64,000 bases of DNA from Opitutaceae bacterium (lineage in GTDB: Bacteria > Verrucomicrobiota > Verrucomicrobiia > Opitutales > Opitutaceae). Positions within the stretch are counted from its first letter, which is position 1, and every line of letters begins with the position of its first letter. The DNA lies in contig JAUYAK010000063.1 in NCBI GenBank assembly GCA_030693515.1, positions 124,001-188,000 of the forward strand. Direction: 5' to 3'. This document shows, piece by piece, positions 1-64,000 of the stretch. Position numbers and translations under genes: made by a program. Below the pieces are notes generated by a model, which made no database searches, was not told the DNA's origin, and saw nothing but the letters and a program-made list of their open reading frames with translations.

Positions 1-564
1 AAGATTTTGCCAACGCGTCCGCACAGCGAGGCTTTCATCGCCCACTACTACCAGAAATACGGCGACCCTTACCTGCCGCCGTTTTGGATGGTGGCGGAGA
101 CGCTGACGCTCGGGTCGCTGTCCAAACTTTATGAGGGACTGCGTGACAACGTGACGCGCAACGCCATTGCGGGGGTTTATGGCCTCAACGAGGCCGTGCT
201 GGTGTCGTGGCTGCGCAGTCTCACCTATCTCCGCAATCTTTGTGCGCATCATTCCCGGCTGTGGAACCGGGACTTCGCGATCAAGCCTTTGGTCGCGCAC
301 AAGCTCGGGACGTTGCTCGCTCCGTTTCCCAAGACACTGGCGGATGGCCGCACGATTCAGGTGCAGCCGCCTTCGCGGTTTTATGCGCTGGCGGTGGTCT
401 TGTTCGATTTCCTGAAGGTCGTTTCGATTGGGACGATCTGGAACGAACGGCTGGCTGCGCTGCTGGCCAGCCATGCTTTTGTCGATCCGATGGCGATGGG
501 GTTCCCTGCGAATTGGAAGACGGAGGCCTTCTGGAAATTCCCACCCCCGGCGCCGACCGTTTAG
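1..564 (+). CDS. Abi-family (AbiD/AbiF-like) HEPN protein, 5' end outside the window
   Basis: The reading frame is open from base 1, so the N-terminus lies upstream; about 187 codons are seen, ending in TAG at 562-564. The segment LRNLCAHHSRLWNRDF matches the C-terminal signature of the Abi-like family (Pfam Abi_2) and contains R-x4-H (RNLCAH), the catalytic motif of HEPN ribonucleases. In known members such proteins act in abortive infection by cutting RNA after phage entry. Here the role is inferred from the motif and from the setting: two more genes with HEPN character and a large serine recombinase lie within 6 kb. No antitoxin is visible on this side; a partner could sit upstream of the window. 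The family call is secure, the activity is not tested. Confidence 0.82.
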   Translation, partial: KILPTRPHSEAFIAHYYQKYGDPYLPPFWMVAETLTLGSLSKLYEGLRDNVTRNAIAGVYGLNEAVLVSWLRSLTYLRNLCAHHSRLWNRDFAIKPLVAHKLGTLLAPFPKTLADGRTIQVQPPSRFYALAVVLFDFLKVVSIGTIWNERLAALLASHAFVDPMAMGFPANWKTEAFWKFPPPAPTV

Positions 565-750
565 GTCAAATTTTCGCAGGCCCTTGGAGCAATATAGCCC
601 AAGTCGGAATGCGGTGACGGGCAGGCTGCGGCAGGTCCTGGGCCGAGGTCTGCGAGTCGCCCACCATCATTTCCGGCCCGCCGTCGACATGCACTGGGGG
701 CGTGCGCAGCCCTGCTTCCGCTGGTCGCGACATCGGCGACGGATGCACCG

Positions 751-779
751 AACCCGACAGAAACCCGACAAACCCGACA
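751..779. repeat. Three near-tandem copies of AACCCGACA
   Basis: The 9-mer AACCCGACA begins at 751, 762 and 771. A related pair, AACCCGCCA, lies in tandem at 3070-3087 in the same island. The function is unknown; the similarity may be chance or a remnant of a dispersed repeat. Confidence 0.55.
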
Positions 780-871
780 GAGCGCAAAAGCCGACGGCAT
801 CCGGCCCGCCGGAAATGCCACCGGGCGTTTGGCCCTGTCAAAAAACTCCCCTGCCCGCCGCCAATTGTAAT

Positions 872-919
872 TCGCCCGTCAAGGTCGTGCTCCTGCGTCG
901 CCTCCACCTTGACGGGCGA
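872..919. repeat. 14-bp perfect inverted repeat (hairpin, 20-nt loop)
   Basis: The left arm is TCGCCCGTCAAGGT (872-885) and the right arm is its exact reverse complement (906-919). They are separated by 20 bases. No T-run follows on either strand, so a classical terminator is unlikely. A protein-binding site or a remnant of a mobile element is possible. Confidence 0.7.
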
Positions 920-1127
920 TTCGGAAGGGCGGCTGTTCGGTCAGGTGGAGCGCTGGCTGCTTCGCGCCCGGCTTTCAAATCCGTTTCGATCTACTGCTTC
1001 ACTGGCTTCGTGCATGGTGGTGTCGTTCGCGCCCAGCGACAGCGAACGAGCCAAGCCGATCGGCTGACCGTTCGCCGATGCCACGGAATGGATTCGCGAT
1101 AGGGCCGGGCATGACTAGGCAGTTTCG

Positions 1128-2072
1128 ATGCAAGCATCCTTCAGCAGCCTTGGAATGTATAGTGTCGCAGAGGCCGAAATCGTTGTGGCCGAGATAAACG
1201 GCGCGGGGGGATATGCCGCGCCGCAGGTGTGGGTGCCGCTGCGGATCAGCGTCTCGCATGGCGCGATGAAACCGCACGATGGGTATGAGTTTATCGCCGT
1301 CAGCGGTCGGCTCTTGGTGGGTGGGCAACTCGTGGCGCGGGCATCGACCAATCCGGTCGGCTTCACGATTCACCCCTGGTTCAATGAGCTGAAAAACCAA
1401 CTTCATTATCTCGAGTTCGCCCTCGATGCTTCGCGACTGGCCGCACTGGAACGGCAGCGGGCCGGCGGCGATCTCAAGGTGAGGCTGGAAGCCGAACTCG
1501 AAGTGATGCAGCTCCGCGCGCTCAATCTCAACCCACAGAACCAGTCGCTGCTCGAAACGGTTTGGGGTCAGGTGCAACGGCATCGGCTGCGGCTCGGGGT
1601 CGATCTTTCGATTCCGAAATCGGTGTGGATTGAACGCGTGTTGCCCCAGGTCGATCACGGCGTGATTCACTTGATCGAGTTGCCGGCCATTCCGGTCAGC
1701 GCCAGCGAGGCGATGAATCACGGCTTCGAAGCGCTGCGCCAGGCCAGCGAACTTCACAAAACCGGGCACTACCCGGAGGCGGTCGGAAAGTGCCGCGTCG
1801 CTCTCGAAGAATTCTTCGAATACCCGGAGATGAAGGATGACGCGGGCGTCACCCGCCGTGTGCCCATCCTGAAATCGAGCTGGGAGACGCGTTTGGGGAA
1901 AGCCACTTACACGTGGCTCAACCAAACACTGGCCGCGTTGAAAGCCGGGAGCAACAAACCACATCACTTGGCCAGCGCCACCTACAGCCAGTTCGATTCC
2001 CAGATGATCATTATGGTGACGACTGCCGTTGTTTCCTACGCGGCGAAGCATCTCGCCGAGGACGGCCCTTGA
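1128..2072 (+). CDS. Uncharacterised protein, paired with a HEPN gene
   Basis: I do not recognise this 314-residue protein. The first 110 residues read like a beta-rich fold (alternating hydrophobics, VWVPLRISVSHG), followed by charged helices. The last third contains a helical stretch, GKCRVALEEFFEYPEM, and a hydrophobic C-terminal helix, MIIMVTTAVVSYAAKHL. The helical part is loosely reminiscent of HEPN-like helical bundles, but no R-x4-6-H motif is clear. The next gene begins at or just after its stop (a possible TTG start at 2069 overlaps the TGA; the ATG is at 2078), so the two are probably one operon. An internal ATG at 1155 is an alternative start. The role may be antitoxin, sensor or structural partner of the HEPN protein; this is inference from position only. 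Confidence 0.7.
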   Translation: MQASFSSLGMYSVAEAEIVVAEINGAGGYAAPQVWVPLRISVSHGAMKPHDGYEFIAVSGRLLVGGQLVARASTNPVGFTIHPWFNELKNQLHYLEFALDASRLAALERQRAGGDLKVRLEAELEVMQLRALNLNPQNQSLLETVWGQVQRHRLRLGVDLSIPKSVWIERVLPQVDHGVIHLIELPAIPVSASEAMNHGFEALRQASELHKTGHYPEAVGKCRVALEEFFEYPEMKDDAGVTRRVPILKSSWETRLGKATYTWLNQTLAALKAGSNKPHHLASATYSQFDSQMIIMVTTAVVSYAAKHLAEDGP

Positions 2073-2077
2073 TCGCC

Positions 2078-2821
2078 ATGACTCCCGAGATCCGCGCTGG
2101 GATTATTGACTACGCCAACCGCTCGTTCCGGGATGTTGCGGATCGCGACTACATTGCGGCCCGAACCTGCCATCGACTTGGGCTTGAACAGCAGTTTCTT
2201 TGGATGGCCCTTCAGGCCCTTGAAAAATATCTGAAGGCGATCCTGCTCTTCAATTTTCGAAGCACCAAGGGCTACGGTCACCGCGTTAAGGATGCCTTTG
2301 ATGCGCTGAGTCTGATCAAGGACATCTCGTTCGATATTCCGCCGGACGTAGGACCATTCCTGCATTACATTGAGGATCAGGGGGCGAACCGATATTTTAC
2401 CCAACCGTTCTTTACGATGGGGGAGGAACTGCTGATGCTCGACAAAAGCGTCTGGCACTTGCGGCTCTACTGCCAATTCATCCGGCAGGGCACATTCCAG
2501 TCGGGCGGCAAGACCGTCGATTGGTTTCTGCTCAACCTGGCCAAGATCCACCACGAACGTCATTCCAAGCGACCCAACTCCGTGCGGGTGTTTGGAGGCT
2601 TTTTGGAAAAGATCATCGACGGTCGTGATTCGCCGCTTCGCCGTGAACTGGTGTGGAAGAATTTCTACTACGGCCGCCGGCCCAAGAAAGTCGTGAAGAA
2701 CATCGTGCTCCGCTCCTCTTCCGGAAATCCGACGCATTTCATGCACCCGGCCGTCTTCGAGGAACTGGACAAGTTGGTGAAGTTCGAGCCGGAGGTGAAA
2801 GCGCATTTTAAGAAGCTGTAG
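2078..2821 (+). CDS. HEPN-domain protein
   Basis: This is a 247-residue protein. The N-terminal 100 residues fit the HEPN fold: a helix with LGLEQQFLWMALQALEKYLKAILL, shown here only by its key part EKYLKAIL (about 49-56), then a loop with KGYGHRVKDAFDAL (64-77). This mirrors the 'EKalKa...-HdL-ell' pattern of HEPN proteins. The C-terminal 130 residues are basic and not recognised. HEPN proteins include toxin RNases and their non-catalytic partners. I see no strict R-x4-6-H, so catalysis is uncertain. The start is ATG at 2078; a TTG at 2069 overlapping the previous stop is possible. Coupling to the upstream gene suggests a two-gene module. Confidence 0.75.
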   Translation: MTPEIRAGIIDYANRSFRDVADRDYIAARTCHRLGLEQQFLWMALQALEKYLKAILLFNFRSTKGYGHRVKDAFDALSLIKDISFDIPPDVGPFLHYIEDQGANRYFTQPFFTMGEELLMLDKSVWHLRLYCQFIRQGTFQSGGKTVDWFLLNLAKIHHERHSKRPNSVRVFGGFLEKIIDGRDSPLRRELVWKNFYYGRRPKKVVKNIVLRSSSGNPTHFMHPAVFEELDKLVKFEPEVKAHFKKL

Positions 2822-2953
2822 TCCTTGCACAAAGCGATCCGCACCCATTGTCGGGGCTCGCCGTCCCGTCATTCATCCCGTCCGGCGGACTCGCAGACCT
2901 GCTTCGCATCGGCTTCTGATCTGATGCTCTCCGTCCGCCGCGGGGAGTCCTAA

Positions 2954-3256
2954 ATGACAACCGGAACCGTCGCCGCGTTGGGACTCAACGAGCGACAGCT
3001 CATCGCGGTGGCGCAGGTGCGCTCGGGCGGGCGCGTCACGAACCGCGGGTTTCGCCGTCGGGTGAAGCGAACCCGCCAAACCCGCCATAGCTCGCGGAAG
3101 GCGGCGAAGGACATGAGCCAGGAGCGAGCCAACGGCGCGCGCCGCGAAGCGCCGCGCCTCACGGCGAAAATAACGGTTCCGTGCCACAGCATCAGTTTCT
3201 CGCGTCGGGGCCGCGTAGCGCGTAACGCGCCTGCCGGGTGCGGCCGACCACCGTGA
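2954..3256 (+). pseudogene. Decayed or miniature winged-helix fragment
   Basis: The first 30 codons read ALGLNERQLIAVAQV-RSGGRVTNR. This resembles the start of the winged-helix C-terminal domain found in RecG-like/AlbA_2 regulators ('LNERQ..AL.YV...G.ITNREY'). A later piece, SSRKAAKDM, resembles the recognition helix of that domain (SRKTAxRDL), but the intervening and following residues are Arg-rich and lose the pattern. A GGGGAG sequence ends 7 bases before the ATG, and a TAA sits directly upstream in frame. The 3' end overlaps the opposite-strand winged-helix gene by 65 bases. It is either a frameshifted remnant or a very short HTH gene. The preceding 132 bases (2822-2953) hold nothing I recognise. 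Confidence 0.35.
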
Positions 3257-3566
3257 GTAGGCCCGTCGCACGCAATCTCGCTATTTTTCGGGTGACAGTC
3301 GCCCGTGAAATCCCCAGCGCAACATGCAGCTCGCGCGGCGAGGCCTCAACCCGGTTCGTGACGAATTGGACGATCTGCCTTTCCAGCGGGTCTGTCACGA
3401 GATCGAGCAGGCTGCCTCGTAGGACAGCGGAATCGCGCTTGCTGACAAATGGCCGGCCGGCGAGACGCTCGGCCCGCCAGTAGCGTTCGACGGCGAGTGA
3501 AAACAGCTCGGCGATCCGTCCGATCCGTTCGTCCTCGGATAGCTCACTGTAGCCGGAGGGAATCAT
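3192..3566 (-). CDS. Small winged-helix DNA-binding protein coupled to the recombinase
   Basis: This is a 124-residue protein. The ATG at 3566-3564 overlaps the recombinase stop TGA (3565-3563) as ATGA, so translation is probably coupled. The C-terminal half carries a winged helix-turn-helix: ASPRELHVALGISRATVTRK (about residues 75-95), then a wing ending RARYAL-like. The N-terminal half is helical and charged. It may act as a recombination directionality factor or as a repressor of the recombinase operon; both are inference from its size, fold and coupling. An in-frame upstream ATG at 3632 lies inside the recombinase gene and is less likely. Confidence 0.75.
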   Translation of the reverse strand: MIPSGYSELSEDERIGRIAELFSLAVERYWRAERLAGRPFVSKRDSAVLRGSLLDLVTDPLERQIVQFVTNRVEASPRELHVALGISRATVTRKIARLRATGLLTVVGRTRQARYALRGPDARN

Positions 3567-5713
3567 GGCGCTCCGTTGCTGGCCGCACGTCGCCGCTTTT
3601 CTTTCGCGACGAACGGCGTGATGGCCGCCCACTCTTTTTCCAAACGGGCAAAAGCCTCGTGCTGGGTCGCTATGGGCAAACGTGCGATTTGGCCCATGCG
3701 GATCAAGCCAAAGTGTTGAATTCGCGGTCGGTCCGAGAGTCGCTTGAGGAAACGCTGGATCGTCGGCGCAAGCCGCAGGAGCAGCAGATGAAAATCGAGC
3801 GAGGCCCGGGACACGCCGATTTCTCGCGCGAATGCGCCGGAGGTCACTCCGCGCTTTTGGTCAAGACTCCTTCGCCACGCGATCGCCTTGTGAATGGAAT
3901 GCTGCCGCGTCCTCGGCGGCACGATGCACGGTCGTTTCCACGGCACGCCCACGTCACGAACGAAAGGCTCCAAAATGGTAGCCACCCCATGCTTGCCGAG
4001 GGCTACAACGAGGGAAAGCGTCAGCGTGCGGGTGCTCGCATCGCGGAGGCCGCCGCGACGCTGGACGATCAACCGCTGTTCCAATCCTTCAACCAACCTC
4101 GCCAAAGGCAGCTTGATGCAAAGGGCAAAGAGCCGGGCACCGGCGGGTGAGTCGCCCGCCTCCGAGGATCGGCGAGCCGCGCTGCGGATTTCGATCTTCT
4201 CAAGGCAGAGGCCGACAACCGCCTTTTGTTCGGTCGGATTCAGGCCGGCGAAGACCTCGCCGAATTTTCCCAGGGCTTCGGCCACCCGCTCGGCGTCCAC
4301 CACGTTTTGATCGCAAGCCAGCAGTTCCTGCCGAATCTGCTCCTGCTGCACGAGAAGCTGCTGTTTTTCGTCACGCAACGAAAGGGCTCGGTCGCGCAGC
4401 TCGGTGCCAAGCAGGTCGGCGCCGCCCGCCGCGATGGCATCCACGCAATTCCGCAGATGCTGTCCGACGCGGGTCAGCGCGGCTTGAACCTCGGCGGCGC
4501 GAACCCGCAACGGTTCGCGATCCGTCTGTTTCCGCAGGCGGGACTTCTCCACGGCGGCGCTCAACAGAGTTTCGTGGCTGTGAATTTCGCTGATGAATGC
4601 GATCACCACACGCTCCAAGCCCAAGGCCGAAATGTGGCTCACTCCGCAGCGCGCCGGCTCACGCTCGCGGTAAACGTGGCCGCACGTGTAATAGCGGTAG
4701 CGTCTGCCCTCCGCGTTCTTCTTGCCGTTGGCGTGGGGCACCATCGCCCGGCCACAGGCGGCGCAAAAAACCAAACCTTTGAGCAAGTGAAAATGTTTGT
4801 CGGTCGGGCGCAGCCGCCACGGCGATCCGCGCTTCGCTTTCGCCACGACGGCGTTTGCCTTTTCCCACGTGCCCTCGGTGACCAGCGCCGGATGCAATCC
4901 CGGATATTCCCGACCGTGAAACCGCACCTTTCCCAGATAAATGGAATTGCGAATCAGACCTCGCAGGGTATCGGACCGAAAGCGTCGGCCGCCGACTTGC
5001 TGCACCGTGCCGTCGCGGCGCCGATATTCGCGCACCCGGGTCCGCAACCCCTCGGTGTTGAGCTCTTCGGCGATCTCACCAAGCGGCGTAAGCCGGGCCG
5101 CAGACTCGAACACACGTCGAACGATAACCGCTTCCACGTCGTTCGCCGTGAGCATCTGCGATTGGCTTGAATAGGCGTAGCCGTAGGGGACGGCCCCGTA
5201 GTTCCAATATCCCCGCTTGGCTTGGGCGAGCATCTTCGCCCGGACTTTCTCCGCGGTGTTCAGGCGTTCGTATTCGGCAACGCTGACGAGGAGGTTGTTC
5301 TTGAGCCGTCCGGACGGCGTGTCCTCGGAGAGATCTTCAGTGGTGCTGACGAGCCGGCAATCGTGTTGTTGAAGAAACGTCCGAAACGGCGCCCACTCGT
5401 CAGTGCTGCGCAGGACGCGTTCAAGTTTGAAGATGAGCACGACCCGGATCAGTCCCTGTTCAATCTGGCGCTTCAGGGCTTGGATGCCCGGCCGGTTGAG
5501 CGTGGCCCCGGAATACGCCGCATCGGTGAAGCAGGCCACTTCGTGCCAGCCCTCGTGAGCATGTTTGGCGATGTGCTCGCGGCAGATGGCCGCCTGACTT
5601 TCACAGGAGTCGAACCGGCCACCGACCTGGCTTGTGGTCGAGACACGCGTGTAAATCGCAACCGGGACGGTTCCGATCAGTGGCTGGGAAATAGATTCTT
5701 GGATCGCTCGCAT
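3563..5713 (-). CDS. Large serine recombinase / site-specific integrase
   Basis: This is a 716-residue protein. I chose the ATG at 5713 because GGAGG lies 5 bases before it (5723-5719); an upstream TTG at 5749 is in frame but lacks a site. The N-terminal resolvase domain shows YTRVSTTSQ with catalytic Ser25 and the R-x-L-R-like IFKLERVLRSTDEW segment. The recombinase domain follows (GYWNYGAVPYGY...). Next come a zinc-ribbon-like cluster (FCAACGRAM ... YYTCGHVY ... ARCGVS), a coiled coil and an extra C-terminal segment containing FAREIGVSRASLDFHLLLLRL, which looks like a ParB/KorB-type helix-turn-helix. It probably integrated the island at the neighbouring tRNA-Arg gene. It is followed by a coupled winged-helix gene. 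Confidence 0.92.
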   Translation of the reverse strand: MRAIQESISQPLIGTVPVAIYTRVSTTSQVGGRFDSCESQAAICREHIAKHAHEGWHEVACFTDAAYSGATLNRPGIQALKRQIEQGLIRVVLIFKLERVLRSTDEWAPFRTFLQQHDCRLVSTTEDLSEDTPSGRLKNNLLVSVAEYERLNTAEKVRAKMLAQAKRGYWNYGAVPYGYAYSSQSQMLTANDVEAVIVRRVFESAARLTPLGEIAEELNTEGLRTRVREYRRRDGTVQQVGGRRFRSDTLRGLIRNSIYLGKVRFHGREYPGLHPALVTEGTWEKANAVVAKAKRGSPWRLRPTDKHFHLLKGLVFCAACGRAMVPHANGKKNAEGRRYRYYTCGHVYREREPARCGVSHISALGLERVVIAFISEIHSHETLLSAAVEKSRLRKQTDREPLRVRAAEVQAALTRVGQHLRNCVDAIAAGGADLLGTELRDRALSLRDEKQQLLVQQEQIRQELLACDQNVVDAERVAEALGKFGEVFAGLNPTEQKAVVGLCLEKIEIRSAARRSSEAGDSPAGARLFALCIKLPLARLVEGLEQRLIVQRRGGLRDASTRTLTLSLVVALGKHGVATILEPFVRDVGVPWKRPCIVPPRTRQHSIHKAIAWRRSLDQKRGVTSGAFAREIGVSRASLDFHLLLLRLAPTIQRFLKRLSDRPRIQHFGLIRMGQIARLPIATQHEAFARLEKEWAAITPFVAKEKRRRAASNGAP

Positions 5714-5749
5714 GATGGCCTCCGGTGCTTTGTTCGGAGGGCGATCCAA
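5699..5749 (-). promoter_or_regulatory. 9-bp inverted repeat bracketing the recombinase start
   Basis: TTGGATCGC at 5699-5707 and its exact complement GCGATCCAA at 5741-5749 flank the ribosome-binding site and the ATG (5713). On mRNA this could form a hairpin that hides the start; on DNA it could be an operator. No test is possible from sequence alone. Confidence 0.45.
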
Positions 5750-5826
5750 TTGGCCTCAGCCCTTGTTCTGGTAGACTGGGAGCATCATCGCTTTTTTCGG
5801 GAGAAATTCAAGTTCGCACTCACGGC

Positions 5827-6048
5827 GTTTCCTAATCGTGCGAGGCAAAAGCAGTGGGCAGCGGCGCGGAATCGGAGGAATTCACAAACGCTAATACGAA
5901 CTCGCTTGGAGCGGATTAGGAAACGGTGTTTTGAATACACCTCGCGTTTCGCGACTTACACCAATTTCCTAATTTGCCACTTCGAGTTCGCCATAAACTC
6001 GAAGTGGTGCCCCCGTCCGGACTTGAACCGGAATCCACGGTTTAGGAA
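5827..6048. other. Candidate attachment region: repeated TTCCTAA/TTAGGAA core
   Basis: Between the recombinase and the tRNA lie GTTTCCTAATC (5827-5837), its exact inverse GATTAGGAAAC (5914-5924) and a further TTCCTAA (5966-5972). The same TTAGGAA recurs at 6042-6048 inside the anticodon arm of the tRNA gene, where it extends to TTTAGGAAAC. Four copies within 222 bases next to an integrase suggest att core or integrase-binding sites. The other island end is outside the window, so the true core cannot be defined. Confidence 0.4.
5977..6007 (-). terminator. 12-bp hairpin at the tRNA 3' end
   Basis: CCACTTCGAGTT (5977-5988) and its exact complement (5996-6007) enclose a 7-base loop. On the minus strand this follows tRNA-Arg directly and the stem includes the encoded CCA. 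A T-run is missing, so it may be a processing signal, a weak terminator or part of an attachment site. Confidence 0.45.
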
Positions 6049-6080
6049 ACCGCTGCTCTATCCAGTTGAGCTACGGGGAC
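6005..6080 (-). tRNA. tRNA-Arg (anticodon CCT)
   Basis: The minus strand folds as a complete cloverleaf: acceptor GTCCCCG pairs with CGGGGGC; the D arm is GCTC/GAGC; the anticodon arm is GCGGT-TTCCTAA-ACCGT with anticodon CCT (6046-6044); the T arm is CCGG-TTCAAGT-CCGG. The discriminator A is at 6008 and CCA is encoded at 6007-6005. The gene is a common kind of integration target, and the island on its 3' side carries an integrase. Confidence 0.95.
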
Positions 6081-6294
6081 CGCGCGGCCAGCGCCACGTC
6101 CGCGCGATTTCAGCTCCCCGTGATCGAAACGCAATCCGTGTTTGCACCCGGCTGGGTTTCACCGAACAGACCATGGAGGATGCGCGCTGGACCTCCACAG
6201 GGTCGCAAGCGCGCTTTTCGGACCACTGCAATGGCCTGTGCCTCACTTGACCGCGCCCGCTTTGGCCGCCACGAATCCCTCCAACCCCGACCCC

Positions 6295-6567
6295 ATGAAA
6301 ACCCCGCCTGCCCTGCTGGCTGTCTCGCTCTGCGCGTCCGCCACCCTCCTGGCCCAATCCGCCGCACCCGTCGCCTCGTCCACCACCACCGCCCCGGCGA
6401 GCGCGGAGGAGAAAATCGTCCTGTCTCCTTTCGAAGTAAACTCCGGCGACGACAAAGGCTACGCCGCCTCCTCCGCCCTCGCCGGCACGCGCACCAACGA
6501 GAAGCTTCGAGGCAATGCCAAAAAACCGCGCAATAGCGGGCTTGGGGTCTTCGTGTGCCATGATTGA
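6295..6567 (+). pseudogene. Truncated TonB-dependent receptor (N-terminal fragment)
   Basis: The ATG at 6295 opens a signal peptide (MKTPPALLAVSLCASATLLA) followed by the Opitutaceae-type motif LSPFEVNSGDDKGYAASSAL and GTRTNEKL, after which the receptor sequence stops and about 20 unrelated residues lead to TGA. The plug and the beta-barrel are absent, so no receptor can be made. The coding segment 6421-6506 is nearly identical at the DNA level to the intact receptor at 9351-9436. It may be the relic of a deletion or recombination between receptor genes. Confidence 0.75.
6421..6506 (+). repeat. 86-bp direct repeat, copy 1
   Basis: This segment matches 9351-9436 at 83 of 86 positions, 2930 bases apart. 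Both copies encode the conserved N-terminal receptor motif in the same frame, and synonymous positions are also kept, so recent duplication or gene conversion is likely. Confidence 0.85.
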
Positions 6568-6658
6568 TACCAACCGCTTTTGCGATTCTCGCCTTTGGCT
6601 CTGAATTTTCGGACTTTGATTTTCGGCTACTCGACTCGTCACGCACTCTCTTTCGAGC

Positions 6659-9130
6659 ATGAACCTCCTTTGGACCCTTAGGCTTCGGGCTGGCTTTGGC
6701 CAGTCGCGGTGTGTTTTCACCGGCATTTCCTTGCTCGCTCTGGCGGTGGCGTCGCTCGTGACTCCAGTCGGTTTGTTTGCCCAGCCTTCGGAGAAAACGG
6801 TTTATTTCTGGTCCGTATTTTCCGGGCGCCTGCCTTATCCGAATTTCGGATCGCAGGATGGGCCTGCCGGTGTGGCCTCATTCAATGGGCCGGCCGTGAT
6901 CGCAATCAGTCCGACGACGGGGCGCCTGTATCTCACGGATTCGTTCAACGAAACGGTTCGCGAAATCGCGGCGAACGGCAGCGTCAGCACGTTCGCCGGA
7001 TTTCCGCTGGCCTCCGGTTTTGTTGACGGTGTCGGTCCCGCAGCGCGGTTTCACCGGCCGGTCGGCATCACCGTCGACCGTTCGGGAACACTCTACGTGG
7101 TGGAAGAGTTCAACGGCACGGTGCGCAAGATCACGCCGACTCGCAGTGTGACGACCGTGGCAGGCAGGCAGGGCAATTTCGGACAGGCCGATGGGACGGG
7201 CACCGCGGCGCAGTTCTATTTTCCGCGTAGCGTCGCCGTGGATGCGAGCGGGACGATCTACGTTGCCGACACCGCCAACAACTCGATCCGCAAGGTGACG
7301 CCGAGTGGCAACGTCACCACCTTTGCCGGGCTGACCCATCCGGGAGGGCAGGGCACCAACGATGGCACCGGGCAACTCGCCCGCTTCAACGGTCCGGATG
7401 GGCTCGCGTTTGACCCGACGGGCAACCTGATCGTCGCGGACTCGAGGAATCATCTCATTCGACGGGTTACTCCAGCCGGGGTCGTCACCACCGTGGCAGG
7501 CGGGCCAGGAGTTCCCGGTATCGCCGATGGCCCGGCGGCGACGGCGCGGTTTCGCCAGCCCTACTCCGTGGCCGTTGATGCGTCCGGCACGATCTTTGTC
7601 GCCGACACATTCAACAGCGCGATTCGCATGATCTCGCCGCAGGGCGTTGTGAAAACGATCGGTGGCAAACCGTCCGAGGTCCTGTCGCTCGATTTGTTTC
7701 CCGGATTGGGCGCGAACGCACGGCTCGCACGGCCGACCGGAATCGTCGTGGACGCGCGCGGCAATCTTTTCATGGTCGACGGCAATGTTGTTTGGCGTGG
7801 TGAACCCATGCTCCCGCCGGAAATCGTTTTCACCGGGCCGAACACCATGGTCGCTCTGGAGGGTGAAACCGTGACTTTGAATGCTGTCATCACGGGCACG
7901 CCCGCACCCACGTTGCAGTGGCTGCGCAACGGCACCGCTATTCCAGGCGCAACGCGCAGCAACCTGACGCTCGTGAGCATCACAGAAATCGATGCGGCGC
8001 TTTATTCCCTTGTCGTGACCAGCCCCGCCGGCGCCGCGACGGCGAATATCACGACGATTCGACTCGGGCCCGTGCCCGTCATCACGCAACCGCTGCAGGC
8101 CCTCGCCACCACGACGGGAGGGAGCGTGCTTCTTCAGGTGTCGGCCAGCGGCCGAACTCCCCTCACGTATGTGTGGCGCCGAGATGGGGTCATCATCCCG
8201 AATGCATCCGATCGGCTTCTCCTCACCAGCCAGCCCGGCGCCTACACGGTCACGGTTTCCAATTCCGCCGGAGAGATTGTCAGCAGCCAGCTTGAAGTGG
8301 CGAGTCGGCTCGTGAATGTGTCCGCCCTTGCGAGCACGAATAGCGGCGGCACGCCGCTCATCGTGGGCTTTGTCATCGACGGCCTGAATTCCGCCGCGAA
8401 TCAATTCCTGATTCGAGGCGTCGGACCGACACTGGCTGCCTTCGGCGTCCCCGATGCCATGCGCGAGCCGATCCTGACCGCATATCGTGGCTCTGAGCAG
8501 ATCGGAACGTCCGCGGGCGCGGGCTGGAGCACAGAGCCGATGGCACCGCAAATTAGCGCCGCGGCCTCTGCCGTGGGGGCCTTCGCGCTGCCAGCGGGCA
8601 GTCGCGATGCAGCGCTGCTCCAGACTGTGGGTTTTGGCGCTTACACCGTGCACGTCAGTGATCGCGCGAACGGCGGTGGATCGGCGCTGATGGAAGTCTA
8701 CGACGCGAGCGGCGACAACGGGAGGCGTCTCTCTAACCTGTCTTTTCGCGGCAATATTGCCCGAGGTTCGCTCACGGTCGGCTTTGTGATTCGCGGCCAC
8801 CTGCCAGCGAAGCTGTTGGTCCGCGCCGTCGGCCCGACGCTCGTGCAATTCGGCGTCAGCGGGGCGCTGGCGCGAACCCGGGTCACGCTGCGGGCCGAGG
8901 GCTCGGCCACTTTCTCCAACACCGGCTGGGAAACAGCCGTAAATGCAGCGGAGATCGCCAGCGCGGCCGCCGCTGCGGGAGCGTTTGCCCTGCCCGTGGG
9001 CAGCGCCGACTCCGCGTTGCTCGTCATGCTGAATCCCGGCGCCTACACTGCTGAGGTGGGCGATGCGAGTGGCGCGCCTTCCCCGGCGGGCGAAGCGCTG
9101 GTTGAGGTTTATCACCTCCCGTCGCCGTAG
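6659..9130 (+). CDS. Secreted NHL-repeat/Ig-like protein with two C-terminal VGPTL modules
   Basis: This is an 823-residue protein. A signal peptide ends near FA-QPS (about 41). Six NHL-type units follow (around 75, 131, 187, 244, 298 and 357), each with the pattern 'F..P.G.AVD.SGTIYVADT.N..IRK.....V.T.AG', predicting a beta-propeller. Two Ig-like domains span about 386-468 and 470-548 (LQWLRNGTAIPGAT, YVWRRDGVIIPNA). The last 270 residues hold two copies of a verrucomicrobial module with GFVIDGL/GFVIRGH, LIRGVGPTL/LVRAVGPTL and FGV. It is probably extracellular or periplasmic, in binding or adhesion; the ligand is unknown. It sits between the broken and intact TonB receptors, but I cannot show a functional link. 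Confidence 0.85.
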   Translation: MNLLWTLRLRAGFGQSRCVFTGISLLALAVASLVTPVGLFAQPSEKTVYFWSVFSGRLPYPNFGSQDGPAGVASFNGPAVIAISPTTGRLYLTDSFNETVREIAANGSVSTFAGFPLASGFVDGVGPAARFHRPVGITVDRSGTLYVVEEFNGTVRKITPTRSVTTVAGRQGNFGQADGTGTAAQFYFPRSVAVDASGTIYVADTANNSIRKVTPSGNVTTFAGLTHPGGQGTNDGTGQLARFNGPDGLAFDPTGNLIVADSRNHLIRRVTPAGVVTTVAGGPGVPGIADGPAATARFRQPYSVAVDASGTIFVADTFNSAIRMISPQGVVKTIGGKPSEVLSLDLFPGLGANARLARPTGIVVDARGNLFMVDGNVVWRGEPMLPPEIVFTGPNTMVALEGETVTLNAVITGTPAPTLQWLRNGTAIPGATRSNLTLVSITEIDAALYSLVVTSPAGAATANITTIRLGPVPVITQPLQALATTTGGSVLLQVSASGRTPLTYVWRRDGVIIPNASDRLLLTSQPGAYTVTVSNSAGEIVSSQLEVASRLVNVSALASTNSGGTPLIVGFVIDGLNSAANQFLIRGVGPTLAAFGVPDAMREPILTAYRGSEQIGTSAGAGWSTEPMAPQISAAASAVGAFALPAGSRDAALLQTVGFGAYTVHVSDRANGGGSALMEVYDASGDNGRRLSNLSFRGNIARGSLTVGFVIRGHLPAKLLVRAVGPTLVQFGVSGALARTRVTLRAEGSATFSNTGWETAVNAAEIASAAAAAGAFALPVGSADSALLVMLNPGAYTAEVGDASGAPSPAGEALVEVYHLPSP

Positions 9131-9227
9131 CTCTCTCGCATGTGCCATGGCAAACGCTCGCGCGAAGGTTGGCTTTACGCAGGCGCGCGTTGGATTGACC
9201 GTCGTGACACCCGCTCACCCTACCACA

Positions 9228-12053
9228 ATGAACCCCACCGGTCGTTTCGCACTACTGTGCATTGCGCTCGTCGCTACCACGCGCGCCCAAACGGTCGCAC
9301 CTGCGACTTTAACTTCCAGTTCCACTGCCGCCAGAGAATTGGCCGTCATCCTCTCTCCTTTCGAAGTGAACTCCGGCGACGACAAGGGCTACGCCGCCTC
9401 CTCCGCCCTCGCCGGCACGCGCACCAACGAGAAGCTCGCCAATCTCCCCAACTCCATCTCGGTCTTCACCGCCGATCTCATGAGTGATCTCGCGATCAAT
9501 GATTTCTTCGGCGCGGTGGAGTTCGCCGTCGGCGCGGAGAATATCTACAACGACACCGGCACCGTGGGCGCGCCCGTCGGCTCACGCTCCGGCAACCAGA
9601 TCAGTTTCCGCGGCATCCCCTCGATCCGCCAGCTCCGCGACGGTTTTCCGTGGTTCCTCCCGGCCGACACCTACAACACCGAACGCATCGAGTTCGCCCG
9701 CGGCCCCGGCGGCCTCGCCTACGGCGACGTCGATCCCACGGGCATCATCAATGTCTCGACCAAACGCGCCACGTTTCGCAATGCGGCGAGCGCCACCGTG
9801 CGCTACGATTCGTTCGGCACGCAGCGCTACTCGGTCGATCTCAACCGGCAGCTGCTGCCACGCCTGGGCCTCCGCTTCAACGCCCTCAACTCCGAGGTCG
9901 AGCAGTTCCGCCAGCGCACCAACAAGGACTACCGCGGCTTCGCCGGCGCGCTGCACTGGGAGCCGTTCAAGGATCGCCGCACCCGCCTCGACCTGAACTA
10001 CGAGGGTGGCCACCAACGCAACAACCAGGGCGTGCTCCACCTCAACGACGGCATCAAGGCCTACGTCCGCGGCACCGGCACCAACGCCGCCGACGCCGAC
10101 CCCATCGCGCCCGGCGTGCAGGTCAACGGCGTCGGCATGCGCCGCATCGCCGCGCCCGGCAACACCCACGTTTACCTCGATATCGGCGGCGTGCTCTACG
10201 ACATGCAGTCCACCGCCACGACGACGTTTCGCAATTCCGCCGTCCTGACCGGCGCCACCGTTGCCACGGGGACCGACCCGCAGAACCCTTTGCGCTACCC
10301 GCTCACGACCATCCCCTACAGCGTGTATCCCGATGGCGAGGACTGGTCGGGTCCCGACAACCGCCACGACACCGATTTTCACGCCTACAACATCGAGCTC
10401 TCGCACCAGCTCGGCGATCACCTGCGCCTCCTCATTGCGCACAACGGCCAGGTGGACGACACCACGCGACTCCAGACCTACTCCTCCGCCGGCGCCCTCG
10501 GCATGAACTCGCGCGCCGTGTTCATCGACGTCAACCGCGTGCTCCCGCATCCCACCGTCCCCAACGCCACGATTCCCAATCCCCGTTTCGAGCAGCTCTT
10601 CCTCGCCTACGCCCCCACCTACACGACCGACGGCAACAAATCCACCGGCTGGCGCACCTCCGTCGTTTACGACACCAAGCTGCCTTTTTGGAATTCCACG
10701 TTCCGCGCCGTCGCCGGCGCCAACTACCGCCACGAGCAAAACTACCTCGACACCTATGCCTTCGCGCTCACCCAGCAGGAAATCGCGCGCCGCGGCCTGA
10801 CCGGCGCCGCGTCGTCCTATGCCAACAATGTCGTCAACCCCGTCCACTATCTGGCCGACGGCAACAGCGACGAAGCGCTGCGCCTGAAGGTCGTCCCCGG
10901 CGTCACGGGTTTCTACCGCAGCGGCACCGCGCAGACACGCTTCGACCAGACCCTCGGCTCGGGCAACCTCACCACGCTCGGCTCCTTCTTCAACGGCCGG
11001 CTCCGCACCAGCGCCGGGATTAGCCGCGACTATTTTCGCCAGAACCGCAGCCGCGCACCCGTCACCGTCCCCGTGATCGGCGGCACCCAAATCGTCGATT
11101 TGCAAGGCCGTCCCATCCTCGACGCCACGGGCTACAACGTCCCCTACGAGCCGTTCAACCGCACCTACGCCACCAACCAGACTTACGGCGGCGTGCTGCG
11201 CGTGCTCCCGTGGCTCGCGCTGGGCGGCGGTTACTTCGAGTCGTCGCTCTTCACCGACAGCGTCAGCTTCGAACTCACCGGCCGCCCACGCCTCCCGCGC
11301 ACGGGCGAGGGCTATGAATCCAGCCTGCGTTTCAATTTCCTCGACGATCGCGTGACCGCCACCGTGACCCGCTTCAAGACCACCTCCGAAAACAATTCCC
11401 TCGGCCTCAGTGCCGCCGTGCAGACCGAACTCAACGACCTGCTTCCGGCCGGCAACCGGCTCCTCGGCACCGGTGACTACCGCGACCAGCAGACCGAGGG
11501 CTGGGAAATCGAGTCGCAAATCAACCTCACGCGCCAGTGGACCGTGCGCGCCACCTACTCGATGAACCGCGTGCAATTCGGCCGCTTCTTCCCGCTCGTG
11601 CGGCCCTATCTCGAAGCCGCCCGCACCGCCGCCCGGGCCCAGGGCCTCGACCCCGACAACGCCACCGCCCTCACCCAGCAGCTCATCGCTGACACCGAAG
11701 GCGCCGTGCGCACCGTCCGCCGCGAGACCGCCAACCTCACCACGCGCTACAGCTTCACCGAAGGCCGCCTCAAGGGCTTCGCGATCGGCACCTCCGCGCG
11801 CTACGCGATGGGCCGCCCGCGCGCCGCCCTCTCCTCCGGCGGCGTGTTCGTGCTCCCGGCCACGCGGACGAGCAGCTATTTTCTCGTCAACCCCTTCGCC
11901 AGCTACCGCAGAAAAATCTACGGCCACAACGTCACCGCCCAGCTCAACGTAAACAACGTCCTCGGCCTCAACTCCGACCAGGGCAACAGCTACACTTGGC
12001 CCCGCAAAACCGAACCGCGGAACTACGTGACGACGGTGACGCTGGAGTGGTGA
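9228..12053 (+). CDS. TonB-dependent outer-membrane receptor
   Basis: This is a 941-residue protein; the ATG at 9228 was chosen because it opens a signal peptide (MNPTGRFALLCIALVATTRAQ). The motif ILSPFEVNSGDDKGY probably serves as the TonB-box region. The plug domain follows (ISFRGIPSIRQLRDGFPW, TERIEFARGPGGLAYGDVDPTGIINVSTK). The rest is a 22-strand-type barrel with many aromatic and alternating residues, ending in VTTVTLEW with the C-terminal aromatic residue expected for BAM recognition. It imports a nutrient (siderophore, glycan or other) using TonB energy; the substrate is not evident. It shares an 86-bp repeat with the truncated receptor at 6295. The gene converges on pyrG with only 18 bases between. 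Confidence 0.93.
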   Translation: MNPTGRFALLCIALVATTRAQTVAPATLTSSSTAARELAVILSPFEVNSGDDKGYAASSALAGTRTNEKLANLPNSISVFTADLMSDLAINDFFGAVEFAVGAENIYNDTGTVGAPVGSRSGNQISFRGIPSIRQLRDGFPWFLPADTYNTERIEFARGPGGLAYGDVDPTGIINVSTKRATFRNAASATVRYDSFGTQRYSVDLNRQLLPRLGLRFNALNSEVEQFRQRTNKDYRGFAGALHWEPFKDRRTRLDLNYEGGHQRNNQGVLHLNDGIKAYVRGTGTNAADADPIAPGVQVNGVGMRRIAAPGNTHVYLDIGGVLYDMQSTATTTFRNSAVLTGATVATGTDPQNPLRYPLTTIPYSVYPDGEDWSGPDNRHDTDFHAYNIELSHQLGDHLRLLIAHNGQVDDTTRLQTYSSAGALGMNSRAVFIDVNRVLPHPTVPNATIPNPRFEQLFLAYAPTYTTDGNKSTGWRTSVVYDTKLPFWNSTFRAVAGANYRHEQNYLDTYAFALTQQEIARRGLTGAASSYANNVVNPVHYLADGNSDEALRLKVVPGVTGFYRSGTAQTRFDQTLGSGNLTTLGSFFNGRLRTSAGISRDYFRQNRSRAPVTVPVIGGTQIVDLQGRPILDATGYNVPYEPFNRTYATNQTYGGVLRVLPWLALGGGYFESSLFTDSVSFELTGRPRLPRTGEGYESSLRFNFLDDRVTATVTRFKTTSENNSLGLSAAVQTELNDLLPAGNRLLGTGDYRDQQTEGWEIESQINLTRQWTVRATYSMNRVQFGRFFPLVRPYLEAARTAARAQGLDPDNATALTQQLIADTEGAVRTVRRETANLTTRYSFTEGRLKGFAIGTSARYAMGRPRAALSSGGVFVLPATRTSSYFLVNPFASYRRKIYGHNVTAQLNVNNVLGLNSDQGNSYTWPRKTEPRNYVTTVTLEW
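9351..9436 (+). repeat. 86-bp direct repeat, copy 2
   Basis: This is the partner of 6421-6506 (three mismatches), within the intact TonB-dependent receptor gene. Confidence 0.85.
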
Positions 12054-12071
12054 CGGCGCGCACGGCCGCCC

Positions 12072-15257
<3,186 letters not shown>

Positions 15258-15614
15258 AGCGGCGCGCTTCGCGGACTCCGTTCGATTGGCATCCTGAAAA
15301 TGGAAACCGGTCAAAATCCGGCCTGGAACCCACCGAGAACCCGGTGAAATTGCTGGTTTTGCCGAAGGCTCAAGACCGATAAGACCAATAAAAACCTCCC
15401 CGGACAGTCCGTGAAAGACCGCAGTTTCCCCGACTTTTTCCGGCAATAATCATGGATTTATCCCGATTTTCCCGTGTTTTCCCATGAAATAGCCGCATTC
15501 CCGCCCATGCGCCCAAATCGGTGATTGATTGGCACCGCCGATTACTTTTGAACGACGGACCTCGAATTCCAACTAACGGGAACGGGACTCTCAACTCACA
15601 ACCAAGGCGACCTT
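15258..15614. other. Gene-free stretch before accB
   Basis: This stretch of 357 bases has lower GC than its surroundings, especially 15400-15560. It probably holds the promoter of accB-accC. I see no convincing -35/-10 pair, hairpin with a T-run, or gene. Confidence 0.4.
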
Positions 15615-16103
15615 TTGGACCTTAAACAAATCAAGCAGATCATCGAACTCATGAAGCGCTCGGAGCTGACTGAGTTCGCGGTCGAAGAGGAGGGCTTCAA
15701 GCTCAAGATCCGCCGTGGGGCCAACGGGCTGCCCATCGTGAGCACCGCCCGGGGTTCAGCAGCTCCGTTTCCCACGGGCGACAGCGTCCCGCCGATGCCG
15801 ATCCCGGCTCCCGCCACTCCACTGGCCAATCCCGCCGCCGCCGCGTTGAAGGACGAAGCCGGATTTGCCTACATCAAGTCTCCGATGGTCGGGACTTTTT
15901 ATCGCGCCGGCTCGCCGGAGAGCAAACCGTTCGCCGATGTGGGGGCCAAAGTCTCGGAAAACACCGTCGTCTGCATCATCGAGGCGATGAAAATCATGAA
16001 CGAGATCCAAGCCGAGGCCAAGGGCACGGTCGTCGAGGCCCTCGTCGAAAACGGCCAGCCGGTCGAATATGGCCAGCGGCTCTTCAAGATTAAGCAGGGC
16101 TAA
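15615..16103 (+). CDS. accB: Biotin carboxyl carrier protein of acetyl-CoA carboxylase
   Basis: This is a 162-residue protein. It carries biotin between the biotin carboxylase and carboxyltransferase parts of acetyl-CoA carboxylase in fatty-acid synthesis. The N-terminal helix region (LKQIKQIIELMKRSELTEF) is followed by a Pro/Ala linker (about 50-80) and the biotinyl domain. Lys126 in EAMKIMNE is the expected biotinylation site. The start codon is TTG, placed by homology (DLKQIK); AAGG lies about 8 bases before it. accC follows after 104 bases, the common accB-accC order. Confidence 0.95.
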   Translation: MDLKQIKQIIELMKRSELTEFAVEEEGFKLKIRRGANGLPIVSTARGSAAPFPTGDSVPPMPIPAPATPLANPAAAALKDEAGFAYIKSPMVGTFYRAGSPESKPFADVGAKVSENTVVCIIEAMKIMNEIQAEAKGTVVEALVENGQPVEYGQRLFKIKQG

Positions 16104-16207
16104 GGGCTGCCGGCCGGTTGAGAATTGAGAGCTGAGCGTTGAGAGCCCCGGCCGCTCGCAGTCAGGCTCGGCTCCCCACCCTCGTCCCTCCAGCTCAACT
16201 TTCCGCA

Positions 16208-17578
<1,371 letters not shown>

Positions 17579-17591
17579 GGGCGGGCGCCGG

Positions 17592-17611
17592 GCCGCGGCC
17601 CAACCCGCGGC
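17592..17611. terminator. Short GC hairpin between convergent accC and dnaJ
   Basis: GCCGCGG (17592-17598) pairs with CCGCGGC (17605-17611) across a 6-base loop. No T-run is present. Its place between converging genes suggests a bidirectional terminator, but weakly. Confidence 0.3.
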
Positions 17612-17612
17612 G

Positions 17613-18779
17613 TCAGAAAAACTTCTTCGCCTTGTCGAAAAAGGATTTCGAAGTCGGCTCGGTGGCGTCGCCGCTCACGCGCGCGAATTCCTCGAGCAGC
17701 CGCTTCTGTTCGCTGGAGAGCGACTGCGGCACCTCGACTTGCACCCGCACGAGCTGGTCGCCCTGCGCACCGCCGCGCAAACTCGGCACACCCTTGCCGC
17801 GCACGCGGAAGGTCGTGCCGCTCTGGGTGCCCGGAGGAAGGCGCAGGCTGCCTTTGCCGAAGAGCGTCGGCAGCTCGATCGTGCCGCCGAGGGCCGCGAG
17901 CGTAAACTTGATCGGAATCTCGCAGAAGAGGTCTTCGCCCTGCCGCTGGAAGAGCTCGTGCTCCTTAACCGAAATCACGATGTAGAGATCACCGGGGCTG
18001 CCGCCGGGGGCGCCGGCTTCGCCATTGCCGGAGGAGCGCAGGCGTGAGCCAGTGTCGACGCCCGCAGGCACGCGGACATTGAGCTTGGTCGTCTTGGCCA
18101 TGCGGCCTTCGCCGCGGCAAGTGGTGCAAGGCCGCTCGATCTTGGTGCCGGCGCCGCCGCAAGTCGGACAAGTCTGGGTAAAGGTGATGATGCCGCCCGA
18201 ACGCCGCACTTGGCCCGCGCCGCGACAGGTGGAGCAGGTGGTCTTCTTGGTGCCCGGTTCGGCCCCCGCGCCCTCGCAGCGCTCGCAGACGACCGCCTTG
18301 CGGAAGGAGATTTCCTTCTCCACCCCGCGCACCGCCTCCTCGAGTGTGATTTCGAGATCGTAGCGCAGGTCCGCGCCGTCACGGCCGCCGCCCCCTCCTC
18401 CGCCGCCGCCAAACATCTCCTCAAAAATTCCACCGCCACCCCCGCTACCCCCGCGCTGGCCGAAGACTTCGCGAAAAATGTCGAACGGATCGTGGAAACC
18501 ACCGCCCCCGCCCATGCCGCCGGGACCGCGCGGTGCGCCGCCGCCTCCGCCACCCTCAAACGCCGCCGCGCCGTAGCGATCGTAGGCGGCGCGTTTCTCC
18601 GGGTCGCTCAGCACTTCATAGGCGTGCGCGACTTTCTTGAACATCTCCTCGGCCTCCTTGTTGCCGGGGTTCTTGTCCGGATGGAATTGCACGGCCTTCT
18701 TGCGATAGGCCTTCTTGAGATCGTCGGCGCTCACGCCGCGCTCGACCCCGAGCAGCTCGTAATAGTCTTCCTTGGCCAT
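17613..18779 (-). CDS. dnaJ: Chaperone DnaJ (Hsp40)
   Basis: This is a 388-residue protein. It is a co-chaperone that binds unfolded proteins and stimulates DnaK ATPase. The J domain (1-70) has the HPD tripeptide (QFHPDKNPG). A long Gly-rich/Phe-poor linker follows (about 75-130, including [15 protein letters not shown]). The zinc region has four CxxCxGxG-type repeats ([32 protein letters not shown]). The C-terminal substrate-binding domains follow. grpE lies 20 bases upstream in the same direction, so grpE-dnaJ form an operon; dnaK is not in the window. Confidence 0.97.
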
Positions 18780-18799
18780 GGGGATTCAGCGCGGCGCGC

Positions 18800-19378
18800 T
18801 CAGCTTTTCTTCGCGTCCTTCGCCGGACCGCTGGAGACAACCACGGAGGCGGGGCGCAGGAGGCGTCCGTTGAGCGAGTAGCCGGTGCGGACGACGGTCA
18901 GCACATGCTCTTCCTTCACGTCGGCGCTGGGTTGGTAAGAGAGGGCCTCATGCTGGTGTGGATCAAAGGGCTGGCCCGCGGGCGAGATTTCCTTGAGCCC
19001 GTGGTTGGCCAGCGCGGTCTTCAGTTGGGTGAGGACCATGTCGACGCCGCCGACGAGCGATTTCAGGTCGGCGTTGGGCTGGCGCGCGGCGTTGATGGCG
19101 AGCGCGAGTGTGTCGAGCACGGGGAAAACATCCTCGAGCACACGGCCTGTAGCGGTGGTGCGGAGGTCCTCCTTGTCGCGCACGGTGCGGCGTCGGAAAT
19201 TCTCCAAGTCCGCCGCGGTGCGCATGAACTTGTCATAGTTGGCCGCGGCTTCCGCCTTGGCCGCCGCCAGCTGCGCGGCCAGGTCGGAGGTTGCGGATTC
19301 GGGCGCAGCACCCTCGGGCGCGGGGCCCGCGGCAGTGCCCGCATTGGTCGTGGTGTCGGTGTTCTCAGGCTCAGGCAT
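18800..19378 (-). CDS. grpE: Nucleotide exchange factor GrpE
   Basis: This is a 192-residue protein. It releases ADP from DnaK in the chaperone cycle. An acidic, Ala-rich N-terminus (about 1-40) precedes the long helix (AAKAEAAANYDKFMRTAADLENFRRRT) and the four-helix and beta-wing part. The signature FDPHQHEALSYQP near residue 140 and the VVRTGYSLNGRLLRPASVVVS C-terminus are typical. It starts an operon with dnaJ. No CIRCE or sigma-32-like element is evident to me in the 135 bases before it. Confidence 0.95.
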   Translation of the reverse strand: MPEPENTDTTTNAGTAAGPAPEGAAPESATSDLAAQLAAAKAEAAANYDKFMRTAADLENFRRRTVRDKEDLRTTATGRVLEDVFPVLDTLALAINAARQPNADLKSLVGGVDMVLTQLKTALANHGLKEISPAGQPFDPHQHEALSYQPSADVKEEHVLTVVRTGYSLNGRLLRPASVVVSSGPAKDAKKS

Positions 19379-19513
19379 GGTCGAAAGAGGGCCGACTCAA
19401 CAGCGGGTTTCGCGTTTCTTCAAGTGCCGTGTGACCTGCTCCGTGCCAACCGCACCCCTGAGCGCCGGGGCGCGCCCCGCGACACGACCCTACGCGGCGA
19501 TTCGCTGGCGGGT

Positions 19514-20506
19514 TCAACCCGCTCCGTCGCCCACAAAATTCTCAGTCACCAGCAGGATCGCGGTCGTCTCGGCTGTAATGGTGTAGGCGCCGGCGTAGGG
19601 CGCGAGGGCGTTGTCGCCGCGCGTGAGTTTGCACCCATGCGGCGCACGGGAGCCACTGTTGCCATCGCTCTGCGCGCGCACCGTCCCGCTCACGACACTG
19701 AGGATGCGGGGCTGCTCGCCGGCGCGCAGGTGCGCCCGCTCGCCCGCGCCGAGCACGATCCGGCGAATGCTGAACTCCGCACAATCCGCAATCACCCCCG
19801 AGGTCGGCGCGGCGCGCACGGGCGCGGGTTCAAAGTCGGTCCAGTCAATCGAGCGCAGCGACTGCGCGATGTGCAGTGGGCGCGGCAGGCCGTCGAGCCC
19901 GGTGCGGCCCCAGTCGTAGACGCGGAAGGTGGTGTCCGAGTTCTGCTGGATTTCGAGGATGAGGTTGCCAGCGTCGATCGCGTGGACCTGGCCGCTGTGC
20001 ACGAGGATGCTGTCGCCCGCCGCGACATTGAAGTGATGCACGCAGGCTTCGAGGGTGCCCGCCTCGATCGCCGCCTCGAACTGCGCGCGGGTGACGCCAT
20101 CCTTCAAGCCGACGATCAGCTCCGCGCCGGGCACGGAGTGCGCGATATACCAGTTTTCCGTCTTCGGCTCGCCCTTGAGCTCGGCCGCGATCGACGCCGG
20201 CGGATGCACCTGGAGGCTCAGCCGCTCGTGGCAATCGAGCCACTTCACCAGAATCGGGAAAGGTTTCTCCGCGGGCCACCGCGGGCCCATGAAGTGTGCC
20301 GAGTGCTTGGCGAGCACACTGCGGAGCGACTGGCCGTTGCACGGCCCGCCCTCGACAATCGACTGCGCCTCGCGGCGATCCACGATTTCCCAGCTCTCGC
20401 CGATGGGCACCCCCGAGGGCAGGGACCGGCCGAGTGAGGCCTCCAAGGCCCGGCCGCCCCAGACACGTTCCTGGTAGAGCGGTTGAAAACGCAGCAATTC
20501 GCGCAT
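19514..20506 (-). CDS. manA: Mannose-6-phosphate isomerase, class I
   Basis: This is a 330-residue protein. It interconverts mannose-6-phosphate and fructose-6-phosphate with zinc, supplying GDP-mannose for polysaccharide. Zinc ligands are visible: Gln99 and His101 in LQVHPP, Glu117 in KTENWY and His175 in GQVHAID. RVYDWGRTG near 215 is also a family feature. The length fits the short (Bacillus/Firmicutes-like) class rather than the 390-residue enterobacterial one. It is transcribed alone, divergent from ftsK with 108 bases between. Confidence 0.93.
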   Translation of the reverse strand: MRELLRFQPLYQERVWGGRALEASLGRSLPSGVPIGESWEIVDRREAQSIVEGGPCNGQSLRSVLAKHSAHFMGPRWPAEKPFPILVKWLDCHERLSLQVHPPASIAAELKGEPKTENWYIAHSVPGAELIVGLKDGVTRAQFEAAIEAGTLEACVHHFNVAAGDSILVHSGQVHAIDAGNLILEIQQNSDTTFRVYDWGRTGLDGLPRPLHIAQSLRSIDWTDFEPAPVRAAPTSGVIADCAEFSIRRIVLGAGERAHLRAGEQPRILSVVSGTVRAQSDGNSGSRAPHGCKLTRGDNALAPYAGAYTITAETTAILLVTENFVGDGAG

Positions 20507-20614
20507 GAGTGAGTGACGAGTTTTTTGTGAAAACCGCCCGGGGGGTTTACATTTGACCAGCCAACTTGATACCGTCGAATTCGGAACGAGTCGCCTGCGG
20601 GCCGGCCCACCAAA

Positions 20615-23110
20615 ATGCGCAAGCCAGATACTTCAAACCCAATCGACGGCCCGTCGTTCCAAGCGGCCCGCTACCGTCCGAATTGGTGGGCGGCCCTGCT
20701 GTTCTTTGTCGTCGCCACTTTTCTCGCGGTCGCGCTGCTCGACTACGATACCCGGCAGGTGCGGTGGTTCACCTCGCCGGCGCCGACCCAAACCAACCTC
20801 ATGGGCTGGATCGGCGCGGAGACGATTTGCCGGCTCCTCTACGCCATCGGCGTGAGCACCTGGCTGCTCCCGGTGTTTGCGGGCTGGCTGCTCTACCTCT
20901 CCGTGCGCAATTCCCGCCACCTCACCGGTGGTCGCGGCGCCGCGATGTTCGTCGCGTGCGTGATGTTTTCCGGCCTCGCCGCCATGCTACACGACGAGAA
21001 ATTCAAGAGCGACTATTTCCCCAACGGCACCGGCGGTTTTGTGGGTTGGTGGATTTATCACATCGCGCTGAAGGATGCCCTCGGCGCCTTTGGCTCCGCC
21101 CTCATCCTCGCCACCGCCTACGCGGGCGCGCTACTGGTGGTCTTCGTGCGCGATATCGGCGGCGAATTCGACAAAATTTTCGCCCACTTCACCGCGTGGC
21201 GCGCCGCGCGCGCCCGGCTCCGCGCCGAACGCGAGGAACAGCGCCGCAAGGAAAAGGAAGCCCGCGCCAAGCAGAAGGCCGCCGGCCTCACCGCCCCGCC
21301 GATGCCGAGCAGCGGCAGCAACTCCTCGCTCCCCGTCGGCCCGTCCGGGAAAAAGACCTTCGCGCCCAAACCCGCCGATGATCCGCTCTCCAAGGGCATC
21401 CACTCTCGCACCGCCCGCTCCGAGCCGGGCGTGCCCCTCCCGCCGCTTAAGCCGGAGCCTCGCTTGCCCGCTCCCGTGTCTGTAGGCAAGACCGCGACCG
21501 ACACCAAGCCCCTCGCCGTCGCCGCCGCGGGCATCGTCGAGCTCAACATCGTCAAGCCCGAGGAACCCAAGAAGGCCGCCAAGATCACCCTGCCGCAGAG
21601 CGACGATGCCAACTACCAGTTCCCCCCGCTCACCCTGCTCAAGGAGCAGGTCAAACCCTCCGCCTCCAACAGCGAGGAGGAGCACCGGCAGAACGCGGAA
21701 AACCTCCTGCGTATCCTCAGCGAATTCGGCGTCGAGGTGACGCTTGGCGAGATTCACGTCGGCCCCGTCATCACCCGCTACGAAGTCGTCCCCGCCGCCG
21801 GCGTGCGCGTCGAGAAAATCGCCGGCCTCGACAAGAACATCGCCCTCGGCATGCGCGCGCAGTCCGTGCGCATCCTCGCGCCGATTCCCGGCAAGGCCGC
21901 CGTCGGTGTCGAAGTCCCCAACCAGCACCCCACACCCGTCGGCATGCGCGAACTGCTCGAGAGCGAAGACTGGGCCGGCGTGAAATCCGAGATCCCCATC
22001 GCCCTCGGCAAGGATGTCTCCGGCAAGCCCCTCATCTCAGATCTGTCGAAGATGCCGCACTTGCTGATCGCGGGCGCGACCGGCTCCGGAAAATCCGTCT
22101 GCATCAACTCCATCGTCGCCTCGATCCTCTACTCCAAGAGCCCGAAGGATCTCCGCCTCATCATGGTGGACCCCAAGGTCGTCGAGCTAAAGATCTTCAA
22201 TTCGCTCCCGCACATGCTCATCCCCGTGGTGACGGAGCCGAAGAAAGTGCCCGCCGCGCTGAAGTGGCTGCTCGGCGAGATGGAACAGCGCTACCAGATT
22301 TTCGCCAAGGCCAACGTCCGCAACATCGTCGGCTTCAACACGCGCAAGAAAGGCAAGTCCGGCAATCCCTTCCCGCCCCCGGAACAGACGACGCTCACCG
22401 GCGTCACGCGGGACGACGATCTCGAAGTCCCGGAGCGCCTGCCCTACATCGTCGCCATCATCGACGAGCTCGCCGACCTCATGATGATCGCGCCCGCCGA
22501 GATCGAGACGAGCATCGCGCGCCTCGCGCAGCTCGCCCGCGCCGCCGGCATCCACCTCATCATCGCGACCCAGCGCCCATCGGTGAATGTCATCACCGGC
22601 GTTATCAAGGCCAACCTCCCCTCGCGCATCGCCTTCCAGGTCGCCTCGCAAGTGGACTCGCGCACCATCATGGACACCAAAGGCGCCGAGACGCTCATCG
22701 GCCGCGGCGACATGCTTTTCTCCCCGCCCGGCACCTCCAAGCTCGTGCGCGCCCAAGGCGCATTCGTCGCCGATGAGGAAGTCCAAGAGATCGTCGAATT
22801 CCTCAAGCGCAACGGCCCGCCGCAATACGCCCAGTCCGTGCAGCAGCAGATCGACCGCGCCGCGCGCGAAGACGAAGAGGAGGAAGGCGGCGACGACAGC
22901 GATCTCGGCGACGATGAGGAGCTCTACAAGCAGGCGCTCGACGTGCTGAAATCCACCAAGCGCGCCAGCACCTCGATGATCCAGCGCCGTCTGCGCATCG
23001 GCTACAACCGCGCCGCGCGCATCATGGACCTGATGGAGGAAAAAGGCATCGTCGGGCCCGAGAACGGCTCAAGCCCCCGCGAGATTCTCGTCGATCTGGA
23101 TTCGCTCTAA
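20615..23110 (+). CDS. ftsK: DNA translocase FtsK
   Basis: This is an 831-residue protein. It couples chromosome segregation to cell division by pumping DNA at the septum. Several N-terminal membrane segments (about 25-185) are followed by a charged, Ala/Pro-rich linker (about 190-330). The motor domain has Walker A GATGSGKS near 487-494, LIMVDPKVVELK, Walker B-like IVAIIDELADLMM and RLAQLARAAGIHLIIATQRPS, shown here in short parts only. The C-terminal gamma winged helix (TSMIQRRLRIGYNRAARI ... GPENGS) should read KOPS-type sequences and contact XerD. An acidic stretch EDEEEEGGDDSDLGDDEE precedes it. Confidence 0.96.
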   Translation: MRKPDTSNPIDGPSFQAARYRPNWWAALLFFVVATFLAVALLDYDTRQVRWFTSPAPTQTNLMGWIGAETICRLLYAIGVSTWLLPVFAGWLLYLSVRNSRHLTGGRGAAMFVACVMFSGLAAMLHDEKFKSDYFPNGTGGFVGWWIYHIALKDALGAFGSALILATAYAGALLVVFVRDIGGEFDKIFAHFTAWRAARARLRAEREEQRRKEKEARAKQKAAGLTAPPMPSSGSNSSLPVGPSGKKTFAPKPADDPLSKGIHSRTARSEPGVPLPPLKPEPRLPAPVSVGKTATDTKPLAVAAAGIVELNIVKPEEPKKAAKITLPQSDDANYQFPPLTLLKEQVKPSASNSEEEHRQNAENLLRILSEFGVEVTLGEIHVGPVITRYEVVPAAGVRVEKIAGLDKNIALGMRAQSVRILAPIPGKAAVGVEVPNQHPTPVGMRELLESEDWAGVKSEIPIALGKDVSGKPLISDLSKMPHLLIAGATGSGKSVCINSIVASILYSKSPKDLRLIMVDPKVVELKIFNSLPHMLIPVVTEPKKVPAALKWLLGEMEQRYQIFAKANVRNIVGFNTRKKGKSGNPFPPPEQTTLTGVTRDDDLEVPERLPYIVAIIDELADLMMIAPAEIETSIARLAQLARAAGIHLIIATQRPSVNVITGVIKANLPSRIAFQVASQVDSRTIMDTKGAETLIGRGDMLFSPPGTSKLVRAQGAFVADEEVQEIVEFLKRNGPPQYAQSVQQQIDRAAREDEEEEGGDDSDLGDDEELYKQALDVLKSTKRASTSMIQRRLRIGYNRAARIMDLMEEKGIVGPENGSSPREILVDLDSL

Positions 23111-23218
23111 ACGTGCGCACCGCGCGGACCCGCGCTTGCGCATAACCTCCGAAAGAAGAAACTCGCACCGATGAAGTTTCTCCTGTCCTAGTCTGCCCAA
23201 CTCCCAAACACCCAGACC

Positions 23219-24013
23219 ATGCAGACCATCGGTGAACGGCTTGAGGAAGCGCGCAAAAAGAAAGGCATCTCCGTGCGCGAGGCGGCTGAGGCGACCAAGA
23301 TCCGCGGCGACTACCTTCAGAAATTCGAAGGCAATCAGTTCGATATCGGACTCACCGCGATCTACACGCGCGGCTTTCTCCGCACCTATTCCAATTACCT
23401 CAAGCTTCCCGCGGACCGCATCCTCGCGGACTATGCCGCGCTGAGCCAGGCCGAGGCCCGGCCCCGCCCGGCGAGCCGCGAAATCTACGGTCGCATCGAG
23501 GTCGCACCTGCGCCGGCCGAAGTGCCCGAACGCACCCCGGCTGATCCCGCGAGCGAAGCCGCGCCGCGCGTCACGCCGCGCAACCGCACGGGCAGTTCGC
23601 TGCCCACCGGGCCCGACCCCGCTGTCGTTTTCAAATGGGTCAAGATCGGCGGCGGCGCGCTCGTCGCGATCCTCGTCGTGCTCCTGCTCAACTCCCTGCT
23701 CTCCGGCTCACGCACCCCGGCCCCGGACGCCCGCACTCCGGCTATCTCGCGCACCGCACCCACGATCGGGCTCGTCGCCCTGCGGCCCATCAACGTCACC
23801 GTGCGCGTGAAAAATGCCGACGAGACCGAGGGCACCGTCCTGTTCAACGGCGCGGTCGTCCCCGGCGACACCAAGATCGTCCCGCGCCCCAGCGCCCTCT
23901 ACATCGAAGCGAACTTCCCCGAAAATCTCCTGATCGAGGTCAACGGGACGCGCCATCCGATGGGACTGCCGCCCGGTGAGAAACGCGGCCAGCTCCCCGC
24001 GCCACCGCGCTGA
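23219..24013 (+). CDS. RodZ-like helix-turn-helix membrane protein
   Basis: This is a 264-residue protein. The N-terminal HTH_25 domain (IGERLEEARKKKGISVREAA ... TRGFLRTYSNYLKL, residues 4-65) matches RodZ, which links MreB to the cell wall machinery. A transmembrane helix lies at about 140-160 (GGGALVAILVVLLLNSLL), followed by an about 95-residue periplasmic part resembling DUF4115-like beta-rich domains (RPINVTVRVKN). The arrangement cytoplasmic HTH, single TM, periplasmic domain is the RodZ arrangement. The gene follows ftsK by 108 bases. Confidence 0.82.
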   Translation: MQTIGERLEEARKKKGISVREAAEATKIRGDYLQKFEGNQFDIGLTAIYTRGFLRTYSNYLKLPADRILADYAALSQAEARPRPASREIYGRIEVAPAPAEVPERTPADPASEAAPRVTPRNRTGSSLPTGPDPAVVFKWVKIGGGALVAILVVLLLNSLLSGSRTPAPDARTPAISRTAPTIGLVALRPINVTVRVKNADETEGTVLFNGAVVPGDTKIVPRPSALYIEANFPENLLIEVNGTRHPMGLPPGEKRGQLPAPPR

Positions 24014-24035
24014 TCCGCGGCGCGCGAAAAGAAAC

Positions 24036-24671
24036 TCAACGCAGCGCGACCGGCGCCCCGAGCACCTCGCGCAGCACCACAGCGCGGCGCAGGCTGCCCG
24101 GGCTGCGCAGATCCGAAAGCAGCCGATCCCGCGCGGCGAGCAGTTGGCCCGACGAAGTCTGGGCCACGGCCACCTGGCCAGCCGTGATCGCGGCGGCCCG
24201 GCGCTTGGCCAGGGCGCGCGACCCCTCGAGCGAGCGCAGTTCCTCCGCGAGGCGCTCCTGGCGCTCAAGTTCGACGGCGTGCGACCCGCGCACCTCGGCC
24301 ATCATCGGCGGCGCCGCGGGGGCCGCCGGCTCCCCGCGTTTCTGTAATTCCTGGAGCATGCGCCCGAGCGGGCCGTCAAAGACCTCGGGCAACTGGGTCG
24401 TCTCAGGATTCGCCACGGGGCGCGCCGCCGGCACCGGAGGTGGGGTGGCGGTGGCGACCCCACCCCGGCGCTCGGCGATGCGCCGGCGGACTTGCTCCTG
24501 CACGTCGCGCGTGCGGCGGTCCTCCTCGAGCACATCGGGCCGGGCCTGCGGTTCGTCCGCAGCCTGCTCCTTCGCCCGCTTGGCCGCGCGGATCATCTGG
24601 CTGATGACCACGACGGCAAAGATGACGATGGGCAGATTGCCCAACACCCAATCGAGGACTCGCTGGAGCAT
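24036..24671 (-). CDS. Uncharacterised membrane-anchored protein downstream of floA
   Basis: This is a 211-residue protein. One N-terminal transmembrane helix (NLPIVIFAVVVISQMIRAA, about 12-30) is followed by a charged cytoplasmic tail with a coiled-coil-like stretch, a Pro/Ala segment (PPPVPAARPVANP) and a helical C-terminus. I know no function. It begins 24 bases after floA ends and is in the same direction, so it is probably the last gene of the NfeD/FloA operon. It could be a partner or regulator in membrane microdomains; this is inference from position. Confidence 0.75.
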   Translation of the reverse strand: MLQRVLDWVLGNLPIVIFAVVVISQMIRAAKRAKEQAADEPQARPDVLEEDRRTRDVQEQVRRRIAERRGGVATATPPPVPAARPVANPETTQLPEVFDGPLGRMLQELQKRGEPAAPAAPPMMAEVRGSHAVELERQERLAEELRSLEGSRALAKRRAAAITAGQVAVAQTSSGQLLAARDRLLSDLRSPGSLRRAVVLREVLGAPVALR

Positions 24672-24695
24672 GGCGCGAAGTTTCCGGCGCGAGGG

Positions 24696-25700
24696 TTACT
24701 TCTTGTCCTCAGGCCGCGCGATCGTGGCGCGCATCGCGGAGTCGGCCTGCACGTTTTCCATCTTGTAATAATCCATCACACCGAGCCGGCCGGAGCGAAA
24801 CGCCTCGGCGATCGCGCGCGGCACCTCGGCCTGCGCGCGGACGACTTCCGCCTGCATCTCCTGCACGCGCGCCTTCATCTCCTGCTCGACCGCGACCGCC
24901 GCGGCGCGCCGGATTTCCGCCTGCGCCTGCGCCATGTTCTTGTTGGCTTCGGCCTGCGCTTCCTGGAGCTTGGCCCCCACGTTCTCGCCCACGTCCACAT
25001 CGGCGATGTCGATCGAGAGGATTTCAAACGCGGAGCCCACGTCGAGGCCGCGCGCGAGCACGGTCTTGGAAATGCTGTCCGGCGACTCGAGCACGATCTT
25101 GTAGCTCTCCGCCGAACCGATGGTGGAGACGATGCCCTCGCCGACGCGCGCGATGATGGTCTCCTCCTTGGCGCCGCCGACGAAGCGATCGAGATGCGAG
25201 CGCACCGTGACGCGCGCCTTCACCTTCACCTGAATGCCGTCCTTGGCGACACCATCGATGGTGGTGCGGCCGCTCTCGGGATTGGGGCAGTCGATCACCT
25301 TGGGATCGACGGAGGTGCGCACGGCCTCGACGACGCTTTTGTTCGACCCCTTGGTCGCCAGGTCGATCGCGCAGGCGCGGTCCCAGTTGAGCACGATGCC
25401 GGCCTTCTGCGCGGCGACGAGCGCCTGCACGGTCGGGACGACGTTGCCGCCCGCGAGGTAGTGCGCTGCAATCTTGTCGGTCTCGAGCGGGATGCCGGCC
25501 TTCACGGCGGTGATGCGCGCATCGACCACGAGCCCATAGGGCACGCCACCGAGGCGCATGCCGACGAGATGCATCACGCTCACCGGCGCGCCGTTCAGCC
25601 GGGCCTTGAGCCACGTGCCGATGAACGAGAGGAAGATGGCACCGACGATCAGGATCGCGATGACGACGGGAATGATGATGAAGAGGGACAGATCTTTCAT
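24696..25700 (-). CDS. floA: Flotillin-like protein FloA
   Basis: This is a 334-residue protein. It is a membrane scaffold of lipid microdomains and modulates fluidity and secretion in species where it is studied. An N-terminal membrane segment ([19 protein letters not shown], 5-24) precedes the family core ([41 protein letters not shown]) and a coiled coil rich in [16 protein letters not shown]. The ATG (25700-25698) overlaps the stop of the upstream NfeD gene as ATGA. The length and order match YqfA/FloA proteins next to NfeD. Confidence 0.93.
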
Positions 25701-26170
25701 GGGAGTTTGGATTCGGATACGATGACGCGGAAATTGTCGAGCCCGACGACGGTGAGCGCGGTGCCGGCCGCCGCATGACCGCTGCGGCAGAACGCCTCGT
25801 AGCGCCGCCCTGCAATCTCGACGAAGCCGGACGGCGCGAGCGGGGTGAGCGCAGTGGCGGCGGAACCCACCACCGAATCGGCCGCCACCGGCGGCTGCGA
25901 CACCCCATCCACAGCCGACTGGACGACGAGCGAACGCCCCAGGCGGCTCCGGGGCAGCCATACCAACTCCACGTAGAGCATCAGGCCCAAAAGCAAAAAG
26001 GCGCCGAGCGTCGCGAGCAGGCCGACGCCGGAGCCATAATCGACAAACGCCATGACCGCGCCCGCCGCCAACGCCACGCCGCCCATGATCCCGGCAATCG
26101 CACCCGGCAGCACGATCTCCGCCGCGAGCAGCAGCGCGCCTGTCACGAAAAGCAAAATGATCACCGTCAT
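25697..26170 (-). CDS. NfeD-like protein, short form
   Basis: This is a 157-residue protein. Two or three transmembrane helices ([38 protein letters not shown]) are followed by an OB-fold-like C-terminal domain ([30 protein letters not shown]). Such proteins accompany flotillins. It overlaps both neighbours by 4 bases (ATGA at each end), which strongly suggests translational coupling with the long NfeD and FloA. Confidence 0.85.
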
Positions 26171-27588
26171 CGTTTCTCCTCCACGACGAGACCGAAGTCC
26201 GACTGCGCCCGCACCCGCACCGGACGACCGCGATCGATCGGACCCAGCTCACTGCGCGCCTCGTGGCGGCAGCCATCGATCTCGATTTGGCCGCTCGGCC
26301 GCAGATCGGTGACCGCCAAGCCCTCGCGGCCGACGAGCGCGGCCACGCTGACCTCCGCGGCGCCGCCGGCGAGCTGCGCGGCGCCGCCCACCGTCGATTG
26401 GACGACCATCCGATCCCAGACCCAGCTGCGCGGCAGGAAGCGCGCCAGCGCCACCGCCAGCGCCACCGTAATAAAGAGGCCGAACGCGAGCTGCTGCAAG
26501 GGCGACACGAATGCATCACCCGCCCACGCCACCGAAAGGGGCTCGTTGGGCCAGAGATCGGCCAGCGACCAGACCAGCGATCCCAGCATCAACAGGATGC
26601 CGACCAAGGCGAACACCACGACCCCCGGCATAAAGAAGATCTCCACCGCCACCAGGACAGCCCCGAGCGCGAAGACAATCATGGGCTCGTGGCCCGAAAG
26701 CCCCGAGGCGTAGTTGCCCAAAAACACAATCGCGAGGCAAACGATGCCGACCGCGCCAAACGCCCCGAAGCCGGGCGTCTTGAACTCGATGTAGAGTGCC
26801 AGCATGCCCAGCCCCATCAGGATCGGGGCGATGCTCTTGATGAGGACCGCGAGCTGCTCTGACCAGGTCACCTCCAGCGTCGTCGTGGTGTAGCCGCCAG
26901 CGCCAAATTTCTGCGTGAGCAAGTCGGCGAGATCCTTGGCGATGCCGGCGGCGAGCAGCGCCTGCGCCGGTTCGCCGTAGGTCTTGGCCGCCTCGCTCGC
27001 GGTGAGCGTGAGCAGCTCGCCCTTCGGCTTGAGCACTTCGTCGCCGATCTTCAGCTCGTAATTCTCGTCGATCATCGCGGAGATCACCTGGCCGCGGTAG
27101 CCTTTGCCCTCGGAGATCGAGCGCACCTCGGCGCGCAGGTAGCTGATGACTTTTTGCCGCATCGATTTGTCGATCTCCTGGCCGGTGGCATTGACCGGCG
27201 CGGCCGCGCCGATCTTGCCGCGCGGGGCGAACCAGATCTCCTCGGTCGAGGCCGCGATGAAGGCCCCGGCCGAGATCGCCTGGTCGTTGACGTAGGTGAT
27301 CGTCTTGCCGGGGAACTTGCCGAGCGCCTCCATGATGTCGAAGGTCGCGTCGAGCGCGCCGCCGGGCGTCTTCATGTCGAGCACCACGACATCAGCCTTG
27401 TTCTCGATCGCCTCCTTGAGACCGCGGCGGATGATAAAGAGCAAGGGCGAGTCCACCTGTTCCTGCACGGGGATTACGACCACCTTGGCCGGCGCGACCG
27501 GCACCGCCGGACCGGGCGCAATCGCGGGTGCGGCACCGGCGAAGGTCGCAAAGCAAAGAGCGAGGAGCGTGAGGAGCCGGGGTTGCAT
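26167..27588 (-). CDS. NfeD long form, ClpP-class membrane serine protease
   Basis: This is a 473-residue protein; the start was placed at ATG 27588 because it begins a signal peptide ([19 protein letters not shown]). The serine-protease part resembles SppA/Clp[15 protein letters not shown] provides the oxyanion loop and [11 protein letters not shown] carries the likely catalytic Ser, with a later Lys expected for a Ser-Lys dyad. Four or five membrane helices and a C-terminal OB-like domain follow. It heads the NfeD-NfeD-FloA operon, and may cut membrane or stomatin-like substrates in the periplasm. Confidence 0.87.
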
Positions 27589-27707
27589 CAACTTCACCAC
27601 TGTTATCCCGGCTTTCGTGCAGCGCAAGCATCGCGCCGCTTGAAAAAGCGGCGCCGATTCCACAATACGCTTGGCGCGCGCTCCGCGCCGCTGAAACTAC
27701 CCCGCCG

Positions 27708-28628
27708 ATGGAAAAAGTGCCGTATCAGGGCCAGACTCTCACGCGCTGGCGCGTGGGCAACTCCACGTTCCTGGCCCTCCCCGAACAGGGCGCACGCCTC
27801 ATCAACTGGAATATCGCCCTCGCCGACGGCTCCGTGCGCGACGTGATCTACTGGCCCGAGCACGCCGACTTCGCCGAATTGGCCAAGGTGCGCGGCGGCA
27901 ATCCCATCCTGTTTCCCTTCAACGCGCGCACCTTCGACCGCGGTGACATCCATTTCTGGCGCGCGGCCGACGGCGTGCGCCGCCCCATGCCCATGCACGG
28001 CATCGCGCGGCAGGGCGAATTCAAGGTCGTGCAGATCGACTCACGGGGCTTCACCGCCCACTTCATCCCCGGAGAGGAGGCGCAAGCCTGCTACCCGTTC
28101 GAGTATGAGTTTGCCGTGACGTATCGGTTCGAGCCGCTGGGCCTGGTGTGCGAGTTCGCACTCACCAACCTCGGCCGCGAACCGTTGCCGTGGTCGGCGG
28201 GTCATCATTTCTACTTCACGCTGCCGTGGACCGAAGGCACCGCGCGGGCCGATTACATCATCAGGATTCCCGCGGCGAAGCGCCTGCGGCAGGATGCGCA
28301 AGGCGGCCTGATTGCCGGTGCCCCGCTGAAACTCGACGAAAGCCTGGCCAACCCTGCGCTCGTCGACACGCTGCACACCCTGCTGCAGGGCAGCGAAGTC
28401 GTCTTCGGGGAGAAAGGCCGCCCGGGCGATGTGCATGTCGCGCTGGGCACCGAGCCGGTGCCGCATCCCAACGCCACCTTTGTCACCTGGACGCTCGCCG
28501 ACGATGCACCGTTCTACTGTGTCGAGCCGTGGATGGGGCCGCCCAATGCGCCCGAGCACAAGGTCGGTCTGCATCTGGTCCCGCCCGGCGAGACCCAGCG
28601 CTTTTCGGTGCGGATCCGGGTCGGCTGA
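27708..28628 (+). CDS. Aldose 1-epimerase family protein (galactose mutarotase-like)
   Basis: This is a 306-residue protein of the galactose mutarotase superfamily. Features include GGNPILFPFNAR near 65, HGIARQGEFKV near 98 and SAGHHFYFTLP (about 165), which supply substrate-binding and catalytic His/Glu residues in the family; CVEPWMGPPNAP near 270 carries the expected acidic base. It converts alpha and beta anomers of sugars (or hexose-6-phosphates); the exact sugar is unknown. It is divergent from the NfeD operon with 119 bases between. Confidence 0.88.
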   Translation: MEKVPYQGQTLTRWRVGNSTFLALPEQGARLINWNIALADGSVRDVIYWPEHADFAELAKVRGGNPILFPFNARTFDRGDIHFWRAADGVRRPMPMHGIARQGEFKVVQIDSRGFTAHFIPGEEAQACYPFEYEFAVTYRFEPLGLVCEFALTNLGREPLPWSAGHHFYFTLPWTEGTARADYIIRIPAAKRLRQDAQGGLIAGAPLKLDESLANPALVDTLHTLLQGSEVVFGEKGRPGDVHVALGTEPVPHPNATFVTWTLADDAPFYCVEPWMGPPNAPEHKVGLHLVPPGETQRFSVRIRVG

Positions 28629-28703
28629 CCTGGCCAAGCGGGCTGGCACGGAACCGAGAAATTGGCGCTGACATTTCCTCAGCGGGTGCATCAGTGTGCC
28701 GGG

Positions 28704-29237
28704 ATGGACATGGCTAGCGCGACTCTCGCCTTCATCGACGGACTCGGCACTCCGGAGATGGTGATGATCTTTGTGGTCATCCTGCTGCTCTTTGGCGGCC
28801 AGAAATTGCCGGAATTTGCCCGCGGACTCGGCAAGACACTCCGCGAGTTCAAGAAGGCCGCATCCGGCGTGGAGGAGGAATTCAAACGCGCCCTTGATGA
28901 CGACGAGCGGAAGCAAAATCAGCTCAAGCTCGGCGAGCCCGCCACGCCTCCCGCCTCGACGGAGAGCTACGCCGGCCCCGGCGCCACGAGCGACCCCTAC
29001 CACGACGATCCGAACCACGAACAGCACTACGGAGACTATTCCCACGAGCAGGACACTCCGGCCACCGATCCCGCCGGCCCCGTGCCCACCGGGGCACCGG
29101 GTCCCGAGGTCCCCGCGGAGAATCAAATCCTCCAGACCGAACCGGCCGCGCCGGATGCGCCCGCCGCACCTGAGGCCCCGCAACCCGAGCCTGAGAAAAA
29201 GCCCGAACCGGCCGGCGAGCAGCCCAAGACGCCGTGA
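28704..29237 (+). CDS. tatA: Twin-arginine translocase subunit TatA, with long acidic tail
   Basis: This is a 177-residue protein. It forms the pore or membrane-weakening assembly for export of folded proteins. One membrane helix ([15 protein letters not shown]) with [23 protein letters not shown] is the TatA/E pattern. The tail from residue 60 is unusually long, acidic and Pro-rich; typical TatA has 60-100 residues in all. ATG at 28704 was taken, but the second ATG (28710) is equally possible since GGGA lies 5 bases before it. The stop overlaps the next gene start (GTGA). Confidence 0.9.
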
Positions 29238-29530
29238 ACCGGTCCGCCACCAGCCCGGAGAACCCGGAGACGCCGGTGGCGCTCCCGATTACGGGCGAGC
29301 TGGATTTGCACACCTTTCGTCCGGGTGATCTCGGAGTATTGATTCCCGCGTATCTCGACGAGTGCGCGGCGCGTGGCATCCACACCGTGCGCATCGTGCA
29401 TGGCAAAGGCACCGGCACCCTCCGCACCACCGTGCATGCGCTGCTGCGGCGCTCACCTCGGGTGGTGTCGTTCCGGAGTGGCGACGAAACCAGCGGCTCA
29501 TGGGGCGCCACCATCGCGACCATCCGATGA
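29234..29530 (+). CDS. Small Smr-domain protein
   Basis: This is a 98-residue protein made almost only of an Smr (MutS2 C-terminal) domain: [11 protein letters not shown] (DLH motif), then [13 protein letters not shown] (HGKGTG motif). Smr domains bind or nick nucleic acids. The GTG start at 29234 overlaps the TatA stop by 4 bases, and its own TGA overlaps the ATG of the next gene, so three genes are translationally linked. Confidence 0.9.
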
Positions 29531-30744
29531 GGTGCATAGCCCTGATATTTCTCGCCAGCCTGGCCCTCACGCGCGCGGCGGAGCCCGCGCCACTCATACT
29601 GGTTTCGCTCGACGGCTTCCGCTGGGACTACACGGACCTGCACCCCGCGGCGGCGCCGACTCTGCGCACACTGCGCCGTGAAGGCGTGGCGGCGCGCGCG
29701 CTCGTGCCTGTGTTTCCCAGCAACACCTTTCCCAACCACTACACGCTCGTCACCGGCCTACGGCCGGCGCGCCACGGCATCGTCAACAACATCTTCTTCG
29801 ATCCCGGGCCCGGGATGTTTTTCCGCTACAACCATCCGCTCACCGCCGGCGATGCGCGCTGGTGGGGCGGCGAGCCCATCTGGGCCACCGCGATCCGGCA
29901 GGGCAAGAAAGCCGCCGCCTCCTTCTGGGTCGGCTCCGAGGCCGAGATCGGCGGCGTGCGTCCGACGTTCTGGAAGAAATTCGACTACAGCATCCCCTTT
30001 GAAAAGCGCCTCGACGAGCTGCTGGGCTGGCTCGCGCTGCCACCGGCGGAACGCCCCGCCGTCATCACGTTTTATCTCGAGGAAACCAACGCCCAAGGCC
30101 ACCGCTTCGGGCCTGATGCCCCCGAGCTCGTCGCGGAAATCAAGCTCAGCGACGATCGCATCGCCACCCTGCTCGCGCGCCTGCGCGCCACCGGCATCGA
30201 GCCCAACCTCGTCATTGTGTCCGACCACGGCATGACCGCCACCCGGGCGGACCGCATCGTCCTCATCGATTCATTGATCGATCTCAGCGACGTGATCGTG
30301 GAGGACGAGGGCAGCGTGCTCTCGCTGCGTCCGCGCCAAGGCGACCCCGCGGCGCTCGTGCGCGCGTTTGCCGGGGTGCCGCACGTGAAGGCCTATCTCG
30401 CCGCTGATCTGCCGGAGCATTTTCATTTCCGCGGCAACCCCCGCATCGCGCCCGTGTGGGTGCTGCCCGACGAGGGCTGGCATGCCGGCACCCGCGCCGC
30501 CCACGAGCGCCTGCGCACCCGCTACGCCGCGCAAGGCTACCTCCTCGGCGATCACGGCTACGATCCACAGTTGCAGAGCATGCACGGGATCCTGATCGCG
30601 CACGGACCCGCGTTTCGCCGCGGTGTCGAGGTGCCGGCCACGGAAAATATCCACGTTTACAACCTGCTCTGCGCCGCGCTCGGCCTCGTGCCCGCGCCCA
30701 ACGATGGCGACAACCGCCTCGTCGAGGCCGCAATCCGGCCCTGA
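29527..30744 (+). CDS. Secreted nucleotide pyrophosphatase/phosphodiesterase (ENPP-type)
   Basis: This is a 405-residue protein. The ATG at 29527 overlaps the stop of the Smr gene and begins a signal peptide ([20 protein letters not shown]). It belongs to the alkaline-phosphatase superfamily: metal-binding Asp in SLDGFRWDY, the nucleophile Thr in FPSNTFPNHYTLVTG, SDHGM (two metal ligands) and a final HG pair. ENPP enzymes hydrolyse phosphodiester or pyrophosphate bonds of nucleotides or lipids. Being secreted, it may scavenge phosphate. Possible co-translation with TatA and Smr is odd and could be only a compact operon. Confidence 0.9.
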   Translation: MRCIALIFLASLALTRAAEPAPLILVSLDGFRWDYTDLHPAAAPTLRTLRREGVAARALVPVFPSNTFPNHYTLVTGLRPARHGIVNNIFFDPGPGMFFRYNHPLTAGDARWWGGEPIWATAIRQGKKAAASFWVGSEAEIGGVRPTFWKKFDYSIPFEKRLDELLGWLALPPAERPAVITFYLEETNAQGHRFGPDAPELVAEIKLSDDRIATLLARLRATGIEPNLVIVSDHGMTATRADRIVLIDSLIDLSDVIVEDEGSVLSLRPRQGDPAALVRAFAGVPHVKAYLAADLPEHFHFRGNPRIAPVWVLPDEGWHAGTRAAHERLRTRYAAQGYLLGDHGYDPQLQSMHGILIAHGPAFRRGVEVPATENIHVYNLLCAALGLVPAPNDGDNRLVEAAIRP

Positions 30745-30811
30745 TGGAGCGCCTGTAACTTTTCGCGCACAGCGGTGTTCTCGGGGGCGTTGAAAAACCA
30801 ATACCGCTCCC

Positions 30812-31027
30812 ATGAAAATTGAACTCCTGCTTTCCCGCGCCGCCCTCGTCGGCGTGATCGCGCTGATCGGCGCCATCGTCCTCGGCATCTTCGTGCTCGA
30901 ACTGTTCGCCGCCTGGGTCGCGACCGTCGTGCTGCTGACGGTCGTCAGCGACTACCAGCCGCGCCTGCGGCACGCACCGGTGCCCGTCACGCGCCGCCGC
31001 ACCGAGCGCATGCCGCTGGCCGTCTGA
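30812..31027 (+). CDS. Small membrane protein
   Basis: This is a 71-residue protein. Two hydrophobic segments ([35 protein letters not shown]) are followed by a short basic tail ([16 protein letters not shown]). It has no family that I know. It is a separate gene between the phosphodiesterase and the TIGR00266 gene; the conserved codon use and good hydrophobic moments support it as real. Confidence 0.6.
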
Positions 31028-31050
31028 TCGCTCGCCACTTTCACTTAACT

Positions 31051-31062
31051 TATTATCCCGCC
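31051..31062 (+). promoter_or_regulatory. -10 box TATTAT six bases before the ATG: possible leaderless start
   Basis: TATTAT at 31051-31056 is followed by CCCGCC and the ATG at 31063. With the usual 6-7 base -10 to +1 distance, transcription would begin on the A of the start codon. No Shine-Dalgarno sequence is present. A matching -35 box is not clear. Confidence 0.4.
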
Positions 31063-31866
31063 ATGAATCCTCCTCCCCTCGGCTCCTCCATGCACGCGAT
31101 CGATTACAAGATCCACGGCGACGACATGCAGTTCGTCGAGATCGAGCTCGATCCGCAGGAGGCGGTCGTGGCCGAGGCCGGCGGCATGATGTTCATGGAC
31201 GACGGCATCGCGCTGGAGACGATCTTCGGCGACGGATCGCGACGCGGCGGATTGTTCGACTCGCTGCTCGGGGCCGGCAAACGGCTGCTCACGGGCGAGT
31301 CGCTCTTCATGACGGTGTTTCAGAATCAAGGCCCGGGCCGCCGGCGCGTCGCGTTTGGCGCACCCTACCCTGGAAAAATCCTACCCGTGCACCTCGCCGA
31401 GATCGGGGGCGAGCTGATTGCACAGAAGGATTCGTTCCTCTGCGCCGCCAAGGGCGTGAGTGTGGGCATCGCATTCCAAAAGAAGATCGGCGCCGGCCTC
31501 TTCGGCGGCGAAGGCTTCATCATGCAGCGCCTCACGGGCGACGGCTGGACGTTCATCCACGCCGGCGGCACGCTCTACGAGCGCACGCTCGCGCCGGGCG
31601 AGGTGCTGCGCGTCGACACCGGCTGCATCGTCGCCTTCCAGCCCACCGTGGACTACGACATCCAGCTGGTCGGCGGCATCAAGACGGCCTTCTTCGGCGG
31701 CGAGGGCCTGTTCTTCGCGACACTACGCGGGCCCGGCCGCGTGTGGCTGCAATCGCTGCCCTTCTCCCGGCTCGCCGGCCGCATCATCGGCGCCGCCAAG
31801 GGCGGCCGCGAGGAAGGCTCCGTGCTAGGTGGCCTCGGTCGCATGCTCGACGGCGACAACCACTGA
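31063..31866 (+). CDS. TIGR00266/AIM24 family protein
   Basis: This is a 267-residue protein of the AIM24-like beta-helix family (TIGR00266). Characteristic parts are [27 protein letters not shown], in short EAGGMMFM (about 41-48), repeated [14 protein letters not shown] and [26 protein letters not shown]. The family forms a symmetrical beta-roll of unknown function. It probably stays in the cytosol. The start may be leaderless (see promoter entry). Confidence 0.9.
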
Positions 31867-32020
31867 GAGGTCGCGGCGCTCGCGAGCGACGACACCGGCA
31901 TTGCCTCCTTGGCCTCGTGCGGGATGCACGACGGTTCATAATAACGGGATATCTCTTCCCTGAGGCTCTCAGCCTGCGCAGACCACCCCTTCCATTCGCT
32001 GGTCCCGGGCAGTTGGACAA

Positions 32021-32051
32021 TAAAAAGGGGCCCGGATTGCTCCGGGCCCCT
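32021..32051 (-). terminator. Rho-independent terminator of the small membrane gene
   Basis: AGGGGCCCGGA (32026-32036) pairs exactly with TCCGGGCCCCT (32041-32051). Read on the minus strand it has a GCAA tetraloop and is followed by TTTTTA. It lies 28 bases beyond the stop of the minus-strand gene at 32079. The 154 bases before it on the plus strand (31867-32020) hold nothing I recognise. Confidence 0.88.
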
Positions 32052-32078
32052 GTTGCAGGTTGGTTGTTTCGGAAGCTG

Positions 32079-32258
32079 TCAGCTGCGACCGAACAGACTC
32101 TTCCACGTGATGCCGTATTCCATGGCCGCGATGAGCAGCACCACGAGCACGGCGCCGAAGCCGACAACGGCCTCGATGTGGACTGAGTAAACGAAAGAAA
32201 GCACGAGCGCGGTTGCCAATAGGCCGAAGGGGACCGCAAGGATGATGTTCTTATTCAT
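32079..32258 (-). CDS. 59-residue membrane protein divergent from the LysR gene
   Basis: The protein starts MNKNIILAVPFGLLATALVL and has two hydrophobic helices (ILAVPFGLLATALVLSF; AVVGFGAVLVVLLIAAM) and a short tail ending WKSLFGRS. It is short, but it has all the marks of a real gene: a TATAAT -10 box (32308-32303) with TTCAAC 17 bases upstream, a purine-rich stretch before the ATG, and a strong terminator 28 bases after the stop. It is probably controlled by the divergent LysR-type regulator. Its function is unknown. Confidence 0.8.
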   Translation of the reverse strand: MNKNIILAVPFGLLATALVLSFVYSVHIEAVVGFGAVLVVLLIAAMEYGITWKSLFGRS

Positions 32259-32302
32259 GTTTTTGTATTGTTACTGCCGAACCTTCTCGGGTCGACGTCC
32301 CA

Positions 32303-32331
32303 ATTATACGGCATCCCTATCAATAGTTGAA
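32303..32331 (-). promoter_or_regulatory. Promoter of the 59-residue membrane gene (TTCAAC-N17-TATAAT)
   Basis: On the minus strand TTCAAC (32331-32326) is 17 bases from TATAAT (32308-32303). The predicted start lies near 32296, giving a leader of about 38 bases. The -35 overlaps that of the LysR gene on the other strand. Confidence 0.65.
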
Positions 32332-32355
32332 ATCGACTTTTCCTATCTCTACCAT
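32327..32355 (+). promoter_or_regulatory. Promoter of the LysR gene (TTGAAA-N17-TACCAT)
   Basis: TTGAAA (32327-32332) and TACCAT (32350-32355) are 17 bases apart. Transcription would start about 5 bases before the ATG (32367), nearly leaderless. The operator covers the spacer, the -10 and the start. Confidence 0.55.
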
Positions 32356-32368
32356 AGACATTTCCTAT
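32332..32368 (+). promoter_or_regulatory. OxyR-type operator over the LysR promoter and start codon
   Basis: The elements ATCG (32332), CTAT (32343), ATAG (32354) and CTAT (32365) are spaced by exactly 7 bases each. This is the spacing of the OxyR site ATAG-N7-CTAT-N7-ATAG-N7-CTAT; only one base of 16 differs. The halves are also direct repeats (ATCGACTTTTCCTAT and ATAGACATTTCCTAT). The last CTAT overlaps the start codon, so autorepression is likely. Confidence 0.65.
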
Positions 32369-33275
32369 GGAGCTACACCAACTCCGCTACTTCGTCGCAG
32401 TCGCCGAGACCGGGAACTTCACCCGTGCCTCAGAGCGCAGCCATGTGGCGCAACCATCTCTCAGCCAGCAGATCATAAAACTGGAAACCGAGGTCGGGCA
32501 CAAACTCTTCCACCGCTTGGGGCGAAAAGCCGTCCTGACCGAGGCAGGCACAGCCTTCCTAGACCGCGCCAAACGCATCCTATTTGAAGTTGAAAACGCA
32601 GCAAAGGAACTTGGCGATCACCCCAACCTCGGCCGCCGTATCACGGTAGGGGCTGTGCAAACGGTCATGCCCTACCTCATCACCCCTCTCATCGCGGAAC
32701 TTAAGCAATTGCACAGCAACCTCCTCGTCGATTCCCAAGAGGACTTTCGCAGCAACCTCGTCCGAGCTGTGGTAGAGGGCGATCTCGACCTCGCCGTCGT
32801 GCCCATGCCGGTGAAAGACCACCGCATCGCCATCGAGCCTTTGCTGGCGGAGCCGCTGCTTTTGGTGGTCGCCAAGAGCCACGCCATCGCCGGCCGCACC
32901 GAGATCAGCGTCAACGATCTCAAAGATGAGACTTTCGTCTCATTAGGTGACTCCAGTTCGCTCGCGGCCCAAATCCGGGCGTTTTTCGGCGATCAAAAAT
33001 TCCAGCCCCGCATCAGCCATCGCTGCGCACAGGTCGCTACGTTGAAGCAATTCGTGGCTTCTGGTCTCGGAATCTCCTTGTTGCCCGAACTGGCTCGCCA
33101 GCCCGGCGACCGCGACACGCTCACTTACCTGCGGCTCACCCACAGCGATCTCACCCGCGAACTCGTCGTCATCCGCCATCTCCAGCGCTACCAGAGTCGC
33201 GGGGTGGAGCAGTTTCTTTCGCAACTGCGCGTCTCGGTGCGTGGTCGCGGCGAGCCTCCGCGTCCCGCGGGCTGA
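32367..33275 (+). CDS. LysR-type regulator, OxyR-like but without the redox cysteines
   Basis: This is a 302-residue protein. The N-terminal winged helix (LRYFVAVAETGNFTRASER ... QPSLSQQIIKLE) and the substrate-binding domain are typical for LysR regulators and resemble OxyR (DLDLAVV, GLGISLLPELA). Where OxyR has LEDGHCLRD and, nine residues on, a second Cys, this protein reads LGDSSSLAA and Phe; both redox cysteines are missing. The only cysteine I see in this region is in HRCAQ. The operator over its own promoter still has OxyR spacing. It probably represses itself and controls the divergent membrane gene; the signal is unlikely to be disulfide formation. Confidence 0.9.
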   Translation: MELHQLRYFVAVAETGNFTRASERSHVAQPSLSQQIIKLETEVGHKLFHRLGRKAVLTEAGTAFLDRAKRILFEVENAAKELGDHPNLGRRITVGAVQTVMPYLITPLIAELKQLHSNLLVDSQEDFRSNLVRAVVEGDLDLAVVPMPVKDHRIAIEPLLAEPLLLVVAKSHAIAGRTEISVNDLKDETFVSLGDSSSLAAQIRAFFGDQKFQPRISHRCAQVATLKQFVASGLGISLLPELARQPGDRDTLTYLRLTHSDLTRELVVIRHLQRYQSRGVEQFLSQLRVSVRGRGEPPRPAG

Positions 33276-33315
33276 CGGTTGCCCTTTGGTCAAAATCACC
33301 AACGCTCCCCCTCCC

Positions 33316-35865
<2,550 letters not shown>

Positions 35866-35880
35866 GCTCATAAAAGCCAA

Positions 35881-35906
35881 GGCGGGGCCGCTTGCGCGGC
35901 CCCGCC
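35881..35906. terminator. Perfect 11-bp GC hairpin after the U32 gene
   Basis: GGCGGGGCCGC (35881-35891), loop TTGC, and the exact complement (35896-35906) lie 15 bases past the stop. It has an A-rich upstream flank (TAAAAGCCAA) but no T-run downstream on the plus strand. Read on the minus strand the loop is GCAA, as in the terminator at 32021-32051, and GCTTTTA follows. Confidence 0.55.
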
Positions 35907-36090
35907 AGGTCCAGCTTCAACTCAACAATTCCACGGGCCAAGCCCGCGCGAATTGTTCGTCCGTAGTGACCGATCCGGTCCGCGCCAGTTCCCGCTCCGC
36001 ACGAAATATCGTTCCCCTCACCACCGTGTCCTCCCGGATTTTCTAGTGTCGAATCCCGCGGAAAAACCCTCCACGGTCCGCACCAACCTC

Positions 36091-37329
36091 ATGCCGACGC
36101 CCGCCACCGCCTCGCCCGTCACCCTTCCGCCCGTTGCCGCGAGCAGCCCCTCCAAGCTAAGCGACCTCGAGATCAAGGACGCTCACCTCATCTTCAGTTC
36201 GGTCTGGCGGGATCTCGAAGCGGACGTAGGCCGCGAGCACCTCCGCTTCCCCAAGGAGATCATCCTCCTCGGTGGCGCGCCCGGCGCCGGCAAGGGCACC
36301 AACACCGCCTTCATTACCCAGAGCCGCGGCCTCACCTGCCCGCCCATCGTCGTCAGCACCTTGCTCGATTCGCCGGAAGCCCGCGCCCTCAAGAACGCCG
36401 GCAACATGGTGGGGGACCGCGAAGTCGTGGGCCTCCTCCTCCGCCAGCTCCTGCGCCCCGAATATCGGGACGGCGTCATCCTCGACGGTTTCCCCCGCAC
36501 CAAGGTCCAGGTCGAGTGCCTCAAGCTCCTCTTCGACAAGATGCAGGCGCTCCGCGGCGAGTTCTACGACACCCCGCTCAGCATCCATTTCCGCCAGCCG
36601 ACGATCCACATCATGGTCCTCTTCGTGGACGAGAAGGAATCCGTCCAACGCCAGCTCACGCGCGGCCGCGAGACCACCGCCCACAACAAGGAGGTCCGCC
36701 GCTCCGGCATCGGTGAGTTGCAGGAAGACCGGCCCACCGACCACGACGAAGCGCTCGCGCGCCGCCGCTACCGCGTCTTCAAGGAGCAGACGTGGGACGC
36801 GCTCCAATCGCTGAAGGAGATCTTCCACTATCACTTCATCAACGCCCAAGGCTCCTTCGAGGAGGTCGAGCAGAACATTCTCCGCGAGCTCGAATACCAG
36901 AGCACCCTCGAGCTCGACTCGCGCACGGTTGATCGCCTGCGCGGCATCCCGGTCGCCAGCGAGATCATTGTCGGCGCGCGCCAGCAGCTCGTGAAACGCC
37001 TGGATGCCTACGTGCTGGAGCAGGGCAAATTGTTCGCGCGCGTGACGGAATTCATCGAGAAAAAGATGATTCCGATCGTCATACGCCACGCGATCTCCGG
37101 CGTCGCGGTGATCAACACCGAAAACGCCGTGCTCGAGGATCCCCTCGCCCTCGCGATGGTGATCGATGTCTTCTCCGAGCGCGGCTACCACGCCGTGGTG
37201 GATCTGCACCGCATCGAGGTGCCCGAGCACTTCGACACCGCGACCGGCCGCATCGCCTGCCGCACCAAGAAAGTCTTCCGCATCCAGATCCGCTTCCAAG
37301 GCTCGGAGATTCGCCGCGGCCGAGCGTAG
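36091..37329 (+). CDS. Adenylate kinase-like nucleoside monophosphate kinase with C-terminal extension
   Basis: This is a 412-residue protein. The P-loop GGAPGAGKGTNTAF (about residues 60-73), the GNMVGDREVVGLLL and VILDGFPRTKVQ segments follow adenylate kinase, and RGRETTAHNKEVRR resembles the lid entry. The domain is followed by about 130 residues that I cannot place (VPASEIIVGARQQLVKRLD ... HAISGVAVINTENAVLEDPLALAMVID). Typical Adk has 215 residues, so this is a longer verrucomicrobial-type variant. The ATG at 36091 is used; a GTG at 36046 in frame is possible. There is no clear Shine-Dalgarno sequence. Confidence 0.75.
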   Translation: MPTPATASPVTLPPVAASSPSKLSDLEIKDAHLIFSSVWRDLEADVGREHLRFPKEIILLGGAPGAGKGTNTAFITQSRGLTCPPIVVSTLLDSPEARALKNAGNMVGDREVVGLLLRQLLRPEYRDGVILDGFPRTKVQVECLKLLFDKMQALRGEFYDTPLSIHFRQPTIHIMVLFVDEKESVQRQLTRGRETTAHNKEVRRSGIGELQEDRPTDHDEALARRRYRVFKEQTWDALQSLKEIFHYHFINAQGSFEEVEQNILRELEYQSTLELDSRTVDRLRGIPVASEIIVGARQQLVKRLDAYVLEQGKLFARVTEFIEKKMIPIVIRHAISGVAVINTENAVLEDPLALAMVIDVFSERGYHAVVDLHRIEVPEHFDTATGRIACRTKKVFRIQIRFQGSEIRRGRA

Positions 37330-37795
37330 CAAGGCGCCTTCAGTAATTGAACATCTGATATTGTCACAGAGAGCGCGGCATTTCGGCCAACGAACAGACG
37401 ACCGATTGCAATAGGCCCATTCCGGCACCAAAACCAGGTCCGGATAAGCCTAATGGTATATTGCCACTCGGACGATCCGGCGTCGGATTCCCGTCAAGAG
37501 GACTATCGGCATGGATTTCACATGCATTTGCATATAAATTCTTTAAGAATTACGATGCCATCAATCCCACAAGACCGTCGGCGCGGCTTACATTCGGTCC
37601 ATATGATTGCTGGCTCTGCACTCCATGCGAACCCCTCAAGTGCAGCCCTCACGCCGTCGTAAAAGCGCGTTCCGTCCACTATTCAGAATCAAATTTCCCA
37701 GGCTCAGTGATTACGGCCCCCAAAATGCTACACATTTACTAGTTGAGCAATCCGCGTCCTCAAGTGACTGATACCGCTCCACGCCAAGAATATTC
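37330..37795. other. AT-richer non-coding stretch ahead of the glycan cluster
   Basis: This stretch of 466 bases is visibly lower in GC than the flanks (especially 37500-37560 and 37680-37760). It contains the palindrome AATTCTT-T-AAGAATT at 37537-37551 and the near-palindrome ATGCATTTGCAT just before it (37523-37534). Two small frames of 70 and 93 codons exist but look random. It probably contains the regulatory region of the glycan operon. I see no promoter with both boxes that I would defend. Confidence 0.5.
37537..37551. repeat. 15-bp palindrome in the upstream region of the glycan operon
   Basis: AATTCTT and AAGAATT flank a single T. It could bind a dimeric regulator. It is about 245 bases before the ATG of the first gene. 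Confidence 0.4.
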
Positions 37796-40420
37796 ATGGA
37801 AAAAGACCTTAACACCGCAGCATTCAAACTACCACTACCGCCCAGCGCTCGAATACGGCCGCTTGAAGTCGGATCCCGTGCTTTGCACCTGACCAAGCGG
37901 CGGCTCGAGTCATTGCCAAGCGCGCATGCCACAGAAGACGTTGTTCCGCGCGTCGCAGGAAAATTTTTAGAGATCAGCGGCGAGCGGTTCCTGATCAAGG
38001 GCGTGACCTACGGAACGTTTGCAGCGAACGACGAAGGGGAGCCCTATCCATCGCATGGGCAGATGAAGGATGACTTCGCCCGGATGTGCGATGTAGGCAT
38101 CAACACCGTTCGGCTCTATACTCCGCCTTCGGATCGAATGGCGGATGCGGCAGCGGCCATGGGCCTCCAACTAATTCCCGACATTTGCTGGGGGCCGCGG
38201 ACGTGCGAGTGGGACTACGCGGAGTGGTGGAAGAAAGCGGTCGAGCGAACAGCCGAGCAGGCGCGTCGCCTGCGCGGGCATCCCGCGTTGCTCATGCTTT
38301 CGATCGGCAACGAGATTCCGCCCCTCATGGTCCGCTGGTATGGGCGCACGCGCACGGAAGAGTATCTCAGAATTCTCTATGACGCGGTGAAAGCGGAGTC
38401 GCCCGAGGCGATCGTCACCTACGTGAATCATCCGCCGACGGAATACCTCAATCTTCCGTTCCTCGATGTCCTCTCGTTCAACGTCTATCTGAACCGCGAG
38501 TCGGACTTCCGCTCGTATCTGGCACGGCTGCACAGCCTGGCAGGCGACCGGCCGCTTTTCCTCGGCGAACTCGGTTTCGACAGCCAGGAGTTCGGAGATG
38601 CCGAGCAGGCCCGTTACCTCTCGTGGCAGTTACGGGCGATCTTCGAGAAAGGACTCTGCGGCGCGGCCGTGTATGCTTGGACCGACGAGTGGACGATCTT
38701 CGACTCGCAGATCAACGGCTGGTCCTTCGGACTCACCACGGCGGATCGCCGCCCGAAGCCGGCGCTGGCGGCCGTCCGGGAGGTTTTCTCCACCGACATC
38801 TACCGGCTGCGCCCCACGCCCTGGCCGAAGGTGAGCGTCGTGGTGGCGGCTTACAACGGCGCCGCCACCCTCGGCGGGTGCCTTGCGGGAATCGCGCGCC
38901 TAGAATATCCCGACTACGAACTCATCGTGATCGACGACGGCTCGACGGATGCCACCGCCGAGATCGCCATCCGCCATGGAGCGCGGCCGATCCGCGTGCC
39001 CAACGGCGGCCTCAGCCGCGCGCGCAACCTTGGCATCGAGGCCGCCAATGGCGAGATCGTGGCCTTCATCGACAGCGACGCCTTTCCCGATCCGCATTGG
39101 CTCTACCACATCGTCACGGCGATGGAGGAGAAGAAGGGCGCAGCCGCGGGTGGCCCCAATCTCATCCCGCCCGGGGTCGGCTTCGTGGAGGAGTGCGTCG
39201 ATTGTGCGCCGGGCAACCCCACCCACGTCCTGCTCGACGATGAGCGTGCAGAGCACATCCCGGGTTGCAACATGGCGTATCGCAAAAGCGCGCTGCTCGA
39301 GATCGGCATGTTCGATCCGACGCACCGCGCGGCGGGCGACGATGTCGATGTCTGCTGGAAGCTGCTCGTGCGCGGCCACACCATTGCCTTCAGCCCGAGT
39401 GCCGTGGTTTTTCACCACCGGCGCGGCACCGTGCAGAGCTTCCTCAAGCAGCAGAAGGGCTACGGCTACGCCGAGGCTCACCTCCAACGCCGTTATCCCG
39501 GCCGCTACAATTTCTTCGGCCACCAAGTCTGGCGTGGGCACGTCTATGACACCGTCAGCCACAGCATCCGCCAGCACGGCGTGCCGTTCCTGTTTCAGTC
39601 GCGGGTTTATCAGGGCAGTTTTTGCGGAGAGCAGTTTCAATCCGTCTATCAGCCTTTTCTCAACTGGTGGATTCAGGTCTTCACGGCCGTCGAATGGCAG
39701 GTAGTGACCCTTGGCCTGCTCCTTTCCGGTGCCCTCGGGCTCGCCTTTTCAGAACCGAGCGCGTTTGTGCCGCTCGTCCTTGGCGGCGCCATGTTTGCCA
39801 AGTCGATCGCGAGCGCGATTCTCTGCGCGCGGCATTCAAGCTATCGCAAACCATGGCGCGGCGCAGCCCGCGTTCGCGGGACCGCGCTGGTCGCCTGGCT
39901 CCACTACGTCCAGCCCTTGGCCCGCGCATGGGGTCGGTTCAAGGGTTGGTGGTCGGAGGGCGGCACTCACTACCGGTATCCGGCTTCCCAGCGCCTTTAT
40001 GGAAACTTGCTTCAACGTTCGCAGTTGCTTGAAGGCTTGCAGGGTCACCTACGGATGTGCGGGTGGCTGGCCCAGCCGGCTGACGAATGGAGCGAATACG
40101 ATCTCGAGATCCCAGGACCGGGTCCCTATCGGCTTTTCCTCACCACCGTCTATGAAGATGACGTCGCCCACTCGGTCCACTATGTGCGTTACCGGATTAC
40201 GTCCAAAATGAAATGGTTCGCGCCCCTGATTCTCGCCGGTATTGCAATTGGGTTGGCGGGAATCGCATTCGTCCCCTCGTTTCTGCCTGTCGCGCCCGCG
40301 CTGCTGTTCATCGGACGAAAATTCCTGACCGCCAGGCGCTCCATGACCAATGCAATTTCCCAGCTCACGATGGAATACGCCGGCGTAGTGGGGATGACGA
40401 AGGCGCGCGACGACTTCTAA
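37796..40420 (+). CDS. Glycoside hydrolase (clan GH-A-like)-GT2 glycosyltransferase fusion, membrane protein
   Basis: This is an 874-residue protein. Residues 55-340 form a TIM-barrel glycosidase-like domain with likely acid/base Glu173 (SIGNEIPP) and nucleophile Glu258 (LFLGELGFD). From 345 a family-2 glycosyltransferase domain follows: VVVAAYNGAATL, IVIDDGSTDAT (Asp380-381), IDSDAFPDPHW (Asp427/429), GDDVDVCWKL (about 514-523) and KQQKGYGYAEA. One or two transmembrane helices lie near 655-710. A hydrolase (or transglycosylase) joined to a transferase recalls NdvB-type glucan synthases, where ring closure or branching accompanies chain growth. The next gene begins inside its stop (TAATG). 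The product may be a (cyclic) glucan; this is inference. Confidence 0.85.
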   Translation: MEKDLNTAAFKLPLPPSARIRPLEVGSRALHLTKRRLESLPSAHATEDVVPRVAGKFLEISGERFLIKGVTYGTFAANDEGEPYPSHGQMKDDFARMCDVGINTVRLYTPPSDRMADAAAAMGLQLIPDICWGPRTCEWDYAEWWKKAVERTAEQARRLRGHPALLMLSIGNEIPPLMVRWYGRTRTEEYLRILYDAVKAESPEAIVTYVNHPPTEYLNLPFLDVLSFNVYLNRESDFRSYLARLHSLAGDRPLFLGELGFDSQEFGDAEQARYLSWQLRAIFEKGLCGAAVYAWTDEWTIFDSQINGWSFGLTTADRRPKPALAAVREVFSTDIYRLRPTPWPKVSVVVAAYNGAATLGGCLAGIARLEYPDYELIVIDDGSTDATAEIAIRHGARPIRVPNGGLSRARNLGIEAANGEIVAFIDSDAFPDPHWLYHIVTAMEEKKGAAAGGPNLIPPGVGFVEECVDCAPGNPTHVLLDDERAEHIPGCNMAYRKSALLEIGMFDPTHRAAGDDVDVCWKLLVRGHTIAFSPSAVVFHHRRGTVQSFLKQQKGYGYAEAHLQRRYPGRYNFFGHQVWRGHVYDTVSHSIRQHGVPFLFQSRVYQGSFCGEQFQSVYQPFLNWWIQVFTAVEWQVVTLGLLLSGALGLAFSEPSAFVPLVLGGAMFAKSIASAILCARHSSYRKPWRGAARVRGTALVAWLHYVQPLARAWGRFKGWWSEGGTHYRYPASQRLYGNLLQRSQLLEGLQGHLRMCGWLAQPADEWSEYDLEIPGPGPYRLFLTTVYEDDVAHSVHYVRYRITSKMKWFAPLILAGIAIGLAGIAFVPSFLPVAPALLFIGRKFLTARRSMTNAISQLTMEYAGVVGMTKARDDF

Positions 40421-42210
40421 TGTTTCGCAAGCTCCTCCCGTATTGGCGGCCGACGCTCGGGCGTTCGTCTGCCGGAGTGGCCGCGCTTCTTTGTGCGGCA
40501 GGCCTTGAGTTGCTCCTGCCTTGGCCGATCAAATGGCTTATCGACCATGTGCTTGGCACCCAACCGGCCCCGGCACTGCTCGCGCAAATCTGGCCGCCGT
40601 TCGCCAGCGGAGACAAGATAGGAGCGCTTTGGGGCATTTGCCTGGCAGTCGTCCTTTTTGCCGTCGCCCACCGGTTTGCCACCTTGGTCAGTCAGTTGTT
40701 GCTAATCGGTGTGGGCGGGCGGGTCGTTCTCCAACTGCGCTGCCGTGGCTACGAACAGTTTTGCCGGCTCTCCGTCGCCTACCACGACAAGACCAAGGTC
40801 GGTGATTCGCTCTACCGCGTCGCCTACGATACCCAAGCCGCGATGTCGCTGATCAGCGGGGGCATCGTGCCGTTGCTGCAGGGGGCACTAATTTTGGTGG
40901 GCGTCTTGGTGATTATGGTCCGCATGGATCTCTTTTTGACGCTGGTGGCCTCCGCGATTGCGCCGATATTTTGGCTTTGCATCCGGATTTTCGGCAAAAG
41001 GATCGACGGACATTCGCGTCGCTATCACGAAAATGAAAGTGCCCTGCTTTCCACCGTGCAGGAATCGCTGTCCTCCATGCGTGCGATGCAGGCGTTCACG
41101 CGTGAACCGGACACCGCGTTGCGCTTTGGCGAACAGGCGAAGAGCAGCTTTCGGATCAATTTACGGCTGGTGAAAACGCAGCTGCTGTTCGGCGGAAGCG
41201 TCGGCTTGGCGATGGCGGCGGGCACGGCAGTCGCCATGTGGTTTGGCGCCCATCGCGTCCTGGCGGGTCAACTTTCAGCCGGCGATATCCTCGTCTTCCT
41301 CGCCTACCTCGCGATGCTCTACCAGCCGCTGAACGCCTTCAGCCAGAGCGCCTCGGTCGTGCAGTCGGCGCGCGCCCAGCTCCGCCGCGTCTTCGAGGTG
41401 CTCGATGCCTCCCCGGAAATCGTCGACCGCCCTGGAGCTCGTGCGCTCGCGACGGTCCGGGGCGAGATCGAGTTCCGGGACGTCGCGTTTGCCTACAATC
41501 CTCCGGAACCCGTCCTAAAGGAGGTCTCCTTCAGGACCCGACCGGGCGAAGTAATCGCTCTCGTCGGCCCAACGGGCGCGGGCAAGAGCACGCTCTCAAG
41601 CCTGCTCCTGCGGTTTTACGATCCGACCGGCGGCGCGGTGCTGCTCGACGGCCACGACTTGCGCGACCTGCCGCTCGCGTGGCTGCGCCGGCAGGTGAGC
41701 GTCGTCCTCCAAGATGCGTTGCTGCTCTCCGGCACAATTCGCGACAACATCGCCTACGGCCGCCCCGAGGCATCGATGGCGGAAATCGAAGCCGCCGCGC
41801 GCAAGGCGCAGGCGGACGAATTTATCCGCTCCCTGCCCGAGGGGTATCAAACAAACGTGGCTGAACGCGCCGTGAACCTCTCCGGCGGCCAGAAGCAGCG
41901 GCTCGCGATCGCGCGCGCGTTTCTCAAGGACGCGCCCATCCTCGTGCTCGACGAGCCCACCTCGGCCCTCGACGTGCAGACCGAGGAGGCGCTGCTCGTC
42001 GCCCTGAAGACGCTGATGCAGGGCCGCACGACGTTCATCATCGCGCACCGGCTCTCGACCGTGCGGCTGGCGGACCGGATCATAGTCATGCGCGACGGGC
42101 GCATCGTCGAGCAAGGCTCCCATGCGGCGCTGATGGGCCGGGAGTCCTTCTATCGCACACTGCACCAAACGCAGTCCAGTGGAGCTGTGAGCGCGGACGT
42201 TGCCAGCTAA
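40420..42210 (+). CDS. ABC exporter with fused membrane and ATPase domains
   Basis: This is a 596-residue protein of the MsbA/NdvA type. Six membrane helices lie in 1-320, then the ATPase with Walker A GPTGAGKST (about 383-391), signature LSGGQKQRLAIARAF (from 487), Walker B ILVLDEPTSALD (about 506-517) and H-loop IIAHRLST. The ATG overlaps the TAA of the GH-GT2 gene, so translation is coupled. One-piece exporters of this kind move cyclic glucans (NdvA/ChvA), lipids or peptides; beside a GH-GT2 synthase a glycan is most likely. The membrane domain works as a homodimer. Confidence 0.9.
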   Translation: MFRKLLPYWRPTLGRSSAGVAALLCAAGLELLLPWPIKWLIDHVLGTQPAPALLAQIWPPFASGDKIGALWGICLAVVLFAVAHRFATLVSQLLLIGVGGRVVLQLRCRGYEQFCRLSVAYHDKTKVGDSLYRVAYDTQAAMSLISGGIVPLLQGALILVGVLVIMVRMDLFLTLVASAIAPIFWLCIRIFGKRIDGHSRRYHENESALLSTVQESLSSMRAMQAFTREPDTALRFGEQAKSSFRINLRLVKTQLLFGGSVGLAMAAGTAVAMWFGAHRVLAGQLSAGDILVFLAYLAMLYQPLNAFSQSASVVQSARAQLRRVFEVLDASPEIVDRPGARALATVRGEIEFRDVAFAYNPPEPVLKEVSFRTRPGEVIALVGPTGAGKSTLSSLLLRFYDPTGGAVLLDGHDLRDLPLAWLRRQVSVVLQDALLLSGTIRDNIAYGRPEASMAEIEAAARKAQADEFIRSLPEGYQTNVAERAVNLSGGQKQRLAIARAFLKDAPILVLDEPTSALDVQTEEALLVALKTLMQGRTTFIIAHRLSTVRLADRIIVMRDGRIVEQGSHAALMGRESFYRTLHQTQSSGAVSADVAS

Positions 42211-42230
42211 TCGCTGCGGGGCGAACTCCG

Positions 42231-44048
42231 ATGAACCCTCAACCGGAGAAAAGCCCCGAGCCCGAACTCTCGCCATCCGGGCAGCCAACCGCGCCTGAAT
42301 CCAACAACGACCCGCATCGTAGGGGTGGTGTTGGATTTTTGATTATTACGCTAGGCGTCATCTTCCTGGCCGTGGCCGGTGTGCTAGCCGTAATCGACTA
42401 CCGGACCGCAGAAAAATCTAATGACGTCGCCTGCGTGCTAACGCTCACCAACCGCGACTATGCAAAGCCGTTCACGACGGACGCGATCACTTTTTCAAAC
42501 AGTCAGCTCGAAAACCGAATCCGGATTTCAGCCCCTCTCGATAATTCTTGGATATATGTAAGCGTTTCCGCACTAGATCGCGCCGGACGCGAAGTAACCC
42601 GGCTTGAAATCAATCTTTCCTACTACAGCGGATCTAGCGACGGACGATGGTGGTGGACGGGGAGTAAGAGTGAGACAAGGTTTCTGACACTACCGACCGC
42701 TGGAGACTACCAATTCCGCCTCAGCATACGAGCGGCTGCGGGTGCCAGCAAGGTCCATGATCCCACGCGGATAGCAGAGCCACTGCGTGTCGAAATATTG
42801 CGCGGCGAAATCTCCGGCGTGCGCACACGAGTGCTGGGATTCATAGCACTGTCATTCCTAGGCGCTGCGTTAATCTTACAGGGAGTGGTCAAGCTTCCGC
42901 CGAAAGCCAAGGGATCCGTCGATTCCACTCAAGTGATTTCAACGGCAAATCGCCATGGACGCCAGCCCGCGGGCGACAGGATGGTTTTCATCGACGGACT
43001 TCGCGGTATCGCCTGCCTCAGCGTTCTCGCCTGCCACCTCTTCGTTCCCGAACTCAGCGGAATCGTAAAGCCGCTCACGGCTGTGCTACCGGCCATAATC
43101 TCTTGGGCGGCACATCATGGCCATCTGGGCGTAGAGATTTTTTTTGTGCTAAGCGGATTTGTCATCGCCTATTCGCTACGCCGACACCGAATCTGCACGT
43201 CGCTCGCCTTGCGCTTTGTTCTGCGTCGTTCGGTGAGGCTCGATCCACCCTACTACGTGGCGCTCATCGTCGCCGCCGGCATCGCAGCGTTGCGTTACCC
43301 CGATTCGCTTCGCGAAGTGTCCATCTGGTTGGGAGGTCTTCCCGGAATGTTGGCGAACGGATTCTATCTTCAGGATCTCCTGCGTTTCCGGGCACTCATC
43401 TCGGTGGCTTGGACCTTGTGTCTGGAAATCCAATTTTACCTCGCCTATTTCCTGTTGCTCTGGGTGGCACAGACTTTGGGGAAAACAGCCACCAGTAGCA
43501 GCGATGCTTCGCGAAAAAAAGTGGACGCGCTGTGCCTGCTGGCCGTAGCCGGTCCAATCGCAATTTGGTCGGTTTACACGTGGTATCCCGACGCACGAAA
43601 CCTAAGTTTTGCAGGCACGTGGTTCCGCTTTTTTCTGGGTGCGCTGACCTTCTGGGCTAGCCAAGTGCGTTTCCTACGGCCCGTGCTGGTCGGCGCCGCC
43701 TTATGCGTTGGCATAGTGAGCGCACTTACCGCCGACTCCCGCGGCGGAGTGGCCGCGGCAACGGCCCTGCTAATCTTTTTTGCGAGCGAGACGGGACATT
43801 TGACGCGATGGCTGGCGGGGTATGTCTGGCAGCATCTCGGGCGGATTTCCTACAGCCTCTATCTCGCGCACGTCGTGGTCGGCCTGCCGCTCATGAATTG
43901 GATCTGGGGCGCTGTGCCGCATTCGCCAGCCTGGGCCGGGCTGATGGCCGTCGTCGGCATCGCCGCCAGCCTCGGCGCGGCGGAGTTGCTGCACCGGCTC
44001 ATCGAGGCTCCCGCGCTGCGTCTCAGCCAGCGCATCCGGTATTCCTGA
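42231..44048 (+). CDS. Acyltransferase-3 family protein with N-terminal membrane-anchored extra domain
   Basis: This is a 605-residue protein. A TM helix (GFLIITLGVIFLAVAGVLAVI, about 35-56) is followed by about 130 residues of beta-rich periplasmic sequence (ITFSNSQLENRIRISAPLDNS; WWWTGSKSETRF), a second helix (LGFIALSFLGAALILQGVV) and then the acyltransferase-3 domain from about 245: FIDGLRGIACLSVLACHLF with the catalytic His, GHLGVEIFFVLSGFVIAY and multiple helices. Such enzymes O-acylate glycans (for example OpgC succinylates periplasmic glucans). It is 20 bases after the ABC gene, so part of the same cluster. GC and codon use are lower than in the flanking genes, suggesting acquisition. 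Confidence 0.85.
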   Translation: MNPQPEKSPEPELSPSGQPTAPESNNDPHRRGGVGFLIITLGVIFLAVAGVLAVIDYRTAEKSNDVACVLTLTNRDYAKPFTTDAITFSNSQLENRIRISAPLDNSWIYVSVSALDRAGREVTRLEINLSYYSGSSDGRWWWTGSKSETRFLTLPTAGDYQFRLSIRAAAGASKVHDPTRIAEPLRVEILRGEISGVRTRVLGFIALSFLGAALILQGVVKLPPKAKGSVDSTQVISTANRHGRQPAGDRMVFIDGLRGIACLSVLACHLFVPELSGIVKPLTAVLPAIISWAAHHGHLGVEIFFVLSGFVIAYSLRRHRICTSLALRFVLRRSVRLDPPYYVALIVAAGIAALRYPDSLREVSIWLGGLPGMLANGFYLQDLLRFRALISVAWTLCLEIQFYLAYFLLLWVAQTLGKTATSSSDASRKKVDALCLLAVAGPIAIWSVYTWYPDARNLSFAGTWFRFFLGALTFWASQVRFLRPVLVGAALCVGIVSALTADSRGGVAAATALLIFFASETGHLTRWLAGYVWQHLGRISYSLYLAHVVVGLPLMNWIWGAVPHSPAWAGLMAVVGIAASLGAAELLHRLIEAPALRLSQRIRYS

Positions 44049-44112
44049 ATCAATCCGGACGCACCGGACTGCGACCGCAAGGCCGGACGTCCGCCCCATC
44101 CCGGCGATCACC

Positions 44113-45339
44113 TCATTCGTAACGCAGCGCTTCGATCGGATCGAGCGACGCGGCCTTCCAGGCAGGATACAAACCGAAGACGACGCCGATGCCGCCGCAT
44201 ACACCGAGGCCGATGCCCGTCCACAGCCACGGAAAAGTGATCTCCGTATTCATCAGGAAGGCGACGAGGTTGCCGCCACCGACACCAAAGGCCACGCCGA
44301 CGAGACCGCCAATCAGCGAAAGCGCCACTGCCTCCGCGAGAAACTGCATGAGGATGTTGATTTTCTTCGCGCCGATGCTCTTGCGGATGCCGATCTCCTT
44401 GGTGCGCTCGGTAACGCTCACGAGCATGATGTTCATCACGCCCACGCCGGAGGCGAGTAGCGCGATGGCACTGATGATCAGCGCACCGGCGGCCACGATG
44501 TCGGCGATGTTGTTGAACGCCTCGATGAGCGACTCGTTGGAGAAGACCTCGAAGTCGTTGGCATCCTCCGGAGCCAGCCCGCGCACGAGGCGCATCATGC
44601 CGATGGCCCGCTCCTGCGTCTCGGCCAGCTCGGCCTGGCTCGGGGCCTGCACGTTGAGGCCGATGGAGCGCCAACTCCGCCCATAGACCGCGAGGAAGCG
44701 CGTGATCGGCGTCAGCACGATGTTGTCCGGGCTGCCGCCGAAGGCCGTGCCCTTGGAGGCGAGGACACCAACGACCGTGTAGTTCTGCCCGCCGATGCGG
44801 ATGAGTTTCCCGAGCGCGTCCTCGTCGGGAAAAACCTTCTGCACGACCTCGTCGCCGAGCAGGCAAACTGGGCGGCCATGCTCGACATCCTCGGCTCCGA
44901 GATTGCGACCCAGCGCGACATCAAAGTTGAAGGCCGTGACATAATTCTCGTCCGTGCCCCACAAGCGCACGTTGGGATTCGTCTTCCGCTCGCGCACATT
45001 CACGGTAAGGCCGTTGCGGTTGATCTGGAGGTTCACCTTCGCGGCGTCGCCCATCAGCTCCTTGAAACGCTCCGCCTGCGGGGAATTGATGTCGCGGCGA
45101 TTGCGGAACCGCGTCCACGGATCGGAGAAGTTGATCGGGGGGAACTTCGTGATCTGAAAACTGTTCGCGCCGAGGACATTCAGCCCCGTCTCGATCGAAC
45201 TTCTCATGCCGTTGATGAGCGTCATCACGCCAATCACGGAGAAGACGCCGACGGCGATGCCCAGCACGGTCAGGCTGGAACGCAGCTTGTTCGCAGTGAG
45301 CGATGCGAACGCGAGGCGGAAGATTTCCCCAAAGAGCAT
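44113..45339 (-). CDS. MacB-type ABC transporter permease (FtsX-like), second copy
   Basis: This is a 408-residue protein with an N-terminal helix (ASLTANKLRSSLTVLGIAVGVFSVI), a large periplasmic domain (about 45-270, MacB_PCD-like) and three C-terminal helices of the FtsX domain (GVGVMNIMLVSVTERTKEIGIRKS ... FLAEAVALSLIGGLVG). It belongs to the mechanotransmission type rather than a drug-pumping membrane channel. It is the last gene of the operon MFP-ATPase-permease-permease, with 11 bases to the preceding permease. The pairing of two different permeases suggests a heterodimer. Confidence 0.9.
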   Translation of the reverse strand: MLFGEIFRLAFASLTANKLRSSLTVLGIAVGVFSVIGVMTLINGMRSSIETGLNVLGANSFQITKFPPINFSDPWTRFRNRRDINSPQAERFKELMGDAAKVNLQINRNGLTVNVRERKTNPNVRLWGTDENYVTAFNFDVALGRNLGAEDVEHGRPVCLLGDEVVQKVFPDEDALGKLIRIGGQNYTVVGVLASKGTAFGGSPDNIVLTPITRFLAVYGRSWRSIGLNVQAPSQAELAETQERAIGMMRLVRGLAPEDANDFEVFSNESLIEAFNNIADIVAAGALIISAIALLASGVGVMNIMLVSVTERTKEIGIRKSIGAKKINILMQFLAEAVALSLIGGLVGVAFGVGGGNLVAFLMNTEITFPWLWTGIGLGVCGGIGVVFGLYPAWKAASLDPIEALRYE

Positions 45340-45350
45340 GGTCGTGTTTC

Positions 45351-46601
45351 CTATTCGTAGCGCAGCGCCACGACCGGATCGAGCTTACTGGCCTGCCACG
45401 CGGGCGCGAAACCGCTGAAAATCCCCGTGCACACAGAGACGCCGAGGCCGAGCAACACCAGCCCGAGCGAAAACACCAGCGGGAACGCCGGCATGAGCGC
45501 CCCAGCCACGCCGGAGAGCGCCCACGCGGTCGCCAGGCCGCCGAGACCGCCGAGCACGCAGATGCTCACGGCCTCGATGAGGAACTGGAGGAGGATCGTG
45601 CGGCGCCGCGCGCCGAGCGCCTTGCGCGTGCCGATCTCCTTGGTGCGCTCCTTCACGCTCACGTAGGTGATGTTCATGATGCCGATGGCGCCGACGAACA
45701 GCGCCAGCCCCGTGATGAAGAGACCGCCGAGCGCGATCTTGCTTTTGATCGGATCGATCTGCTCGCGGATGACCTGCTGGGTGTTGAGCTCGAAGTCCTC
45801 CTTTTTCTCCGGGCTCAGCCCGCGCACGCGGCGCATGAGGCCGCGTAGTTCGTCCTTCGCCTCCTCCATCCGCGCCACATCCACCTGCACGCGAATCTCG
45901 GGGTTGGCCCAGCGGATGGGAAACGAGCGCGCGAAGGCGTCGATCGGCATGATGACGACCGAATCCCAGCTGAACATCCCGAGGAAGCTGCCCTGCCGCG
46001 CGGCCACGCCGACCACGGTGTATTGCTGGCTGCGGATGCGAATCGTCTGGCCGAGCGCGGATTCGCTGGGGAACAGCGCGTCCGCCACATCGAACCCAAT
46101 CACGACGACGTTACGTGCGCTCCTGCTCTCGATCTCGGTGAAGAAGCGCCCCTCCTTCATGTCAGAGCGCACGATGCGCGCGAGGTCGGCGCTCGTGCCG
46201 AAGATCACCATGTTGCCGATGCGGTATTCGCCCCGGATCACGGTGGCGTTCCACGCGACGTTGGGGACAGCGACTTTGAGCGAACCCTCGGGATGCGTGG
46301 CAATCCAGTCGTTGATGGCGTGGATGTTGTTCACATCGATGTCGCGCCGGTTGCGGAAGGTCCACCAGTCGTCGATCCGGCGCCACGGCCACTTGGTGAC
46401 ATAGACGACGTCGTCGCCGAAGCCCGCGAGGCTGCGCTCGACGCCGGCATCGATGCCGAGGATCGCCGTGCCCATGAGTGTGACGGCCACGATGCCGATG
46501 ATCACGCCGAGCGCGGTGAGCGCGGAGCGCAGCTTGTTCGCACGGATCTGCGAGAACGCGATGCGGAACGCCTCGGTGACCTCGTAGATGAATCTCTTCA
46601 C
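45351..46601 (-). CDS. MacB-type ABC transporter permease (FtsX-like), first copy
   Basis: This is a 416-residue protein of the same architecture as its neighbour: N-terminal helix (FSQIRANKLRSALTALGVIIGIVAVTLM), periplasmic domain and C-terminal FtsX part (IGIMNITYVSVKERTKEIGTRKALGARR). The start is GTG (46601-46599); I see no better ATG. The ATPase gene ends only 19 bases upstream. The two permeases share the 'TVSVKERTKEIG' core but differ in the periplasmic region, which fits non-identical subunits. Confidence 0.9.
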   Translation of the reverse strand: MKRFIYEVTEAFRIAFSQIRANKLRSALTALGVIIGIVAVTLMGTAILGIDAGVERSLAGFGDDVVYVTKWPWRRIDDWWTFRNRRDIDVNNIHAINDWIATHPEGSLKVAVPNVAWNATVIRGEYRIGNMVIFGTSADLARIVRSDMKEGRFFTEIESRSARNVVVIGFDVADALFPSESALGQTIRIRSQQYTVVGVAARQGSFLGMFSWDSVVIMPIDAFARSFPIRWANPEIRVQVDVARMEEAKDELRGLMRRVRGLSPEKKEDFELNTQQVIREQIDPIKSKIALGGLFITGLALFVGAIGIMNITYVSVKERTKEIGTRKALGARRRTILLQFLIEAVSICVLGGLGGLATAWALSGVAGALMPAFPLVFSLGLVLLGLGVSVCTGIFSGFAPAWQASKLDPVVALRYE

Positions 46602-46620
46602 GGCGCGTGCGACAAGCGCG

Positions 46621-47361
46621 TCACTCCACCGCCCGGTCGCTCTCGATCAGGCCGTCGCGGAGGCGGACAATGCGGCGGGCGTGGCGGGCGATGTCTTCCT
46701 CGTGCGTCACCACGATGATCGTGTTGCCCTGGGCGTAGAGCTGCTCGAAGAGGGCCATGATTTCCTCGCCGGTCTTGGAGTCGAGATTGCCGGTCGGCTC
46801 GTCGGCGAGGATGATCGAGGGATCGTTGACGAGGGCGCGCGCGATGGCGACGCGCTGGCGCTGGCCGCCGGAGAGTTCGTTGGGCTTGTGGCCCATGCGC
46901 TCGCCGAGGCCGACGTTCACGAGCGCACGCTGCGCCTTCTCGATGCGCCCGGCCTTGCCGAGGCCGGCGTAGATGAGGGGGAGTTCGACGTTGTGCAGCG
47001 CATCGGAGCGCGGGAGGAGATTGAAGGTCTGGAAGACGAAACCGATCTCGCGGTTGCGGATATCGGCGAGCTCGTCGTCGAGCATGGTGGCGACGTTCTT
47101 GCGGTTGAACTCGTAGCGGCCGGCCGTCGGCGTATCGAGGCAGCCGAGCATGTTCATGAGCGTCGACTTGCCGGAGCCGGAGGGGCCCATGATGGCGAGA
47201 TATTCGTTGCGGTGGATCTTCAGGGTAACCCCGCGGAGCGCATGGATCGTCTCGGCGCCCATCTTGTAGAGTTTGGTCACGTCCTCGATCTCGATGACGA
47301 GGGCGCCGGGCGGACGAGTGACGCGGGGGCCGGCGTGAGCCGTGGCGGAGGGCGGGATCAT
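46621..47361 (-). CDS. ABC transporter ATP-binding protein (MacB/LolD-like)
   Basis: This is a 246-residue protein with Walker [11 protein letters not shown]-loop [10 protein letters not shown], signature [15 protein letters not shown] and Walker [13 protein letters not shown], followed by [11 protein letters not shown]. This is the set of the MacB/LolD subfamily. It powers the two permeases that follow; the adaptor gene precedes it by 5 bases. There are about 20 extra residues at the N-terminus before the domain starts ([15 protein letters not shown]). Confidence 0.94.
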
Positions 47362-47366
47362 CGGGC

Positions 47367-48719
47367 TTATTTTTTCTGGTCCGTCTTGGGCTTCTCGACC
47401 GTGACCGTCATGCCATCCTTGAGGGTGCGGGTGATCACGCTGAAGCTGCCGCTGACGACCTCGTCACCCTCCTTGAGGCCGGACTTGATCTCAAGGTGGG
47501 AAATGTCCTGCACGCCGGTCTCGACCTTGACCATTTTCACCGTGGAGCCGTCGCGCACGAAGACCACGCGGTCGAGGTTGTCGCGGTCGTTGGCCACGGC
47601 CTGGCGCTGCTGCTTCTCGTTTACGGCGGCGACGGAACCCTCGCCTTTGTTCTCGGCGGATTTCTTTTCCCGGTCCTTCGCCTGATCGTCGATGGTCTTG
47701 GCGCCCTGGTTGGACCGCACGGTCACGCTCTGGATCGGGACGGCAATGGCGTTCTCCACGGTCTTCGTTTCAATTTCGGCGTTGGCGCTCATGCTGGGGC
47801 GGAGGGGCACGTCCTTGTCGAGGATACGGATTTTCACGAGGAAGTTGGTGACTTCATCCTGGGTGTTCATGCCGGTCACGCGGGCGGCGGCGCCAATCTC
47901 CTTCACCTCGCCGCGAAACTTGCGGTTGGGCACGGCATCGATGGCGATGCGCGCTTTGTCGCCCACCTTTACGTTGACGATGTCGTTTTCATTAACGTTC
48001 ACGCGGACTTCCATGTTGGCAAGGTCGGCGACGCGCATGACCTCGGCGCCACCATAGGAACCGGTGCCGGCGACGCGCTCGCCGACCTCAGTGGCGAGGG
48101 AGGTGACCTTACCGTCGATGGGGGCGTAGAGAACGGTCTTGGTGAGCTGGTCGCGCGCCTGCGCGAGCGAACCTTCCGTGCGGCGAATCTGGGCCTCGGC
48201 GTTGGCGAGGTTGGCCCGCGCCACCTCAACCCCCGTGCGCGCCGCGGCGATTTCGGATTCGGAAATAAGTTTTTGAGTGAAGAGCTCATCGCTGCGCCCG
48301 AGGTCGTCCTGCGCCTTGCGGAGCTGAGCCTTGCTCTGGAGCGCCGTGGCCTTGGCGGCGGCGAGATTGGCCTCCTGCTGCTCGACCTGCGCCTCGTAGA
48401 AGTCCGGCTTGATGGCGACGAGCAAGTCTCCCTGTTTCACGACCGCGCCCTCGCGGAAGCCCAGCTTGACGATCTCGCCGGAAACCTCCGGCGCGATCTT
48501 CACCTCGACCTCGGGCTGGATTTTTCCGGTGGCGGAGACGATCTGCGTGATCGTCTTCACGATGGCCTTCTCGGTCGTGACCTTCACCTCGGAGGACTGG
48601 CCCTTCCGTCGAAAATAGGCGGCGGTGCCGAGGCCGCCGAGCACGAGCAGGAGAATGAGAATAATCCAAGGCGCCTTGGAGCGCGAGCGCGGAGGCGCGG
48701 AGGCGGAGGAAGCGTTCAT
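47367..48719 (-). CDS. Periplasmic adaptor (MacA/HlyD-type membrane fusion protein)
   Basis: This is a 450-residue protein; the start at ATG 48719 gives a short basic N-terminus followed by one membrane helix ([19 protein letters not shown], about 18-36). Next come a biotinyl-lipoyl-like half ([21 protein letters not shown]), a coiled-coil hairpin ([28 protein letters not shown]) and the second half with [20 protein letters not shown]. It links the inner-membrane ABC pump to an outer-membrane channel; no TolC-like gene is visible in the window. A charged insertion near 370 ([18 protein letters not shown]) is unusual. Confidence 0.92.
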
Positions 48720-49054
48720 GCGGTCAGGATGGGCGTCAGGAAAGGCCGAGGGGAACGAATCGCGTCCGCCGACGCAAGCGGGGCGTCGCCCGCCCAGGGA
48801 AAAAAGGTGTGGCCGGCCCCACAACGAGCCGGCCACACAACACAACTGACTACTACGAACGGACGGGAGACAACACCCGCCCGCCCGTAAGTGAACGCGT
48901 TTGCGACCAACCGCGCCGCGTTCACGACGAACGACGGCCCGGAGAGGGTCGAAACACAGGGAAAAGGAAAAGCGGACACGGCTCCACAACACACCCGCGC
49001 GCGAAAAGTTACAGCGATTCCAGTCGGATGCACCAGGCGCGGGGGTGGACACCC
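48720..49054. other. Gene-free stretch upstream of the pump operon
   Basis: This stretch of 335 bases separates two minus-strand genes. It must hold the promoter for the pump operon on the minus strand. Open frames are compositional only. I see no terminator or clear promoter. Confidence 0.4.
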
Positions 49055-49747
49055 TCACACGCCCTGCTCCGTCAGCGCCGCGAATTCGACGCCCAGGAAG
49101 AGCGCGCGGTCAATCGGCCGACCCTCCAAGGCGCGGGCGAGCGCCAGCGGCTCGCCCGCGCTGCCCCGCGGAAACGAAAGCCGCGCCTCCGGCCGGCCCG
49201 GATCGAAAATCTCCACGCGATCGCCCGACTCGTAAGCGAGCACCGTGTGGCCGATGCGCGCGCCGTCCTCGTTCATGTAATACGAGAGCAGGCGCGGCAT
49301 CTGCAACGGGCGGCCGGCGGCCGCCCGCGCGCGGACCGCAGCGAGGCTCTCGATAAAGCAGCCGTTCTGCAGCGGCCCCGTGGCAACGAGCGGCGCACCG
49401 GCCGTCGACGGCAGCACCCGCCACCGGCGGAAGCCCGGATGGATGTCGCGCAGCAGCGGGGCGAAGTCGGCTTTCTCAGCCACGAGGTTGTTGCGATGCG
49501 TCGAAAAACTCTGCGTGCCATCGGCGTCGGTATAGAACCAGAGGAGGCCGGCGAACTCGAATACGAGCGCATGCAACACCGCCGGGTAGCGCCCACGATC
49601 CGCCGTGTTCTCGACCTCGATCAATTGCGACCAGAAGCCCTCGCCGAGGAGTGCCTGCGCACGGCGGGCATTGTCCAACGGACTCGCCGCGCGCAACAGT
49701 GCGGCCAGGAGCACGAAGCCGAGGAGGAAAACGAAACGTCGCCGCAC
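49055..49747 (-). CDS. Secreted protein with possible cysteine-hydrolase residues
   Basis: This is a 230-residue protein with a signal peptide (MRRRFVFLLGFVLLAALLRAA). I do not recognise the family. It contains NGCFIES (about residue 128), GHTVLAYESGD (about 165) and EIFDPGRP (about 179), spaced as Cys, His and Asp in papain-like or transglutaminase-type hydrolases. The rest has helical and strand alternation. It could be a periplasmic peptidase or an inactive relative. The start is GTG at 49747. No operon partner is evident. Confidence 0.65.
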   Translation of the reverse strand: MRRRFVFLLGFVLLAALLRAASPLDNARRAQALLGEGFWSQLIEVENTADRGRYPAVLHALVFEFAGLLWFYTDADGTQSFSTHRNNLVAEKADFAPLLRDIHPGFRRWRVLPSTAGAPLVATGPLQNGCFIESLAAVRARAAAGRPLQMPRLLSYYMNEDGARIGHTVLAYESGDRVEIFDPGRPEARLSFPRGSAGEPLALARALEGRPIDRALFLGVEFAALTEQGV

Positions 49748-49932
49748 GTGTCCATAAGCGCCGAAACCCGCAGGCAGTTTCGGAAATGCGATGAGTGGCG
49801 GGAACTATGCGACGAACAGACTTGGGCGTGAGACTGCATCGCCGGCAGGATTGACCGAGCCATGCCCGCTCCCGCCAAAATGCGCGTTGACATGCCTGCC
49901 GGCCACCCCACCGTCTCCCTTCCTTTTCGAGC

Positions 49933-50127
49933 ATGAGCACCACCGAAACCAAGCAGCAGACTCCCACGCCGGCGCAGATCCCCTTCACCACGCCTGAGGC
50001 CATGCGGCTCTTCGTGACGGACACGGGCAAAATCCTCCCGCGCAAATACACCGGGCTGTCCGCCAAGCACCAGCGCGCCGTCACCCGCACGATCAAGCAG
50101 TCGCGCAACATGCTGCTGACCAAGTAA
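49933..50127 (+). CDS. rpsR: 30S ribosomal protein bS18
   Basis: This is a 64-residue protein. The core LFVTDTGKILPRKYTGLSAKHQRAVTRTIKQSRNMLLT is compared in parts: GKILPRKYTGLSAKHQR is the bS18 signature. It binds 16S rRNA near the platform with bS6. The N-terminus is Thr/Pro/Gln-rich and not basic. The gene stands alone; bS6 and ssb, which accompany it in many bacteria, are not adjacent. A strong terminator follows. A TTGACA at 49887-49892 may be a -35 box, but a matching -10 is not clear. Confidence 0.92.
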   Translation: MSTTETKQQTPTPAQIPFTTPEAMRLFVTDTGKILPRKYTGLSAKHQRAVTRTIKQSRNMLLTK

Positions 50128-50158
50128 GCGGCGCCCCGGCACTGTCACCCTTTTCCTC

Positions 50159-50184
50159 GGCCGGAGTTTTCTCCGGCCTTTTTT
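50159..50184 (+). terminator. Rho-independent terminator of rpsR
   Basis: GGCCGGAG (50159-50166), loop TTTT, CTCCGGCC (50171-50178), then six T (50179-50184). It ends just before the tsaC start, which excludes the TTG at 50183 as a start codon for that gene. Confidence 0.93.
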
Positions 50185-50188
50185 GCGC

Positions 50189-51187
50189 ATGGCCCGGACG
50201 CCGCCCGCCCGCACCTACCGCGGCACGGCCCGCAATCTCGCCCGCCTCGCGGCCTGTCTCCGCGCCGGCGATCTCGTGGCGGTGCCCACCGAGACCGTCT
50301 ATGGCCTCGCCGCCCACGCCCTCGATGCCCGCGCTTGCGCCCGGATTTTCCGCGCCAAAGGCCGCCCGGCTTCCGATCCGCTGATCGTGCACCTGCATTC
50401 GGTGCGGCAGCTCGGGCTCGTCTGCCTGCCCAACGCCGCCGCCCACCGCCTCGCGCGCGCCTTCTGGCCGGGGCCGCTCACCCTCGTGCTGCCGAAAACT
50501 CCCGCCGTGCCTGCGATCGTGACCTCAGGGCGCGACAGCGTGGCGGTGCGGGTGCCGCGGCACCCGCTTTTCCGCCGCCTGCTCCGGCTCGCCGGCGTGC
50601 CCCTTGCCGCGCCGAGCGCCAATCCTTTCGGCTACATCAGCCCCACGACGGCGGAACACGTGCGGCAGGGCCTTGGGGGGAAAATTCGCCACATCCTCGA
50701 CGGCGGCCCCGCGTCCATCGGCTTGGAATCAACCATCGTCGATCTGCGCGACCCGAGCCGGCCTGCAGTCTTGCGGCCCGGCGCAATTACGGCGGAGCAG
50801 ATCGCGCGGGTGCTGGGACGGCGCGTCGCCGCGCCGCAGCCCGCGGCGGCGCAACCGGGCGCGCAGGTCGCCCCCGGCCTCCTGGCGCGGCACTACAGCC
50901 CGCGCACACCGCTGGTGCTGCACAAAAAAGTCCCCGCCGCGCTACGTGGTCGCGCGCCGGCAAATGAGGCTTTCCTGCTCCAGCGCCAGCCTCGCGGCGC
51001 CGCGAGCGCGGCTCATGTCTTCTGGCTCGACGCCACCGGTGACCTGCCCGGCGTGGCGCGGCGACTCTTTGCGATGCTACGGCGGCTTGATGCCCAGGGC
51101 TTCGTGCGCATCCACGCGGAGCTCGCCCCGGATCGCGGCCTCGGCCGCGCGATCAATGATCGGCTGCGGCGCGCGGCGGCGCGGTGA
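50189..51187 (+). CDS. tsaC: Threonylcarbamoyl-AMP synthase (Sua5/TsaC)
   Basis: This is a 332-residue protein. It makes threonylcarbamoyl-AMP from Thr, bicarbonate and ATP for the t6A modification of tRNAs. VAVPTETVYGLAAHA, KGRPASDPLIVHL and APSANPFGYISPTTAEHV are family signatures. The C-terminal third carries the Sua5 extension (APGLLARHYSPRTPLVL), so it is the Sua5 long type. The start ATG at 50189 was preferred over TTG at 50183, which lies in the terminator T-run. Confidence 0.94.
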   Translation: MARTPPARTYRGTARNLARLAACLRAGDLVAVPTETVYGLAAHALDARACARIFRAKGRPASDPLIVHLHSVRQLGLVCLPNAAAHRLARAFWPGPLTLVLPKTPAVPAIVTSGRDSVAVRVPRHPLFRRLLRLAGVPLAAPSANPFGYISPTTAEHVRQGLGGKIRHILDGGPASIGLESTIVDLRDPSRPAVLRPGAITAEQIARVLGRRVAAPQPAAAQPGAQVAPGLLARHYSPRTPLVLHKKVPAALRGRAPANEAFLLQRQPRGAASAAHVFWLDATGDLPGVARRLFAMLRRLDAQGFVRIHAELAPDRGLGRAINDRLRRAAAR

Positions 51188-51342
51188 GGAGTGAGATAGC
51201 CCGCCTCGGAAGAAGTGGGGTCCGGGGTCGCGCGAGGCTGGCTTCAGCCCCGCCGAACGTGATGCCGCCGGCCCGCGCGGGCTGAAGGCCTCGCTCTACC
51301 TCAGCTCTTCCGCGGCGGGCTGCCAAACGGGGTGCTCCGCCC

Positions 51343-53574
51343 TCACTTCTCCTTCTCGAGACCGTCGCCCTTCGCCGGCGCGACGTAGTAGTCCTTGTAG
51401 GATTTGTCGTAATATTGGGCGTAGTAGTAGCCGGAGACGGCGAGATTGAGCCCGTTGAGCACGGCGCCAAAATTGGGCACATTGGCCTCGAGGAGCTTCT
51501 TCGCACCGAACTGCGCGGCCTTCCGGCGCACCTTGTTGAAGTAGATGGTGAAGATGGAACCGTCGAGCAGCGGCAGCACGATGAGCGCATCGCTCACCGC
51601 GGCGAGCGGCGGCGTGTCGACGAACACGCGGTCGTAGCTCTTCCGCAGATCGGAGATCATCACCTCGAAGCCCTTGCTGCTGAGCACCTGCGTCGGGTTT
51701 TTGGCCCGGCCCCCGGAGGGGATCACGTCGAGGTTGGGCAGAACGTTTTTGAGCACGACATCGGCGATCTTCGCTTGGCCGGCGCAGATATCGATCACGC
51801 CCTTGAGATTCTCCACGCGAAACGACTTGTGGATGTTAGGCTTTCTCAGGTCGCAGTCGACGACCACCACGCGCTCGCCGTGCTGCGCAAACGTCAGCGC
51901 GAGGTTCGTGGTCGTGAACGATTTCCCCTCCCCGGGAATCGTGCTGGTGATCAGGATGCACTTCGCGTTCTTGCTCTCATCCTTCAGGCGCAGGCTGGAG
52001 TGCAGCGTGAGGAAGGCTTCGGCCACCTGGCGGTCCTCGTTGGAGGCGACGATCTGGGCCTTCTGCGCGAGGTCGAGGCGCTTGATTTCGGGGATGATGC
52101 CGATGAGCGGGAGGCCAACGACGCCCTCAATGTCGAAGGAACTTTTCACCCGGTCGTCGATGAACGCGACGAAGAACGCAAATGCGAGCCCGAGGCCGAG
52201 GCCGCCCATGACGCCGAGACCGAGATTGAGCGTGAGGTTGGGCGAGATGGGACGATTGGCGGGACTGGCCATCGCCTGATCGACGACACGGGCGTTGCGA
52301 GTCTCGAAGTTGCTGGTCATCGAGGTCTCGCGCGAGCGGGCCGCGATGCTCTGCAGGATCAAATCCTGCGTGCGAAAGTCGCGGTCGATCTGGTTGTATT
52401 CCACGGCAGCGGCGTCGACGGCGAGCGACTCGGCCTTGAGACGATCGAGTTCCTGCACGCGCTGGGCGTGGGCCTTGGCGAGCGCCTCGTAGTCGGCCTC
52501 GATTTGTGAGGCGACGGAATTGATGGTGCGCTCAAGCTCGCGTTGGGTCTGCGCATGGGCGTTGCGCGCCTCAATCATGGTGGGGTGCTTGTCGCGGTAG
52601 CGCTCGCTGAGCTTGGCGATTTGGATTTTTTGGATGGCAGTCTGCTGGCTGAGCTCGGCGATGAGCTGGTGCGAGGAAATGAAGGGCAGGCCGGTGAGTT
52701 CGGCCCCGCGGGCGCGGTAGTCGCGGATTTGGTTCACGCGGGTCTCGGCGTTTTGCAGCGCGATCTGCGAGCGCTGGACCTCGAGGTTGATGGCCTTGAG
52801 GGATTCGCTGACGATGTCCTTGCGCTGGTCGAGCGAGACCGTGCGGTTCTTCTCCTTGTAGCGCTGGAGACTGAGGGCGAGTTCATCGACCTTCTTGCGC
52901 TGATCATCGACCGTTGTCTGCAGCTCCTCGACGGCCTTGCTCTGGGTCTCGGCACGGATGCGCTGGTTGTGGTTGAGGTATTCCTCGACGAAGAGGTTCG
53001 CGACCTTGGCGGCGACAAACCGATCCGGGTGCTGGTAAGAGACGGCGACCACGAGGGTGAGGCGCTGCGGAACCACGCGGCGGTTGCGCGCGATGATGTC
53101 GGTGACAAAGGCGGCGTCAGCGGTGGATTTTTCGTAGGGCGCGAGGAAGGCCCGGAGATCCTCGCCCACGAGGCGTTTCGCGACGCGGTCGATGATGGTC
53201 GCGCTCTCGATGATCTTGATCTGAGTGTTAAGGTCTTCCTGCGAGCGGATGTCATTGTCCATGACCTGCTGCACCGCCATGATCTGCGGGTCGCGCCGCA
53301 AGATCTGCACGGTCGCGGCGGACTGGTAGACCTTGGTCTCGCTGAGCGTGTAAACGAGCACGCTCGAAACGATCACCAGGAAGACAACGACGATATACCA
53401 GATGCGCTCGCGGAGGATGAGCAGGTAGTCCTGCAGCGTGCGATGGGGCTGGCCGCGGCCTTCAGCATCGCCGTAGCCATAACCGCCATAGCCGTAACCA
53501 TAGCCGGGGGGGCCGCCGTAATTGTAGCCGTAGCCACCCTCGGGGGGCGGCCGGTGGCCTCGTTCGTTGGGCAT
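51343..53574 (-). CDS. Wzc-like polysaccharide co-polymerase/tyrosine autokinase
   Basis: This is a 743-residue protein. Wzz-type N-terminal region with TM1 (YIVVVFLVIVSSVLVYTL), a long coiled coil (about 200-420), TM2 (LTLNLGLGVMGGLGLGLAFAFFVAF) and the BY-kinase domain: Walker A TSTIPGEGKS, A' VVVDCDLRKPN and B VFVDTPP. The C-terminus has a Tyr cluster (GYYYAQYYDKSYKDYY, eight Tyr), the autophosphorylation site. The cytoplasmic N-terminus is also Tyr-rich: eight Tyr in a Gly-Tyr repeat between residues 15 and 34. It controls chain length and export of exopolysaccharide with the Wza-like protein encoded 1 base upstream. Confidence 0.93.
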   Translation of the reverse strand: MPNERGHRPPPEGGYGYNYGGPPGYGYGYGGYGYGDAEGRGQPHRTLQDYLLILRERIWYIVVVFLVIVSSVLVYTLSETKVYQSAATVQILRRDPQIMAVQQVMDNDIRSQEDLNTQIKIIESATIIDRVAKRLVGEDLRAFLAPYEKSTADAAFVTDIIARNRRVVPQRLTLVVAVSYQHPDRFVAAKVANLFVEEYLNHNQRIRAETQSKAVEELQTTVDDQRKKVDELALSLQRYKEKNRTVSLDQRKDIVSESLKAINLEVQRSQIALQNAETRVNQIRDYRARGAELTGLPFISSHQLIAELSQQTAIQKIQIAKLSERYRDKHPTMIEARNAHAQTQRELERTINSVASQIEADYEALAKAHAQRVQELDRLKAESLAVDAAAVEYNQIDRDFRTQDLILQSIAARSRETSMTSNFETRNARVVDQAMASPANRPISPNLTLNLGLGVMGGLGLGLAFAFFVAFIDDRVKSSFDIEGVVGLPLIGIIPEIKRLDLAQKAQIVASNEDRQVAEAFLTLHSSLRLKDESKNAKCILITSTIPGEGKSFTTTNLALTFAQHGERVVVVDCDLRKPNIHKSFRVENLKGVIDICAGQAKIADVVLKNVLPNLDVIPSGGRAKNPTQVLSSKGFEVMISDLRKSYDRVFVDTPPLAAVSDALIVLPLLDGSIFTIYFNKVRRKAAQFGAKKLLEANVPNFGAVLNGLNLAVSGYYYAQYYDKSYKDYYVAPAKGDGLEKEK

Positions 53575-53575
53575 G

Positions 53576-54199
53576 TCAGAAGGTGCGCTCGGGAACCACG
53601 ATCACGTCGCCCTTTTCGAGCAGGGGCGCGCCGGTGCCGCCACGCTTCACCAGCTCATCGGCGTTGATTTCCTGCGTGCTCGTCTCACCGCCCGGCTTGC
53701 GACGCGTGAGTTTGACCCGCTTCAGATCAGCGATGCGGCTGAAGCCGCCGGCGTTGGCGATGGCTTCGAGCAGGTCGAGGGCGCGCTCGCCGGGAAAAAG
53801 CACCCGTCCGGCATTGTTGACCGCGCCCATCACGCTCACGCTGCGCTCCGCGTATTTCACCACTGTCACGCTGACCTGCGGGTTGACAAGATAGTCCTTG
53901 TTGTAGAGGTCGCGGACGAGTTCCTCGACTTGGCGCACGGATTTTCCCTTTACGCTGACCGTCTTAATCAGCGGCAGCACGATGGTGTGCTCCTGCGAGA
54001 CGCTGACCTCGCCCAGACGATTGATGTCCTCCTCCTGGAAGACCTGCACGCGCAGGACGTCCTGCGGCTGCAGCACATAGTCGGAAACCGCCGCCGGTGC
54101 GGCGTCGGCAACCGGCACAAGAGCCCTCAGGCCGAGCGCCAAAACGAGGCCAAGGGAAACCCCGGCGCAATTCACCCGGGCGGTGCGAAGATGCGGCAC
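53576..54199 (-). CDS. Polysaccharide export protein (Wza/BexD-like, SLBB)
   Basis: This is a 207-residue protein; the GTG start (54199) was chosen since it follows the previous gene by 7 bases and begins a signal peptide (ARVNCAGVSLGLVLALGLRA). It has a Poly_export domain (DYVLQPQDVLRVQVFQEED) and an SLBB domain (VSVMGAVNNAGRVLFPGERALDLLEAIANAGG), at the usual short length. There is no lipobox; the Cys at the signal peptide start (NCAG) is not in a lipobox context I trust. It forms the outer-membrane channel for exopolysaccharide. The kinase gene follows. Confidence 0.88.
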   Translation of the reverse strand: MPHLRTARVNCAGVSLGLVLALGLRALVPVADAAPAAVSDYVLQPQDVLRVQVFQEEDINRLGEVSVSQEHTIVLPLIKTVSVKGKSVRQVEELVRDLYNKDYLVNPQVSVTVVKYAERSVSVMGAVNNAGRVLFPGERALDLLEAIANAGGFSRIADLKRVKLTRRKPGGETSTQEINADELVKRGGTGAPLLEKGDVIVVPERTF

Positions 54200-54206
54200 G
54201 CGTGGA

Positions 54207-55331
54207 TCAGTAACGGAAGTCCGCGGAGACGCTGAAGACATTGTTCTTAAACTCGGACAGCCGCGAGGAGTTGTAGTCCCGATGCACGTAGCCGCCGATG
54301 ATGCGCACCTGAGGGCTCACCACATAGGCCGCGTTGAGTTGAAATTCGTAGTAGTCGTCCGTCCGCACTCCGTAATCGATCGCCCGCCAGAAGAGGCCCG
54401 CGCCCACGCTCCACTCGGCGGCGATCCGGGCGATGACTTGTGCGCGCAGGCTCTTGTTCTTGAGCTGCTGGCCCTGCGGGCTGATGCCAAAGTCGTTGCG
54501 TGCACCGAGTTCAAGCGTGGTCTTGGGCGTCAGCTCGTAGTTGAAATCGGCCTCAAGGCCGAGCTGGTTGTCGCTGCCGGCGCGTTCCACCGAGCGGCGG
54601 TTGAGGCCAACCGCGAGGCGCCCCTTGAGCTTGGGGGAAAACTCTCCGCGCGCGCCGATGTTCAGGAAATGCTCGGTCGAATCGCGGCCGAGCGCGAGGC
54701 GCACATCGCGGTAGCGATAGCCCACGCTGATGTCGGTCTTCGCCGTCCACTTGTAGAAGGCATCGAGCGGCACCGTGAGATAATCGGCATCGGTGAAGCC
54801 GGCCCGCTTGTAGTGATCGCGGCCGAAAGCGACGCCAGCCGCCACCGACGTGAGCTGCGAAAGCTCAATCTCAGTGTCAGCGCTCGTCTCAAACAAATCG
54901 CGCCGCACGAGCCCGCCGGCAGTGCCACCCACAAGCGTGGGGCGCACGTCAAAAGTGTTTTGATTCAGCTCCCGGAAGCTGGCGTTGAAACGCAGCTTCG
55001 TCTTGCCGTCGTCAAAGCTCGTGGCAAACGCGCCCGAGAACAGGTTGGTGTTGAGACGGCTGTTGTCCGAATATCTGCTGAAGTGGTCCTGCAACGTGAG
55101 CTTGCTTTTGAGCTGCGCGTTTTTGCCATAAGACACCTCCACGCCCGGCGTGAGATCGAAGATCAGATCGCTCTCAGCCTTGGGGCCGAGAAAGATGTTG
55201 TCGTCGGCGCGAATGCCCGCGCTGCCCGTCAAAAAGAGTTCCGCGCCGCTGCCGATGGCCAGAAACGGACCGGCATGGACGCTGGCACCCCATGCGAGGG
55301 ACAGCGAAGCAAGTCGGAGGAGATTTTTCAT
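54207..55331 (-). CDS. Outer-membrane beta-barrel of the exopolysaccharide export operon
   Basis: This is a 374-residue protein with a signal peptide (MKNLLRLASLSLAWGASVHA). The mature part is rich in alternating residues and Tyr/Arg pairs (DISVGYRYRDVRLAL; KTTLELGARNDFG) and ends SVSADFRY, an aromatic C-terminus as for barrels. It resembles the putative beta-barrel family BBP2 found next to exopolysaccharide genes. It is first in the operon barrel-Wza-Wzc. It may dock the Wza-like channel or serve as exit porin; this is an inference. Confidence 0.8.
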   Translation of the reverse strand: MKNLLRLASLSLAWGASVHAGPFLAIGSGAELFLTGSAGIRADDNIFLGPKAESDLIFDLTPGVEVSYGKNAQLKSKLTLQDHFSRYSDNSRLNTNLFSGAFATSFDDGKTKLRFNASFRELNQNTFDVRPTLVGGTAGGLVRRDLFETSADTEIELSQLTSVAAGVAFGRDHYKRAGFTDADYLTVPLDAFYKWTAKTDISVGYRYRDVRLALGRDSTEHFLNIGARGEFSPKLKGRLAVGLNRRSVERAGSDNQLGLEADFNYELTPKTTLELGARNDFGISPQGQQLKNKSLRAQVIARIAAEWSVGAGLFWRAIDYGVRTDDYYEFQLNAAYVVSPQVRIIGGYVHRDYNSSRLSEFKNNVFSVSADFRY

Positions 55332-55515
55332 GGGCAGGTAAGGACGAATCGAATGCGGACGGTTGCGACCGAGCCAAGGAGACAGACCACGAACGGCACA
55401 CAGACAGCGGATTGGCGAAAAATCGCCAACAAAATGCAAACGGCATGGTGATCGCGTCGGCAAGGATTTTCCCGGCCACAACCCTGCTCCCATTGCCACG
55501 GCGACCGACTGGGGC

Positions 55516-56604
55516 TCAGACCACCACCGCAAGCTCGCGCAGGAGCCGCTCATTCTGCTCCGCCGTTCCGACCGTCACCCGCACCCAGCCGGGCAGGCCG
55601 TAGGATTTCACCGGTCGCACGATGACGCCCCGCCGCTGGAGCGCCTCAAACACCCGCCCGCCATCGCCCACCTCGATCAGCATGAAGTTGGCGACGCTCG
55701 GCACGAAATTCCACCCCCGCTCCCGGCACCCCTGCTCGATCTGGCGCAGCCCGGCGCGATTGGCCGTGGCGCAATGCGTGGCAAACGCGTGGTCGTCCAG
55801 CGCCGCGATGGCGGCAGCCTGGGCGATGGCGTTCACGTTGAAGGGCTGCCGCAGGCGGTTGAGCAGCGCCGCCAGCATGGGACTCCCGTAGCCATAGCCG
55901 ACGCGCAGCGAGGCGAGCCCGTAGATTTTGGAAAAGGTCCGCAGGCAAACGACCTTGCGACCCTCCCGGATGAGGGGCCGCAGGTCGGGCGGATGCTCGA
56001 CATACTCCGCATAAGCCTCGTCGATCACCGCGATGACATGGTCGGGCAGCGCGCGCACAAAGGCCAGCAGCTCCGCCTCGGTGTTGGCCGTGCCCGTGGG
56101 ATTGTTGGGCGTGCAGACATAGACAAGCTTGGTCCGGGGTGTGATCGCCGCCGCGATTGCGGGGAGATCGTGGCGCCAATCGCGCAGCGGGACCTCCACG
56201 GCCTGGGCCCCGAAGAGAAGCGTCACGAGCTTGTAGACCACAAACGCCGGCGCGCCCATCACGACCTCGTCGCCCGCGCCCACAAACGCGTGCCCGAGCA
56301 ACTCGATGATTTCATTGGAGCCGTTGCCCACGACAAACTGGTCCGCCTCGAGGCCGTGCCGCCCCGCGAGCTTCCGCCGCAGCTCGAAGCACCCGCCGTC
56401 CGGATAAAGCTCCCCGTGCTCCAGCGCGGCCTTCGCCGCCGCCAGCGCGCGCGGCGAGGGGCCAAACGGATTCTCATTCGAGGCCAGCTTGATGATCCCC
56501 GCGGGATCGAGCCCCAGCTCGCGAGCGACATACTCGATCGGCTTGCCCGGCTCATAGACGGGCTGCGTGAGCACGGCGGGTTTGGCGAGCGACTCGAAAT
56601 TCAT
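55516..56604 (-). CDS. hisC: Histidinol-phosphate aminotransferase
   Basis: This is a 362-residue protein of usual length. It transfers the amino group from Glu to imidazole-acetol phosphate in His synthesis. LASNENPFGPSPRA, GNGSNEIIELL, PNNPTGTANTEAE, DEAYAEYV and RTFSKIYGLASLRVGYG (with the PLP-binding Lys) are fold-type I and HisC signatures. It is separate from other his genes and near polysaccharide genes; that neighbourhood carries no obvious meaning. The start ATG at 56604 begins MNFESLAKPAVL. Confidence 0.93.
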   Translation of the reverse strand: MNFESLAKPAVLTQPVYEPGKPIEYVARELGLDPAGIIKLASNENPFGPSPRALAAAKAALEHGELYPDGGCFELRRKLAGRHGLEADQFVVGNGSNEIIELLGHAFVGAGDEVVMGAPAFVVYKLVTLLFGAQAVEVPLRDWRHDLPAIAAAITPRTKLVYVCTPNNPTGTANTEAELLAFVRALPDHVIAVIDEAYAEYVEHPPDLRPLIREGRKVVCLRTFSKIYGLASLRVGYGYGSPMLAALLNRLRQPFNVNAIAQAAAIAALDDHAFATHCATANRAGLRQIEQGCRERGWNFVPSVANFMLIEVGDGGRVFEALQRRGVIVRPVKSYGLPGWVRVTVGTAEQNERLLRELAVVV

Positions 56605-56684
56605 CCCATCACTCGAACACGAATCCCCCGGCCCACGAAAGCAGTTTATTTCCCCGCCCGGACCTGCACTGAAACTGAGCCCAG

Positions 56685-57278
56685 CTACCGCCGCCGGCTC
56701 GCCACGCGCACCCACTTCATCCCCGCCGCCTCGGCCGCGCGCATCCCCGGCTCGGCGTCCTCGAAAACCAGGCAACGCGTCGCCTCGACGCCCATCTGCT
56801 GCGCCGCGAGCAGAAACATATCCGGCGAAGGTTTCCCGTGGACGACGTCGTCCGCGCTCACGACCACGCGGAACAACGCTGCGAGACCGGCCAGCTCCAG
56901 CGAACGCCGCACAATCACGCGCGGCCCGCCCGAGGCGATCGCCACCGGATGCGTCCTGGCGACGCGACGCGCGATGGCGACCACCGGCTCGATCAGCCGG
57001 GCCTCGGCCTGCAGCTCCGTGAAACGCGCCTCTTTGTCATGGAACACCCGCTGCGGGTCCACGGTGAGACCGTAGTGTTGAGCGATCAGCTCGGCCACGC
57101 GGAGCGTCGGCACGCCGCCAAGGGAGTAGAACAGGTCCTCGTCGAGCGGCCGGTCGAGGCCGGCGTGACGCATCGCGGCGTCCCATGCCCGGAAATGCAG
57201 CGGCATCGTGTCGATGAGCGTGCCGTCGAGATCAAAGATGTAGCCGGCGAAATCGCCGGCGGGAAGGTCGAGAGTCAT
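56685..57278 (-). CDS. HAD-superfamily phosphatase/beta-phosphoglucomutase-like
   Basis: This is a 197-residue protein. Motif I YIFDLDGTLIDTMPLH carries the nucleophile Asp, followed by a cap with 'RAWDAAMRHAGL'; motif II ASGGP and motif III GKPSPDMFLLAA with the Lys, then EDAEPGMRAAEAAGM (motif IV). It belongs to the HAD-IA family. It could dephosphorylate sugar phosphates or act as a beta-phosphoglucomutase; the D-x-D-G-T-x-x-D form fits both. It is about 80 bases from hisC, possibly co-transcribed. Confidence 0.9.
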   Translation of the reverse strand: MTLDLPAGDFAGYIFDLDGTLIDTMPLHFRAWDAAMRHAGLDRPLDEDLFYSLGGVPTLRVAELIAQHYGLTVDPQRVFHDKEARFTELQAEARLIEPVVAIARRVARTHPVAIASGGPRVIVRRSLELAGLAALFRVVVSADDVVHGKPSPDMFLLAAQQMGVEATRCLVFEDAEPGMRAAEAAGMKWVRVASRRR

Positions 57279-57455
57279 GGGTGGAAGCGCCCCCGGGCGC
57301 AAACGGTCAGACCAAACGCCCGATGGCCAAGAATCGACCCCAAATTTCCGGTAACCATTCCGGGACCGGCGGGTTCTTGGCGGCAACACCACCCATGTCC
57401 CGCTGCCGCCGTGATTGCCCTCCAGCCCGAATTTCCTGTCTGCCCACGTCCGTCC

Positions 57456-58061
57456 GTGGTTGAACGCGCCGTTGCCCCGCCGCCTGTGGACACCGCCACC
57501 CAACCACGTTCCGACCATGCCCTCATGCTCGCCGTGCGCGACGGGGAGCTCGACGCGCTCGGCGAACTCTTCGAGCGCCACCACGGGCCGCTCTACGGCT
57601 TCCTCGTCAAGCTGACCGGCGACCGGACGGCCGCGGAGGACATCGCGCAGGTCGTCTTCCAGCGCATGCTGAAATACCGCCACACCTATCGCGACGACGG
57701 CTCCTTCACCGCCTGGATGTATCACCTCGCGCGCCGCTGCGCCGCGGATCATTTCCGCCGCAGCAACGCCGCGCCCCACGCCACCGATCCCGCCGTGCTG
57801 CACGCCCACGCGGACGACCGGCCCCACGCCGCCCACCATGCCACGGTGCGCGACGACCACGCGCTGCTCCATGCCGCCCTCGCCCGCCTCGATCGCGACG
57901 ATCGCGAGGTGCTCCTGCTCGCTCGTTTCCAGGAACTCTCGTTCGCCGAAATCTCGGGCATCTTGGAGTGTTCCGTCGGCGCCGCCAAAGTCCGCGCCCA
58001 CCGCGCGCTGCGCGCGTTGCGCGACATTTATTTCAACCTGCAAAAGGAGCCCGCCTCATGA
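57456..58061 (+). CDS. ECF-type RNA polymerase sigma factor
   Basis: This is a protein of about 201 residues. Region 2 (GELFERHHGPLYGFLVKLTGDRTAAEDIAQVVFQRML) and region 4 (LDRDDREVLLLARFQELSFAEISGILECSVGAAKVRAHRALRAL) are ECF sigma signatures, cited here in parts. Its stop overlaps the anti-sigma start (ATGA). The start is uncertain: GTG 57456 used, GTG 57411 and ATG 57525 are alternatives; none has a clear ribosome-binding site. The system is likely to respond to envelope stress. Confidence 0.88.
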   Translation: MVERAVAPPPVDTATQPRSDHALMLAVRDGELDALGELFERHHGPLYGFLVKLTGDRTAAEDIAQVVFQRMLKYRHTYRDDGSFTAWMYHLARRCAADHFRRSNAAPHATDPAVLHAHADDRPHAAHHATVRDDHALLHAALARLDRDDREVLLLARFQELSFAEISGILECSVGAAKVRAHRALRALRDIYFNLQKEPAS

Positions 58062-58879
58062 ACTGCCAACGCGTCCGCGACCTCCTCCCTGAACTCCTCG
58101 ATCCCCGCGCCGAGGCCGCGGCGCACGGCGACGTCCGCGCCCATCTCACCGCGTGCCCGGAGTGCGCGCGCGAGCTGGCCACGCTCACGGCCACCGCCGC
58201 CGCCCTCGATACCATGGCCCCATCCCACCCCTCCCCGCGCCTCCGCACGAATTTCTACGCCATGCTGGCCGCGGAAAAACAAGCCGCCGGCGGAGCCTTC
58301 GCCGCGCACCCGCCTCCGGCACGGTCCGCGCGCGCTCCCCTGTGGCGCACCCTGCTTACTCCCCTCGCCGGCTGCGCCCTGCTCGCGATCGCGTTTTACG
58401 CCGGCCGCCAGACCACCCCGGCCCCTCTTGCCGCGGATCTCCAGACGCGCGCCGAGTTGAAGAAACTGCAGGAGCAGGTAAACAAGATGGGCACCCTCGT
58501 GGGCTACTCCCTGCTCCAACAACAGCAGGGCCCCGCCAACGAGCGCCTCCGCGGCGTGCTCACCGCCGCCCGCGCCGAGGCCCCGAGCGACAAAATCCTC
58601 GACGATCTCGTGAGCGCCCTGGCCTTCGATCCCAGCGCCAACGTCCGCCTCCGCGCCCTCGAGGCCCTCTACCCGCACGCCGATCGCGACGTCGTGCGCG
58701 CCGGCATCCTCGCTGCGCTGCCGCGCGAACAAAACCCGCTCGTGCAGCTCGAACTCATCGACTTCGTCGCCGCCGCGGAGGATTCCGCCGCGGCCCCTGC
58801 CCTCCAGCGCATCTCCCTCGACGAATCCACCAACCGCAGCGTGCGCGACGCCGCCCAGCGTGCCCTCGCCCGCTTCTAA
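58058..58879 (+). CDS. Membrane anti-sigma factor with zinc-finger and HEAT-like repeats
   Basis: This is a 273-residue protein. The N-terminal anti-sigma domain has H-x3-C-x2-C (HLTACPEC, about 28-35), a ZAS-type zinc site. A transmembrane helix lies at about 103-120 (LLTPLAGCALLAIAFYAG), then a short coiled coil (RAELKKLQEQVNKM) and, in the periplasm, HEAT-like helices (SANVRLRALEALYPHADRDVVRAGILAAL ... NPLVQLELIDFV). It binds the preceding sigma factor until a signal is received. AAAGGAG lies 9 bases before the ATG, a strong ribosome-binding site, rare here. HEAT repeats as a sensor domain are unusual. Confidence 0.8.
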   Translation: MNCQRVRDLLPELLDPRAEAAAHGDVRAHLTACPECARELATLTATAAALDTMAPSHPSPRLRTNFYAMLAAEKQAAGGAFAAHPPPARSARAPLWRTLLTPLAGCALLAIAFYAGRQTTPAPLAADLQTRAELKKLQEQVNKMGTLVGYSLLQQQQGPANERLRGVLTAARAEAPSDKILDDLVSALAFDPSANVRLRALEALYPHADRDVVRAGILAALPREQNPLVQLELIDFVAAAEDSAAAPALQRISLDESTNRSVRDAAQRALARF

Positions 58880-58901
58880 TCTCCCAAAAAAACTTCCCGC
58901 C

Positions 58902-59987
58902 ATGCATGCCCGCCTTTTCCCTTTTTCCCTGCTCCTTGCCTGCTCGCTCACCGTGGGCCCCGCCCTCCGCGCCGCGGATGCGCCCGCCGCCGTCAAATTC
59001 TCCGATCCCGCCAAGCCCGGCCGCCTTGAGATCAAGCTCGGCCACGGCGACCTGCGCATCACCGCCGCCGACACCGACGAGATCACGGTGAAGTCCGAAG
59101 CCAAGGCCGCGAGCAAGTCGGCCCGCAAGGATGGGCTCCGCGTCCTCAGCTCCTCGTCGAGCTTTGTCCTCAGCGAGAAGGACAATGTCGCCACGCTCGA
59201 TGCCGTGGCCGACGGCTGGAAGGGCGGCGGCTCGAATTTCGACGTCACGGTGCCGCGCCGCACGGCCATCGTCGTGAAAAACTCCTGGGGCGGCGACATC
59301 ACCTGCACCGGCACCGCCGGCAACCTCGAGATCAACAGCATGAACGGCACGATCCGGCTCGACGACATCACGGGCGGCGTCGTCGCCTCGACGATGAACG
59401 GCGAGATCCGCGCCAGCATCCGCGAGCTGCGCGAGGGTTGCCCCCTCTCGTTTACTTCGATGAACGGCGAAGTCGTGCTCCGCCTCCCAGCCGAGACGCG
59501 GGCCAATGTGCGCCTGCGCACGCAAAACGGCTCCGTGCTCACTGATTTTGATGAGACTGCGCTCGTGACCAAGGCCGAGAACACACCCGGCACGCGCACA
59601 CGTGATTCCCGCGCCTGGACGACCCGCCCCAACACCAAGGTCATCAGCGCGGATGTGCATGAGGCGATCCGCGAAGCCGTGCAGACCGGCGCGAGCGCGG
59701 CCCGCGAGGCCATTGCCGCCGTGAAGGAGAGCCTGGAAGCCGCGCGCGAAGGCGCCGAAGCCGCGCGGCGCGAGGCTCAGCGCGCCCGCGAGGCCGAGGC
59801 GCAGGATGCAACCGAAACGCCCGTCGCGCCCAAGCCTCCGGCGGCGCCGGTGCCACCGAAAATGCCCGCCCTTCCCACCATCTCCGGCGGCAAACTCGTG
59901 ACGGGCACCCTCAACGGCGGCGGCCCCGAGATCAGTGTCGCCACCATGAACGGCGACGTGACCCTGCGGAAACTTGAGGGCAAATAA
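58902..59987 (+). CDS. Secreted DUF4097-like protein with coiled coil
   Basis: This is a 361-residue protein. A signal peptide (MHARLFPFSLLLACSLTVG) precedes a right-handed beta-helix of the DUF4097 (putative adhesin) type: repeating GNLEINSMNGTIRLDDI, GVVASTMNGEIRA and MNGEVVLRLP. Residues 240-310 form an Ala/Glu/Arg-rich helix (VHEAIREAVQTGASAAREAIA), and the last MNGDVTLRKLEG strand closes the domain. It lies 22 bases after the anti-sigma gene, probably in its operon and so under its own stress sigma factor. DUF4097 genes often sit with such systems; its activity is unknown. Confidence 0.82.
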   Translation: MHARLFPFSLLLACSLTVGPALRAADAPAAVKFSDPAKPGRLEIKLGHGDLRITAADTDEITVKSEAKAASKSARKDGLRVLSSSSSFVLSEKDNVATLDAVADGWKGGGSNFDVTVPRRTAIVVKNSWGGDITCTGTAGNLEINSMNGTIRLDDITGGVVASTMNGEIRASIRELREGCPLSFTSMNGEVVLRLPAETRANVRLRTQNGSVLTDFDETALVTKAENTPGTRTRDSRAWTTRPNTKVISADVHEAIREAVQTGASAAREAIAAVKESLEAAREGAEAARREAQRAREAEAQDATETPVAPKPPAAPVPPKMPALPTISGGKLVTGTLNGGGPEISVATMNGDVTLRKLEGK

Positions 59988-60105
59988 GCCCCCGGAAGCG
60001 GGTATTAGCGGGCCCATCGGCCCACCCCGTCGCATCTGATATGCGCAGAACGGCGTATTCCCCTTTCGCCAGCTAGTCGCTAGAGTGGTCGGCTGTCCAA
60101 TCGCC

Positions 60106-60189
60106 ATGCTGCCCGTCGTCATCGTCCTCGTCCTCCTCACCGCCCTCGTGGCGACGGAGTCCTCGTCGACAAATGGGGACGAGAGCTGA
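60106..60189 (+). CDS. Possible 27-residue membrane micropeptide
   Basis: ATG at 60106 opens MLPVVIVLVLLTALVATES, a perfect short transmembrane helix, followed by SSTNGDES and TGA. It is too short to separate from chance. No ribosome-binding site is seen. It lies in the 337-base gap 59988-60324, in which I see no other gene. Confidence 0.3.
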   Translation: MLPVVIVLVLLTALVATESSSTNGDES

Positions 60190-60258
60190 GCGCGCGGCGA
60201 AGCGCATTGGGGTCAACGCGCTCCACTTCGGAAGTCCGGTCCGAGCGCGTAAAACAGG

Positions 60259-60290
60259 CAGGGGCGCCCCCGCGTGCGGGAACGCCCCTG
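60259..60290 (-). terminator. Hairpin terminator of the TonB-domain gene
   Basis: CAGGGGCG (60259-60266) pairs with CGCCCCTG (60283-60290), with further internal pairing of CCCGC and GCGGG. Read on the minus strand it is followed by CCTGTTTTA. It lies 35 bases past the stop of the minus-strand gene at 60325. Confidence 0.65.
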
Positions 60291-60324
60291 ATTGTTTACT
60301 GTTGTGCTGACTCTGCGGCTGGCC

Positions 60325-60708
60325 TCAACGCTCGCCGGACTCCGCGAAGCTGACGATCTTCACCGGGAGCGAGACTTTCGTCGCGACCGGCTTGCCATCG
60401 ACCTGCGCGGGGAGGAAGCGCCATTGCTTGACCGCCTTGACGACCGCCGTCGCCAGCATGTCGTCCGTGGCGGACTTCACGCTGAAGGCGGCAGGCATCC
60501 CGGCTGCGTCCACCAAGAACTCGAGCCACACCGAGCCTCCGGTGAACTCCGACCCGACCGTGGGGGAGACCACGACGACGGGCACGGGCACACCGGGCTC
60601 CTTGCGACACGAATCCAAGTAGGCCTGCTCCGCATCCGTCGCGAAAGCGACGGTGCGAAGAAGCGCACCCAGACTGAGGAGGACGACGAGTTTATTGACT
60701 GCTTTCAT
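60325..60708 (-). CDS. Secreted TonB C-terminal-domain protein
   Basis: This is a 127-residue protein with a signal peptide (MKAVNKLVVLLSLGALLRTVAFA). The rest is a TonB_C domain (GGSVWLEFLVDAAGMPAAFSV, AVVKAVKQWRFLPAQVDGKPV). It lacks the N-terminal membrane anchor-ExbBD contact and the Pro-rich spacer of true TonB, so it is a secreted or periplasmic relative. Such short forms are common in Verrucomicrobiota; they may contact TonB-dependent receptors. It has its own terminator. Confidence 0.82.
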   Translation of the reverse strand: MKAVNKLVVLLSLGALLRTVAFATDAEQAYLDSCRKEPGVPVPVVVVSPTVGSEFTGGSVWLEFLVDAAGMPAAFSVKSATDDMLATAVVKAVKQWRFLPAQVDGKPVATKVSLPVKIVSFAESGER

Positions 60709-61153
60709 GGTATTAAACTCCGCGGATAAGGCGGAGAGTTTGGTTTTCTCTCTCTATCACCGTCGGTTGGGAACACCCGCGGCTCGGTCGGGCGCAAGCC
60801 CACCCGGTCCACGGGCGGTTTTCGGCCGGCCGACGCGTGAGCGCCTGCCGGTCAAAGCATCTGTTTCGGGGAAACCAGCGGGGGCTCGCGACTCGTCCGC
60901 GCACCCACCGCCAAGCTGCCGCTGCCCGCGTTGGGACCAACCCGATCGCGGCCAGCGAAATTCAAAGAACCCTGATTTTGGGGCGTTCCCATGAAAGCAC
61001 CTCCCCTTTAGCAGAGCCGATGCCACGTCCGACAAGCGCAACTTTATGCGTCACTGGAACGTAACCCATCGAAACCATTCATGCGGCTTTTCTCCACTCA
61101 CAGCTTGCAGCAACGCAGGACACCCGGTTCCTTTGCTCCTTCGTTTCGCACTC
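60709..61153. other. Gene-free stretch between divergent tonB-like and desaturase genes
   Basis: This 445-base stretch contains a bulged hairpin AAACTCCGC ... GCGGAGAGTTT (60717-60743) just upstream of the tonB-like ATG, probably in its 5' leader, and a GC-rich structured part at about 60760-60860. I see no gene. Riboswitch motifs were considered and rejected. Confidence 0.4.
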
Positions 61154-62341
61154 ATGCCGTCCTCCGTCCCGACCCAGCCCAGCTACTTTTCCCGCCTGTC
61201 GACCGCCATGCTTCAGTGGATCGACTCCGATCACACGCCGGACGGACCGGACCGGATGCGCCAGGAGCCCGACCGCGTGGACTGGGTGCGCTGCATCCCG
61301 TTCATCATTCTGCACGTCGGCTGTCTCGGCGTCATCTGGGTGGGCGCGAGCGCCTTTGCCGTGTGGCTGGCCGTGGCGCTCTACGTCGTGCGGATGTTTG
61401 CCGTCACCGGCATCTACCACCGCTATTTCTCCCATAAGACCTACAGCACATCGCGCCTCGGGCAGTTTCTCCTCGCCGTGTGGGGCGGCACGACCGTGCA
61501 ACGCGGCGCGCTCTGGTGGGCCTACCACCACCGCCACCACCACCGCCATTCGGACGAGCCCGAGGACGCCCACTCGCCGCACGTCCACGGCTTCTGGTGG
61601 TCGCACATCGGCTGGATCACGAGCCGCCGCAATTTCCCGACCGACTACTCGACCATCAAGGACCTCGCGAAATTCCCCGAGCTCGTCTGGCTCAACCGCT
61701 TCGACACCGTGGTGCCACTGGTCTTCGCGCTGGCGATCTTCGGCTTGGGCGCAGCGTTGGAGACGTGGGCGCCCGGCCTCGGCACCGACCGCTGGCAGCT
61801 GCTCGTCTGGGGCTTCTTCATCAGCACCACGTTCCTCTTCCACGGCACCTCGTGCATCAACTCGATGGCGCACCTGATGGGCAAACGCCGCTTCAACACC
61901 AGCGACGACTCGCGGAACAGTTTCATCCTCGCGATCATCTGTCTCGGCGAAGGCTGGCACAACAACCACCACCGCTACCAGTCCTCGACCCGCAACGGCT
62001 TCTACTGGTGGGAAATTGATCCCACCTACTACGGCCTCAAGTTTCTCTCCTGGACCGGACTCATCTGGGGCCTGAAGCCCGTGCCCGCCTCGATCATGGA
62101 GGAAGCCGCCCGCGCCGATCACGCGAGCAGCGTCGCGGCGGCGCAGCGCGCCCTGCACACGCACCCGGATTTCTCCTCCCTTAAGAAAGTCGTCCCCGCC
62201 GCCGCGGCCTTCGCCGTCGCGACGGCCACGGCCTCGAACCTGACTGTGCCGAAAAAAACCGAGGGTCCCGCGATCCACAAGGATGTGGCCGCGCAGGCCG
62301 AGGCCGGCGCAAAGCAGACTCCGCCGCCGCGCGTGATCTGA
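61154..62341 (+). CDS. Acyl-lipid/acyl-CoA delta-9-type fatty-acid desaturase
   Basis: This is a 395-residue integral membrane diiron desaturase. The three His boxes are HRYFSH, HHRHHHRH and HNNHH, and there are four membrane helices (FIILHVGCLGVIWVGASAF; VVPLVFALAIFGLGAA). WWAYHHRHHH and GEGWHNNHHRYQ are typical for delta-9 desaturases of the OLE1/DesC class. It introduces a cis double bond in saturated chains. The tail of about 70 residues (ASSVAAAQRAL ...) is Ala-rich. The ATG 61154 was chosen (MPSSVPTQPSYF); an in-frame ATG at 61046 is less likely. A terminator follows. Confidence 0.92.
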   Translation: MPSSVPTQPSYFSRLSTAMLQWIDSDHTPDGPDRMRQEPDRVDWVRCIPFIILHVGCLGVIWVGASAFAVWLAVALYVVRMFAVTGIYHRYFSHKTYSTSRLGQFLLAVWGGTTVQRGALWWAYHHRHHHRHSDEPEDAHSPHVHGFWWSHIGWITSRRNFPTDYSTIKDLAKFPELVWLNRFDTVVPLVFALAIFGLGAALETWAPGLGTDRWQLLVWGFFISTTFLFHGTSCINSMAHLMGKRRFNTSDDSRNSFILAIICLGEGWHNNHHRYQSSTRNGFYWWEIDPTYYGLKFLSWTGLIWGLKPVPASIMEEAARADHASSVAAAQRALHTHPDFSSLKKVVPAAAAFAVATATASNLTVPKKTEGPAIHKDVAAQAEAGAKQTPPPRVI

Positions 62342-62367
62342 ACGGCGCAAGCTCCCCTGTTTCCACC

Positions 62368-62395
62368 AAGGCGTCGCCCTCCGCGACGCCTTTTT
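62368..62395 (+). terminator. Rho-independent terminator of the desaturase gene
   Basis: AAGGCGTCGC (62368-62377), loop CCTCC, GCGACGCCTT (62383-62392), followed by a five-T run (62391-62395). It lies 27 bases past the stop. The next gene therefore has its own promoter, somewhere in 62396-62535. Confidence 0.9.
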
Positions 62396-62535
62396 CGCGG
62401 ACACGTTTCCCGCGTCGCCGGCGAGGATGCTGCGTCCGCCACTTCAGTCCGCACGTAACACCCGCGCCCAATCCCTCCTCGACCCGTCTCTCTCTTTCCC
62501 GTTCTTCCGCTCTCCCTGTCTTTGTCTTCCGCCTC

Positions 62536-63861
62536 ATGCCCACCCTCGCAATCATCGGCACCGGCATCGCCGGCCTCGGCTGCGCGCATTTTCTCCGCCG
62601 CGACTTCGACCTCACGCTCTTCGAGCGGGGCGACTACGTCGGCGGCCATACCCACACCGTTACCGTCCAAGAGCCCGGTGGGCCCGCCGTCCGGGCGCGC
62701 AGCGTGGCCATGGACACCGGGTTCATGGTCTTCAACCACGCGACCTATCCCCACCTCACGCGGCTCTTCCGCGAGCTGGCCGTGCCGACGAAGCCCACCG
62801 CGATGTCGTTCAGCGTGCGGCACACCGATACCGGACTCGAATTCGCCGGCTCCTCGCTGAACCATCTCTTCGCCCAGCGCCGCAATCTCCTCCGCCCGCG
62901 CTTCTGGCGGCTCATCGCCGCCATCAACCGCTTCAACTCCGAAGCGGTCGCCGCCTTGGACGACCCCGCGGCCCAAAACGAAAACCTCGGCGACTACGTC
63001 CGCCGCCGCGGCTACGGCGCGGATTTCTTCGATCTCTATCTTGCGCCCATGAGCTCCGCCGTGTGGAGCACGCCTCCGCAGCTCATGCTGGAGTTTCCCG
63101 CGACGACCCTCCTCCGCTTCTTCCACAACCACGGCTTCCTCGGCCTCAGCACCCAGCACCAATGGTGGACTGTCGAGGGCGGCGCCAAAAATTACGTCGA
63201 TCGTCTCACCGCCCCGTGGCGCGACCGCATCCGCGTCGGTCTCGCCGCGACCCGTATCGTGCGCACGGCCCACGGCGTGGCCGTGACGACCTCCGATGGA
63301 CGCACCGAGGTTTTCGACAAGGCCATCCTCGCCTGCCACGGCGACCAAGCCCTGCGCCTCCTCGCCGCGCCCACCTTCGACGAGGAGCGGCTCCTGGCCG
63401 AGTTTCGCTACCATCCCAATATCGCCACAGTCCACACCGACGCCTCCGTGATGCCCCGCACGCGCCTCGCCTGGTCGAGCTGGAACTACGAGATCGCGCG
63501 CGACGACGCCGGCCGGCTCTCCACGGCCACCCATTATTGGATGAATTCCCTCCAAGGCGTCTCCGATCGCGAAAACTACTTCGTCTCCATCAACCGCCCC
63601 GAGGCCATCGCGCCCGACCGCGTCCTCCGCCGCATCAACTACGAGCACCCGCTCTTCAGCCTCGGCGCCGTGCGCGCCCAAGCCGGCATCCCAGCCCTGA
63701 ACGCCGCCGCCCGCGGCGGCACCGAGACCTATTTCGCCGGCGCCTGGCAACGCTACGGCTTCCACGAGGACGGCCTCCTGAGCGCCGTGCGCCTGAGCGA
63801 GCTGCTTCTCGGCCGCGATCCGTGGGAGCCCATGCCCGCCGTGGCCGTCGCCCAAGCCTGA
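62536..63861 (+). CDS. FAD-dependent amine-oxidase-like protein
   Basis: This is a 441-residue protein. The dinucleotide-binding motif IIGTGIAGLGCAHFL, then LFERGDYVGGHTHTV (second FAD contact), and C-terminal GTETYFAGAWQRYGFHEDGL are those of the NAD(P)/FAD-binding amine oxidase family. Orthologues commonly lie beside a DUF1365 gene and a cyclopropane-fatty-acid-synthase-type methyltransferase, and such sets act in fatty-acid modification (for example furan or cyclopropane fatty acids). The start of a DUF1365 gene 101 bases downstream supports this. The substrate remains inferred. Confidence 0.88.
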   Translation: MPTLAIIGTGIAGLGCAHFLRRDFDLTLFERGDYVGGHTHTVTVQEPGGPAVRARSVAMDTGFMVFNHATYPHLTRLFRELAVPTKPTAMSFSVRHTDTGLEFAGSSLNHLFAQRRNLLRPRFWRLIAAINRFNSEAVAALDDPAAQNENLGDYVRRRGYGADFFDLYLAPMSSAVWSTPPQLMLEFPATTLLRFFHNHGFLGLSTQHQWWTVEGGAKNYVDRLTAPWRDRIRVGLAATRIVRTAHGVAVTTSDGRTEVFDKAILACHGDQALRLLAAPTFDEERLLAEFRYHPNIATVHTDASVMPRTRLAWSSWNYEIARDDAGRLSTATHYWMNSLQGVSDRENYFVSINRPEAIAPDRVLRRINYEHPLFSLGAVRAQAGIPALNAAARGGTETYFAGAWQRYGFHEDGLLSAVRLSELLLGRDPWEPMPAVAVAQA

Positions 63862-63962
63862 AGCTTGCGCCCCCCATGCTGGCGCGGCATTGGCTACAGG
63901 CGATCGCTTGCCGGGCATCCACCTCGGCAACTCGGGCGTAGCACCTGCGCTCCCCTCCACCG

Positions 63963-64000
63963 ATGAATTCCTGCCTCTACGAGTGTCACGTCATGCACGC
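63963..64000 (+). CDS. DUF1365 family protein, cut by the window end
   Basis: Only 12 codons are visible: MNSCLYECHVMH. This fits the N-terminus of DUF1365 proteins (S.LY...V.H.R). Its position just after the FAD amine-oxidase-like gene is the usual one. The rest is outside the window, so the call rests on the first residues and on context. Confidence 0.55.
   Translation, partial: MNSCLYECHVMH

Follow-up and report, generated by a model that had tools for sequence, protein, structure and literature searches.

The Wzc-type tyrosine autokinase encoded in a 64,000-nucleotide stretch of Opitutaceae DNA (the window, by which we mean that whole stretch) carries, in addition to a C-terminal Tyr cluster, a Gly-Tyr-rich N-terminal tail that is retained in nearly all of its sampled orthologues. 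When conservation, residue identity, and comparison with E. coli Wzc are taken together, the most likely of the readings considered is that this tail is a second substrate tail of the kinase, acting on the helix (α1) that leads into the first membrane span. We put the probability of this reading at roughly 0.45, somewhat short of even.

A Wzc-type kinase with tyrosine clusters near both ends

An earlier note, made from the DNA alone, had read the gene at 51343-53574 as a tyrosine autokinase with eight Tyr near each end, and translation of the open reading frame confirms this. It had suggested that the N-terminal cluster might be a second phosphorylation platform or a self-associating tail, readings taken up below. 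On the sequence evidence, the product is a Wzc-type polysaccharide co-polymerase with its BY-kinase domain in the same single chain. The gene, its parts, and its two upstream neighbors are as follows.

54207..55553, minus strand: outer-membrane beta-barrel gene (BBP2_2, Pfam), upstream of the Wza-like gene
53576..54241, minus strand: Wza-like export protein (Poly_export and SLBB, Pfam), directly upstream of wzc
51343..53574, minus strand: wzc-type polysaccharide co-polymerase/BY-kinase, 743 residues, open reading frame with ATG start
53446..53574, minus strand: N-terminal tail, residues 1-43, predicted disordered, composition conserved, cytoplasmic by homology to Wzc
53473..53532, minus strand: Gly-Tyr segment, residues 15-34, eight Tyr (translation)
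53404..53445, minus strand: helix α1 and its approach, residues 44-57 (conservation and AlphaFold2)
53341..53403, minus strand: transmembrane helix 1 (TM1), residues 58-78 (helix by AlphaFold2)
52171..52392, minus strand: GNVR domain, residues 395-468 (Pfam 27.1 bits, slightly below the cut-off of 27.7; E 4.1e-06)
51919..51933, minus strand: Walker A, GEGKS, residues 548-552, with K551 aligned to position 540 of E. coli Wzc
51838..51867, minus strand: Walker A', VVVDCDLRKP, residues 570-579 (motif read)
51607..51627, minus strand: Walker B, VFVDTPP, residues 650-656 (motif read)
51385..51429, minus strand: C-terminal Tyr cluster YYYAQYYDKSYKDYY, residues 716-730, eight Tyr (translation and alignment)

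The N-side of the protein matches the Wzz (chain length determinant) domain of Pfam at 31.2 bits against a cut-off of 25.5, AAA_31 is likewise above its cut-off, and the NCBIfam model of the BY-kinase domain, TIGR01007, scores 149.1 bits (cut-off 108.05); the equivalog model for E. coli Wzc, PRK11519, gives 135.4 bits, far under its curated cut-off of 1068. By profile search the nearest solved relatives are CapA/CapB, VpsO, and Wzc. E. coli Wzc (7nhr) is also the top Foldseek match of an AlphaFold2 model (E 1.2e-23), with a whole-chain TM of only 0.36/0.40 and a model pTM of 0.38, and kinase-domain structures match the model with a TMt of up to 0.86. Walker A' and B are intact in all 111 orthologues described below and Walker A in 110; the remaining one (L009, G023:C27) has GEGKY rather than GEGKS/T and is otherwise intact.

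The tail lies ahead of the first membrane helix, as the earlier note had it, and is followed by α1 and TM1. Its Tyr are at positions 15, 17, 19, 25, 27, 29, 32, and 34, and those of the C-terminal cluster at 716-718, 721, 722, 726, 729, and 730. In the AlphaFold2 model, built on a 22-sequence alignment, residues 1-45 have a pLDDT below 50, helices follow at 47-56 and 58-78, and pLDDT is low again across most of residues 709-743 at the C-terminal end. Helix α1 is nearly invariant, with R55 in 111, E56 in 110, and D49 in 103 of the 111 orthologues. In E. coli Wzc, α1 (residues 17-30, before TM1) is described as cytoplasmic and packed on α23, where the C-terminal Tyr tail has its base (PMC8285477), and by homology the tail would therefore be cytoplasmic and lie beside the kinase ring.

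A wrong start codon in the window was considered and rejected: no start codon follows M1 until the GTG at codon 67, within TM1, and the tail is therefore necessarily translated with the rest of the protein. In 26 of the 111 orthologues a further start codon does occur downstream of the first tail Tyr and ahead of α1. Tyr makes up 3.4% of the remainder of the orthologous proteins (2699/78598), and at that frequency the binomial probability that a set stretch of 20 residues holds eight Tyr is about 2e-7, the stretch having been picked post hoc. The Tyr richness of the tail exceeds chance, and its conservation in orthologues carries the main weight.

The Wza-like gene ends one base from the wzc start, and the order of barrel, Wza-like protein, and Wzc recurs by size and position in four relatives (L216, L229, L236, and L238), in L236 also by domains. 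Because these partners look stable, it could be speculated that the tail is an arm that binds one of them, or another cytoplasmic protein such as a glycosyltransferase, a phosphatase, or a polymerase loop. We consider this improbable, as no fixed motif beyond Gly-Tyr was found in the tails and no tyrosine phosphatase family was matched among the scanned neighbor genes of the window and L236, although a partner could be encoded elsewhere; the genome holds five matches to the LMW phosphatase family (PF01451), all off the window's contig. A comparable gene order of barrel, export protein, and tyrosine autokinase is seen in Pseudoalteromonas sp. THAF3 (L242), which differs in having an adjoining CpsB/CapC phosphatase gene and only 2 Tyr in the 25 residues of its kinase N-end.

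Other neighbors were recorded in passing. A HAD-family hydrolase gene lies upstream of the cassette in the window, and one neighbor gene in L236 matches Glycos_transf_3, which we take to be a phosphoribosyltransferase family. A Sua5/YrdC gene is convergent to wzc in the window (50183-51187) and likewise in Cerasicoccus frondis (L238:8179-9180), and in L236 (8479-9495) and L229 (8141-9166) the gene convergent to the cassette is BacA (undecaprenyl-diphosphatase). Two MacB-type permeases and an HlyD-type adaptor stand in a row at 44113-49058 of the window, on the minus strand.

Conservation and distribution of the tail

The earlier note had named conservation of the Gly-Tyr tail among Opitutaceae Wzc homologues as a check on its significance, with absence from close homologues as one refuting outcome. 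At least four tail Tyr are present in 110 of the 111 sampled orthologues, which represent 16 family groups and 54 genera (median 7, range 3-17), and the objection fails because the tail is kept beyond Opitutaceae, in 16 family groups of the order. By the same threshold the tail is present in 0 of 14 sister paralogues and in 6 of 37 non-orthologues (L075, L076, L099, L100, L105, and L110), or 6 of 43 when six loci dropped for short N-ends are added. The tail-less Opitutaceae paralogues (L078-L090 and L115) come from the same family of genomes, are Wzc-type, and have 7-8 C-tail Tyr; they differ in forming a separate clade and in N-ends that are 18-28 residues long and hold 0-2 Tyr.

These counts rest on whole-genome searches of close relatives, class, order, and phylum, which gave 157 loci (L001-L157), 148 of them with a usable N-end. 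The 40 genomes fetched from the order search were picked to cover a range of families and to include late-starting matches, which might point to a lost tail. Three loci were dropped as partial or without a match (L002, L003, and L024) and six more (L106, L108, L109, L111, L113, and L116) for having 8-21 residues before the alignment start and no start codon at least 15 residues upstream; the Gly-Tyr run was not found in the N-ends of these six. The 148 were grouped by hand into 111 orthologues, 26 other kinases (the 14 sister paralogues, 11 of other groups, and L077), 7 of family f56, of which L099 and L100 have at least four tail Tyr, and 4 set apart as tail-bearing (L075, L076, L105, and L110, with 5-7 Tyr). 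A count of 0 of 26 tailed among the other kinases is partly so by construction, since tail-bearers had been set apart, and the fair count is therefore 6 of 37.

Among 80 loci from named records, many of them from the same contigs or species as the unnamed set, 76 are complete and 75 have at least four tail Tyr, including Coraliomargarita sp. SDUM461004 (L236) and C. frondis (L238); L220 has 2. Of 273 genomes from the order, 153 match the kinase at E 1e-100, some through a paralogue alone, and the tailed gene is, judged by these matches, absent from part of the order's genomes. A further locus, L184 (JALHNN010000278.1), comes from a metagenome-assembled genome titled Sulfuritalea sp.; its Wzc is Opitutaceae-like (62-63% identity) and bears a Gly-Tyr tail, and the contig is probably mis-binned.

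A quick tree was computed from 90 of the 148 kinase cores with the tails excluded; it contains weak and long branches, and in it the orthologues form one supported group adjoining the tail-less Opitutaceae paralogues. Exceptions within the orthologue clade are L026 (3 tail Tyr) and L077 (1 tail Tyr), and L076 also falls inside it; the tailed L075, L105, L110, and part of f56 are placed elsewhere. The history of the tail on this 90-row tree takes 6 or 7 changes according to the threshold used, and the tail may either have been gained more than once or have been lost in the paralogues.

Two diverged kinases deserve separate mention. L077 (G013:C459) is a diverged duplicate whose genome also encodes a normal tailed kinase (L014), and with 1 Tyr in its N-tail and 4 in its C-tail it looks as if both Tyr tails had decayed together. 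L076 (G033:C289) has NCDFR at Walker A', where others have DxDxR, and is possibly weak or inactive as a kinase, yet it has 5 tail Tyr.

Tyrosine identity, spacing, and drift

Across the orthologues, Tyr:Phe:Trp counts are 906:10:0 in the N-tail, 825:15:0 in the C-tail, and 2699:2738:296 for the remainder of the protein, and by these counts both tails favor Tyr over aromatics in general. As the C-tail is a known type of substrate and has the same bias, this was counted in favor of a kinase-substrate role for the N-tail. Alignment of 19 close pairs, some of them non-independent, never set a tail Tyr against Phe or Trp, whereas this happened to Tyr elsewhere in the protein in 16 of the 19; in the same pairs, 12 tail Tyr faced other residues (7 pairs) and 11 faced gaps (6 pairs). 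Tail length differs among close relatives, and tail Tyr are mostly, not wholly, retained.

Spacing is also distinctive. N-tails contain Y[^Y]Y in 94 and YGY in 82 of 111 cases, with adjacent YY depleted (71 observed vs 229 in shuffles) and Y-x-Y enriched (283 vs 220), two tallies that are not independent because the sequences are related. Orthologue C-tails, counted without L135, which meets a contig end, have YYY in 87, YGY in 2, and Y[^Y]Y in 11 of 110. The last figure compares with 24 of 26 in the hand-grouped tail-less kinases, an association between tail presence and a C-tail lacking Y[^Y]Y that is not significant (4 independent pairs). When YYY is scored as YxY, 90 of the 110 C-tails are positive and the contrast between N-tail and C-tail weakens.

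The number of Tyr is more variable in the N-tail (variance 9.1, range 3-17) than in the C-tail (variance 1.3, range 4-10), which tempers the view of the tail as a phosphorylation platform. Asp or Glu lies within three residues of 201 of 906 N-tail Tyr, compared with 430 of 828 C-tail Tyr. With kinship ignored, the Tyr numbers of the two tails have a Spearman coefficient of -0.41. The f19 loci (L070-L074 and L149-L157) have only 4-6 C-tail Tyr and 6-17 N-tail Tyr, unlike family f1, in which the ranges are 7-8 and 3-12.

These features bear on a different role, in which low-complexity Gly-Tyr tails under the ring would self-associate or bind neighboring rings through Tyr and so cluster export machines, phosphorylation only tuning the process. 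Low-complexity domains of the FUS type prefer Tyr to Phe and share with the window tail a richness in Tyr and Gly and a disorder that is here predicted. In the FUS low-complexity domain, Tyr residues contribute to phase separation (PMC5927716). Such a role would fit a predicted disordered tail with few charges near its Tyr, whose composition holds steady as its length and order change (Tyr number tracks tail length, Spearman 0.79), and it would account for composition without position better than a substrate tail does. We hold it to be a serious rival, though less probable than the substrate tail, as the near exclusion of Phe and Trp would be stricter than a general aromatic sticker needs and the tail rides on kinases with intact motifs, for which stickers have no need; both roles may hold.

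That the tail could be a slippage-made Gly-Tyr repeat drifting without a role draws on the length changes between close relatives and on repeat-like DNA, in which Tandem Repeats Finder gives weak scores of 31, 48, and 61 with about 2 copies each. Codons are mixed across the orthologues (TAC 474, TAT 432, and all four Gly codons), and the tail is therefore not a fresh, uniform DNA repeat. Mixed codons, conservation, and the exclusion of Phe and Trp disfavor a slippage artefact, and neutral drift is further opposed by persistence of the tail across the 54 genera, its lack in all 14 sister paralogues, and the similar tail on L075, L105, L110, and part of f56, elsewhere on the tree. We regard drift without a role as very improbable, although slippage may feed changes in tail length. 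A scan of the 6.65 Mb genome for the YGYGY DNA pattern gives one hit, at the tail, against two for a reversed control pattern; the single hit therefore says little beyond the repeat not being a genome-wide habit.

A putative second substrate tail on the relay helix

The window kinase is like E. coli Wzc (K30 and K-12; PCP-2a) in domain order, two transmembrane helices, α1, Walker A, A', and B, and a C-terminal Tyr cluster. It differs in the length preceding α1, 43-46 residues here against 16 in E. coli K30 Wzc (PMC8285477). In PMC11986026, control of Wzc is ascribed to one C-terminal Tyr cluster, YxY is named the ratchet motif, and α1 passes the signal of C-tail phosphorylation on to the membrane. 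Two E. coli residues, E675 of the Tyr pocket and K701 of the D28-K701 pair, align here with A686 and A712, respectively; both positions are variable among orthologues, and D28 falls outside the profile alignment. As the equivalents of E675 and K701 are not kept, the E. coli ratchet is not transferable unchanged.

A wider comparison used 18 BY-kinases hand-picked from 440 plasmid records (16 from Pseudomonadota, one from Bacteroidota, and one from a cyanobacterium). An N-terminal Tyr cluster was found in 0 of the 18, the Bradyrhizobium protein having 4 Tyr spread across 210 residues. Their last 45 residues contain YGY in 11 and Y[^Y]Y in 12 of the 18, some with long YGYGYG runs. In Novosphingobium sp. 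ES2-1 (L253), Sphingomonas sp. FARSPH (L259), and Bacteroides finegoldii (L250), the C-terminal YGYGYG run resembles the window N-tail and the N-end has no Tyr cluster, whereas the window kinase has its YGY run at the N-end and a C-tail of the YYYAQYYDKSYKDYY kind. The Opitutales N-tail thus looks like a classical BY-kinase C-tail placed at the opposite end, a simple-sequence likeness that can arise independently but that we regard as the most telling lead. No account of a Tyr-rich N-tail on a BY-kinase was found in the literature among the matches listed, in which subscription papers are mostly not represented.

The second-substrate-tail reading can then be outlined as follows. The disordered Gly-Tyr tail would hang in the cytoplasm from α1, a helix that in the E. 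coli structures lies against the foot of the C-terminal Tyr cluster, and would present its Y-x-Y motifs to active sites in the kinase ring, where it might be phosphorylated in cis or on a neighboring subunit. Alongside the C-tail, its charge would then act on α1, and through α1 would influence how stable the octamer is and how long the polymer grows. We favor this reading because of the conservation of the tail, its use of Tyr and not Phe or Trp, the enrichment of YxY, the likeness to (YG)n C-tails, the intact kinase motifs, and the relay role and near-invariance of α1. Against it stand the variable number of Tyr, the incomplete retention of individual tail Tyr, the few acidic neighbors, and the loss of the E675 and K701 equivalents. 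It could be speculated further, and more tentatively, that two Tyr tails pass through one ring of active sites as a two-ended phospho-ratchet, in which the N-tail acts on α1 to set membrane and periplasmic conformation directly and the (YG)n substrate tail is in effect now at the opposite terminus.

If the second-substrate-tail reading is true, a second Tyr tail on the relay helix would give a widespread machine for polysaccharide export one more point of control. The tailed kinases would also offer a natural experiment on the position, number, and spacing of Tyr, for which the tail-less paralogues in the same genomes could serve as built-in controls.
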